This document shows positions 1 to 42,232 of a DNA stretch of 42,232 nt, piece by piece. Source of the stretch: Candidatus Coatesiibacteriota bacterium (GTDB lineage: Bacteria; RBG-13-66-14; B26-G2; WVWN01); the NCBI GenBank assembly GCA_020356085.1, contig CP070633.1, positions 1,687,352-1,729,583 of the forward strand, written 5' to 3'. The translations under genes and the position numbers were made by a program. Numbering within the stretch: position 1 is the stretch's first letter; the number at the start of each line of letters is the position of its first letter. The notes beneath the pieces are model-generated. The model saw only the letters and a program-made list of their open reading frames with translations. It did not search any database and was not told the DNA's origin.

Positions 1-1416
1 GTAGCGCATCACTACGAACACGGCGGCGAGCCGGCCCGCGCCGCGGAATACTACCTCCGTGCCGCAACGCGGGCGGCGGCACTCTACGCGAACGACAACG
101 CGAAGAAGTTCTACGGCCAGGCCGCGGGGCTCACTGCGGACCCGACGACTACGCGGCGGATTTACTTCGGGTGGGGGGAGGTCTGCGCGCGGACGGGCCA
201 CAATTACGTCGCGATATCGAATTTCGAGGCGGCGCTGAATTCCTGCCGCACGGCGGAAGAGGAGGCGGAGGTGTACCACCGCCTCGGCGACGTGTACGAA
301 AAGATGAGCGCCTACCCAAAGGCGTTGGATTACTACGCGTTGGCGGAGGAGTTGTTAGCGGAGCGGCCCGCGTCGCTCGTTTTGGCGCACGTCTACAAGA
401 GCTCGGCGTGGGTGCACTATTTGCAGGGCGATTTCGAGATGGCGTTCGAGGTGGCACAAAAAGCGCACGACCTCTTGGAGCAGTTGCATCGGGACGATTT
501 CGACGCCGACATGGTCCGCGCGCGGCTGCACAATATCCGCGGCGCGATCTACCACGAGTGGAACCTCCCGGAGGAGGCGCGCCTGGCCTACGACCGGACG
601 CTCGAGTTGTACGAGCAACACGGCAACCTCTTCGGCGTCGCTACGATATTGAACAATATCGGCACGACCGAAATGACGCAAGGTCGCCTCGGTTCCTCCC
701 TCGCTTACCTTCACCGGTCGTTCGACCTCGGCGGCCGCTCCGGAAACCGCTTCAGCCAGGCCGTTAACTGCGCCAACCTGGGAGAGGCCTATCTCACGAT
801 ACGGGATTACGACGAAGCCCGGCGGTATTTCCACGAGTACGTCGAGACCAACGCCGCGATCGGGAATCGCCTCGGCGACGGGTACGCGTTCGCGGGCTTC
901 GCCCGCGTCGCGGCCGAGACGGGTGAGCCCCGGGAGGCCGAGACTTATTTCCGGAAGGCGATCGCGGTATTCGAGGAGGTAGGGGCTGCGGAGAACGCGC
1001 GCGAAACGCGGTTTTCGCTGGCCGAGTTTTTCGCTGCGCACGGCCGGGTGGAGGAGGCTCGCGCGCTGGTCGCGGCCGAGCGCGACCGGCGGGACGACAC
1101 CCGCCTCCAGTTGTGGGAGGCGATTGTTACCTCGCGCCTGCCGAAGGAGGTTTTGGCGGCGGCGGAAAAAGACAGCTTACGGCAGATCGTGATCCGGGGC
1201 GCTGCTGCGCTCGCAGCGTTAAAGGACGTAATGGAGCGCCTGGAGGTCGCCTCCGCGCTGGCCCGCCTAAGCGCGGCCTTGGCAGACGATGACAACGCCC
1301 GGATCTTCCGGGAGGAGGTCGAGAAATTGGCCCGGGCCGTCGAGGCCGGGATATCCGACGAGAAGCACCGAAAGGGGTTCCGCCAGCGCCTCGCCGAACA
1401 CGTCATGGGAAGCTAA
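1..1416 (+). CDS. TPR-repeat protein, C-terminal part of a probable AAA/kinase-type regulator (5' truncated)
   Basis: The frame is open from base 1 without a start, so the gene begins upstream of the window; 471 residues are visible. The first residues (AHHYEHGGEPARAAEYYLRAA) are the typical opening of the TPR region that follows an ATPase domain in large bacterial AAA/STAND, adenylate-cyclase or Ser/Thr-kinase regulators (family knowledge). Helical repeats with the A/G/Y/A/F/A/P spacing of tetratricopeptides run to about residue 340, for example the stretches around YHRLGDVYEKM and ATILNNIGTTEMTQG. The last 100 residues are helical with no motif I recognise. TPRs bind other proteins, so a signalling or scaffolding role is inferred. 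The catalytic part, if any, lies outside the window. A strong terminator follows, so this is the last gene of its unit. Confidence 0.8.
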   Translation, partial: VAHHYEHGGEPARAAEYYLRAATRAAALYANDNAKKFYGQAAGLTADPTTTRRIYFGWGEVCARTGHNYVAISNFEAALNSCRTAEEEAEVYHRLGDVYEKMSAYPKALDYYALAEELLAERPASLVLAHVYKSSAWVHYLQGDFEMAFEVAQKAHDLLEQLHRDDFDADMVRARLHNIRGAIYHEWNLPEEARLAYDRTLELYEQHGNLFGVATILNNIGTTEMTQGRLGSSLAYLHRSFDLGGRSGNRFSQAVNCANLGEAYLTIRDYDEARRYFHEYVETNAAIGNRLGDGYAFAGFARVAAETGEPREAETYFRKAIAVFEEVGAAENARETRFSLAEFFAAHGRVEEARALVAAERDRRDDTRLQLWEAIVTSRLPKEVLAAAEKDSLRQIVIRGAAALAALKDVMERLEVASALARLSAALADDDNARIFREEVEKLARAVEAGISDEKHRKGFRQRLAEHVMGS

Positions 1417-1443
1417 CGGCCCGGCGTAACGGAAAGGCCTCGG

Positions 1444-1465
1444 GCGGCCGGCGGCCGCTTTTTTT
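1444..1465 (+). terminator. Rho-independent terminator after the TPR gene
   Basis: A six-base-pair GCGGCC/GGCCGC stem with a GGC loop is followed by seven T. It lies 28 bases after the TPR stop codon. Confidence 0.85.
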
Positions 1466-1498
1466 ATTGCACAAGCGCGGGCGAAACGGCGATTTCCC

Positions 1499-1527
1499 TT
1501 GCAAAATTCGCGCGGAATTATTATCAT
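1499..1527 (+). promoter_or_regulatory. Sigma-70-like promoter of the candidate selenoprotein gene
   Basis: TTGCAA (1499-1504) and TATCAT (1522-1527) are separated by 17 bases. They lie in an AT-rich stretch just after the upstream terminator and about 40 bases before the ATG at 1568. Confidence 0.6.
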
Positions 1528-1567
1528 ATTAGTCAAGAAAACAACCGAAAAGTCAAGGAGAGGTTAT

Positions 1568-2311
1568 ATGAAGAAGTTCGTGATTCTTATCCTTTGCGTC
1601 GTCGGCGCTACGTCGGCCTCCGCCTTCCCGCGGGTGGTTCTGGGCGAGCTCGTAACGTCTACCTCTTGAGCGACGTGCCCGGCTGCGGAGGCGCAGCTGC
1701 ATCGAATTTACACGAATAACCCCACTAGGTTCGCGCCGATAGAGTACCATCCGAGGTGGGGTGGATTGGGCCCCTTTAGGAATGTCGACTCGGACGTGCG
1801 GTGTTCATATTACGGGATAACGGTTACGCCGACGGCCGTCTTCGACGGCACCGTGACCACTCAACACTATAATACTTGGCCTACTCTCTTCAACCAGCGG
1901 AAGAACGTCCCCAGCCCCCTCGAGATTAAATTGAAGATAACGACGGCGGGCTCCAATTTCACCGTCAAGGCTACGCTAAGGAGGCAAGGCACGATGGCGA
2001 GTTCGGGCCTTCGGTTTTACGTAGCTCTGACGGAACAGAAGCTGAGTTATAACAGCCTCCTTTATCACCACGTCCTCCGTAAGATGTACCCCAACGCCAA
2101 CGGAACGACGTTCACGATCAATAACAACGAGACCAAGCAAATCAACGTTAACGGCCAGCTGAACAGCGCCTGGAACCAGAATAACCTCCACGTCGTCGTG
2201 TGGGTTCAGAATTTCCAAACCAAAGCGGTGTACCAGGCGCGGTTGGCGAAGTGGGACGAAGTCGCGGTCGAACCCGTCTCCGTGGGCCGGATTAAGGGTT
2301 TGTTTTACTGA
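1568..2311 (+). CDS. Candidate selenoprotein: secreted thioredoxin-fold, Omp28-like protein with in-frame TGA (Sec) in a UxxC motif
   Basis: The ATG at 1568 has a good Shine-Dalgarno (AAGGAG, 1554-1559). It opens a frame with a signal peptide (MKKFVILILCVVGATSASA), then GELVTSTS, TGA at 1667-1669 (codon 34), then ATCPAAEAQLHRIY and open reading to a TGA at 2309-2311. That is 247 residues if codon 34 is read. In thioredoxin-fold Omp28-related proteins this place reads roughly T-x-x-C-x-x-C-P, so the TGA sits on the first redox Cys and yields U-A-T-C-P. Downstream family features remain intact: IEYHPRW, GPFRN, YYGITVTPTAVFDGT (cis-Pro region) and a beta-rich C-terminal half with VQNFQTKAVYQA. 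Sequence quality on both sides of the TGA argues against decay. The gene is monocistronic with its own promoter and terminator. Starting downstream of the TGA (a TTG around 1766) would lose the signal peptide and active site. Alternatives are a Cys-to-stop mutation or a sequencing error. Confidence 0.8.
1667..1699 (+). promoter_or_regulatory. Putative bacterial SECIS element (UGA plus hairpin)
   Basis: Directly after the in-frame TGA (1667-1669), bases 1680-1687 (CGGCTGCG) pair with 1692-1699 (CGCAGCTG): eight consecutive pairs, one of them G-U, closing a GAGG tetraloop at 1688-1691. The loop starts 18 bases after the TGA and begins with G. Both fit the published bacterial SECIS pattern (loop about 16-37 bases downstream, a G among the first two loop bases). 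The hairpin lies inside the coding frame, as in other bacterial selenoprotein mRNAs. No folding energy was computed. Confidence 0.65.
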
Positions 2312-2357
2312 GTACGGGGCGCGCGAAACTAATAACGTACATACCGAACGATACGAA

Positions 2358-2382
2358 GGGCGGCCCGGAGCCGCCCTTTTTT
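2358..2382 (+). terminator. Rho-independent terminator after the selenoprotein gene
   Basis: GGGCGGC/GCCGCCC form a seven-pair stem with a five-base loop, followed by six T. The T run overlaps the stop codon of the convergent acr3 gene. Confidence 0.85.
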
Positions 2383-3439
2383 AATCAACGCGGGGGAGGG
2401 GGCGCCACCGTCGCTTAAACCACAACGCTACGTTAACGAGGCTTATTAATACGGGGACCTCGACCAGGGGGCCAATAACGGCGGCGAAGGCCGCCCCCGA
2501 GTTCAAACCGAAAACGGCTACGGCCACGGCGATGGCGAGTTCGAAGTTGTTGGAGGCCGCGGTGAAAGAGAGCGTCGTCGCCTGTGGGTAAGAGGCGCCG
2601 GCCCACTTGCTCATAGCGAAGGATAAGAGGAACATAACGACGAAGTAGATAACCAGGGGGACCGCGATGCGGACGACGTCGAGCGGAATCGCGACGATGT
2701 ATTGCCCCTTCAGCGAGAACATAACGACGATCGTGAAGAGCAGCGCCGCCGGCGTTATCGGCGCGAGGCGGGGTACTATTTTAGCTTCGTACCACTCGCG
2801 GCCCTTGAATCGGAGGAACGCGAACCGCGTGATAATCCCGGCTAAGAACGGGACTCCTAAGTATATAAAAACGCTCTCCGCAATTTGGCCGATAGTCACG
2901 TCGACCTCGGTCCCGTGCAGGCCCAGGAGGGGCGGCACGACGGTGAGGAAGAAGTACGCGTAGACCGAGTAGAAAAAAACCTGGAACAGCGAGTTTAGCG
3001 CGACGAGCCCCGCCGCGTATTCGGCGTCGCCGCCGGCGAGGTCGTTCCAGACGATGACCATCGCGATGCACCGCGCGAGGCCGATCAGAACCAGGCCGAC
3101 CATGTACTCGTGGAAACCTCGGAGAAACAGGACCGCGAGGGCGAACATGAGTATAGGCCCTAATACCCAGTTTTGAAATAGCGAGAGACCTAGGATCTTT
3201 ACGTTCCGGAAGACCCGGCCCATTTCCTCGTAACGGACTTTCGCCAGCGGCGGGTACATCATCAGGATTAGGCCCGCGGCAATCGGAATCGACGTCGTGC
3301 CGACGCTGAACCGCCCCAGGAGGTCGGCGAGCTGGGGGAAAACGTAACCCGCGCCCACGCCGGCGGCCATGGCCGCGAATATCCACAGCGTAAGGAAGCG
3401 GTCGAAAAAGCTGAGCGTTTTGGCGCGCGGGGAGGGCAT
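2381..3439 (-). CDS. acr3: ACR3-family arsenite efflux permease
   Basis: The product is a 352-residue integral membrane protein with about ten hydrophobic segments, the usual size for ACR3 of the bile/arsenite/riboflavin transporter (BART) superfamily. Diagnostic stretches are seen: [21 protein letters not shown] near residues 52-72, and [19 protein letters not shown] near 140, which holds the conserved transport Cys. The C-terminal half contains [18 protein letters not shown] and [10 protein letters not shown], also typical of ACR3. It exports As(III) driven by the proton motive force (family knowledge). It is the last gene of arsR-thioredoxin-acr3, about 50 bases after the thioredoxin gene, which supports arsenic resistance and ArsR control. 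Confidence 0.93.
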
Positions 3440-3489
3440 CAGCGATTACCTGCCTTGGGAGCGTGCGTCGTATCTGCAGAGGGTAGTTA

Positions 3490-3741
3490 TTATTCCTCGG
3501 CGGCGTAATACTGCCGGAGGATGGCTTTGGCGCGGGCGCGCGTGGGTACTTGGCCGTGCAGGACCACCTCGCCGTTAACGGCCACCGCGGGCGTCGCCAT
3601 AATGCCGCGTTCGGCGATCGTCGCGACGTCGGTAACGTGTTGGATGTCCGCCGGGATTTCCAGCTCCGCGGCCGCGTTGATCATCGTCCGAAACGTCTCC
3701 TCGCAGCGCGGGCACCCCGGCCCAAAGATTTCGACTTTCAT
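3490..3741 (-). CDS. Small CxxC thioredoxin-like protein of the ars operon
   Basis: This 83-residue protein is a minimal thioredoxin/glutaredoxin fold: MKVEIFGPGCPRC puts the redox pair at C10 and C13, and MATPAVAVNGEVV supplies the cis-Pro loop and following strand. It matches the 'redox-active disulfide protein 2' / MTH895-type thioredoxins, often found next to ArsR regulators and metal permeases. A strong Shine-Dalgarno (GGAGG) overlaps the arsR stop codon region, so the two genes are probably translationally coupled. Likely role: electron donor for arsenate reduction or thiol maintenance in arsenic stress. That role is inferred, and no arsC is seen in this window. Confidence 0.88.
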   Translation of the reverse strand: MKVEIFGPGCPRCEETFRTMINAAAELEIPADIQHVTDVATIAERGIMATPAVAVNGEVVLHGQVPTRARAKAILRQYYAAEE

Positions 3742-3753
3742 TGGCGTTTCCTC

Positions 3754-4119
3754 CTACGGCTTCGAACTCCGGCCGCAACTACTAATTCGTTGCCGGTCCG
3801 CGCGGCGCAGGGCGCGGATGTCGCGTTGGAGGGAGGGTGCGTGCTGCGCGAGCGCCGCTACGATTTCGTGGAACGGACGGGCCACGGACGAGGTGGTGAG
3901 TAGATATTCGGTAAAGGGGCCGGCAGGGCGGCTCTCGACCAAGCCGACCTGGCGGAGATAGCGCAAGTGGCGAGAGAGGTTAGGTTGGTTCAAGGACAGC
4001 GCCTCCGCCAACTCGCACACGCATGCGGGCTGCGACGAGAGTACCGCCATAATGCGAAGGCGATTGGGTTCGCCCAGCGCTTTGAAAATATCGGTTGTAG
4101 AGTTAACGTTTATTACCAT
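3754..4119 (-). CDS. arsR: ArsR/SmtB-family arsenic-responsive repressor
   Basis: The 121-residue protein has the ArsR winged helix: FKALGEPNRLRIMAVL, then ACVCELAEALSLNQPNLSRHLRYLRQVGLVESR. The CVC pair at the start of the recognition region matches the As(III) ligands of ArsR (CxC on the DNA-binding helix). Additional Cys-Gly residues near the C-terminus could add a ligand, but this is unproven. It should repress its own operon and leave DNA when arsenite binds. The only reasonable start is the ATG at 4119-4117, which overlaps the operator-like palindrome. There is no Shine-Dalgarno, so the leader must be very short or absent. Confidence 0.92.
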   Translation of the reverse strand: MVINVNSTTDIFKALGEPNRLRIMAVLSSQPACVCELAEALSLNQPNLSRHLRYLRQVGLVESRPAGPFTEYLLTTSSVARPFHEIVAALAQHAPSLQRDIRALRRADRQRISSCGRSSKP

Positions 4120-4137
4120 ATGATTATATAATCATAT
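4118..4137. promoter_or_regulatory. arsO: Probable ArsR operator: perfect 20-bp palindrome
   Basis: ATATGATTATATAATCATAT is identical to its own reverse complement. It covers the predicted transcription start of the ars operon and the first two bases of the arsR start codon region. ArsR dimers bind AT-rich imperfect dyads of this type next to their own promoter (family knowledge). The position would block initiation. Confidence 0.75.
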
Positions 4138-4139
4138 AA

Positions 4140-4168
4140 AACATAACATACTCGGCTTTACACGTCAA
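4140..4168 (-). promoter_or_regulatory. Promoter of the ars operon
   Basis: On the minus strand, TTGACG (4168-4163) and TATGTT (4145-4140) are 17 bases apart. A start about seven bases further lands inside the palindrome, leaving a leader of about 14 bases with no ribosome binding site. A second perfect TATAAT (4131-4126) lies inside the palindrome and could instead give a leaderless mRNA. Confidence 0.55.
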
Positions 4169-4180
4169 CCCTCTTCAGAT

Positions 4181-4768
4181 TTAGGAGGGAAAGTTTACGC
4201 CGGTCGCGTGCGCGACGGCCCACATCGCGGCGCCGGAGGCGAGGGGAACTGAGAAGTTGTCGAACCAGCCGGGGCTCAGGAGCTCGGCCGCGGCCGCGAC
4301 GCCCGCGCCCACTAGAGCCAGTTTCCATCCCACGAAATACCACCCGACGACGAAGCACACCGCTAAGCACGCTAGCGTGCCGGCCAACGTCTTGTCGGCG
4401 CGGAGGCGGAAACCGCCGAGGCGGCGGCCGACTATCCCCGCCGCGGCGTCGCCCAGCGCCAGGAATGCCATCGCCACGAAGGCGAGGGTACGCGGGAAGA
4501 GGAGGAGCGTTAGGAAAGTCGCCCCCAAAAAGGGAATAGTGGCGTTGAGGCGGCGGAATTCCTCCTCCCGCATCAGTACGCGGAATACAGCCGTAAACGC
4601 CCGCGCGACGACGGCGAAGCGGAAGCGTAGGATTTCGAGCACGACCGCGCCGGCCGTTATGACGGCGACGATAAGGAGGACCGTCGGCCGCGACAAAGCG
4701 CCGAAGTAATAGGCGGCGGGTAAAACCAATCCCAGAAGGTGCCAGCTCTTGCGGAGGTATACGTTCAT
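4181..4768 (-). CDS. Dolichol kinase / phytol kinase-like CTP-dependent lipid kinase family membrane protein
   Basis: I start this gene at the ATG at 4768 (195 residues), because MNVYLRKSWHLLGLVLPAAYYFG is the typical opening of the SEC59/DGK1/VTE5 family (R-K-x-x-H in front of the first membrane helix). Upstream sequence in this frame looks non-coding. The family core FLALGDAAAGIVGRRLG, followed by RADKTLAGTLA, lies at about residues 105-140 and matches the G-D-x-x-A...G-R...K-T-x-E/A-G signature of CTP-dependent polyprenol or diacylglycerol kinases. About six hydrophobic helices are present. The substrate cannot be told from sequence; phosphorylation of an isoprenoid alcohol or diacylglycerol is likely. 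It is divergent from the 98-residue gene at 4896 and has no obvious Shine-Dalgarno. Confidence 0.75.
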   Translation of the reverse strand: MNVYLRKSWHLLGLVLPAAYYFGALSRPTVLLIVAVITAGAVVLEILRFRFAVVARAFTAVFRVLMREEEFRRLNATIPFLGATFLTLLLFPRTLAFVAMAFLALGDAAAGIVGRRLGGFRLRADKTLAGTLACLAVCFVVGWYFVGWKLALVGAGVAAAAELLSPGWFDNFSVPLASGAAMWAVAHATGVNFPS

Positions 4769-4895
4769 TACGAAGCGGCCCCCGGCCGCTGCCCGGAGGG
4801 CCGCGAGAAGCCGGGCGAAGTTTAATATACCAGCGGCGGCGCGGCCAGCTAAAAATAGCGCCTCCGCCCATTTTGTGTTACAATCGCCGCCGCGT

Positions 4896-5192
4896 ATGAC
4901 GGAATTCGTAGGCATAGCGAAGATGTTGCCGGTTTTGGAGGAGGAGGACGTCGAGCGGCTCCTTACGTACGTGGAGGACCTCGACGACGTCGGCGCGCGC
5001 TTCGACGAGTTGATGGACTTCATCGAGGCCGAACGCCCCGACCTCCGCAGCGTCGTGGCCGCCATTGCGCGGTCGTATTCCGACGCCGGCGAGGCGACGG
5101 TCGAAAACGTCACGACCGCGCTCCTCACGTTCCTCCTCCTAATGGATCGGGCGTGGACGGACTTCTACGGCGACGCCTGGCCGGTACGTTAA
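4896..5192 (+). CDS. Small acidic protein of unknown function upstream of gltX
   Basis: A 98-residue frame begins MTEFVGIAKMLPVLEEEDVERLL. I prefer this ATG to the longer frame from 4749, which overlaps the divergent kinase gene and is Arg/Ala-rich like a shadow frame. A TACAAT (-10 like) at 4879-4884 lies just upstream, but no clear -35 was found. The protein is strongly acidic and predicted helical, without Cys or membrane segments. It ends 12 bases before gltX, so it is probably co-transcribed. I do not recognise a family. Confidence 0.6.
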   Translation: MTEFVGIAKMLPVLEEEDVERLLTYVEDLDDVGARFDELMDFIEAERPDLRSVVAAIARSYSDAGEATVENVTTALLTFLLLMDRAWTDFYGDAWPVR

Positions 5193-5204
5193 GGTTCGGA
5201 CGCC

Positions 5205-6677
5205 ATGGTAAAGAAGCCCGTCCGGGTCCGGTTCGCGCCCGCGCCCACCGGCTACCTCCACGTCGGCGGCGCCCGGACCGCCCTGTTCAATTACCTGTTC
5301 GCCCGCCGGCACAAAGGGACGTTCGTCCTCCGCGTCGAGGACACGGACCCGGCGCGCTCGAGCGAGGAGTTCTACGCCTCGATTGTCGAGGCGTTGCGAT
5401 GGTTGGGTCTCGAGTGGGAGGAGGGGCCGGAGGTCGGCGGTAAATACGGTCCCTACCGCCAATCCGAACGGCGCGCAGTCTACGACGAGGCGTTAACGCG
5501 GATGCAGGAGGCGGGCACCGCGTACGAGTGCTTTTGTACGCCCGAGGAGCTGGAGGCGCGACGGGAGGAAATGCGCGCGGCCGGCGAGGCGCCGCGCTAC
5601 GACGGCCGATGCGCCGAACTTTCGCCGGAGGCGCGCGCCGGACTACGGGCGCAGGGCCGGGAACCTTGCCTCCGCTTCCGGATGGCCGCCGGCGCCGACT
5701 TAGCGTACGACGACCTCATCCGCGGCCGCGTCGAGATCAAGGCCGCGGAACTGGACGATTTCGTGATTGCGCGTCCCGACGGCTCGCCGACGTACAATTT
5801 CGTGTGCGCCGTCGACGACGCCGCGATGGCCATAAGCCACGTTATCCGCGGCGAGGACCATATCTCCAACACGCCGCGGCAGATCGCGGTGTACCGGGCC
5901 CTCGGGGCGGACCTACCGCTCTTCGCGCACGTACCGTTACTCCTGGGTCCCGATAAGAGCCGGTTATCGAAGCGCCACGGCGCCAAATCCGTCTTGGAAT
6001 ATCGGGAGGAGGGGTATCTACCGGAGGCGTTCGTTAATTTCCTCGCGTTATTAGGATGGTCCTACGACGACGAGCGCGAATTCTTCAGCCTTAAAGAACT
6101 TACCAAGCACTTCTCGCTCGAGCGGGTCGCGAAAAAAGGTGCCGTCTTCGACGTCGAAAAACTAACGTGGATGAACGGCACCTACCTTCGAAAGCTCTCG
6201 CCGGAGGAGTTGTTCGAGCGGGCGCGACCTTGGCTCGAGGCTGCGAATCTGTTCGCGTGGGACGACGAGGCGGCGGTGGAGGTGGCCCGGCGGGCGCTCG
6301 CCCTCGAGCACGAAAAAATAAAAACGCTGGCGGAGGCACCCAGCCTTATCGATTTCTTCTTCGCCGAGCACGTTACGTACGACGAGAAAGCGGAGAAGAA
6401 CTTGCGGAAGTTGCCCGGCGGCGTCGATATGTTGCGCGATCTCGCGGAGGTTTGCGCGGCGCTGGACGATTTTTCGGCTGCGGCGCTGGAGAAACGGATC
6501 CGCGCGCTGGCGGAGGAACGGGACCTGGGCGCGGGAAAGATAATCCATGCCATGCGCGCCGCGCTTACCGGCCGGGCGGTGGGGCCGTCGTTATTTGACC
6601 TGGCGGCGCTCCTGGGGCAAGAGCGCGTTGTACGGCGCCTCGCGGAGGCGACCGCCGTTTTCAAGAAACCGGGCTAA
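5205..6677 (+). CDS. gltX: Glutamyl-tRNA synthetase
   Basis: The 490-residue protein has the full class I architecture. RVRFAPAPTGYLHVGGARTALFNY carries the HIGH-type motif (HVGG, residues 19-22). RVEDTDPARSSEEF follows, then the ATP loop DKSRLSKRHGAKSV (KMSKS-type SRLSKR near residue 253) and the helical anticodon-binding domain to the C-terminus. It charges tRNA-Glu with glutamate in the cytosol. In bacteria without GlnRS it may also mischarge tRNA-Gln; the sequence seen here does not decide that, although a tRNA-Gln lies 2.7 kb downstream. The ATG at 5205 follows the 98-residue gene closely. Confidence 0.97.
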   Translation: MVKKPVRVRFAPAPTGYLHVGGARTALFNYLFARRHKGTFVLRVEDTDPARSSEEFYASIVEALRWLGLEWEEGPEVGGKYGPYRQSERRAVYDEALTRMQEAGTAYECFCTPEELEARREEMRAAGEAPRYDGRCAELSPEARAGLRAQGREPCLRFRMAAGADLAYDDLIRGRVEIKAAELDDFVIARPDGSPTYNFVCAVDDAAMAISHVIRGEDHISNTPRQIAVYRALGADLPLFAHVPLLLGPDKSRLSKRHGAKSVLEYREEGYLPEAFVNFLALLGWSYDDEREFFSLKELTKHFSLERVAKKGAVFDVEKLTWMNGTYLRKLSPEELFERARPWLEAANLFAWDDEAAVEVARRALALEHEKIKTLAEAPSLIDFFFAEHVTYDEKAEKNLRKLPGGVDMLRDLAEVCAALDDFSAAALEKRIRALAEERDLGAGKIIHAMRAALTGRAVGPSLFDLAALLGQERVVRRLAEATAVFKKPG

Positions 6678-6706
6678 ACCGCTCCGGCGTTTTGCCCCCT
6701 CCCTCC

Positions 6707-7363
6707 ATGGCGGTAAAGTCGGGATACGGCCCGGAGCTTCTCGGCGTCGGGTTTTTCGGCGTGGCGTTCGGCTTCTTGGAGGCCGCCGTCGTCGTTTACC
6801 TTCGCGCGCTGTTTTACGCCGACGGCTTCGCGTTCCCCCTCCGCCCCCTCCCGCCGTTACTACTCGCCACGGAAATGGGCCGCGAGGGGGCGACGCTCGT
6901 GATGTTGGCCGCCGTGGCGTGGGCGCCCGGCGGGCCCGGGCGTTTAAAGTTGGCACGATTCCTCTTCGCGTTCGGCTTATGGGACCTCTTCTATTACGTG
7001 GGACTTAAAGTCGTAATCGGCTGGCCGGAGTCGCTGTTTACGTGGGACGTGTTGTTTCTCCTGCCGGTGCCGTGGGTGGCGCCGGTGCTGGCGCCGGCCC
7101 TCGTCGCGGCGTATTTCGTCGCCGTCGGCGCGTACGGGATTGGGAAGCGGGGCTTGATCCGTGTGCCCCCGGGGCCCGTTATCCTGGCCGCGGCCGGCGC
7201 CGCCGCCCTACTCGTCACTTTCTTCTGGAACGGCGCCGCGCTCGCGCGGGGAGAGGCGCCGACGTATTATCCGTGGCCGCTGTACGGCGCTGCGTTCGCG
7301 GCGCTAGCGGCGGCCAGCGTCGCGACCGTCGCGGCCAACCGAGGGAGGGCGGGGGATGCGTAA
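6707..7363 (+). CDS. Polytopic membrane protein of unknown function
   Basis: I start at the ATG at 6707 (218 residues) rather than the TTG at 6692; neither has a good Shine-Dalgarno. About six or seven hydrophobic segments run from ELLGVGFFGVAFGFLEAAVVVYLRALFY to the C-terminus. Charged or polar groups are sparse: FGLWDLFYYVGLKVVIGWPESLFTWDVLFLLPVPWVAPV between helices 3 and 4 is the most conserved-looking block. It ends in an eight-base overlap with the next gene (ATG at 7356), so the two are translationally coupled. No known enzyme motif is seen. Confidence 0.75.
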   Translation: MAVKSGYGPELLGVGFFGVAFGFLEAAVVVYLRALFYADGFAFPLRPLPPLLLATEMGREGATLVMLAAVAWAPGGPGRLKLARFLFAFGLWDLFYYVGLKVVIGWPESLFTWDVLFLLPVPWVAPVLAPALVAAYFVAVGAYGIGKRGLIRVPPGPVILAAAGAAALLVTFFWNGAALARGEAPTYYPWPLYGAAFAALAAASVATVAANRGRAGDA

Positions 7364-9323
7364 GCTATACGCCCTCCTAACGGGGGTATTAATAGGCGGC
7401 GGCCTGCTCGCCTCCGTCGCCGTGTTCTTTTACCACCACCCGGGAATGCGCGAGCAGTTATTTAACCAGGCCCAACAAGCGGGGCACGTCTTCTTATTCG
7501 CCGCGTTAACGTGGGCGGCGTATTTCGTGGGGCGGTTGGTTACGCGGGCGGCCTTCCGGCCGCGGGATAGTTGGTGGGAGGTCGAACTCGCCGTCGGGTG
7601 GGTGGTTTTCGGCATCGCTGCGTTCGCGTTGGCAGCCGTGGGCGCTGTGTACGTCTGGGTGGTCCGCGGCGTCGTTTTAGTAGTACTCGCCGTTTCGGCT
7701 CCAACGCTTTGGCGGTTGGCGGGAGAGGCGGGCGAGCGGTTGCGAAGGTGGGGTCAGGGATTTTCGCCGGGGAGCACGGCGGTGGCGCTAGCGGCGGCTC
7801 CGTTCGCGGCCGTGGTGCTCTCGGGCGTAGGCCAGCCGCCGTATACGTGGGACGTACTCGTTTACCATCTCTACCTTCCGCAGACATTCCTCGCGAACCA
7901 CGGCTTTTACTATTTACCGCGGTTGGCGTACGCCTCCATGCCGTTGGGCGCGGAAATGATGTTTACGTGGGCCTACGCCTGGGACGGCTTGGGCGTCGCC
8001 GCCGCGGTCGCGCCTCTTTTCAACGGCCTGATGCTCGTGTCGACCTGGCGCCTCGCCCGGCGCTATCTCGACCGCTTTTGGGCCACGACGGCGGCCGCGC
8101 TGCTCCTCTTTACGCCGACGTTTGCGTTAGTATTAAATATCGCTTACACGGATTTCGTCCTGGCGGCGCTAGCGATGATGGCCCTCGCGGTTTACTTGAA
8201 CGGCCTCCGCTCGCGGCGGGAGGCGGCGCTGGCGGGAGTTCTTTTGGGCGCGGCGTTAGCCGTCAAATACACGGCCCTCCACGCGCTACTGGGGATGGTA
8301 GCCGTGGTGGGGCTGGACGTGGCGCGGCGGCGGCTTCGCCTCGGGTCGGCGGTGGTTTTGTTCGCGGCGGCGTTCGCCGTCTTCTTGCCGTGGTTGGCCA
8401 AGGCGTACGTCGAGCGGGGCAACCCCGTATTCCCGGCGTTGTACGGCGTTTTCGGCGGCCGGGACCTCTCGCCGGAGGCCGCGGCCGGGATTTACCGCTC
8501 GATGCGCGCCGTAGGCATGGGGCGCGGTTGGCTCGACTACCTCCTCCTGCCGTATCGCGTTTCGGTGGAGGGAGGGGGCGGATACGTTTTTTTCGCCGGC
8601 AGCCTGTGGCCGTTCAGCTTCCTGGTCGTCCCGCTGGCGCTCGCGTGGTTTCGGCGGTGGCGATTATTAATATTTACGGTAATCGCGTTCGCCTCCTGGG
8701 CCGTTATCGGGTCGCAACAACTGCGCTTTTTAGGCGCGGCGTACGGGACTTTGGCGATAGTGAGCGCCGGCGTGTTCGCGGCCGGCGTCGCGATTTTCCG
8801 CTCCCGGGCGGCGCGGCGGGTAGCCGCGGCCGTCGTCGTAGGGGCCCTCTTGGCCCTCGGTTACACACTGGGTTTTTCGCACGCGGCGAATTGTGCCGTT
8901 CGATTTGTAGATTACCAACGGGAGGGGCCGGAGCAGTTTCTGACGAAGTGGGCACCGTGCTACGCGGCCGATGCGTTCGTGAACGAGAACTTACCGGAGG
9001 GGGCGGTAATACTTCAGGTTTTCGACAACTGCAGCCTCTACCTCGATAGGGAGGCGATCGCCGACCCGTTTTGCGACGCCTCGCAAATCGTTTACGACGT
9101 GGGCCGATTGGAAAGTCCCGCGGAGGTGGCAACCTACGTTGAAAATCTGGGCGCGACGCATATTCTAACGAATAAAACCGCTGCGCTCTATTTTGGGTCC
9201 TTCTACGACCGCGAGGCGCGGGCGCGGTGGGAGGCTTATCTCCGGGCGTATACGACCGTCATTTACGACGACGGCGAGTATGAAGTCCGAATCGTAAATG
9301 TCGGAAACCGGGTTTCGGGTTGA
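7356..9323 (+). CDS. GT-C type glycosyltransferase-like membrane protein
   Basis: The 655-residue protein has about 12 transmembrane helices and a C-terminal soluble domain of about 140 residues. The loop YTWDVLVYHLYLPQTFLANHG (from about residue 165), with acidic D followed by YH and LP, resembles the first periplasmic loop of GT-C/ArnT-like or family-39-like lipid-linked sugar transferases. There D is catalytic (family knowledge). PTFALVLNIAYTDFVLAALAM and the repeated Ala/Leu helices also fit. The tail has a small alpha/beta domain with five Cys (for example CAVRF, APCYAADAF, DNCSLY). The sugar and acceptor are unknown. It overlaps the upstream membrane gene. Its stop codon lies inside the -35 box of the tRNA-Gln promoter. 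Confidence 0.7.
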   Translation: MRKLYALLTGVLIGGGLLASVAVFFYHHPGMREQLFNQAQQAGHVFLFAALTWAAYFVGRLVTRAAFRPRDSWWEVELAVGWVVFGIAAFALAAVGAVYVWVVRGVVLVVLAVSAPTLWRLAGEAGERLRRWGQGFSPGSTAVALAAAPFAAVVLSGVGQPPYTWDVLVYHLYLPQTFLANHGFYYLPRLAYASMPLGAEMMFTWAYAWDGLGVAAAVAPLFNGLMLVSTWRLARRYLDRFWATTAAALLLFTPTFALVLNIAYTDFVLAALAMMALAVYLNGLRSRREAALAGVLLGAALAVKYTALHALLGMVAVVGLDVARRRLRLGSAVVLFAAAFAVFLPWLAKAYVERGNPVFPALYGVFGGRDLSPEAAAGIYRSMRAVGMGRGWLDYLLLPYRVSVEGGGGYVFFAGSLWPFSFLVVPLALAWFRRWRLLIFTVIAFASWAVIGSQQLRFLGAAYGTLAIVSAGVFAAGVAIFRSRAARRVAAAVVVGALLALGYTLGFSHAANCAVRFVDYQREGPEQFLTKWAPCYAADAFVNENLPEGAVILQVFDNCSLYLDREAIADPFCDASQIVYDVGRLESPAEVATYVENLGATHILTNKTAALYFGSFYDREARARWEAYLRAYTTVIYDDGEYEVRIVNVGNRVSG

Positions 9324-9348
9324 CACTTGGGCGGTTTTTATTTACAAT
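9320..9348 (+). promoter_or_regulatory. Promoter of tRNA-Gln
   Basis: TTGACA (9320-9325) and TACAAT (9343-9348) are separated by exactly 17 bases. The -35 box contains the TGA stop codon (9321-9323) of the preceding membrane protein gene. The expected start is about 9355, six bases before the tRNA. Confidence 0.8.
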
Positions 9349-9360
9349 ACACCAAATATT

Positions 9361-9434
9361 TGGGGAGTCGTCTAGGGGTAGGACAGCGGACTCTGGATCC
9401 GTATGCGGGGGTTCGAATCCTCCCTCCCCAGCCA
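9361..9434 (+). tRNA. tRNA-Gln (anticodon CTG)
   Basis: The acceptor TGGGGAG (9361-9367) pairs with CTCCCCA (9424-9430), followed by discriminator G and an encoded CCA. The anticodon stem GCGGA/TCCGT closes a seven-base loop CTCTGGA with CTG at the anticodon position (CAG codons, Gln). The T arm contains GGTTCGAATCC. Confidence 0.95.
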
Positions 9435-9506
9435 AAAAACACAAACCTGCGGAGGCGAAGGTCTGTCGCTGGTATTTTAGTAACGCGTAACAGGAAGAAC
9501 TAGTGG

Positions 9507-10931
9507 ATGAAAATCTCTTTCGTTGAACCGGACGCCGCCGACTTCCACATATACTCGAAATTCTCTCTACCGCGGTTGGGGCTTCCGTTAATAGCGACGA
9601 TGTTGGCCCGTCGGGGTCACGATGTCCAATTATACTGCGACGCCGTGGCTAAACGTTCGCCGGCGGACTTTCGCGACATACTCCGTTCCGATCTCGTAGG
9701 AATATCAATTACAACGTCGACGGCCCCCTCCGGGTACCGCCTGGGGCGGGCTCTTAAGCTCGCCGGTATCCCCGTCGTGTACGGGGGGCCGCACGCCACG
9801 TATTGTCCGGAGGAGGCTTTGCGGCACGGCGATTACGTCGTCCGGGGGGAGGGCGAATACGCGGCGCTCGAACTCGTCGAGGCGTTGGAAGCCGGCGAGC
9901 CGGCGACCCATATAAAGAACCTGTCGTACCGGGACGGAGGGGAAAGCGTCCACGCGCCGTTGCGCCCGCTCGCCGCGGATCTCAGCGATTTTCCCTGGCC
10001 CGACTTTACGTTAATGAAGGGTGCGAGGCGGATGAAGGTTTATCCGCTCGCCACCAGCCGCGGTTGCCCTCGGCACTGTGACTTTTGTTCGGTTACCCCC
10101 CTCTTCGGCCATAAGATGAGAATGCGACCCGCCGAAGACGTCGTCGCCGAGATGGACCGGGTAAGTCAGAGGATGGTTTTTATCGCGGACGACAACTTTA
10201 CGGCCAATCGGCGCTACGTCCGCGGACTACTCGAGGGGTTCGCGCGGCTCGACTCCCCGCCGCCGTGGATGGCGCAGGCAGGCGTCGACGTCGGTCGGGA
10301 CGAAGATCTCGTGCGGGCGATGAAGGAAGCCGGTTGCCAGGCGTTGGCCATCGGCTTCGAGTCGGTTAACGACGAAACGTTGGCGGGGTATGGGAAAGGG
10401 CAGACCTGCGACGATATCGTACGTTGTGTCGAGGTCTTGCGGAAACACGGTATCTGGATACACGGGATGTTCGTATTGGGAGGGGACGCCGACGGCCCCG
10501 ACGCCGCCGAAAAAACCGTGACCTTTGCCAAGAAACACTTTATCGATTCGGTTCAATTTTTAGCGCTCACGCCCGTGCCTGGAACCGACCTATTCCGCCG
10601 ACTGGAACAGGAGGGGCGGATATTCAGCCACGATTGGTCGCTCTACGACGGCCATCACGTCGTCTACGAACCCGCGCGGATGACGCCGCTGGAGCTCCAA
10701 CTTGGACTCATTAAAGCCCACCGGAAGTTCTACTCCTTCCGGAGGGTTTTAAGTGAAATCCGGCGCTTCCATTGGTTTGCGGCCATAACGACGTATTACG
10801 GCCACCGCCTGATAAGGAAATGGCAGCGGCGGAAGGGCGAACTCCTGCAGATTCTGGAACGGCGGGCACACATACGCCGTCGCCGGAAAACCGCGGCCCC
10901 TTCCGGCGAGTCGGAAACCACGGAGCCTTAA
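9507..10931 (+). CDS. B12-binding-domain radical SAM protein
   Basis: This 474-residue enzyme has an N-terminal cobalamin-binding-like Rossmann domain (residues about 1-150: PRLGLPLIATMLARRGHDV, VYGGPHATYCPEEAL, VVRGEGE). A radical SAM barrel follows with SRGCPRHCDFC, so C187, C191 and C194 bind the 4Fe-4S cluster. GFESVNDETLAGYGKGQT and HGMFVLGGDADG are the usual later barrel motifs of the BchE/MiaB-like group. The C-terminus is rich in basic residues. This group performs methylations, ring closures or rearrangements on lipids, cofactors or natural products. The substrate here is unknown. ATG at 9507 has AGGAAG upstream. It is a single gene, ended by a strong terminator. Confidence 0.9.
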   Translation: MKISFVEPDAADFHIYSKFSLPRLGLPLIATMLARRGHDVQLYCDAVAKRSPADFRDILRSDLVGISITTSTAPSGYRLGRALKLAGIPVVYGGPHATYCPEEALRHGDYVVRGEGEYAALELVEALEAGEPATHIKNLSYRDGGESVHAPLRPLAADLSDFPWPDFTLMKGARRMKVYPLATSRGCPRHCDFCSVTPLFGHKMRMRPAEDVVAEMDRVSQRMVFIADDNFTANRRYVRGLLEGFARLDSPPPWMAQAGVDVGRDEDLVRAMKEAGCQALAIGFESVNDETLAGYGKGQTCDDIVRCVEVLRKHGIWIHGMFVLGGDADGPDAAEKTVTFAKKHFIDSVQFLALTPVPGTDLFRRLEQEGRIFSHDWSLYDGHHVVYEPARMTPLELQLGLIKAHRKFYSFRRVLSEIRRFHWFAAITTYYGHRLIRKWQRRKGELLQILERRAHIRRRRKTAAPSGESETTEP

Positions 10932-10959
10932 CCGCGCAAGTTACTACCGCCGGACCGAC

Positions 10960-10980
10960 GCGCCCGCGAGGGCGCTTTTT
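10960..10980 (+). terminator. Rho-independent terminator after the B12 radical SAM gene
   Basis: GCGCCC/GGGCGC form a six-pair stem closed by a GCGA (GNRA-type) tetraloop, followed by five T. Confidence 0.9.
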
Positions 10981-10999
10981 AATTAGTACCCGCCGCCTT

Positions 11000-11704
11000 C
11001 TAGCGCCGGGTCCGTTTCGTCAACGCCACGAGCCACTCGTGAATCGGCAACATTTCCCGGTAACGCGAGAGGCAATAATCCAAGATCGCCGGCGAGTAGA
11101 GCTCGACGGGGATTTCATCTTCGGCGCCGACGTATAGGCCGTTGTAGAGGAGCAGCGCTGCGCGGGGATGGTCCGCTTTGTATCCCTGGGGCGTTTTCTT
11201 GTAATGGCTCCCGCGGACGGTCCAACCCCGGCGTTCCGTTCGGACGATAGCTTGGGTAAGCCCGGGCCCGTATTTGGCGTGGACAACTGATTGCCGGTAC
11301 GCCTCGAGGACGTGTTTGGGAAACATGTGCATCCCGGCACCCAGCATTAGTCGCGGCGGCTCAAGGTGGAAATAGAAGCCCGAGCACTCCATCCGCGGCC
11401 CCTCCCCCTCCCAGAACCAGATCCCTAGATGCGTTTTGTACGGGCTTTTGTCCGGGGTAAACCGCGTGTCCCGGTGGATCCGGAAGATCGATTTGTTAAC
11501 TTTAGGTTCGGCGTGGACCGCGGGAGCGATTCGGCGGAGCCGTTCGCCCATGGCGCCGACGAAAGCCTCCGCCGGTTCCATAACGTACCGTTGGAAGTAG
11601 GCTTTGCGCCTTTCGAACCACTGCTTGTTGTTGTTCGCCTTCAGCTCCTGGAAAAACTTAACGCATTCGCGGGGGAAGCCCGGAAAGTCGTCGGGGGGAG
11701 TCAT
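11000..11704 (-). CDS. DUF2461 (TIGR02453) family protein
   Basis: I start at the ATG at 11704 (234 residues), because a strong Shine-Dalgarno (GAAGGAGG) precedes it and the sequence from FPGFPRECVKFFQELKANN matches the DUF2461 opening (F-x-x-x-x-x-F-x-x-L-x-x-N-N). The core NKSIFRIHRDTRFTPDKSPYKTH is the family hallmark with conserved basic and acidic residues. FYFHLEPPRLMLGAGMH follows. The family is widespread and cytosolic; its biochemical function is not established. The gene is read toward the terminator at 10960-10980 and sits downstream of the 371-residue radical SAM gene. The two are separated by about 40 bases and may form one transcript. Confidence 0.9.
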   Translation of the reverse strand: MTPPDDFPGFPRECVKFFQELKANNNKQWFERRKAYFQRYVMEPAEAFVGAMGERLRRIAPAVHAEPKVNKSIFRIHRDTRFTPDKSPYKTHLGIWFWEGEGPRMECSGFYFHLEPPRLMLGAGMHMFPKHVLEAYRQSVVHAKYGPGLTQAIVRTERRGWTVRGSHYKKTPQGYKADHPRAALLLYNGLYVGAEDEIPVELYSPAILDYCLSRYREMLPIHEWLVALTKRTRR

Positions 11705-11744
11705 CGGTATACCTCCTTCAAGTTGATAATGGGGGCGGGGCCGG

Positions 11745-12860
11745 TTAGGTGTCGTATTCCGGGTACACCAGGAGGTGCCGGTTGGCAAGGTGCACCCTTC
11801 TCAACCCCGCCGCCCGGGCCGCAGCTACCGCCCGTTCGGCGTGGCCGCGCGCCGTCGTCGGCAAGTCCGCCATCTGGTGGCACGGGTAGAACGCGAGCAG
11901 GCTGTAGGGGATATCCTCGTCGTAGGAGGCTAACCGCCCGGCGATCGCGCCGACCTCCTCTTCCTCCACGTACCCCGGAACCAGAAGCGTGCTGACGACG
12001 AGCGGCGGGGGTACGGGCCGCCGGCCGGCTTCCGCGGCCAGGAAAGCGAGGTTGTCCCACGATTGCCGGTTCGATACGCCGGCCAACGCCCGGTGCAGAT
12101 TGTCGTCGGCCGCCTTGAGTTCCAACTTGACGGTGCCGCCGCTTTCGAGCGCAAGCTTGGCCATCTGCCGGGCGAGGCGAGGCGCCGTCGAGCCGTTCGT
12201 TTCCCAACAGATTCGAAGGAGACAACCCCGCGTTCGGGCCTCGCGGAGGGCGCGGCGCGCGGCCGCCAACGAGTGCTCCATTTGCGAAGCCGGGTCGCCG
12301 CCGAAAAAACAAATACAGGCCGTGCGGCCGTCAACGGCGCCGGCGAGTTCCTCGGCCGAGGTCGCGCCCTGGAGATAGCGGCCGCGGAAGTGAACGTTCT
12401 GGCAGAAGAGGCAGTCGAACGTGCAGGAGTGGTAGAATACGGCCAGGTTCCGATAGCCGAACTCCGGGCCGTCCATATGGGCGTATTCCGGGTAACCGGC
12501 GCCGGTTTCGGCGGGGCAGACCCAGGAGGCAACGCAGTTGGTGGGGAGGGCGTCGTGGTACCACGAAAGAAAACCTCGCCCCACTGGCGCAAGAAGGCGG
12601 AGGTTTCCTTCTCGGTTCTCCATTAAACCGCAGTAGCCGCGTTCGCCCGCCGGTATCCGGCAAGCGTTCCCGCAGCGGCGGCACTCCTCGCCGGCGGCGG
12701 GGGGAGTGGGGGGGAGCGAGAACCGACGCCGCGCGCGGCGGTGGGCCTCTTCCGCGAGAGGGCGGGCCTCCTCCGGCCGTCGCACCAGGCACTCCCGGCA
12801 TAAGTTCAAGGCCGAGGATATCAGACGCGAGGAGGCGCCGCAAATATTACATTCCGCCAT
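11745..12860 (-). CDS. Radical SAM enzyme, AmrS/PflA-like, with N-terminal zinc-ribbon
   Basis: I start at the ATG at 12860 (371 residues); the longer frame to 13085 would overlap the divergent flavoprotein gene. Residues 4-24 contain CxxC pairs (C4/C7, C21/C24) like a zinc ribbon. C60, C63, C67 and C77 (CRRCGNACRIPAGERGYCG) match the Cys-rich leader of AmmeMemoRadiSam-type and PflA-related proteins. The cluster motif is C146-x3-C150-x2-C153 (CTFDCLFCQN). FFGGDPASQ and LRICWETNG are the later SAM-binding motifs. No Memo or AMMECR1 gene is adjacent, so the pathway is open. The divergent partner is an iron-sulfur flavoprotein-like reductase. Confidence 0.85.
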   Translation of the reverse strand: MAECNICGASSRLISSALNLCRECLVRRPEEARPLAEEAHRRARRRFSLPPTPPAAGEECRRCGNACRIPAGERGYCGLMENREGNLRLLAPVGRGFLSWYHDALPTNCVASWVCPAETGAGYPEYAHMDGPEFGYRNLAVFYHSCTFDCLFCQNVHFRGRYLQGATSAEELAGAVDGRTACICFFGGDPASQMEHSLAAARRALREARTRGCLLRICWETNGSTAPRLARQMAKLALESGGTVKLELKAADDNLHRALAGVSNRQSWDNLAFLAAEAGRRPVPPPLVVSTLLVPGYVEEEEVGAIAGRLASYDEDIPYSLLAFYPCHQMADLPTTARGHAERAVAAARAAGLRRVHLANRHLLVYPEYDT

Positions 12861-12972
12861 AGCCGCACCGTAATCCCGGAAAAGTCGGGAGATAGTCCAG
12901 CGTAATCTAACACGACTTGGCTTATGGGCGGGTAAAAAAGCGCGGTTTGGGTCGCGAGGTCGTACATAGTGC

Positions 12973-13001
12973 TTGTATATAGCGGCCGTTTTTATTACTA
13001 T
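12973..13001 (+). promoter_or_regulatory. Promoter of the flavin reductase gene
   Basis: TTGTAT (12973-12978) and TACTAT (12996-13001) are 17 bases apart, about 40 bases before the ATG at 13042. The 181-base region 12861-13041 between the divergent genes otherwise shows no ORF or RNA that I can support. Confidence 0.5.
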
Positions 13002-13041
13002 AAAGCCCCCTTGAGCGTTCGGCGGTGCCCGGGAGTTTATT

Positions 13042-13617
13042 ATGGAAGTCGTAGGCGTATGCGGTTCGCCCCGTGTTGGCGGCAACAGCGAGCAACTCTT
13101 GGACCGCGCGCTCGGCTTGGTGGCCGAGGAGGGCCTCGCGACCGGTAAAATACTCCTGGCCGGAAAGCGGATCGAGCCGTGTACGGCGTGCCTGAAGTGC
13201 AGGAAGGAACGCGACGGCCTGTGCCACGGCCGAGAAGACGACCTTACCCCCCTCTTCCCGCGCCTCTACGGCGCGGCGGCGTTGCTCTTGGCGACGCCCG
13301 TTTATTTCGGCGCGGCGACCGGCGAAATGGTCGCCTTTATTGACCGCCTCGGGTACGTATCACGTGGCAATGGCGGATTGTTGAACCGCAAGGTCGGCGC
13401 CCCAATCGTCGTCGCGCGGCGGGCAGGCCAGAATTTCACGGTTGCCCAGCTTAATTATTTCTTCTTGATTAACGGAATGGTCGTTCCGGGCGCGCGGTAC
13501 TGGCCCGTCGCTTTCGGCGGCGCTAAAGGAGACGTCCAAAACGACGAGGAGGGGTTGGCGACCGTCGACGACCTCGCCCGGAACGTCACCTGGCTAGTCA
13601 AGCTTATTAACGCTTGA
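13042..13617 (+). CDS. NADPH-dependent FMN reductase / iron-sulfur flavoprotein-like protein
   Basis: The 191-residue flavodoxin-fold protein opens MEVVGVCGSPRVGGNSEQLLDRAL, the FMN phosphate-binding loop of the NADPH-dependent FMN reductase family. CTACLKCRKERDGLC (residues about 47-61) resembles the compact Cys motif of archaeal and clostridial iron-sulfur flavoproteins. ATPVYFGAATGEMVAFIDRLG is the usual flavin-stacking segment. It likely transfers electrons from a reduced carrier or NAD(P)H via FMN, possibly with a 4Fe-4S cluster; the partner is unknown. The gene has GGGAG about seven bases before the ATG. The next gene starts 15 bases after its stop. Confidence 0.88.
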   Translation: MEVVGVCGSPRVGGNSEQLLDRALGLVAEEGLATGKILLAGKRIEPCTACLKCRKERDGLCHGREDDLTPLFPRLYGAAALLLATPVYFGAATGEMVAFIDRLGYVSRGNGGLLNRKVGAPIVVARRAGQNFTVAQLNYFFLINGMVVPGARYWPVAFGGAKGDVQNDEEGLATVDDLARNVTWLVKLINA

Positions 13618-13632
13618 ACCGGAGGCTATCGC

Positions 13633-14136
13633 TTGGTAAATGAACGCCTTACGGTCGAGGAGCTAATAAAACTTATTAAGTCTTACGCCAAATGTTGGCT
13701 GGCGCACGATGGGTGCTGGTTCTTGTCGGTGGAGGAGGCCGCCGGGACCGAGGAGGCGATTAAATACGATCGCGAGGCCTGGCGGAAGTTCGCGCCGATC
13801 GAGGCGCGTCGGATAATGGAAGCGCGGGGGCTCTCGCCGGGGGGCGGTTTACCGGCGCTAGCCGAGGCCTTGCGGTTCCGTATGTATGCGTGGTTGAACG
13901 AGCAAGATATCGAGATCTCAGAAAATACTTTAACTTTAGAGATGAAAGGCTGCCGCGTTCAGGAGGCGCGGCGGCGCAAAGGTTTAGCCGATTTCCCCTG
14001 TAAATCGGTAGGAATCGTAGAATTCGGAGAATTTGCGCGGGCCGTAGACGAACGGATCGCGGTAGAGTGTATTAAATGCCCTCCGGACGACTTGGCCGCC
14101 GACGAATTCTGCAGCTGGCGTTTTACGGTATCGTAG
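13633..14136 (+). CDS. DUF6125-like protein
   Basis: The 167-residue protein starts at TTG (13633); GGAGG at 13620-13624 fixes this start and no in-frame ATG is close. Blocks such as KCWLAHDGCWFLSVEE, GCRVQEARRRKGLADFPCKSVGIVEFGEFARAVDERI and CIKCPPD look to me like the DUF6125 family of anaerobes. That assignment is from memory and not searched. Conserved Cys (DFPCKS, CIKCPP, FCSW) could bind metal or do redox. It probably shares a transcript with the flavin reductase 15 bases upstream, hinting at an electron-transfer-linked reaction (inferred). Confidence 0.7.
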   Translation: MVNERLTVEELIKLIKSYAKCWLAHDGCWFLSVEEAAGTEEAIKYDREAWRKFAPIEARRIMEARGLSPGGGLPALAEALRFRMYAWLNEQDIEISENTLTLEMKGCRVQEARRRKGLADFPCKSVGIVEFGEFARAVDERIAVECIKCPPDDLAADEFCSWRFTVS

Positions 14137-14206
14137 GATAAGGTTTACGGTATTTATAACGGAAGATAACGGAAAACGTAAGCGATTCCTAGGAGAAGGG
14201 ACATCT

Positions 14207-14614
14207 GTGAATATTCCGAACCGAAGGCACTTAACCGGCGTGGAAAGCCGGGAAGCCGAGCGGCTAAGACTCCTGGTTCAGGAAAGTCCGGCCATTCTAT
14301 GGGCTTTTGACGAGATTAATAGCCGCATGATATACGTAAACGTGGCGGTAAAGGAGTTATTGGGGTACGAGGAAAGCAGGTTTTACGAGCGGTCGACCTT
14401 CTGGTTTGAGTTGATACATCCGGAGGACCGAGGACTGGCCTCCGCGGAAAACCACGTGATGCGCCAGGACAAAAAGACGATCCGGTACAACGTGCGGTTC
14501 AGGGCGGCAGCGGGTAATTACGTGCGGTTAACTACGGCCGTGAAGCCGATACTCGACGACAAGGGCCATATCGTCCGAACCGAAGGGGCGGCTATTTTAG
14601 CTCCGGAGCCGTAG
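14207..14614 (+). CDS. Stand-alone PAS-domain protein
   Basis: The 135-residue protein starts at GTG 14207 with AGGAGAAGGG upstream. Residues about 17-130 form one PAS fold: LLVQESPAILWAFDEINSRMIYVNVAVKELLGYEESRFYER is the classic PAS core, with FELIHPEDR and YNVRFRAAAGNYVRLTTAVKPILDDKG as PAC-type strands. There is no kinase, cyclase, GGDEF or DNA-binding domain. It may be a soluble sensor acting through a partner in trans. A terminator and a strong promoter follow, so it is isolated from the purine genes. Confidence 0.85.
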   Translation: MNIPNRRHLTGVESREAERLRLLVQESPAILWAFDEINSRMIYVNVAVKELLGYEESRFYERSTFWFELIHPEDRGLASAENHVMRQDKKTIRYNVRFRAAAGNYVRLTTAVKPILDDKGHIVRTEGAAILAPEP

Positions 14615-14661
14615 GGTGGGGCGGTCCGATTTAAAAACCTACTCGGCGGCGCGGCCTTCCG

Positions 14662-14695
14662 AACCCCGGCCGGTTACCGGGGTTTATCGTTTTTC
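14662..14695 (+). terminator. Probable terminator after the PAS gene
   Basis: AACCCCGG (14662-14669) pairs with CCGGGGTT (14677-14684) over a seven-base loop. The following tract is T-rich but imperfect (TATCGTTTTT). Confidence 0.6.
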
Positions 14696-14713
14696 GGGAA
14701 GCGAATATAAGGT

Positions 14714-14742
14714 TTGACAAGCGCGGGCCGTTCCTATAAAAT
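14714..14742 (+). promoter_or_regulatory. Promoter of the purine cluster (purC)
   Basis: TTGACA (14714-14719) and TAAAAT (14737-14742) are 17 bases apart. The leader to the purC ATG is about 35 bases, too short for a purine riboswitch. GGAG lies upstream of the ATG. Confidence 0.8.
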
Positions 14743-14783
14743 GACGCCACCCCCACACCCGTTCGAAGGCTGGAGACCAGAAA

Positions 14784-15488
14784 ATGAAGAAAGGCAAACT
14801 CCTTTACGAAGGGAAAGCTAAGCGGATTTACCGGACCGACGACCCGGCCGTCCTCTGGGCCGAATTCAAGGACAGCGCGACGGCCTTCGACGGCGATAAG
14901 AAGGGTACTATCGCGCGGAAGGGAGAATTGAACGCCGCGATGTCGGCACACCTGTTTGCAGTTTTGGAGCGGGCCGGCGTTCCCACCCATTTCCTTGAAC
15001 AAGTTACCGAGCGGGCGCACTTGATTCGGAATTTAACGATGATCCCGGTCGAGATCGTCATGCGGAACGTCGCCGCGGGGAGTTTGGTCAAGCGGTACGC
15101 ACTGGAACGGGGCCTGATACTCAAGAAACCCATTCTCGAATACTACCTCAAAGACGACTCGCTCCACGATCCGATGTTAAACCGGAACCACGTGATAATC
15201 CTGGGGTACTGCACCGAACCGAAATTGCGGCGTATCGAAGCGGCGGCGGTGAAGATCAACCGGGTACTCCGGAATTACTTCCGGAAGCGCGGGTTCGCCC
15301 TCGTGGATTTCAAGCTCGAGTTCGGCACGCGCGGAAGTCGCCTCTATCTCGGCGATGAGATTTCTCCCGACACGTGCCGGATTTGGGAGGCGAAAACGGG
15401 CGAGGTGTTCGATAAAGACCGCTTCCGCTTCGACCTCGGCGAGGTGGAGAGTCACTATGAGGAAGTTGTGCGGCGGCTTACGGCGTAG
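14784..15488 (+). CDS. purC: Phosphoribosylaminoimidazole-succinocarboxamide synthase (SAICAR synthase)
   Basis: The 234-residue product is the normal bacterial PurC size. KKGKLLYEGKAKRIYRTDDP is the family start, followed by FKDSATAFDGDKKGTIARKGELNA. IPVEIVMRNVAAGSLVKRYALERG and the C-terminal LVDFKLEFGTRGSRLYLGDEISPDTCRIWE complete the ATP and CAIR sites. It joins CAIR and aspartate with ATP in the cytosol, step 7 of IMP synthesis. It is the first gene behind a strong promoter, then 21 bases to the next gene. Confidence 0.97.
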   Translation: MKKGKLLYEGKAKRIYRTDDPAVLWAEFKDSATAFDGDKKGTIARKGELNAAMSAHLFAVLERAGVPTHFLEQVTERAHLIRNLTMIPVEIVMRNVAAGSLVKRYALERGLILKKPILEYYLKDDSLHDPMLNRNHVIILGYCTEPKLRRIEAAAVKINRVLRNYFRKRGFALVDFKLEFGTRGSRLYLGDEISPDTCRIWEAKTGEVFDKDRFRFDLGEVESHYEEVVRRLTA

Positions 15489-15509
15489 GCGGGGGGGCCG
15501 GAGGGGTAC

Positions 15510-16019
15510 GTGATTTTATTATTAATCGCGTTGTTGTTGCTCCCCACGGCCATGCTCCCGCGGGAGGAATTGTACCCGGTCGAACGGGTAGAGGTGGAGG
15601 CGCGCGACGCGAGCCTTCCGGCGGAGGCGCGGCGAGCCGTCGTCGTTACGCGGACGGGGGGAAAATCGCCGATTAAAGTATTGAATGTTAAAATATATGA
15701 AAAGGAGGCCGAATTTAAAACGGTTCGCGTCGAATATATCGTCGTCTACCACACTCGCGATTATCTCGTGGCCCAGCGGCTCGTCGATTTCGAATCCTTT
15801 GAACGGATCTGGCTCGAGTTGAACAAGAACCGCGTCTTTACTTTAGAGGATGCCCCCGAGGGGCCCCCCGACGGACCGACGTTTACGGTGCGCGTTAAAG
15901 AAGTCAAGCGAACCAACACGTTTACCGTGACCGGGCCGGAGGCCCAAGAGGACCCCCGGTACGTCAACGTCATTGCCGCCGTGGAAGATTTTTGGCAGGA
16001 GCAACTAGAGATCCCCTAA
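15510..16019 (+). CDS. Secreted or membrane-anchored protein of unknown function between purC and purF
   Basis: A 169-residue frame starts at GTG 15510 with GGAGG a few bases upstream. The first 15 residues (MILLLIALLLLPTAM) are a signal peptide or anchor. The rest is beta-rich and charged, with VEYIVVYHTRDYLVAQRLVDFESF and FTVRVKEVKRTNTFTVTG, and no Cys. I do not recognise a family. It lies 21 bases after purC and four bases before purF, so it must be co-transcribed with purine genes. Nothing in the sequence links it to purines. Confidence 0.75.
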   Translation: MILLLIALLLLPTAMLPREELYPVERVEVEARDASLPAEARRAVVVTRTGGKSPIKVLNVKIYEKEAEFKTVRVEYIVVYHTRDYLVAQRLVDFESFERIWLELNKNRVFTLEDAPEGPPDGPTFTVRVKEVKRTNTFTVTGPEAQEDPRYVNVIAAVEDFWQEQLEIP

Positions 16020-16023
16020 GGCT

Positions 16024-17475
16024 ATGAACCGATTACCGTATCCCCGCGAAGCCTGTGGCATATTCGGAATCTTCGGCCACGCCGAAGCCGCCACGTTGAC
16101 TTACCTCGGCATCTACGCGCTCCAACATCGGGGCCAGGAATCCGCCGGGATAGTCGCCTCCGACGGCCAGCGCCTCCGCCAGCACCGGGCTTTGGGCCTG
16201 GTCAACGACGTTTTCCGCCAAGAGAATCTGCAGCGGTTGGCCGGCTACGCTGCCATCGGCCACGTGCGCTATTCGACCATGGGCACCAAGAGCCTGGCCA
16301 ACGCCCAGCCGACCAAGGTCGATTACCTCCACGGGTCGTTGGCCGTGTGCCACAACGGCAACATCGTGAACGCGTTGCGGCTCCGGGCGGAGTTGGAACG
16401 CCGGGGCTCCATCTTTTCTTCCTCCTCCGATTCGGAAATCGTCGTCCACCTGATAGCGCACGACGAGAGCAACGACCGCCTGGTCGCCATCCCGAACGCC
16501 CTTGCGCGACTGGAGGGGGCGTATTCTATTCTGTTTTTGGAGGAGAACCGCCTGATTGCGGCGCGGGACCCTCACGGGTGGCGGCCGTTGGTTTTGGGGA
16601 CGTTGGACCGGGCGGTCGTCGTCGCCTCCGAAACTTGCGCGTTCGACCTCGTCGGCGCCAAGTACGAGCGCGACGTAGAGCCGGGCGAGGTCGTAGAGAT
16701 CTCCGCCGCCGGCGTGCGATCCCATAAGCCGTTCGAACCGCTGAAGCGAACGGCGATGTGTGTCTTCGAGCTGGTCTATTTCTCCCGCCCGGACTCTTAT
16801 ATTTTCGGGCGCGGCGTCCACGCTGCGCGCAAAGCGCTGGGGACGGAGTTGGCCCGGGAGGAGGACCCGGAGCTGAACGCCGATATGGTTATAGCCGTTC
16901 CCGACTCCTCCAACAGCGCCGCGTTGGGCTACGCGGAGGAGTCGCGGTTGCCGTTCGAACTGGGCATTATTCGGAGCCACTATATCGGCCGGACGTTTAT
17001 CGAGCCGGAGCAGCGTATTCGCGCGTTCGGGACGCGTTTGAAGTACAACCCGGTACAAGATCTGATTCGCGGGAAATCCCTCGTCGTGGTCGACGACTCG
17101 ATCGTGCGCGGGACGACCTCCCGTAAAATAATCGACCTTATCCGGAATGCGGGGGCGGCCGAGATTCACCTCCGGATAAGTTGCCCGCCGTGGCGGTGGC
17201 CGTGTTATTACGGCATCGATACGCCGACGCGGGAAGAGCTAATCGGGTCGCGCTTGGAGGTCGACGAGATCGGCCGGTACATCGGCGTCGATTCGATTCA
17301 CTATCTTTCGTTGGAGGGGCTGCGGCGCGCCGTGGGAGGCGACGTCATGACGGAGTCGGAGGTCGGGGCGCGTTTCTGCTCGGCGTGCTTCACCGGCGAC
17401 TATCCTACGGCCATTTACGAGCAGTACGCCAAGGATATGATGGCGCCGCGCCTCTTCGAGGATAAGATGTTCTGA
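16024..17475 (+). CDS. purF: Amidophosphoribosyltransferase
   Basis: This 483-residue enzyme makes phosphoribosylamine from PRPP and glutamine, the committed step of IMP synthesis. MNRLPYPREACGIFGIFGH shows a ten-residue propeptide before the catalytic Cys (C11). Glutaminase motifs ALQHRGQESAGI and GHVRYSTMG follow. The PRPP loop is SLVVVDDSIVRGTTS. The iron-sulfur type Cys of the Bacillus enzyme all have counterparts: TAMCVFELVYF, RISCPPWRWPCYYG and CSACFTGDYP, so an oxygen-sensitive 4Fe-4S form is expected (inferred from family). The next gene starts six bases after the stop. Confidence 0.97.
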   Translation: MNRLPYPREACGIFGIFGHAEAATLTYLGIYALQHRGQESAGIVASDGQRLRQHRALGLVNDVFRQENLQRLAGYAAIGHVRYSTMGTKSLANAQPTKVDYLHGSLAVCHNGNIVNALRLRAELERRGSIFSSSSDSEIVVHLIAHDESNDRLVAIPNALARLEGAYSILFLEENRLIAARDPHGWRPLVLGTLDRAVVVASETCAFDLVGAKYERDVEPGEVVEISAAGVRSHKPFEPLKRTAMCVFELVYFSRPDSYIFGRGVHAARKALGTELAREEDPELNADMVIAVPDSSNSAALGYAEESRLPFELGIIRSHYIGRTFIEPEQRIRAFGTRLKYNPVQDLIRGKSLVVVDDSIVRGTTSRKIIDLIRNAGAAEIHLRISCPPWRWPCYYGIDTPTREELIGSRLEVDEIGRYIGVDSIHYLSLEGLRRAVGGDVMTESEVGARFCSACFTGDYPTAIYEQYAKDMMAPRLFEDKMF

Positions 17476-17480
17476 GGTTT

Positions 17481-18245
17481 ATGATAGACGAAGAACAGAA
17501 ACCGCCGTGGGCGCCCGCGCTCGGCCTAACGCTGGCCTTTCTGGCGCTGGTCGCCGTAGCGAACGTCGTTACCGACGAGCCGCCGGCGGCCGCGGGCGGA
17601 ATCCGCGGCACGTTGGCCGGCCTAATATTTTACGGCGGTGCCGTCGCGCTGGTCGGCGTAGCCGCGCCGCTGTGGCTGGGAGCGCGCGGCCGGGTCGCGT
17701 TGCCGCTGTGGACTACGCGGCGGATGGGGGATAACGCGGCGGCGGTATTGGTCGTCGTCTTCCTGTTCGCCCGGGTCGAAATGCTGGTCGCTATCGTCGC
17801 GGAGGGGCGGCCGGCGGGCGCCGTCCTGGCCACGTTCCTGGGGCCGGCGGCCGTGCACCTGGCCGCCGTAACGGCGACGCTCGGCGTGTTGCTCCCGGCG
17901 CTTAAGAGCCGGATGCCGGCGGCGCCGGCGGCCGTTTTAGCGGCGTTGGCCTGGACCGCGTACCATTTCCTCCAATTCCCGGCGGGCCAAAGCCCCGGGC
18001 AGCTCTTCGTGATCGGCGTATTTGGCCTGGGGTACGCGCTGTACTATTTCTGGTCGCGCTCGTTGCTGTTGACGTTCGTTCTCCAACACCTGGTGGCGAC
18101 GACGACGTTCGTCTACGCGGAGGACTACACGTTCGGCCGGTTAGACGCGTTTTTCTGTCTCTCGCTCGCGATCGTGGCGGCCGCTTTAATTGCGGCTGTT
18201 GTTTTGAGGCGCCGGTATGCGGCGGAACGATTCACTTACTTCTAA
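17481..18245 (+). CDS. CPBP-like membrane protein lacking the EExxxR motif
   Basis: The 254-residue protein has about eight hydrophobic segments. WTAYHFLQFP (near residue 155) and LTFVLQHLVATT (near 195) resemble the second and third His motifs of CPBP intramembrane proteases. The first motif of that family, EExxxR, is not present: the equivalent region reads LPALKSRMPAAPAA. It may therefore be an inactive relative or a distinct fold; function is unknown. It sits between purF and purM with six- and 26-base gaps. Confidence 0.6.
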   Translation: MIDEEQKPPWAPALGLTLAFLALVAVANVVTDEPPAAAGGIRGTLAGLIFYGGAVALVGVAAPLWLGARGRVALPLWTTRRMGDNAAAVLVVVFLFARVEMLVAIVAEGRPAGAVLATFLGPAAVHLAAVTATLGVLLPALKSRMPAAPAAVLAALAWTAYHFLQFPAGQSPGQLFVIGVFGLGYALYYFWSRSLLLTFVLQHLVATTTFVYAEDYTFGRLDAFFCLSLAIVAAALIAAVVLRRRYAAERFTYF

Positions 18246-18271
18246 CGTCCCTTCTCGGAGGTATCCCCGCG

Positions 18272-19279
18272 GTGGCCACGTATAAAGAAGCGGGCGTTGA
18301 CCAGCCTGGTGCCGACGAGTTCGTCGGGCGCATAAAAAAGCAGACCCACGTCCTGGATCGGTCCGGCGTTATCGGCGACCTGGGTTTGTTTTCGGGTCTC
18401 CTCGACCTCAGCGGCCTGGGCTACGAGGAGCCGGTGCTGGCCGCCGCGACGGACGGCGTCGGCTCGAAGCTCGAGATCGCGTTCGCGTTGGACCAACACC
18501 ATACGGTCGGCATCGACCTCGTCGCGATGTCGGTCAACGACGTGATATGCTGCGGCGCCCGGCCGCTGTTCTTCCTGGACTACATGGCGGTGGGCCGGTT
18601 GGACCTCGACCAGGGGGAGGCGCTTATCGGCGGCATCGTGGAGGGTTGCAAGCAAGCGGGATGCGCGCTGCTGGGCGGCGAAACGTCGCAGCTGCCCACG
18701 TTTTACCGGCCCGGCCGCTACGACCTCGCCGGCTTCGCGGTTGGTATTGTCGAGCGCTCGCTACTCATCGACGGCACGCGGATCCAACCCGGCGACGCCG
18801 TCCTGGGCTTACCCTCCTCCGGCGTCCACTCCAACGGCTTCACGTTGATCCGGAAAATTATCGAGGAGGAGGGCCTCGAATTGTCGGAGGCGTTCGGCGG
18901 CGGCCGGACGCTGGGGGAGGAGCTGTTGACGCCCACGCGGATCTACGTGCCGCAGCTGGAGGCGTTGGCCAAGGCCGACGTCGACCTCCGCGCGATCGCC
19001 CATATAACGGGCGGCGGCCTGGCCGGCAATTTGGGGCGGGTCTTACCGGAGGGCGTGGGGGCCCGGTTGGAGAAGGGGAGCTGGACGGTGCCGCCGATCT
19101 TCGAGCGGCTGGCGGCCTGGGGCGAATTGTCGGAGGCGGAGATGTACGACGTTTTCAACATGGGATTGGGGATGCTGGTCGTCGTCCCTGCCGCGGAAGC
19201 GGAACGGGCCCGCGAGGCGGCGGGCGAGGGGGCGGTGGTCGGCGAGTGCAACGAGGCGGCCGGCGTCGTACTTAGCTGA
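18272..19279 (+). CDS. purM: Phosphoribosylformylglycinamidine cyclo-ligase (AIR synthetase)
   Basis: The 335-residue protein starts at GTG 18272 after GGAGG. YKEAGVDQPGADEFVGRIKK is the usual start. VLAAATDGVGSKLEIAF and HHTVGIDLVAMSVNDVICCGARPLFFLDYMAVGRLD form the ATP/FGAM site. LLGGETSQLPTFY and the C-terminal HITGGGLAGNLGRVLPEGVGARLEKGSW complete PurM. It closes FGAM to AIR, step 5 of IMP synthesis. No terminator is seen, but a 247-base AT-rich gap follows before comEB. Confidence 0.97.
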   Translation: MATYKEAGVDQPGADEFVGRIKKQTHVLDRSGVIGDLGLFSGLLDLSGLGYEEPVLAAATDGVGSKLEIAFALDQHHTVGIDLVAMSVNDVICCGARPLFFLDYMAVGRLDLDQGEALIGGIVEGCKQAGCALLGGETSQLPTFYRPGRYDLAGFAVGIVERSLLIDGTRIQPGDAVLGLPSSGVHSNGFTLIRKIIEEEGLELSEAFGGGRTLGEELLTPTRIYVPQLEALAKADVDLRAIAHITGGGLAGNLGRVLPEGVGARLEKGSWTVPPIFERLAAWGELSEAEMYDVFNMGLGMLVVVPAAEAERAREAAGEGAVVGECNEAAGVVLS

Positions 19280-19526
19280 GAAGCTAAACCGCCTGACGGG
19301 AATGGCGGGAAGCCGGAGAGGGCGCGTAGAGGAAGTGCGGAAATTTATACCCGCCGTATTGTTCGTATCATTTTTCGTTTAATAACTAGCGTGGGGGTAG
19401 TACGTCCGTATCAATTTTCCTACAACGTAGTGACCCCTTATATTTTATTTCCACGGTTCCGTTTTATATGTTTACGCAATAAGTTCGGCATTCCCTGTAC
19501 TAACTGCCGTCGCTTCGCACATATTC
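19280..19526. other. Intergenic AT-rich region between purM and comEB
   Basis: This is the longest gap in the window (247 bases). The last 150 bases are far richer in A and T than the neighbouring genes, so a promoter for comEB-purH is likely here, but I see no convincing paired -35 and -10. No RNA structure or small gene with a ribosome binding site was found. The comEB ATG itself has no Shine-Dalgarno. Confidence 0.4.
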
Positions 19527-20045
19527 ATGGACCTTCCGAAAGATATCGCGATTCTCCTCGAACGCCTGGGGATCTCCGAGGCCCCGCCCGTACGCCTCCG
19601 GAAGCGGAAGAGTTGGGACGAGTACTTCGTGGCGATCGCGGCGCTGGTCGCGGAGCGTTCGACCTGCTTGAGCCGTAACGTCGGCGCGGTATTAGTGCGC
19701 GACCGTCGCATCCTGGCCACCGGCTACAACGGCGCGCCGGCCGGGTTGCCGCACTGTCCGTTCTGCATTCGTAAGCTGAGCGACGTTCCCTCCGGCGAGC
19801 GCCACGAACTGTGTCGCGGCCTGCACGCCGAACAGAATTGTCTGATCCAATGCGCCCGCAACGGCGTCTCGAGCGACGGCGCCACAATTTACGTTTACGG
19901 CGGAACGCCGTGTGTTATCTGCGCTAAAATGCTCGTCAACGCCGGCGTGCGGCGCGTTATCGCGACCGAAGAATACCCGGACGAGCTAGGCCGCGCCTTC
20001 CTGGAGGAGGCCGGCATAGAAGTCAAAGTTAGCGGAGGTTCCTAG
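19527..20045 (+). CDS. comEB: dCMP deaminase family protein
   Basis: This 172-residue zinc deaminase has HAEQN (H100, E102) and PCVICAK (C129, C132), the zinc and proton-transfer residues of the CDA fold. [30 protein letters not shown] is diagnostic for ComEB/dCMP deaminase rather than cytidine deaminase. It has an N-terminal extension of about 25 residues. It converts dCMP to dUMP for thymidylate synthesis. Its stop codon touches the purH start (purH Shine-Dalgarno GGAGG lies inside the comEB 3' end), so translation is coupled. Confidence 0.93.
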
Positions 20046-21569
20046 ATGGCTGATCGGGCGGCGTTAATCGCGGTATACGATAAGACGGGCGCCGTTGATT
20101 TGGCGCGCGGCCTGGCCGAGCTGGGGTACGACCTCCTGAGCACGGGCGGGACGGCGCGGACGCTGCGCCGGGCGCGTCTCCGCGTGGTCGAGGTCGCGGA
20201 CGTAACGCGCTTCCCGGAGATACTAGGCGGCCGCGTCAAGACGCTCCACCCCAAAATTTTCGGGGGCCTTTTGGCCCGGGATACGGCCGGCCATCGGCGG
20301 CAACTCCGCGAGCGACGGATTAAACCGATCGACGTCGTCGCCGTCAACCTGTACCCGTTCGAGGAGACGCTTCGCCGGCGAGGCGTCACGACGGAGGAGG
20401 CAGTAGAGCAGATCGACGTCGGCGGCGTAGCGCTGCTCCGGGCCGGCGCCAAGAACTTCGAACGCGTCGTAGTGTTGTCCGCGCCGGACCAGTACGAGGA
20501 AGCGCTCGAGCGGTTGCGGGAGGGTACCGCCGACCTCGCCTGGCGCCGCGAACTCGCGCGGCGGGCGTTCGCCCGCACTGCCAACTACGACGTAGCAATC
20601 GCGAACTACCTCGGCGGGAGCCGCGGCCGGCGGCCGGGAGAGCACCTCCTCTTATACGGCGAGAAGGTAGCCGTTCCGCCGTACGGGGAAAATCCGCATC
20701 AGAAAGCGGCGTTCTACGGCGACGCCAGCGCTGGCCTGCGGCAACTCGCGGGGCCGCCGCCTTCGTTCAATAATTTCTTGGACCTGGCCGCGGCCGTGGA
20801 TTGCGTTCGGGAGTGCGAGGCGCCGGCGTGCGTCGTCGTCAAGCATAACAGCCCGTGCGGGGCCGCGGTGGCCGCAACGCCGGCGGAGGCTTTCCGCCGC
20901 GCGTGGGAGGCTGATCCGCTGTCAGCGTTCGGCGGCATCGTCGCGTTTAATCGGCCCGTAAATGAGGAGGCCGCGGCCGCGATGATGACGAAGGGGATCT
21001 ACTTCCACCTATGCGCGGCGCCGTCGTACCGCGCCGGCGTCGTCGAGTATTTGCGGACGGCCAAGCGCTGGACCGAGCGGCTGCGGATTTTCGCCGGGAA
21101 GTACCGGCGGCCGGGGCTCGAGTACCGCAGCATTTTAGGGGGACTTCTGGCGCAGGAGGTGGACCGACAACCGGCGGCGCGCGACCGGTGGGAACAGGTC
21201 GCCGGGCCCACAGTGGAGGAGGAGGAGGTGGCGGACCTCCGGTTCGCCTGGACGGTCGCCAAGTACGCGCGCTCGAACGCGGTCGTCGTTGCGAAGGAGG
21301 GGCGGACGCTCGCGATTGGCGCGGGGTCGGTAAACCGGCTGTGGCCGGCGGAGGACGCAGTCCGGCGGGTGGGAGCGGCTGCCCGGGGCGCGGTGGCGGC
21401 CTCCGACGGCTTCTTCCCGAAACCGGATACGCCGGAGGTGCTGTGTCGCGCCGGCGTGCGCGCGATAGTGCAGCCGGCGGGTTCGAAAGGCGATCATTTG
21501 GTGGTGGAATTGGCGCAACGTTACGGCGTTGCGTTATTCTTTGCGGAGCGGCGGCACTTTCGGCATTAA
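20046..21569 (+). CDS. purH: Bifunctional AICAR transformylase / IMP cyclohydrolase
   Basis: The 507-residue protein contains both domains. The N-terminal MGS-like IMP cyclohydrolase domain shows ALIAVYDKTGAVDLARGLAELGYDLLSTGGTA, then GGRVKTLHPKIFGGLLA and AVNLYPFEET. The AICAR transformylase part has YGENPHQKAAFYG, VVVKHNSPCGAAVA, DPLSAFGGIVAFNRPV and SDGFFPKPDTPEVLCRAG. These are the last two steps to IMP. The segment with KHNSPCG includes the Lys-His pair needed for formyl transfer. Its stop is followed by 46 bases without features, then purD. Confidence 0.97.
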   Translation: MADRAALIAVYDKTGAVDLARGLAELGYDLLSTGGTARTLRRARLRVVEVADVTRFPEILGGRVKTLHPKIFGGLLARDTAGHRRQLRERRIKPIDVVAVNLYPFEETLRRRGVTTEEAVEQIDVGGVALLRAGAKNFERVVVLSAPDQYEEALERLREGTADLAWRRELARRAFARTANYDVAIANYLGGSRGRRPGEHLLLYGEKVAVPPYGENPHQKAAFYGDASAGLRQLAGPPPSFNNFLDLAAAVDCVRECEAPACVVVKHNSPCGAAVAATPAEAFRRAWEADPLSAFGGIVAFNRPVNEEAAAAMMTKGIYFHLCAAPSYRAGVVEYLRTAKRWTERLRIFAGKYRRPGLEYRSILGGLLAQEVDRQPAARDRWEQVAGPTVEEEEVADLRFAWTVAKYARSNAVVVAKEGRTLAIGAGSVNRLWPAEDAVRRVGAAARGAVAASDGFFPKPDTPEVLCRAGVRAIVQPAGSKGDHLVVELAQRYGVALFFAERRHFRH

Positions 21570-21615
21570 CGGCCCCCTTCTTCGACGGCGGCGCGCCCGG
21601 TAAAGGACAGGGAAT

Positions 21616-22923
21616 ATGGCGGCGAAAAATACTCGGAAGAAGAAGTCGGTACTCGTGGTGGGGGGCGGCGGCCGCGAACACGCGTTAGCGTGGGCGTTCG
21701 GCAAGTCTTCGCAGGTGGGCGAGGTCTACGTAGCGCCGGGCAACGCCGGAACCGCGGCGACAGCGACGAACATACCGTTGGGCCCGGCGGATATCGAGGG
21801 GTTGACCAAGTTCGCTCGGAAAGAAAAGGTCGACCTGACGGTAGTCGGCCCGGAGGCGCCCTTGGCGGAGGGGATCGTCGACCGCTTTCTGGCCGCGAAG
21901 CTCCCCATCTTCGGGCCTACGAAACGGGCGGCGCAGATCGAGTCGTCTAAAATCTTTGCCAAAGAGTTAATGTGGGAGGCGGGGGTGCCCACGGCACCGG
22001 CGGAGATATTCGATGACGTCGAGGCCGCCCGACGTTATATCGACATCGGCGGCGCGCCGTGCGTCGTCAAAGCCGACGGCCTGGCTGCGGGAAAAGGCGT
22101 AACCGTCGCGATGACCGAGGAGGAAGCCTACGCCGCGGTCGAGGCCATGATGGTAGAGAAGAGGTTCGGCGACGCCGGCGAACGGATCCTTATCGAAGAT
22201 TACGTCAGCGGGGAGGAGGCCTCCATCTTGGCCCTGACCGACGGCGAGCGGCTGGCCGTGATGATCCCCTCCCAGGACCATAAGCGCTTGAAGGATGGCG
22301 ACGCGGGGCCGAATACGGGAGGCATGGGGGCGTACGCGCCCGCCCCGGTAATCGACGGTAAGACGCTGAAAACGGTTACGGAAACGGTGCTGGAACCAAT
22401 AATCTCGGTGCTGGCGGAGGGCGGGACGCCGTACCGCGGTTGCCTCTACGCGGGGCTGATCGTCGATTTCGAGGGGCCTAAAGTATTGGAGTTCAATTGC
22501 CGGTTCGGCGATCCGGAGGCGCAGGCCGTATTGCCGCTGTTGCGCGACGATCTGTTCAATGTCTGCGAGGAGGCGGCGACCGGCCGTCTCCCGGTAACGC
22601 GCTTCGAGTGGCGGCCCGGCGCGGCCGTAACGGTCGTCGCGGCTTCCAAAGGGTACCCGGGGGAATACGAGAAGGGGAAAGTTATTAAGGGCCTGGACCA
22701 GCTTGAGGAGAAGGAGACCTTGTTGGTGTTCCACGCCGGGACGGCGGAGCAGGAAGGTAAGATCGTCACGGCGGGCGGGAGGGTCCTGGCGGTTACGGCG
22801 TTGGGACCCAGCGTCGGGGACGCCACAAAGAAGGCTTACGGGGGAATGGAACTCGTCAAATTCCCCGGTATGCAATACCGTAAAGACATCGGCCACAAAG
22901 CGTTGGCGCGAAGCGGGGGATAA
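21616..22923 (+). CDS. purD: Phosphoribosylamine-glycine ligase
   Basis: The 435-residue ATP-grasp enzyme joins phosphoribosylamine and glycine, step 2 of IMP synthesis. After a basic ten-residue start comes VLVVGGGGREHALAWAFGKS, the signature opening. GPEAPLAEGIVDRF, then SSKIFAKELMWEAGVPTAP, VVKADGLAAGKGVTVA, NTGGMGAYAPAP and LEFNCRFGDPEAQAVLPLL are all present. The purE start lies four bases after its stop, so they are coupled. The start at ATG 21616 is preceded by AGGG. Confidence 0.97.
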   Translation: MAAKNTRKKKSVLVVGGGGREHALAWAFGKSSQVGEVYVAPGNAGTAATATNIPLGPADIEGLTKFARKEKVDLTVVGPEAPLAEGIVDRFLAAKLPIFGPTKRAAQIESSKIFAKELMWEAGVPTAPAEIFDDVEAARRYIDIGGAPCVVKADGLAAGKGVTVAMTEEEAYAAVEAMMVEKRFGDAGERILIEDYVSGEEASILALTDGERLAVMIPSQDHKRLKDGDAGPNTGGMGAYAPAPVIDGKTLKTVTETVLEPIISVLAEGGTPYRGCLYAGLIVDFEGPKVLEFNCRFGDPEAQAVLPLLRDDLFNVCEEAATGRLPVTRFEWRPGAAVTVVAASKGYPGEYEKGKVIKGLDQLEEKETLLVFHAGTAEQEGKIVTAGGRVLAVTALGPSVGDATKKAYGGMELVKFPGMQYRKDIGHKALARSGG

Positions 22924-22927
22924 CGGT

Positions 22928-23425
22928 ATGGCGGAGAAACCGCTGGTAGGGATAATAATCGGCAGCGATTCCGACCTGGAAGTCATGCGGCGCGCGGCCG
23001 CGACGCTCGAAGAGTTGCAGGTCCCGTATGAGCTTCGCCTCGCCTCCGCGCACCGGACCCCGGAGAAGGTACGCGCCTACGCGGAGGAGGCCGCGCCCCG
23101 CGGCATACAGGTTCTGATCTGCGCTGCTGGGTTGGCCGCGCACCTCGCCGGGACCGTCGCCGCCCACACCGACCTTCCGGTAATTGGCGTACCGATGGCC
23201 GGAGGGGTGGCCGACGGCTTGGACGCTCTACTGTCGACCGTACAGATGCCCTCCGGCGTCCCGGTCGGGACGGTGGCGGTGGGGCGGGCCGGCGCGACCA
23301 ACGCCGCGTTGTTGGCGGCTCGCATAATAGCGCTCCGGGACGAGGCGGTGCGCGGCCGCCTAGCTCAATACCGGCGGAAAATGCAGGACGCCGTCGAAGC
23401 GAAAGACACCGAATTGGGAACGTAG
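22928..23425 (+). CDS. purE: N5-carboxyaminoimidazole ribonucleotide mutase, class I
   Basis: This 165-residue protein starts at ATG 22928; sequence further upstream in this frame is a purD shadow. [42 protein letters not shown] has the class I GSDSD and SAHRTP active-site motifs. [17 protein letters not shown] and [33 protein letters not shown] are also typical. It converts N5-CAIR to CAIR. Class I PurE normally needs PurK, which is not in this window. The following gene begins two bases after its stop. Confidence 0.95.
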
Positions 23426-23427
23426 CC

Positions 23428-24099
23428 TTGGCGGAGATCGTTCACGTTTCGAACGTGGGAGTTGGAGGCGCGGTGGGTCTCGCTGCCGCCGCTGTCAGCA
23501 GCGGCAAAGTCGTAATTACGCCGACCGATACGGTGTACGGCTTGTCGGCCGCGGTTTTCAAACCAGCCGAAGTCGCAAAGTTGGAGGCCGGCGAGCGGGC
23601 GGCGCCGTGGGCCGAACCCGTGGCCAAATTATACGAGATCAAGGGGCGGCCGCCGCAACAACCGTCGCTGATCCTGGCGCGCGATTGGCAGTACGCGGCG
23701 ATGCTGACGCTACAACCGCTCGAGCGGATTCAGGAGTTTTGCGAACAGCTCGACCATCCGCTGACCGCGCTCGTTCGCGCGAGGCAAGATTGGGGACCGC
23801 CGACGACGAACGCGAAAGGCGCCGTCGCCGTGCGCGTTCCAAAGAACGGGCTTATTACGATCCTGTTGCGGTTTTGCCGGTTTCTATATTCCGCGAGCGC
23901 CAATTACCCGGCCGGAAGGGAACCCCATCTCCTGGAGCAAGTCCCGGCGCCGATTTTCGCGAAGGCCGGGTTGGCGATCGACGCCGGCCCTTCGCCCCTC
24001 CGGGAGTCATCTTACCTGGTGGATTTTACGGCCCGCCCGCCGCGACCCATACGGGGCGACGCGCGGTTACGGGCGGCGATAGAGACAATATGGTCGTAA
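23428..24099 (+). CDS. Sua5/YciO/YrdC family protein (probable threonylcarbamoyl-AMP synthase)
   Basis: A 223-residue frame starts at TTG 23428, two bases after purE. GKVVITPTDTVYGLSAAVF is the YrdC nucleotide-binding motif, KLYEIKGRPPQQPSLIL the KxRP segment, and AVAVRVPKN and YSASANYPAGREP the later ATP-binding strands (S-A-N). Members make threonylcarbamoyl-AMP for the t6A modification of tRNAs. There is an insertion of about 15 residues between the first motif and KGRP. It overlaps gmk by ten bases. The family call is strong; tRNA modification as its job is inferred. Confidence 0.85.
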   Translation: MAEIVHVSNVGVGGAVGLAAAAVSSGKVVITPTDTVYGLSAAVFKPAEVAKLEAGERAAPWAEPVAKLYEIKGRPPQQPSLILARDWQYAAMLTLQPLERIQEFCEQLDHPLTALVRARQDWGPPTTNAKGAVAVRVPKNGLITILLRFCRFLYSASANYPAGREPHLLEQVPAPIFAKAGLAIDAGPSPLRESSYLVDFTARPPRPIRGDARLRAAIETIWS

Positions 24100-24719
24100 A
24101 TAACTTTTCCGAAGTCGTAGCGCGGTTGTTGGCGGCGCGCCCCGGACGGGTGTTCGTATTCTCCGGCCCCTCGGGGGCGGGGAAGTCGACCGTATGCCGC
24201 GCGCTGCTGGAAAGCGTGGCGGGGCTAGTCTTTTCGGTATCCCACACCACGCGCCCGCCGCGAGCCGGGGAAGAGGAAGGACTCCATTATCACTTCGTTT
24301 CGGATGAAGAGTTCGATCGGATTAAACGCGAGGGCGGCTTTATCGAGTTTGCCCTTGTCCATGGCCATTGGTACGGGACTTCCCGCGCGCAGCTGGAGGC
24401 GGGGCTCGCCAACGGCGACGTCGTACTCGACGTCGACGTTCAGGGCGCCCGCGGAATAAAAGCTGCTTTTCCCGCGGCCGTGGGCGTCTTCGTGCTACCG
24501 CCGTCGGCGGAGGCGCTACGGTCTCGGCTCGTCGACCGCGGCCAAAACGATCCCGACGATATCGAACGGCGCCTCGCCGAGGCCGAGATTGAAATGGGCG
24601 CCGCGGGCGAGTTCGATTACTACATAATCAACGATCGATTGGAGGAGGCCGTCGCCGCGGCCGCGTGCATCGTCGGGGCGGAGCGCCATCGGATTCCGCC
24701 GGAGGAGGGCGAGAGATGA
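24090..24719 (+). CDS. gmk: Guanylate kinase
   Basis: I start at ATG 24090 (209 residues); the longer frame upstream is out of register with the YrdC gene. RVFVFSGPSGAGKSTVCRALL is the P-loop, followed by FSVSHTTRPPRAGEEEGLHYHFVSDEEF, the GMP-binding lid. GTSRAQLEAGLANGDVVLDVDVQGARGIK also matches Gmk. It phosphorylates GMP to GDP, downstream of the purine genes in this cluster. It overlaps the preceding gene and shares ATGA with coaBC. No rpoZ lies between gmk and coaBC, unlike in many bacteria. Confidence 0.95.
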   Translation: MVVNNFSEVVARLLAARPGRVFVFSGPSGAGKSTVCRALLESVAGLVFSVSHTTRPPRAGEEEGLHYHFVSDEEFDRIKREGGFIEFALVHGHWYGTSRAQLEAGLANGDVVLDVDVQGARGIKAAFPAAVGVFVLPPSAEALRSRLVDRGQNDPDDIERRLAEAEIEMGAAGEFDYYIINDRLEEAVAAAACIVGAERHRIPPEEGER

Positions 24720-25900
24720 AAGTCGTCCTGGGCGTAACGGCCAGCGTCGCGATTTACAAAGCGGCGGAACTGGTCCGGGTGCTGCGCGCGGAGGGCGCCG
24801 ACGTTACGGTAGTTACGACGCCCCACGCGAACCATCTCGTTGGGCCGCGGCTATGGGAGGCGGTAACCGAGCGGCGGGCGGTAACCGACCTCTTCGCCGA
24901 CGAGCACGCGTTCGCGCATTTGGAAGTCGCGTCGGGTGCGGAGGCGGTCGCCGTGGTACCGGCAACCGCGAACACAATCGGAAAACTCGCCGCCGGGATA
25001 GCCGACGAGCCGGTAACGACGGTGGCGCTGGCGGTCGATTGTGGCCGGCTCGTGGCGCCGGCGATGAACCCCAAGATGTGGGAGCGGCCGGAGGTGCAGC
25101 GTAACGTCGCTACGCTACGCGAACTGGGGTACGTTATCCTGGGACCGGAGGAGGGTAGTACGGCGTGCGGGGACGTAGGCCGCGGCCGTCTGGCCGAGGT
25201 GGGCGTAATTGCCGAGGAGATATTCCGTCTAGCCTCCACCTCCCCGCGTTACGTTGGCAAGACCGTAGTCGTTACCGCGGGGCCTACGGCGGAACCGTTC
25301 GACGCCGTCCGCGCGTTAACTAACCGTTCCAGCGGCCTAATGGGGTACGAGGTCGCGCGCCGCGCCGCTCGGCGCGGCGCGAAGGTCCGATTGGTAACGG
25401 GAACCACCTCCGACCCAATTCCTTTGGGCACTAACGTGCATATAGACCGCGTTAAAACGGCAGAGGACATGCTAACAGCTACGCGCGAGGCGTTCGAAGG
25501 TGCGGAGGCTTTAATTATGACGGCCGCAGTCTCCGATTACCGCTTCGACGAAGTTGTAAAAGGTAAGTCCAAGAAATCCAAGGGAAAACCGTCAACTGCG
25601 TTGATTCCAACCGTAGATATTGTATCCGAAATAGCTGAATACAAAGGCGATAGAATAGTTATCGGCTTCGCGGCCGAAACCGATAATTTAGTTGATAATG
25701 CTAAGGATAAATTGCTGAAAAAGAAGCTAGATATGATTGTCGCGAACGTTGTAGGCGTTGAGGGGGTAGGGTTTGGCGAATTATGGGCCGAGGCGGCGCT
25801 GGTGAAGGCCGACGGCGTCGACGATTTGGGCCGGATTACGAAAGCGGCGCTGGCCGATAGGGTACTCGACGAATTAGAGGCGCTGGCGGGTTGGCGGTAG
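24716..25900 (+). CDS. coaBC: Bifunctional phosphopantothenoylcysteine decarboxylase / phosphopantothenate-cysteine ligase
   Basis: The ATG at 24716 overlaps the gmk stop (ATGA), giving 394 residues. The CoaC half has VLGVTASVAIYKAAELVRVL (FMN site), the PATANT segment, APAMNPKMWE and the ACGDVGRGRL Cys loop. The CoaB half has VVVTAGPTAEPFDAVRALTNRSSGLMGYEVA and VIGFAAETDN. Together they make phosphopantetheine for coenzyme A. Bases about 25540-25760 are notably AT-rich compared with the gene's flanks. They include a KGKSKKSKGKP loop and the lysine-rich CTP-binding region, so this is mostly lysine codons. Confidence 0.95.
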   Translation: MKVVLGVTASVAIYKAAELVRVLRAEGADVTVVTTPHANHLVGPRLWEAVTERRAVTDLFADEHAFAHLEVASGAEAVAVVPATANTIGKLAAGIADEPVTTVALAVDCGRLVAPAMNPKMWERPEVQRNVATLRELGYVILGPEEGSTACGDVGRGRLAEVGVIAEEIFRLASTSPRYVGKTVVVTAGPTAEPFDAVRALTNRSSGLMGYEVARRAARRGAKVRLVTGTTSDPIPLGTNVHIDRVKTAEDMLTATREAFEGAEALIMTAAVSDYRFDEVVKGKSKKSKGKPSTALIPTVDIVSEIAEYKGDRIVIGFAAETDNLVDNAKDKLLKKKLDMIVANVVGVEGVGFGELWAEAALVKADGVDDLGRITKAALADRVLDELEALAGWR

Positions 25901-26593
25901 GTGGCGAATAAGAAGATAGCGCGGGCCTTGGCGGAAAACCTTCGCGCGTTAGGCATCGAGGAGATAGCGACGGAAGGTGAGTCGAGTGCAATAATCGAAG
26001 CGCTGGGGGGCGAAGCCGCCGGGGCTGAAGGCGAGGCGGGGCGCGCGGATATCCTGCGTCGCGAAGCCGCGGGAGTCGAGAAATGCCGGCGCTGCGCGTT
26101 AGCAAGCGGCCGAACGCACGCCGTCTACGGCGACGGCAACGAATACGCTGAGATCTTGTTTGTGGGGGAGGCCCCGGGGGCGGAAGAGGACCGCCAAGGA
26201 TTGCCGTTCGTCGGTCGCGCCGGCCAACTATTAAACCGATTACTCGAACAAGTAGGCTTAAAACGTTCGGAAGTATATATTTGCAACCTTTTGAAATGCC
26301 GGCCGCCTGATAACCGGGATCCGGTGCCGGAGGAACTGGCGGCGTGTCGGCCGTATCTCGACAAACAACTTAACGTAATAAAACCGCAGATTATAGTGTG
26401 TTTAGGGTTGTTCGCGGCGCAGGCGATATTGAATACGAAGGAATCGATGGCGCGGCTCCGCGCCGGCGAACATAAAATCGGCGACGTGGTCGTAATTCCG
26501 ACGTATCACACGGCAGCGGCGTTGCGGTTCCCCTCTTACAAACAACAAATTTACGACGACCTCTGCCGCGCCCGCGACTTGGCGTACGGGTAG
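25901..26593 (+). CDS. Uracil-DNA glycosylase, family 4 (iron-sulfur type)
   Basis: A 230-residue frame starts at GTG 25901, immediately after the coaBC stop. The four cluster Cys are C62, C65, C133 and C149. [29 protein letters not shown] is the family-4 active site and [15 protein letters not shown] the following strand. It removes uracil from DNA. The normally H-P-A motif near the C-terminus reads HTAAALRFP, so Thr replaces Pro. An N-terminal extension of about 55 Ala/Glu-rich residues precedes the core. It ends with TAG at 26593, in the same frame as the next gene. Confidence 0.93.
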
Positions 26594-26683
26594 TACGGCC
26601 TTCGCCCCTGGGCGACGGCGGGTACACACATCACCGTTAAAGTAGAACGGGCCGACCGTTGGACGGCGGCGGCGATAGCCGCC

Positions 26684-28582
26684 GTGCTAACGGTCGTTTA
26701 TTTTATATTCCGCTCCCGGAATCACCCCGTCGATGCCGTACTGTACGCTTTGGCGGTCGACGTTCCCGGCGCTTACCCTCTCTTCCACTGGCACCATCTC
26801 CTCCATACCCCCGCAGGTTGGCTCGCGCTGCACGCGGCGCGGGCTTTCGGTTACGGCGGCGAGGCGTTCGCGCCGTTGGCTGCGGTATCCGCCGTCGCCG
26901 GCGGAGGCGCTGCGGCCGCGTTGTACCTGGCTTTGCGGCGGCTAGCCGTAGGCCGGCCGGAGGCCCTGTTGGCGGCCGCGGGCGCCGCGTTTTCGGCGGC
27001 CTGGTGGTACTTCGCCGGCGAGGCCGAGGTCCTTTCGATAATCTCGCTGTTTTTGGCCGGTGCGTTGTTTCTCCTCGTTAGTCCTCGCCTCTCCTTTAAA
27101 ACGGCTGTTTTAGTAGCGCTGTGGCTCGGCGTCGGGACCCTCTTTCACCAAGCCCTTCTCCTTTGTACGCCGGCGGCCGTTGCGTTGCTGGCGAAAGGGC
27201 GGGAAAAACGGTGGCGGCGCCTCGGCCTGTTCGCCGCCTTCTACGTCGCAATCGTCGCGGCGGCTTACCTAACGGTGCCGTACCTATATTACGGCGTGCG
27301 AGGCGTCGGCGAATGGTACCGCTGGGTTACCTATTATGCGCAGTGGGGGGATTGGGGGCACCTGTCGTGGGCGCGTTGGGGTCAGGGCGTCGTAACGACG
27401 CTGGCGGCCGTTGCAGCGGGGCCGGACCCGGCGGAGGCGGGGAAGGTTTTGACGGCGGGCCGGTTCCTGTCGGCCTACGCGCCGGCGGTGGCGGTAGCGG
27501 CCTCCATATTGGCGGTCATAGCAGCCGAGATGCCACGGCTGTGGCGGGAACGCCGCCTCGAGGTGTTGGTTCTCGTAACCTGGTTCGTGGCGTTCCGCGT
27601 TTTCTTCTCGTGGTGGGAACCGGAGAACGTCGAGTGGGGGATTGCGACGACGATGCCGATGTGGGTGCTGTTCGGGCTGGCGGCGGGGGCGGCGCGCGGA
27701 TACCGCCTCGGGGGGGCCGTAATAGTGGGCGTACTGGTCGTCGTTAATTTCGGCCGCGTGATTTTCCCCGCGACGGTCCCCGGCCGGAACCAAGCGGAGG
27801 CGGCGGCCCGGGCGATAGTAAGCGCAACGCGGCCGGGCGACGCCGTCCTGGTAGCGCACGTCGACGTCCACGCGTGGATTGACTATGTGAGCCGGCAGAC
27901 GCGGTTTCTACCGAGCGCGCAGCCGTTCGGCGACCCGGGGCCCGGGGCCGCGCGCAAAATCGAACGGGAGGCCCGGCGCGGATTCCCCGAGTACGCGGGC
28001 GAGGGGAACGATTTATATTTCACGGATTTCGAGTGGGATAACTTGAATCTCGTCGGCCGGCCGGAGGCGGAGGAGGTGCGCCTGGTGTTCTTTAGAATGG
28101 TCCGCGGGGCGGAACCGGTAACCGTAGTCCCGTTTCCGGGAGGCAAGCGCGTGCTGTATCGGTTTAACCGTTATCGGGAGGAGGAAATAGTCCAAATCTA
28201 CGAGGCGGAGGAGCTTGCCGGCGGAATAGAGGCCGCCGTGCTGCCGGCTACCGACAGCTCGCTTGCGTTCGCGGCCGTAATCCCGACCTCTGACCGCTAT
28301 GTCCTCTCGGTTCAGGCCCGGGGGGTACCGGCGCGCGGACAATACCCGGAGATGGAGCTCGTCGTCGGCGAGGAGCCGGCGCGACGCACCGTCGTCGATT
28401 CCGATTATTGGGGGTTTTACGAGGCGGAGTACGAATTGAAGCGGGGCGAAACGGAGGTAACGATCGCGTTTAAAAATGACTTTTATGACGCCGAGACCGG
28501 CGAAAACCGCGACTTATTCGTTAACCGCGTCGTCGTTTTCCGCCGCGGCGCGGTTTGGGGGCCCCGCCCGGCTGCCGATTGA
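26684..28582 (+). CDS. GT-C-like membrane protein with C-terminal carbohydrate-binding-like domain
   Basis: About ten transmembrane helices (residues about 1-380) are followed by soluble regions. Motifs include SRNHPVDAVLYALAVD and FHWHHLLHTPAGWLALHAARAFG, similar to DUF2723/GT-C glycosyltransferases with an early acidic-aromatic loop. Near the C-terminus SDYWGFYEAEYELKRGETEVTIAFKNDFYD, then NRDLFVNRVVV, resembles the calcium-dependent xylan-binding module CBM60 (PF16841). GTG 26684 is the first standard start. However, the first membrane helix seems to begin upstream (VERADRWTAAAIAAV from about 26642), and the frame stays open back to the uracil glycosylase TAG. The true start may therefore be a rare codon. 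Substrate unknown. Confidence 0.65.
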   Translation: MLTVVYFIFRSRNHPVDAVLYALAVDVPGAYPLFHWHHLLHTPAGWLALHAARAFGYGGEAFAPLAAVSAVAGGGAAAALYLALRRLAVGRPEALLAAAGAAFSAAWWYFAGEAEVLSIISLFLAGALFLLVSPRLSFKTAVLVALWLGVGTLFHQALLLCTPAAVALLAKGREKRWRRLGLFAAFYVAIVAAAYLTVPYLYYGVRGVGEWYRWVTYYAQWGDWGHLSWARWGQGVVTTLAAVAAGPDPAEAGKVLTAGRFLSAYAPAVAVAASILAVIAAEMPRLWRERRLEVLVLVTWFVAFRVFFSWWEPENVEWGIATTMPMWVLFGLAAGAARGYRLGGAVIVGVLVVVNFGRVIFPATVPGRNQAEAAARAIVSATRPGDAVLVAHVDVHAWIDYVSRQTRFLPSAQPFGDPGPGAARKIEREARRGFPEYAGEGNDLYFTDFEWDNLNLVGRPEAEEVRLVFFRMVRGAEPVTVVPFPGGKRVLYRFNRYREEEIVQIYEAEELAGGIEAAVLPATDSSLAFAAVIPTSDRYVLSVQARGVPARGQYPEMELVVGEEPARRTVVDSDYWGFYEAEYELKRGETEVTIAFKNDFYDAETGENRDLFVNRVVVFRRGAVWGPRPAAD

Positions 28583-28623
28583 GCGGTCGACATAACTCCT
28601 TGATATTTAATGATTTGACAGGA

Positions 28624-28651
28624 CGCGAGTGAAGTTAAAGCGAGACTCGCG
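28624..28651. repeat. Inverted repeat upstream of the Cys-rich membrane protein gene
   Basis: CGCGAGT (28624-28630) and ACTCGCG (28645-28651) pair perfectly around a 14-base spacer. It lies where the -35 region of the extended -10 promoter should be. TTGACA at 28615-28620 has no suitable partner at 17 bases. Confidence 0.5.
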
Positions 28652-28661
28652 AAAGGTTTTA

Positions 28662-28688
28662 TGTTATACTGGATAATCGTTCAGTATA
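28662..28688 (+). promoter_or_regulatory. Extended -10 promoter with overlapping inverted repeat (operator-like)
   Basis: TGTTATACT (28662-28670) is an extended -10 element. TATACTG (28665-28671) and CAGTATA (28682-28688) are an inverted pair with a ten-base spacer over the expected start site, typical of a repressor operator. No regulator gene lies next to it. Confidence 0.5.
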
Positions 28689-28728
28689 CGGTAGCGGCGC
28701 GTTATAGGTCGTATTAAGTCAACCCGTC

Positions 28729-29244
28729 GTGACAAACGGCAGCCTGTATCCGTTCGGTCGGGAAAGTTATAGTAAAAAGGCCGTAATCTTCGTAACCGCC
28801 GTTACGGCGCTGCCGGCGCTAATCGGTTTTTGGGGGACGTTCGATGTCGGCCGCGGTTTCCCTGCTAGTATTTACTTAGCCGTATGCCTGTTTTGGTACG
28901 TCGTCGTCCAGCCGAAGTTGATTTGTACGCATTGCGCGTATTACGGTAAAGTCTGCGCCCGGGGGTTGGGAGCGGTAGCGCAATTGTTGTACCGTTCGGG
29001 CACGGGCCACGAAGTATGGGGTGCGCGGCTGGGTAAAGTTTTTTGGCCCTGGTGGTACGCGGGTCTCCCGGCGGCGGCTTTTGCGTATCTGTTGTTGTTC
29101 CGCTTTTCGTGGCTCGTCGTCGTCTTCGCCGCCGGATTCGTCGTTACCTCGGCGTTGGCGTTGCTCGTTAACCGAAACCAATGTTGTCTGAATTGTCTAA
29201 TGCGTACCGTTTGCCGCCGCTCGCCCTTCCGCGAGCGGGCGTAA
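28729..29244 (+). CDS. Membrane protein with conserved-looking CxxC/Cys clusters
   Basis: The 171-residue frame starts at GTG 28729; no clear Shine-Dalgarno is seen. Two hydrophobic segments come first (VIFVTAVTALPALIGFWG and FPASIYLAVCLFWYVVVQP), then CTHCAYYGKVCARGLG. Two more membrane helices end in NRNQCCLNCLMRTVC. Spacing C-x2-C-x6-C and C-C-x2-C-x5-C suggests a metal or redox centre held at the membrane face. I do not recognise a named family. It has its own regulated-looking promoter and lies 12 bases before the peptidase gene. Confidence 0.7.
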   Translation: MTNGSLYPFGRESYSKKAVIFVTAVTALPALIGFWGTFDVGRGFPASIYLAVCLFWYVVVQPKLICTHCAYYGKVCARGLGAVAQLLYRSGTGHEVWGARLGKVFWPWWYAGLPAAAFAYLLLFRFSWLVVVFAAGFVVTSALALLVNRNQCCLNCLMRTVCRRSPFRERA

Positions 29245-29256
29245 GGGGTCTAAGGG

Positions 29257-30717
29257 ATGACGGGAGACTACGAAAGTAAACTCGACGAGATCGAAGCCCA
29301 CCTCGAAGACCTCGCCGCGGCGGAGGGGGAAGACGTCTTCGATCTCTACTACCGGCACGCCGACGTCGATACGGCCGCCCACGAGAAGCGTAAACGCGAT
29401 TATCTGCTGCAACCGGAGGTAACGGAGACGTGTGACAACCTCCTGGAGAGTTCGGAAGATACCGCTCTCCGCCGCCGGGCGCGAATCGTCCGCAATTGGG
29501 TTAACGAAATGCGGGCGCAGACCGACGAGATAATCGACCTCCAAGCCGAGATTCAAAAAATAGTTATTGCGACGAAGCCCGTCCTCGACGGCGAAGAAAT
29601 TCCCCGACATCAGAAAACGAAGATTATTTTTAAGAACGACGACCGCGAGCGGCGGCGGCGGGCGCTCTTCTCGGAGGGGCCGTTGCGGGAACAGCTGGCC
29701 GCGCGTGCCCGAAACCTGTACCGCCTACGCAACGATGCGGCCCGGGCGCTCGGATACGACGACTACCCCTCGCTTGCGCTCGCTGCGGAGGACCTGACGG
29801 TCGCGGAGCTGCGGGCGATATTCGATACCTACGAAAACGAGAGTCGGGAGGCATACGAGAAGCTCGCCGCGGAGGGGTGCGCCCGCTTCGGTTTCGAGCG
29901 CCTGGAACCGTGGGATTTAAACTACGTTACGGAAAAGTTAACCTGCGCCGACGATAAATATTTCCCGCGGGCCAAGGCTCTCCCCTCGCTGCGGGAGGTC
30001 GTAAGGCAGTTCGGCCGCGACCTCGACGGGCTCGGCATTCCCATCCACGAAGACGCCGACATCCCGTACGCGGGCCTGTGCTTCTCGATTCGTGCGCCGG
30101 AGGACGTCCGGATTCTGGTCAACCTCCAGGATGGCCTAACGGACCTCGTAACGCTGTACCACGAATTCGGCCACGCCGCTCACCGCAAATTCGTCCAACG
30201 CGCAAGTTACGCCCTCAAAGCGGGCGACGCCGGCTTCTTCGCAGAGGCGATGGCGGACACGTGGGGGTTGTTGGTCGTCCGGCCGGCCTGGTTGCGCGCG
30301 TTTACGGAGATGCCGGCCGAGGAGAGGGAGCGGGTAACGGCGGCGGCCGAAATGGCATACGCCAGCCGGATCCGGCGGTTCATAGCCCGGCAGGACTTCG
30401 AGCTGGCGGCGTACGCGGACGCCGACGGTGACCTGGCGGCCGCCCTCGACGAGGGGGCGGAGCGTTTCCTGGGATTCCGCTACGACGACCCCGAATATTG
30501 GGCCGAGCAGTATTTCCCGCTCCTGTATCCGGTCTACAGCAAGAATTATATGTTAGCCCGCGTTATTCAACGTTCGATCCACCGGCACTTAGAGGGCGAA
30601 TACGGTGAGTTGCTCGGCGAACCGAAGGTCTTCGACTTCCTGGTCGAAAACTTCTACGCCGACGGCGCGCTGTTAACCTGGAAGGAGAAGCTCGCTGCGG
30701 TCGGCCTGAAGCTGTAG
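29257..30717 (+). CDS. M3/M2-like zinc oligopeptidase
   Basis: The 486-residue protein is a gluzincin: HEFGH at residues 302-306 binds zinc, with Glu in FFAEAMAD (E330) as third ligand. The long helical N-terminal half (residues 1-250) and the motif DGLTDLVTLYHEFGHAAHRK fit the M3 oligoendopeptidase / M2 angiotensin-converting-enzyme-like group. There is no signal peptide, so it probably degrades peptides in the cytosol. Its ATG lies 12 bases after the Cys-rich membrane protein and 15 bases separate it from kdsA. The assignment between M2 and M3 is uncertain. Confidence 0.85.
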   Translation: MTGDYESKLDEIEAHLEDLAAAEGEDVFDLYYRHADVDTAAHEKRKRDYLLQPEVTETCDNLLESSEDTALRRRARIVRNWVNEMRAQTDEIIDLQAEIQKIVIATKPVLDGEEIPRHQKTKIIFKNDDRERRRRALFSEGPLREQLAARARNLYRLRNDAARALGYDDYPSLALAAEDLTVAELRAIFDTYENESREAYEKLAAEGCARFGFERLEPWDLNYVTEKLTCADDKYFPRAKALPSLREVVRQFGRDLDGLGIPIHEDADIPYAGLCFSIRAPEDVRILVNLQDGLTDLVTLYHEFGHAAHRKFVQRASYALKAGDAGFFAEAMADTWGLLVVRPAWLRAFTEMPAEERERVTAAAEMAYASRIRRFIARQDFELAAYADADGDLAAALDEGAERFLGFRYDDPEYWAEQYFPLLYPVYSKNYMLARVIQRSIHRHLEGEYGELLGEPKVFDFLVENFYADGALLTWKEKLAAVGLKL

Positions 30718-30732
30718 CCGCGGGCGGATATT

Positions 30733-31569
30733 ATGGCGGCGCGCGAGATCCAAATCGGTAACGTAACGGTCGGCGGCGGGAAGTTTGCCGTAATCGCCGG
30801 CCCGTGCGTAATCGAGTCCGAAGAGCTCGCCCTCGCGACGGCGCGTCACGCGGCCGAGGTGTGCGCCGAACTAGGCCTTCCGCTCCTCTACAAATCGTCT
30901 TACCTCAAAGACAACCGCTCGAGCCACGAGACGTACCAGGGGACGGGACCCGAAGAGGGCCTGCGGATTCTGGCGAAGGTACGTGAACATGTAGGCGTAC
31001 CGGTGTTGTCGGACGTGCATACGCCCGCGGAGGTCCCGGCGGCGGCGGAGGTTCTAGACTGCGTGCAGCTCCCGGCCTACTTGTCGAAACAAACTCAGCT
31101 CGCGCTCGCCCTGGGCGAAGCGGGGAAGCCCGTAAACGTCAAGAAGGCGCAATTCTTTAAACCCGAGCAAATCGCCGTCCCGCTCCGTAAAATAGAGTCC
31201 ACGGGCAACCGGCGGATTATAGTTACGGAGCGGGGGACCGCGTTCGGGTACGGCGACCTCGTCTTCGACCCGCGCTCGCTGGTAACGCTTAGGCGGTTCG
31301 GTTACCCGGTGTTCTTCGACGTGACGCACGTCGTGCGGCTTCCCGGTACGACGAGCGACGATCCGGCAGGCGGGTTGCGGGATTACATATTCCCGCTGGC
31401 GCGGGCCGCGGTGGGCGCGGGCGTCGACGGCCTGTTCGTCGAATTCCACCCCGAACCGGACCGGGCGCTATGCGACGCGACCAGCATGCTCCCGCAGGAA
31501 CGTCTCTCGGAACTCCTGGCGCAATGCGCGGAAATCCACGAGCGAGTAAAAGGGTGGGCGGATAAGTAA
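30733..31569 (+). CDS. kdsA: 3-deoxy-8-phosphooctulonate synthase (Kdo-8-phosphate synthase)
   Basis: This 278-residue barrel condenses phosphoenolpyruvate with arabinose 5-phosphate. FAVIAGPCVIESEELAL is the family start; LLYKSSYLKDNRSSHETYQGTG and VPVLSDVHTPAEV form the active site. VKKAQFFKPEQI and VFFDVTHVVRLPG follow. The Asn in KKAQFFKP-type position is Gln-Phe, so this could be either metal-dependent or independent; not decided. Its stop overlaps the kdsD start (TAATG), forming a Kdo supply pair for lipopolysaccharide inner core. Confidence 0.95.
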   Translation: MAAREIQIGNVTVGGGKFAVIAGPCVIESEELALATARHAAEVCAELGLPLLYKSSYLKDNRSSHETYQGTGPEEGLRILAKVREHVGVPVLSDVHTPAEVPAAAEVLDCVQLPAYLSKQTQLALALGEAGKPVNVKKAQFFKPEQIAVPLRKIESTGNRRIIVTERGTAFGYGDLVFDPRSLVTLRRFGYPVFFDVTHVVRLPGTTSDDPAGGLRDYIFPLARAAVGAGVDGLFVEFHPEPDRALCDATSMLPQERLSELLAQCAEIHERVKGWADK

Positions 31570-32552
31570 TGACGGCCGACTACGGCAAAGACGCACGGCG
31601 TGTCATCGGGATCGAGGCGGAGGCGGTGCGTGCCCTGGCGGATCAGGTCGACGCCGGCTTTGAGGGCGCGGTGGCGGCCATTCTGGCCTCCGAAGGCCGC
31701 GTCATCCTTTTGGGGATCGGCAAGTCCGGCATTATCGCGCAGAAGATAGCGGCCACGCTATCGTCGACGGGGACGGCCGCGTTTTTCCTGCATCCGGCGG
31801 AGGGCGCCCACGGCGACCTGGGGATGGTCCGCGCGGGCGACGTCGCCGTGGCGGTGTCGTACAGCGGCGAGACCCCCGAGATCGTGAGCCTGGTTCCGGC
31901 GCTCAAAGCGGTCGGCGTAACGTTGGTGGCGATGACCGGCCATCCCGGGTCGTCGCTGGCCCGGGAGGCCGACTACGTTGTCCGGACCGCCGTTGACCAA
32001 GAGGCATGCCCCCTCGGATTGGTCCCGACGGCCAGCACGACGGCGGCGCTCGTGATGGGGGACGCGCTGGCCGTGGCGGCGATGCGCCAACGGAACTTTC
32101 GGGAGGAGGATTTTGCCGCCGTCCACCCGGGCGGGACGTTGGGCCGGCGGCTGGTGTCGACGGTAGCCGCGCTAGGTCATACCGGCGAGGAAATCCCGCA
32201 AGTCTCGGAGACGGCGACGTTCGCGGAGGCCGTCGCGGAGATGAGCGCCAAGGGTTTCGGCATCACGGCCGTAACCGACGAAACCGGCCGCCTGGTAGGA
32301 GTAATCACGGACGGCGACGTTCGCCGCGCGTACGAACGGGGTTTGGCGACGGAGGGCCACGCCGCGGCCGACGTCATGACTCGCGATCCGAAAACTGTCG
32401 ACCTGGAGGCGCCGGGCGCCCGGGCGCTGCACTTGATGGAACGCTACCAGATAACCGCGCTGTTCGCGGCAGACGAGGAGGGCCGGCCGCAGGCTATTCT
32501 CCATATCCACGACGTACTAGGCCGCGGGGCGGCGATCGTCGATTTTGAGTAG
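31569..32552 (+). CDS. kdsD: Arabinose-5-phosphate isomerase (KdsD/GutQ/KpsF family)
   Basis: The 327-residue protein has an N-terminal SIS domain (about residues 30-190: VILLGIGKSGIIAQKIAATLSSTGTAAFFLHPAEGAHGDLGMV) and two CBS repeats to the end (FGITAVTDETGRLVGVITDGDVRRA, DVMTRDPKTVDLEAPG). HPGGTLGRR is typical. It makes arabinose 5-phosphate from ribulose 5-phosphate, the substrate of KdsA one base away. CBS domains may sense nucleotides. It is followed five bases later by lptC. Confidence 0.94.
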   Translation: MTADYGKDARRVIGIEAEAVRALADQVDAGFEGAVAAILASEGRVILLGIGKSGIIAQKIAATLSSTGTAAFFLHPAEGAHGDLGMVRAGDVAVAVSYSGETPEIVSLVPALKAVGVTLVAMTGHPGSSLAREADYVVRTAVDQEACPLGLVPTASTTAALVMGDALAVAAMRQRNFREEDFAAVHPGGTLGRRLVSTVAALGHTGEEIPQVSETATFAEAVAEMSAKGFGITAVTDETGRLVGVITDGDVRRAYERGLATEGHAAADVMTRDPKTVDLEAPGARALHLMERYQITALFAADEEGRPQAILHIHDVLGRGAAIVDFE

Positions 32553-32556
32553 GCTT

Positions 32557-33171
32557 ATGGCGTTAAGAATTCTCGTTGCCGTAATTCTCACGGAGACATT
32601 GGTTCTCGCCGCAGCGTGCCGCGACGGCGACGAGGAATTGCCGCCGCCGGCGAAGAACTTGCCGACGCAGGTTATCGACGACTTTACGTTGACCGAAACG
32701 GACGGGAAAGACGTCGCGTGGCGCCTTAAAGCCGACCGTGCCGACGTATACGACTACGCGAACGAGGCCAAGGTCTTCGTCGTCCACGTCGACTTCTACG
32801 AGGAGGGGGAGTACAGCTCGACACTCACGGCGCGGGAAGGTACCGTCGATCTCTTGCACCATAGCATGACGGCCCGCGGCGACGTCGTGCTCGTTTCGCG
32901 GAAAGACGGTGCGGTATTGAAGACGGAAGAACTGAGCTGGGACGCGGACGGCCATCGCATTTATTCCGAAGCTTACTGCACGTTGGAACGGGGGAAGAGT
33001 ATTATCCGCGGCCAGGGTTTTACGGCGACGCCGGGATTGGAGTCGTTCTCGACGCATGAGTTAAACGCTGACCTTCGCGAGAAAGAAATGGAAGGTCTCG
33101 AGCGCCGCCGTCCGGGAGGGGAGGAGGAGAAGGAAGGCTCGCCCCCGCCGGGTGGGACGGAGAAACCATGA
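32557..33171 (+). CDS. lptC: LptC-like lipopolysaccharide export lipoprotein
   Basis: I start at ATG 32557 (204 residues) rather than the TTG at 32545, which lies inside kds[22 protein letters not shown] is a lipoprotein signal with a weak lipobox (C21). [25 protein letters not shown] is the LptC/OstA-like beta-strand repeat, and [25 protein letters not shown] the next strands. The last 40 residues are Glu/Arg/Pro-rich tail. Position behind kdsA and kdsD fits transport of lipopolysaccharide across the periplasm. The nrdR start overlaps its stop (ATGA). Confidence 0.85.
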
Positions 33172-33677
33172 GGTGCCCGTACTGCGGAAAACCGGAGGAT
33201 AGGGTAGTCGATTCGCGCGCGGTCGACAGCGGCCACGTTATCCGGCGGCGCCGCGAATGCCAGGAGTGCGGGCGGCGTTTTACGACGTACGAACGCCGCG
33301 AGGAAGTCCCGATGTTGGTCATCAAGAAGGACGGGACGCGGGAGCCGTTTAACCGCGAGAAAATAATTAAGGGTATCCTGACGGCGTGCGAGAAGCGGCC
33401 GGTATCGCACAACGACATCGTCGCGCTGGTTACTACTATCGAACGCGACCTGGGTGCGACGTACGAGGGGGAGATCCCGACGCGGGCGATCGGCGAACGT
33501 GTTATGGCGGCCTTGAAGGAACTGGACGAAGTGGCGTACATCCGTTTCGCCTCGGTATATCGCTCGTTCCGGGACGTCGGCGAATTCATGGACGAACTTC
33601 ATAAACTCATGGAACCCGAGCCGCCCTCTGGACGGAGCGCACGTTCCGCAACCTCGAAAAAAGAGGGAAGTCGATAA
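33168..33677 (+). CDS. nrdR: Transcriptional repressor NrdR
   Basis: The 169-residue protein has the zinc ribbon (C3, C6, C31, C34: MRCPYCGK and ECQECGRRF) and an ATP-cone (about residues 47-137). [20 protein letters not shown] is the family signature. It represses ribonucleotide reductase genes when dATP is bound; no NrdR box or nrd gene lies in the window. It overlaps lptC by four bases. The C-terminal 25 residues are a Ser/Lys-rich extension. The start is fixed by the zinc ribbon. Confidence 0.96.
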
Positions 33678-33679
33678 CG

Positions 33680-34708
33680 ATGCCGGAACTGCGCCGAGAC
33701 CCGGTCGTGGGAAGGTGGGTCATAATCGCCGCCGAACGAGCGAAGCGGCCGCAGGACTTCGTGGGCCTGGCCGGCGTCCCCGAGAACGCGGGGCGTAGCG
33801 CTTGCCCGTTTTGCGCGGGGCAAGAGGACCAAACCCCTCCCGAGATTATGGCGTACCGGCCGGACGACTCGGCTCCCGACGGCCCGGGGTGGACGCTCCG
33901 GGTCGTACCCAATAAATACCCGGCCCTCCAAATCGAAGGCGACCTCGACCCGCGGGGAGAGGGGATTTACGACCGGATGAACGGTATCGGCGCGCACGAA
34001 GTAATCATCGAGACGCCGGATCACGAGGCGACGCTGGCCACCATGCCGGCCTCCGAGTTAGAGGCGATGCTCCGCGCCTGGGTCGAGCGGATGGAGGATC
34101 TGGAACGGGACACGCGGTTTAAATATATACAAATATTCAAGAACGTTGGCGAAGCGGCCGGCGCCAGCTTGGACCACCCGCACTGCCAGCTCATCGCGAC
34201 GCCGGTCGTACCGAAGCGCATCTCGGAGGAGGTCGCCGGCGCGCGGGGATATTACGAATACAAAGAGCGGTGCGTATTTTGCGACATCGTGCGCCAGGAA
34301 TCGGAGGACGGCCGGCGGCTCGTCTTCGCGGACGACGTGCTCGTGTCGGCGGTGCCGTTTGCTCCGCGGTTCCCGTTTGAGACGCAAATCCTCCCGCGGC
34401 GGCACGAAGCTTCCTTTAAAAACGTGGTCGAGGAAGAAATTAAGCATTTAGCGCTGCACTTGCACCTTCTCCTGGAGAAGATAAACGGCCTGCTGGACAC
34501 GCCGCCGTATAACTTGGTCTTGCACACGGCGCCGTGCGGCCAAGACGACCTCGCGCACTACCATTGGCACGTCGAGATTATCCCGAAGCTCGCCAAGGTG
34601 GCCGGTTTCGAGTGGGGGACGGGGTTTTACATTAACCCCACGATCCCCGAAGAGGTGGCCTCCGATTTAAGGAATTACAGTCCCGTCGAAACGCTGCGGA
34701 CTTATTAA
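33680..34708 (+). CDS. galT: Galactose-1-phosphate uridylyltransferase
   Basis: This 342-residue HIT-superfamily enzyme contains CPFCAGQEDQTPPEI, the first zinc site, the active-site loop GASLDHPHCQLIATP (HPH followed by Gln where UMP-binding His lies in the middle), and CVFCDIV. HLHLLLEKINGLLD and YHWHVEIIPKLAK complete the fold. It exchanges UMP between UDP-glucose and galactose 1-phosphate. Two bases separate it from nrdR; 15 bases separate it from glgA, suggesting shared sugar-nucleotide metabolism. Confidence 0.94.
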   Translation: MPELRRDPVVGRWVIIAAERAKRPQDFVGLAGVPENAGRSACPFCAGQEDQTPPEIMAYRPDDSAPDGPGWTLRVVPNKYPALQIEGDLDPRGEGIYDRMNGIGAHEVIIETPDHEATLATMPASELEAMLRAWVERMEDLERDTRFKYIQIFKNVGEAAGASLDHPHCQLIATPVVPKRISEEVAGARGYYEYKERCVFCDIVRQESEDGRRLVFADDVLVSAVPFAPRFPFETQILPRRHEASFKNVVEEEIKHLALHLHLLLEKINGLLDTPPYNLVLHTAPCGQDDLAHYHWHVEIIPKLAKVAGFEWGTGFYINPTIPEEVASDLRNYSPVETLRTY

Positions 34709-34723
34709 CGACGAGAGCGAGGA

Positions 34724-36202
34724 ATGGCAAAATTCAACGTCGTCATAGTGGTTTCGGAGGCGGTGCCTTTCGCGAAGACGGGCGGCCTGGCGGACGTGGC
34801 CGGGTCGCTGCCGAAGGCGCTGGCGAAGGTGGGGGCTAAACCAACGCTCATAATGCCGTATTATAAGGAGGTATCCCGCGGCGATTTCGGCGAGAAAAAG
34901 ATCGGCCGAATCGACGTCCCGGTCGGCGCTAACAGCGTTACGACGACGGTATACGGCACCGAGATTCCGGATACCAACATCCCAGCCTACTTTATCGGGC
35001 ACGACCCGTACTTCTATCGGGACGGCCTGTACCAAGAACGCGGAATCGACTACCCCGATAACGCCGAACGGTTTACGTTGTTGTGCCGTGGTGCGTTGGA
35101 ACTCATGATTCACGAACGGATAAAACCGGATTGCTTACACCTCCATGACTGGCAAACCGGCCTTATCCCCATATATATCGCCGACCACTACGGCGCTGAT
35201 TTCGGCGACACGGGAACGCTGTTTACCATCCATAATACGGGATACCAAGGGAACTTCGACAAGAAGTATTTTCCGATAACCAACCTGCCGTGGAATCGCT
35301 TCCAAATAAACGATATGGAGTTCTTCGGCCAGTTTTCGTTCCTCAAGGCCGGAATCGTCCACGCCGACCTCATCAGTACAGTGAGCGAACGCTATGCGGA
35401 GGAGATTCAAACGCCCGAGTTCGGGTTCGTCATGGACGGCGTGTTGCGGCAGCGGCGGTCCGACCTGCACGGCGTTTTAAACGGCATCGACTATACGACG
35501 TGGAATCCCAAAACCGACCCGCATATGGCGGCGCCATTTAAATCGGAAGATCTGAAGGGGAAGGCGGCGTGCAAGCAGGCGCTGGAAAAGGAGAACGGCT
35601 TTCGGCACGAGCCGAAGACGGCCCTAGTCGGCATCATTTCCCGGTTGGCCGATCAAAAAGGGTTCGACATCATCGTCGACGGCATCGACAGCATACTTCA
35701 GCTGCCGTGCCGGTACGTTTTATTGGGCACCGGTGACCGGAAATATCACCGGCTTTTCGAGGAGGTCGCGAAGCGACACCCCAAAAAGTTCTCCGCGCAC
35801 TTGCTATTCGATGAGGGGATGGCGCACCGTATTTACGCTGGCGCGGACATGATCCTTATGCCGTCGCGGTACGAACCGTGCGGCCTGGGCCAGATGATTG
35901 CGATGGCGTACGGGACCGTACCAGTCGTACGGGGGACTGGCGGGTTGGCCGATACGGTGACGGACGGTGACGCGAATAAGCGAGAGGGAGTGGGATTTAC
36001 GTTCGAGCGCTATACGGCAAGGGCCATGGTAGAGGCGATGGAGCGGGCCATAGTGGCGTATAAAGCGCCACGACGGTGGCGGGGGATCATTAGGCGGGCG
36101 ATGGCCAAAGATTTTTCTTGGGAACGTTCGGCCAGGGAATATATAAAACTTTACCGCGCGGCCCGGCGGAAGGCGAAAACTTGTAAGGGAGGAAGGCGGT
36201 AG
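34724..36202 (+). CDS. glgA: Glycogen synthase (ADP-glucose type, GT5)
   Basis: The 492-residue enzyme has VSEAVPFAKTGGLADVAGSLPKAL, the ADP-glucose loop, near residue 10. LHDWQTGLIPIY, VSERYAEEIQTPEFGFVMDGVL and NGIDYTTWNP follow. GIISRLADQKGFDIIVDG and the PSRYEPCGLGQMIAMAYGTVPVVRGTGGLADTV segment carry the second catalytic half. It adds glucose to alpha-1,4-glucan. galT just upstream could feed hexose phosphate. A 150-base AT-rich convergent gap with a terminator follows. Confidence 0.95.
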   Translation: MAKFNVVIVVSEAVPFAKTGGLADVAGSLPKALAKVGAKPTLIMPYYKEVSRGDFGEKKIGRIDVPVGANSVTTTVYGTEIPDTNIPAYFIGHDPYFYRDGLYQERGIDYPDNAERFTLLCRGALELMIHERIKPDCLHLHDWQTGLIPIYIADHYGADFGDTGTLFTIHNTGYQGNFDKKYFPITNLPWNRFQINDMEFFGQFSFLKAGIVHADLISTVSERYAEEIQTPEFGFVMDGVLRQRRSDLHGVLNGIDYTTWNPKTDPHMAAPFKSEDLKGKAACKQALEKENGFRHEPKTALVGIISRLADQKGFDIIVDGIDSILQLPCRYVLLGTGDRKYHRLFEEVAKRHPKKFSAHLLFDEGMAHRIYAGADMILMPSRYEPCGLGQMIAMAYGTVPVVRGTGGLADTVTDGDANKREGVGFTFERYTARAMVEAMERAIVAYKAPRRWRGIIRRAMAKDFSWERSAREYIKLYRAARRKAKTCKGGRR

Positions 36203-36257
36203 GGTAATAAAGTAACGTATGAAGTCTGGCGATATATAATATTGATATTAAAGGAAA

Positions 36258-36277
36258 AAGCGCCTAAAAGGGCGCTT
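36258..36277. terminator. Bidirectional terminator between glgA and the hup operon
   Basis: AAGCGCC (36258-36264) pairs with GGCGCTT (36271-36277) over a six-base loop. On the minus strand the stem is followed by a T run (TTTTTCC), giving a good terminator for the hup operon. On the plus strand the tail (AAAGTTTT) is weaker, but would still serve glgA. Confidence 0.75.
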
Positions 36278-36299
36278 AAAGTTTTAGGTATTACTTCCG

Positions 36300-36323
36300 A
36301 TAATATATATTATGTTAACATAA
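36300..36323. repeat. Two overlapping AT-rich perfect palindromes
   Basis: ATAATATATATTAT (36300-36313) and TTATGTTAACATAA (36310-36323) are each identical to their reverse complement and overlap by four bases. They lie between convergent genes, downstream of the 29-codon gene and just before its terminator. Confidence 0.5.
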
Positions 36324-36353
36324 AGAACCCGAACGTCTTTTGCCGCGTAATTC

Positions 36354-36443
36354 TTACTTTTTCTTGTGCCGGTTCGCCCGCGAACGTTTCTTCCGCTTAT
36401 GTTTCGCTATTTTCTTACGTTTCCTCTTCTTGGGACAGCCCAT
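36354..36443 (-). CDS. Unlisted 29-residue very basic peptide (AURKAIP1/COX24-like small ribosomal protein)
   Basis: On the minus strand ATG at 36443 encodes MGCPKKRKRKKIAKHKRKKR followed by SRANRHKKK and TAA. Twenty of 29 residues are Lys, Arg or His. The pattern closely resembles the short bacterial proteins annotated as AURKAIP1/COX24 domain-containing or Thx-like (K-K-R-R-K-K-x-x-x-H-K-R-K-K-R...N-R-H-K-K). A Shine-Dalgarno (AAAGG) lies inside the last codons of hup, and only three bases separate the hup stop from its ATG. An 85-codon frame on the opposite strand over this place is a shadow. A small-subunit ribosomal protein role is inferred from family resemblance. Confidence 0.75.
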   Translation of the reverse strand: MGCPKKRKRKKIAKHKRKKRSRANRHKKK

Positions 36444-36446
36444 ACG

Positions 36447-36806
36447 TTACCTTTCGCTTGGAAAATCCGGGTCGTGGGGTTCGGTTTCCTCTTCGGTAGC
36501 CCCTGCCCCGATAGTCGAAGCCGGGACGGTCGCCTCGTCGAGTAGGTTCTTGAGCGCCTTGGAGGCTTTAAACGCGGGCGTAGCTTTCGGCGGTACGTAA
36601 ACGCGGTCGCCGGTTTTTGGATTGCGGGCAGTCCGGCCGGGACGTTTTTTTACGGTAAAGGATCCAAAGCCGCGGAGTTCTACTTTGCGGCCTTCGGCCA
36701 GCGCCTCACTGATCGTCTCCAAAATCGCGTCTACGACCCGTACGGCCTCTTTCTGCGTCAGGTTATGCTTTTGGGCGATGGACCGCGCGAGGTCGGCTTT
36801 CGTCAT
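36447..36806 (-). CDS. hup: HU-family DNA-binding protein with C-terminal extension
   Basis: The 119-residue protein begins MTKADLARSIAQKHNLTQKEAVRVVDAI. The DNA arm GRTARNPKTGDRVYVPPKATPAFKASKALKN matches HU (RNPxTG). The usual HU ends near residue 92; here about 25 acidic and Thr/Ala-rich residues follow (VPASTIGAGATEEETEPHD). HU compacts DNA. A strong GGAGG lies upstream of the ATG. The 29-residue basic gene is directly downstream, so the two are probably co-translated. Confidence 0.93.
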   Translation of the reverse strand: MTKADLARSIAQKHNLTQKEAVRVVDAILETISEALAEGRKVELRGFGSFTVKKRPGRTARNPKTGDRVYVPPKATPAFKASKALKNLLDEATVPASTIGAGATEEETEPHDPDFPSER

Positions 36807-36896
36807 ACGTCTCTACCTCCTCCCGCTAGGGTGCGTTGGGGCACCTCCAAGGGTACCGGAAAGGGACTTTACGTCGGATGGCCGCTCGCCCACGCT

Positions 36897-36911
36897 CCGG
36901 GAACTTCCCGG
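36897..36911. repeat. Inverted repeat after the DUF4349 gene stop
   Basis: CCGGGAACTTCCCGG pairs over six bases with a three-base loop. It lies directly after the stop codon on the minus strand. No T run follows, so it is either a weak terminator or an operator for hup. Confidence 0.35.
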
Positions 36912-36912
36912 A

Positions 36913-37908
36913 TTAACTTTGTGCTGCGGCCGCTTTGGCCTTGCGCCTCCGCCGTTGGAAGAACCACACGACGAGTCGGATTATTAGGACGAGGATGATT
37001 AAAAGTATAATGAACGGCAGCAGGACGATAAACGCCTGTACCAGGAATATACATATGCGGAGCGCGATCCGGAACGCGTCTTTTACGGCCTTACCGAAGC
37101 TGTACCCGGTGGGAACGGCCGCGTGGGGTTCCTCCAGGTTGACGGTAATCGTCGACAGGCCGATCTGCGAATCGTAGTACCGCAGCTGACCTTTAAACCG
37201 TTCAATGTTCTCGGTTACGCGTTCTATCTCCCGCTCGACCTCGAGTACGTCCGGGACGGTTCCGGCGCGCGTCGCGAGGATTTCGAGGTAGCGGTCGCGC
37301 GTCGCCTCCGCGTTTTCGAGGCGGGCTTGGATGTCGACGTACTCTTGCGTTATATCTTCGGTAGTGCTGTTTTCTGACATTAACCGCCCGATTTTCCGGA
37401 GTTCGCGAATCGTCTCTTCGTATTTCGCCGGGTGCACCTTAATCGTGACCGACCCGAAGGCGTAGCCCTCGTCGGCTACGGAGCGCGTCGTACCTACGAC
37501 GAGGCCCTTTTCGGCGTGGGCGACGGCGTAAACCTCCTCGAACCCCTGATCGAGATTATCCACTTCGGTCGTCAAAGAGGCCGTTTTAATGAGGAGGAGT
37601 TTCCCGACGAGGTCGGCGGCCTCCGCCTCCGGAACCGGTTCGAAGACCTCGGGGAGAGCTATCTCCCCCGCCTCTTCGGTGGGGGTCGCAGTGGTGCCGG
37701 CGATACCCCGCTCCGGCGCGCCACCCTCGTCGGCCTTTTTATATTTAACGCCGTCGTCGGGCGCGGCCGGTAAAGGGGCGGCTTCCGGCTCCGCCTCTTC
37801 GGCGAGCGCAATGTCCTCTTCCGGCGCCATCGCCTTCTCGGCCTTTTTAGCGCAGCCGAACAGGCACGCCAAACTTAGTATTACCGCAATCGATATTAGG
37901 TGGCGCAC
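36913..37908 (-). CDS. DUF4349 lipoprotein with C-terminal membrane helix
   Basis: The 331-residue protein has a lipoprotein signal (MRHLISIAVILSLACLFGC, C19). After an acidic linker comes the DUF4349 core: LIKTASLTTEVDNLDQGFEEVYAVAHAEKGLVVGTTRS, then a coiled-coil stretch (TEDITQEYVDIQARLENAEATRDRYLEILATRAGTVPDVLEVEREIERVTENIERFKGQL abbreviated by its ends T and L). A TM helix near residues 285-315 and basic RRRRKAK close it. The family is widespread and uncharacterised. It lies between sppA and hup in one co-directional run. Confidence 0.9.
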   Translation of the reverse strand: MRHLISIAVILSLACLFGCAKKAEKAMAPEEDIALAEEAEPEAAPLPAAPDDGVKYKKADEGGAPERGIAGTTATPTEEAGEIALPEVFEPVPEAEAADLVGKLLLIKTASLTTEVDNLDQGFEEVYAVAHAEKGLVVGTTRSVADEGYAFGSVTIKVHPAKYEETIRELRKIGRLMSENSTTEDITQEYVDIQARLENAEATRDRYLEILATRAGTVPDVLEVEREIERVTENIERFKGQLRYYDSQIGLSTITVNLEEPHAAVPTGYSFGKAVKDAFRIALRICIFLVQAFIVLLPFIILLIILVLIIRLVVWFFQRRRRKAKAAAAQS

Positions 37909-37987
37909 GTCGTAACCCCCTGCGTTGAGAGGTAAGCGGATACCGGGCCGGGGCGCCGAGAGGCGGCGGCCGCGGGCGGCGGCGTTC

Positions 37988-38932
37988 TCAGTACATCGAG
38001 TATTTTATCTCTACGCGCGGCGTTCCGTCTTCTAACCCCAGCAAGCCGCTACGGAAACTACCGAAAAATACGTCGTACATCGACGGCTCTTTCAACCTTT
38101 TCCGGACTACCGTCGGTTCGCCCTCGATGCCGACCTCGGCCGCGACCTCCTCGAGACACTTTTGGAAGTTGCCCAACTCGTCGACGAATCCCAACTCCTG
38201 TGCTTGGCGGCCGGAGAAGATCCGGCCGTCTGCGTAGTCCATAAGGTACCGGCGGACGCGGTAGCGCGTCGGCGACTTCTCCCCCGCCGTCTCCAGGAGG
38301 GCGGTTACCGCGGGGCGCCGCGCCTCGACAACGACGTCCAAGAATTGCTCGTACACGTCGTCCACGGTTTCGCCCAGCAGCGCCTCCTCTTCCGGCGTCA
38401 TGGGGCGGAAGGGCGAGCCGATGTCCTTATACCGACCGCTCTTTATCGTCTTGCTGGAGAGCCCTATCTTCCCGAACAGCCCTTCGACGTTGGTAAAAGT
38501 AAAGATAACGCCGATGGATCCGGTCAGCGCGCCCGGCGAGGCGTAAATCTTGTCGCTGGCGCACGCTACGTAATACCCGCCGGAGGCCCCCAGCGTGGAT
38601 ATGTACGCGTAAACCTTTTTGTCTTTGTCCTTAAGTTTTACCAGTTCGTCGTAGATCTCTTGCGTCGGCGCAGCCTGGCCGCCTGGGCTGTTGACGTAGA
38701 CTACAACCGCAGCGATTGTGGGGTCGTCCCGGTAGGAGTGGATAATTTTAATGTACTCCTCGGAGGAATAAATCGACCCCTCGATTTCGACGACGCCGAT
38801 CTTCTTCCCCATCGGGAAATAGGTTCTTACTTCCGGGAGGAAGCGCCATAATAAGAAGACGGCTAGCGCGATCATCAGGAGCGTGAACGTAACGGCGCCT
38901 CCGCCGAGCCACCACCATTTTTTCGAAGCCAT
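37988..38932 (-). CDS. sppA: Signal peptide peptidase SppA, single-domain form
   Basis: The 314-residue protein begins with one TM anchor (residues about 10-32). IGVVEIEGSIYSSEEY is the S49 start; VVYVNSPGG and TLGASGGYYVACASDKIYA carry the nucleophile Ser117. FGKIGLSSKTIKSGRYKDIGSPFRPMTPEE contains the general base Lys169. It cleaves remnant signal peptides in the membrane (family knowledge). The length fits the Bacillus-type half-size enzyme, not the 618-residue E. coli form. The start has no other choice near the TM. Confidence 0.93.
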   Translation of the reverse strand: MASKKWWWLGGGAVTFTLLMIALAVFLLWRFLPEVRTYFPMGKKIGVVEIEGSIYSSEEYIKIIHSYRDDPTIAAVVVYVNSPGGQAAPTQEIYDELVKLKDKDKKVYAYISTLGASGGYYVACASDKIYASPGALTGSIGVIFTFTNVEGLFGKIGLSSKTIKSGRYKDIGSPFRPMTPEEEALLGETVDDVYEQFLDVVVEARRPAVTALLETAGEKSPTRYRVRRYLMDYADGRIFSGRQAQELGFVDELGNFQKCLEEVAAEVGIEGEPTVVRKRLKEPSMYDVFFGSFRSGLLGLEDGTPRVEIKYSMY

Positions 38933-38966
38933 AAGTACTTAATCTCTCCTCTGCGGCCGGCGCGCG

Positions 38967-39659
38967 TTAGTAGCCCCGTAGCGTTTGGAGGTGGCGAACG
39001 GCGAGCGCGTTAAGCGTAGGATCGTCGTCCAACGCGAGCGCCCGCTTCCAGAGCCGGATCGCTTTCCCGGGTTCGCCGGCGTCCTCGGCCAACAGCGCCA
39101 ATAGGCGGACGCGGCCGACGTCGTCGTAGACCTCGTCGCCGGTTGTGAGAATCACGGCCGCCTCCCGGGGCCTTCCCCGTTCCTTTAGTACGAGGGCCAG
39201 GTTGATTTCGGCCCGCCGGCCCAACTCCCCCCCCTCCTGCATTACTAGCCGGTACTCGCGTTCCGCCTCGACGGCGTATCCGAGTTTGTGCCATATCACG
39301 GCCAGGTTGAAGCGAGCGGGCGTAAAACCGGGATCCAGCGCCAGCGCCTGCTGATAGTAGGTGGCGGCCAAGTTCAGGTTATCGCCGCGGTATCGATTGC
39401 CATCGGCGTCGAACTCGTAGGTGAGTGCGAGGTTGTAGTAGACGGCAACCTCACCAGGAAACTGTTCAATCAGCTCTCCTAGCTGTTCGCTGGCCGCAGC
39501 CCGGTCCCCGGCCCGCGCGGTTTCGACGGCCGCGTCCAGCGCCGCTAAGAATCCGTCGGCTTCGGCTTCCTCGGCGGCGTCGAGGGCCGTCGCGCCCCAT
39601 AAAAAAGCCGCCGCCAATGCGGCTCCGAGGAACCGAGCGTCCCGGCCCGCCGAACTCAC
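38967..39659 (-). CDS. Secreted or membrane-anchored TPR protein
   Basis: The 230-residue frame starts at GTG 39659, overlapping the previous gene's TGA (GTGA). A hydrophobic N-terminus (FLGAALAAAFLWGATALDA) is a signal sequence. About four TPR units follow, for example AVYYNLALTYEF, NLAATYYQQALALDPGFTPARFNLAVIWHKLG and AVILTTGDEVYDD-containing repeats. It probably scaffolds a periplasmic complex with its coupled neighbour. Exact function is unknown. Confidence 0.85.
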   Translation of the reverse strand: MSSAGRDARFLGAALAAAFLWGATALDAAEEAEADGFLAALDAAVETARAGDRAAASEQLGELIEQFPGEVAVYYNLALTYEFDADGNRYRGDNLNLAATYYQQALALDPGFTPARFNLAVIWHKLGYAVEAEREYRLVMQEGGELGRRAEINLALVLKERGRPREAAVILTTGDEVYDDVGRVRLLALLAEDAGEPGKAIRLWKRALALDDDPTLNALAVRHLQTLRGY

Positions 39660-40135
39660 TTCGTAAGACCCACGATCCGATCAACAGCTTTTGAGAGGTT
39701 AGCCTCGCCGGTCGCGTTCGCGCTCGTAGAGCTAATTACGCCACCCGTAGCGGTACTTATAAAGTCGACGGTGACGGTATACTTGTCGCCGCTCTTGGCC
39801 TTCGTTACCTTGCCGCGGCAAGCGACTACGGCGCCGAGCTTTTTGGCCATTGCCACGGCGTCGGCCGTCGGAAGGGTTTCTCCCTCTTCGATTCCCGAGC
39901 CCTCCATGACCTTCGCGACCTTCTCGGGATCGACAACTTTATACTTCCCGATGTATGCTAGCGCCGTCATCATATAGTTGGCGACGACGGGTCCCAAGTA
40001 GCTCCGCGCGCCTCCCTCGGTTTCGAAATAAAATACGGCGACGACGTGTTTTGCGCTTTTCGCTTGCGCGGCGGGGACGCACAGTACCGTAAAGATTAAC
40101 GCAACTAGCAAGGTCCGGAAGATACGGGGGGTCAT
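39656..40135 (-). CDS. Secreted CsgG/LpoB-like domain protein
   Basis: The 159-residue protein has a signal peptide (MTPRIFRTLLVALIFTVLCVPAAQA). VVAVFYFETEGGARSYLGPVVANYMMTALAYIGKYKVVDPEKVAKVMEG then ADAVAMAKKLGAVVACRGKV and a beta strand pair resemble the TolB-N/CsgG/LpoB-type alpha-beta domain, which senses or binds envelope components. The assignment rests on pattern alone. It is translationally coupled to the following TPR gene by a four-base overlap. Confidence 0.65.
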   Translation of the reverse strand: MTPRIFRTLLVALIFTVLCVPAAQAKSAKHVVAVFYFETEGGARSYLGPVVANYMMTALAYIGKYKVVDPEKVAKVMEGSGIEEGETLPTADAVAMAKKLGAVVACRGKVTKAKSGDKYTVTVDFISTATGGVISSTSANATGEANLSKAVDRIVGLTK

Positions 40136-40161
40136 TTTGCCTCCTCGCGTGCCGGCGGGAG

Positions 40162-40686
40162 TTAACCGGAAGCCGGGGATGTCGCGGCCGGCGGGTGGTC
40201 CATGAACCTACCGTAAACGCGCATCCGCTCCCGTAAGCTCCGTAGATTCAGATACAGGAGGTTAACGTCGCTTTTACGAATCTCCGCCAAGTACGCTCTC
40301 AAGTCCCCGGAAACGTCGGGATGGTGGTGCACGAACGAATCGACTAGCAGCTCGTGCCGTAAAAAGCGGTTGATCGACCGCGAATACGAGTACATGGTCT
40401 CGACGTGATCGATGTAGGCCTGTTCGTCGTAACCGATATCGGGCGGGGGTTCGGCGTTGTTGCCGCCCGCCGATAACCGGGCGTAATAACGGGCGTGATA
40501 TAAGCATTCGACCAGGGCCGCCATCCGGTCTTTTAAATCCGTGGGGTCGAGCAGTTCGCTGCCGTTTTCGCCGTAAGCCCCGAGGATCTCGTCGACGAGG
40601 CGGCCGGCTTCCGCGAATTTTTCGTCCCGCGCGCGCGCGAAAAGCCGCCGGTTGCGGAGTAGGATATCGACGTTAGTAGATTTCAT
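40162..40686 (-). CDS. Conserved-looking cytosolic protein of unknown function
   Basis: The 174-residue helical protein has no signal, membrane helix or recognised motif. Features are many Arg/Tyr/His residues, such as ECLYHARYYARLS and RFLRHELLVDSFVHHHPDVS. Its start overlaps the end of the RDD gene by 14 bases, so it is co-expressed with it. Confidence 0.7.
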   Translation of the reverse strand: MKSTNVDILLRNRRLFARARDEKFAEAGRLVDEILGAYGENGSELLDPTDLKDRMAALVECLYHARYYARLSAGGNNAEPPPDIGYDEQAYIDHVETMYSYSRSINRFLRHELLVDSFVHHHPDVSGDLRAYLAEIRKSDVNLLYLNLRSLRERMRVYGRFMDHPPAATSPASG

Positions 40687-42160
40687 CTAAAATCGTACGG
40701 TGCTGCCGGATATAGTCTATTTCCTGGGATTCGGTCAGGATGGTCCCGGCGGCGCGGTCCCCGAGGCGGCGGCCTTTGACGTCCGTAAATGCGTAAATAC
40801 CGTCCAATATGTTAACGAGCGGAATCAGCAGCGTTATATTTCGTACGACGGAATGGACGAGTGAAGCGCGGCGATTAAAATCCCCGTATTTAACTACGCG
40901 GAGCCCGGCCACGCGTTTTCCAAGGCTGGAACCGCCGGCGTCCCGCACTAGAATATAGAAGACCGCGATTCCCGCCAGCGTTCCCCAGAACAACTGCTGA
41001 TAGTAATATTGATCCGGCCCCGGCAGGTAAGGGTTCATATCCAGGAAGCTGAAGATAAGGGCGACGGCGAAATACGATAAGCTTACGACGAAGAGGTCGA
41101 TCAGCATCGCTGTAATCCGCCGGAGGAAAGAAGGCCGCGAGAAGTCTAAAACTACCGACCGGTCGACCGCGGGACCTTCCTCCTCGGTGAGCGCTTCTTC
41201 CTCTTTTTCGGCCGCCACTTTTTTAAATTCGACCTCGTCGACGGATACCTGCGGCGCGCCTTCGGGGGGAGGCGGTTTGGCCTCGGCGGTCGGCGGCGGG
41301 ATCGAGATCGAGACGAGGTCGCCGACTTTAGGTTCGGGCGCGCCGGCCGCCGGCGGCGTAAGGCCGGGAGACGGTGTGGGCGGCCCAGGCCTCGTCCCGG
41401 GGGCGGCCGGGATGTCCGGCGCGGGCGGAGCCCCCGCGGGCCGGGGGGTCTCGGGTACTCCCGGTTCCGGAGGGGTTGCGGGCGCGGCCGGAGCCGCCTC
41501 CGCCGGAGGCCCCACCGTAAGGTCGGTAATTGACGGCCGGGCGGGTCCCGCCGCGGGCGCGGGCGGCGGGACCTCCGGTTCTACCGGCACGGCCTCGGCG
41601 AAGATATCCGCAAAATCGGCCATTTCGCCAAGGGGAACCCACTGTTTCACGCGGGGGTCCCATACGTAATGTTCGGCCGCGAATTCCCGGTTAATAATCT
41701 TCTCTTCGACGTCTTCGAATTCGAACGGACCGAAACGGGCCCCCTCTTTGCTTAGATAGTATTTGGGAGCGGCAGGTTTAGCGCCCTCGCCTAGAAAGCG
41801 GGAGAAAACGTGGTGGTCGGCGGCCTTTAACCAGCGGTTGGCTACGGCGTCCCATACGAAGTGATTCGCTTGAAAGCGGCCGCGTTCGATCTCTTTGATA
41901 ATGGCGTCCCGGGGGAACGGCCCGCCGGTCTTGCCCTCCACGTTTATGAAGAAACCCTCGTCTTCCGCAGCCGCCAGCGTGGCCTCTTCCTCGAATACGC
42001 TTGCCAACTCGGCGGAGAATTTGATTTTAATCCACCGGCCCTGTTTGGCCTCCCAGACGTAGTCCTCCTGCGAAACGGTTTTGTTCCGCACGAACTCCCG
42101 GAATTCGGCGAAGTCGAGCGGGCCACGTTGATCACCGTCGATATTTAAATAGAACTCCAT
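40673..42160 (-). CDS. Membrane protein with three GYF_2 (DUF4339) domains, Pro-rich linker and RDD domain
   Basis: The 495-residue protein starts at ATG 42160 with GGGAGAG upstream. Residues 2-60, 70-125 and 133-190 are three GYF_2 repeats (FYLNIDGDQRGPLDFAEF; FFINVEGKTGGPFPRDAI; YYLSKEGARFGPFEFEDV), each ending in a W-x-x-x-x-x-W/F block. Residues about 192-300 are a Pro/Ala/Gly-rich linker. The C-terminal 150 residues contain three TM helices with RDD-type motifs (SFLRRITAMLIDLFVVSLSY; GGSSLGKRVAGLRVV). GYF_2 domains bind proline-rich or partner proteins. Role unknown; multi-copy GYF_2 plus RDD suggests a membrane docking protein. Confidence 0.88.
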   Translation of the reverse strand: MEFYLNIDGDQRGPLDFAEFREFVRNKTVSQEDYVWEAKQGRWIKIKFSAELASVFEEEATLAAAEDEGFFINVEGKTGGPFPRDAIIKEIERGRFQANHFVWDAVANRWLKAADHHVFSRFLGEGAKPAAPKYYLSKEGARFGPFEFEDVEEKIINREFAAEHYVWDPRVKQWVPLGEMADFADIFAEAVPVEPEVPPPAPAAGPARPSITDLTVGPPAEAAPAAPATPPEPGVPETPRPAGAPPAPDIPAAPGTRPGPPTPSPGLTPPAAGAPEPKVGDLVSISIPPPTAEAKPPPPEGAPQVSVDEVEFKKVAAEKEEEALTEEEGPAVDRSVVLDFSRPSFLRRITAMLIDLFVVSLSYFAVALIFSFLDMNPYLPGPDQYYYQQLFWGTLAGIAVFYILVRDAGGSSLGKRVAGLRVVKYGDFNRRASLVHSVVRNITLLIPLVNILDGIYAFTDVKGRRLGDRAAGTILTESQEIDYIRQHRTILDEIY

Positions 42161-42185
42161 TTACTCTCCCGTTCGGGCTGCGCTT

Positions 42186-42232
42186 CGCGCCCGAGAGGAT
42201 TCGAACCTCCGGCCTATGGTTTAGGAAACCAC
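42186..42232 (-). tRNA. tRNA-Arg (anticodon CCT), 5' part cut by the window end
   Basis: Reading the minus strand, GTGGT-TTCCTAA-ACCAT is the anticodon arm with CCT (AGG codons, Arg). GGAGG-TTCGAAT-CCTCT is the T arm, followed by the acceptor strand CGGGCGC and discriminator G at 42186. CCA is not encoded. The 5' half (expected acceptor GCGCCCG) lies beyond the window. Confidence 0.88.

Follow-up and report, generated by a model that had tools for sequence, protein, structure and literature searches.

Among described selenoproteins, the closest relatives of the gene analysed here belong to GOS_C. The Global Ocean Sampling analysis of 2008 introduced it as one of seven new families; it has a thioredoxin-like fold and comprised 74 Sec and 312 Cys sequences (PMC2398784). 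The 2026 catalogue lists it as NF045500, "hypothetical protein GOS_C", with a UxxC motif (PMC13188914), and NCBIfam carries the same model as "Omp28-related selenoprotein". The first-pass annotation of our locus had suggested a new selenoprotein family in a class that is not well known; since NF045500/GOS_C was already catalogued, the family of the window gene is not new. Both are Omp28-related, thioredoxin-like and secreted, with a single Sec in UxxC and with existing Cys homologues. All five paralogues of the source genome match NF045500 (best E 2.8e-20), the window protein with 42.8 bits (E 4.2e-11, profile positions 34-270 of 377) against a cut-off of 200 bits, above which no NF045500 match was found in 145 genomes. 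Further, it is a stand-alone protein of 247 aa with an xSLGRVKALF-type tail, whereas the NF045500 model spans 377 positions. Because the score lies far under the cut-off and the C-terminus differs, the window protein is, judged by its sequence, a divergent variant of the Omp28-related selenoprotein/GOS_C class that is not filed as NF045500. It contains the Omp28 domain PF11551 above cut-off but scores below that of the Omp28 family outer membrane lipoproteins (NF033782, 49.9 vs 150 bits). Its thioredoxin-like N-terminus resembles DUF1223 (PF06764; 2axo, Atu2684), where the redox motif ELFTSQGCASCP of 2axo aligns with ELVTSTSUATCP, but 2axo has Cys and the score is 30.3 bits against a gathering score of 30.7. 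Similar UxxC chemistry would be expected of other Sec thioredoxin-fold families (Trx, DsbA-like, DsbG-like, Prx-like; PMC13188914), which are separate sequence families.

The gene lies in a window of 42,232 nucleotides (the whole stretch of DNA that was analysed) at 1568-2311 on the plus strand, as do all its features given below, with ATG at 1568, stop TGA at 2309-2311 and 247 codons. As the first-pass annotation had claimed, a single in-frame TGA interrupts an otherwise intact frame: codon 34 (U34, 1667-1669) takes the first position of the CxxC motif and gives U-A-T-C-P in the context GELVTSTS-U-ATCPAAEAQL. The other elements claimed for the gene were recovered as well, with one reservation. 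Residues 1-19 (1568-1624) form a signal-peptide-like N-terminus, MKKFVILILCVVGATSASA, with a predicted cleavage site, and hydrophobic equivalents occur in all paralogues. A putative ribosome binding site, AAGGAGAGG, was read from the sequence at 1555-1563, preceded by a promoter-like TTGCAA-17-TATCAT (1499-1527) that is a consensus match only, the shuffled region averaging 0.4. The thioredoxin-like N-terminal domain (1625-1870, limits approximate) has profile matches across CxxC to 2axo (DUF1223) and to the archaeal thioredoxin 1fo5, and the downstream family blocks are intact, with PF11551 at 1805-2245 (64 bits vs a gathering threshold of 34.9, E=1.9e-17). The last element of the protein is a C-terminal tail, VEPVSVGRIKGLFY (2267-2308). 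The reservation concerns the terminator: a hairpin with a T-run at 2355-2384, between the gene and convergent ars genes, folds at -18.8 kcal/mol, yet it is absent from the list of a terminator scan of the region. A structure model from three sequences (mean pLDDT 51.5) matched HBP35 (5y1a) and, for the Omp28 domain, that of P. gingivalis (2r2c); since the model is poor, these PDB matches are supporting only.

We consider it about 95% probable that the window gene encodes a secreted redox protein whose active site contains selenocysteine. Machinery, homologues and hairpin all agree with this reading, which the first-pass annotation had put forward for a secreted, Omp28-like thioredoxin-fold protein with UxxC. 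From the features of sequence and structure, the UGA at 1667-1669 would be decoded by tRNA-Sec and SelB, aided by the hairpin just 3' of it, and the product would be exported as a thioredoxin-fold/Omp28 protein whose active-site UxxC starts with Sec. Fold and motif suggest that Sec most likely makes the nucleophilic attack, with Cys 37, three residues on, as the resolving thiol. The reaction, taking place outside the cytoplasm, would most likely be thiol/disulfide exchange or reductive chemistry, and the tail most likely targets the product to the surface of the cell or beyond.

Downstream of the gene, acr3, an ArsE-type thioredoxin gene and arsR occupy window positions 2381-4119 on the minus strand, convergent with the selenoprotein gene (ACR3: TIGR00832, 450.6 bits). 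The UxxC of an inserted Sec might alternatively serve metal or metalloid (arsenic) handling instead of disulfide catalysis, a possibility that we regard as unlikely but as the strongest competitor. It draws on these convergent neighbours and on their persistence in relatives, as ACR3 adjoins the selenoprotein gene in three congeners (G001, G002, G003) and the ArsE-type gene is retained in two of them (G001, G002) while the other flank varies. Against it, the genes are convergent with a terminator in between, the linkage was not seen in G004, linkage within one genus could be plain inheritance, and no ars genes were found in the partly annotated flanks that were inspected around the other four paralogues. 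The ars neighbourhood gives no more than a hint of a link to arsenic, and a selenocysteine-dependent thiol/disulfide oxidoreductase remains our preferred reading.

The evidence that the TGA is read as Sec comes in large part from homologues. Four further paralogues were found in the source genome (at least five copies in total), including a tandem pair (C1:362036-363681). Each has exactly one TGA, again at this codon (CELFTATWUGYCPYA, AELFTATWUTYCPWA, VELFSGIPUSYCHWA and VEHFGWTSUGSCPAA). Its recurrence in five paralogues argues that the TGA is not due to chance, and as the four are only 30-38% identical to the window protein, the codon must have been retained across a long divergence. Two orthologues (L095 and L096, 73% and 65% identical to the window protein) are likewise open through the same TGA. 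Searching 145 genomes with a profile of the five paralogues detected the family in 33 of them. Profile position 35 is TGA in 45 genes, Cys in 22 full-length genes and another residue in a few; two Omp28-type rows that are truncated duplicates are omitted from the counts. The first-pass annotation had proposed such an alignment and expected Cys at this column if Sec was genuine, and unrelated residues if not; relatives have mainly Sec or Cys. With all hits in the 33 genomes placed on the profile, no internal TGA occurred elsewhere in the family, two TGA marks near profile positions 231-232 lying at the domain end in genes with an active-site Cys. For a single observation in a MAG-like assembly taken by itself, one might invoke an error of sequencing or assembly, or a Cys gene with a recent nonsense mutation. 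Such an explanation has practically no chance of being correct, because the TGA recurs at one column, in four further paralogues as well as in orthologues that come from independent assemblies; orthologues with 65-73% identity keep the frame beyond it.

At least one TGA copy is present in 24 of the 145 genomes searched, and within one genus orthologues that have TGA in one case and TGC in the other at this codon are 82-87% identical (87% for the pair from G010 and G007). On the tree, the U/C label probably changes at least 12 times, with at least five changes forced by well-supported branches. Repeated exchange between Sec and Cys is typical for genuine selenoprotein families. Two genomes, G118 and G115, hold clusters of Omp28-type genes (L065/L078, L066, L070, L072) with both TGA and Cys copies in one genome, and these clusters also include copies with neither Sec nor Cys at the active site (N..C, S..S).

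The source genome (G000; one contig, 2.34 Mb, estimated completeness 78%) possesses the complete machinery for Sec insertion. The first-pass annotation had held that absence of selA, selB, selD and tRNA-Sec would refute its claim; all four are present, with selA at 413 bits, selB and a Sec-type selD above cut-off, and a tRNA-Sec at 67 bits, which ARAGORN calls SeC with anticodon tca. The selD gene (L023, G000:C1:955614-956534, minus strand) itself has an in-frame TGA, in U-A-A-K, and UxxK is a known site of Sec-type SelD (PMC13188914). Across genomes, selB was found in 23 of the 24 with a TGA copy compared with 49 of 121 others (Fisher p 1.9e-7), and in five of nine family-bearing genomes without any TGA copy. 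The sole U genome without selB is G010, which has three TGA genes (L047, L081, L090); in its assembly of 420 contigs no selA or selB reached the cut-off, which may reflect an incomplete assembly or recent loss. UGA also serves as an ordinary stop elsewhere in the window, as had been claimed, terminating six of the 25 main ORFs as well as the selenoprotein gene itself. Although several genes show UGA read-through, reassignment of the codon or its reading by an ordinary suppressor (e.g. as Trp or Gly) in this lineage is extremely improbable given these TGA stops, the confinement of the family's internal TGA to the UxxC position with Cys in homologues, and the complete Sec machinery. A possible split gene at 4257-5192 was considered as a further Sec case and yielded no evidence for it, its stops being TAA and TAG.

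Just past the TGA, a bacterial SECIS-like hairpin is predicted at 1671-1704 (plus strand), with the apical loop GAGG at 1688-1691, 18 nt past the TGA, and a fold energy of -16.6 kcal/mol, calculated from the first 40 nt starting at the TGA. It fits the published bSECIS model (loop of 3-9 nt, G in the first two positions, spacing of 16-37 nt, at most -7.5 kcal/mol; PMC13188914). In our own implementation of the model, 41 of 45 TGA genes fit compared with 13 of 22 Cys genes (p 0.006). The model is loose, and 54% of dinucleotide shuffles also pass, so that this control is weak by itself. A stricter control was obtained by redrawing synonymous codons with the protein held fixed, which replaced a count of covariation because the stems, by inspection, are offset by one base between paralogues. 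Hairpins of TGA genes were more stable than their synonymous recodings (mean z -1.09, Wilcoxon 1.3e-7), whereas those of Cys genes were not (mean z -0.21, p 0.29; TGA vs Cys difference p 0.0024). The excess stability in TGA but not in Cys genes suggests that, where the codon is TGA and nowhere else, the RNA fold is under a constraint that goes beyond the encoded protein. The window gene shows the same effect individually (z -2.1, p 0.013), while the paralogues L002 and L004 have no hairpin beyond codon expectation in this control.

The C-terminal tail extends far beyond the Omp28-type proteins. All five paralogues end in versions of P-x-S-[LV]-G-R-[VI]-K-[AG]-L-[FY]-x (the last residues of L002 are masked), and the source genome contains 84 matches to GR[IV]K[AG]L[FY], compared with zero for the reversed control. 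Omp28 homologues of other lineages differ in this respect, with longer C-termini in place of the tail and, in some, NPFN-type domains. In a sample of 30 tail loci (L097-L126), nearly all readable ORFs stop exactly one residue past the motif and most tail-bearing ORFs have a signal-like N-terminus. With the tail removed, 27 proteins of the sample fell into nine unrelated groups, including NHL propellers, CBM96/DNRLRE proteins and a Temptin-like domain. With a more relaxed pattern, into which the stop codon was built, 134 occurrences were counted in the source genome. The counts were 112-179 in each of three congeners, 23-32 in three further genomes from the same order and class, and 20 in a single genome from another phylum, with approximately background numbers in most other genomes. 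These properties point to the tail as a candidate sorting or attachment signal. A literature search on the motif letters returned nothing, which is weak evidence of novelty since papers seldom print sequences in their text.

Among the tail-bearing proteins of the source genome, outside the window, are three tandem secreted right-handed beta-helix proteins (L103/L127; G000:C1:189983-192479, minus strand; domain PF13229) with an in-frame TGA in C-P-G-U-G-G-G-T-W, mostly CPGUGGG[ST]W across members. A search with a profile of two members found 14 in seven of the 145 genomes (homologues L128-L140): three in the source genome and the rest in its genus, its order and, from other phyla, the genomes G115 and G117. 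All 14 have exactly one TGA. It always occupies the same alignment column and is preceded, three residues earlier, by an invariant Cys. All seven genomes have selB. The hairpins past the TGA, with a loop that is usually AGUU or AGUUUC, exceeded their synonymous recodings in average stability (mean z -1.30, Wilcoxon p 0.0026); four of the 14 members lack such a hairpin by the criteria applied. No hit in the 145 genomes has Cys at the TGA column, and in this one respect the case for Sec is weaker than in the Omp28-type family, as it comes without a Cys homologue. The family is absent from the 2026 catalogue (PMC13188914), and a literature search was likewise negative. The beta-helix CxxU proteins probably represent a new selenoprotein family.

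For the window gene itself, the annotation is corrected, as a standard gene caller would cut short or split 1568-2311. Moreover, the Omp28-related class is broader and more divergent than the curated model, with TGA copies in 24 of 145 genomes and repeated exchange between Sec and Cys, and a genome that carries five or more such paralogues offers a favourable setting for studying what Sec does outside the cytoplasm. We lean slightly towards a joint interpretation for this lineage, close relatives of which have been deposited as Candidatus Zixiibacteriota: it would export an expanded set of selenoproteins, comprising at least five UxxC proteins of Omp28 type and three tandem beta-helix CxxU proteins of an uncatalogued family, and these, together with other genes (approximately 130 in all), share or apparently share one tail at the C-terminus, which would act as the signal for a surface or secretion pathway that has yet to be described. 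If the tail holds up, a single C-terminal signature would be common to many unrelated secreted proteins. If the beta-helix proteins hold up likewise, there would be a selenoprotein family built on a beta-helix scaffold with CxxU, and these side results would then outweigh the window gene.
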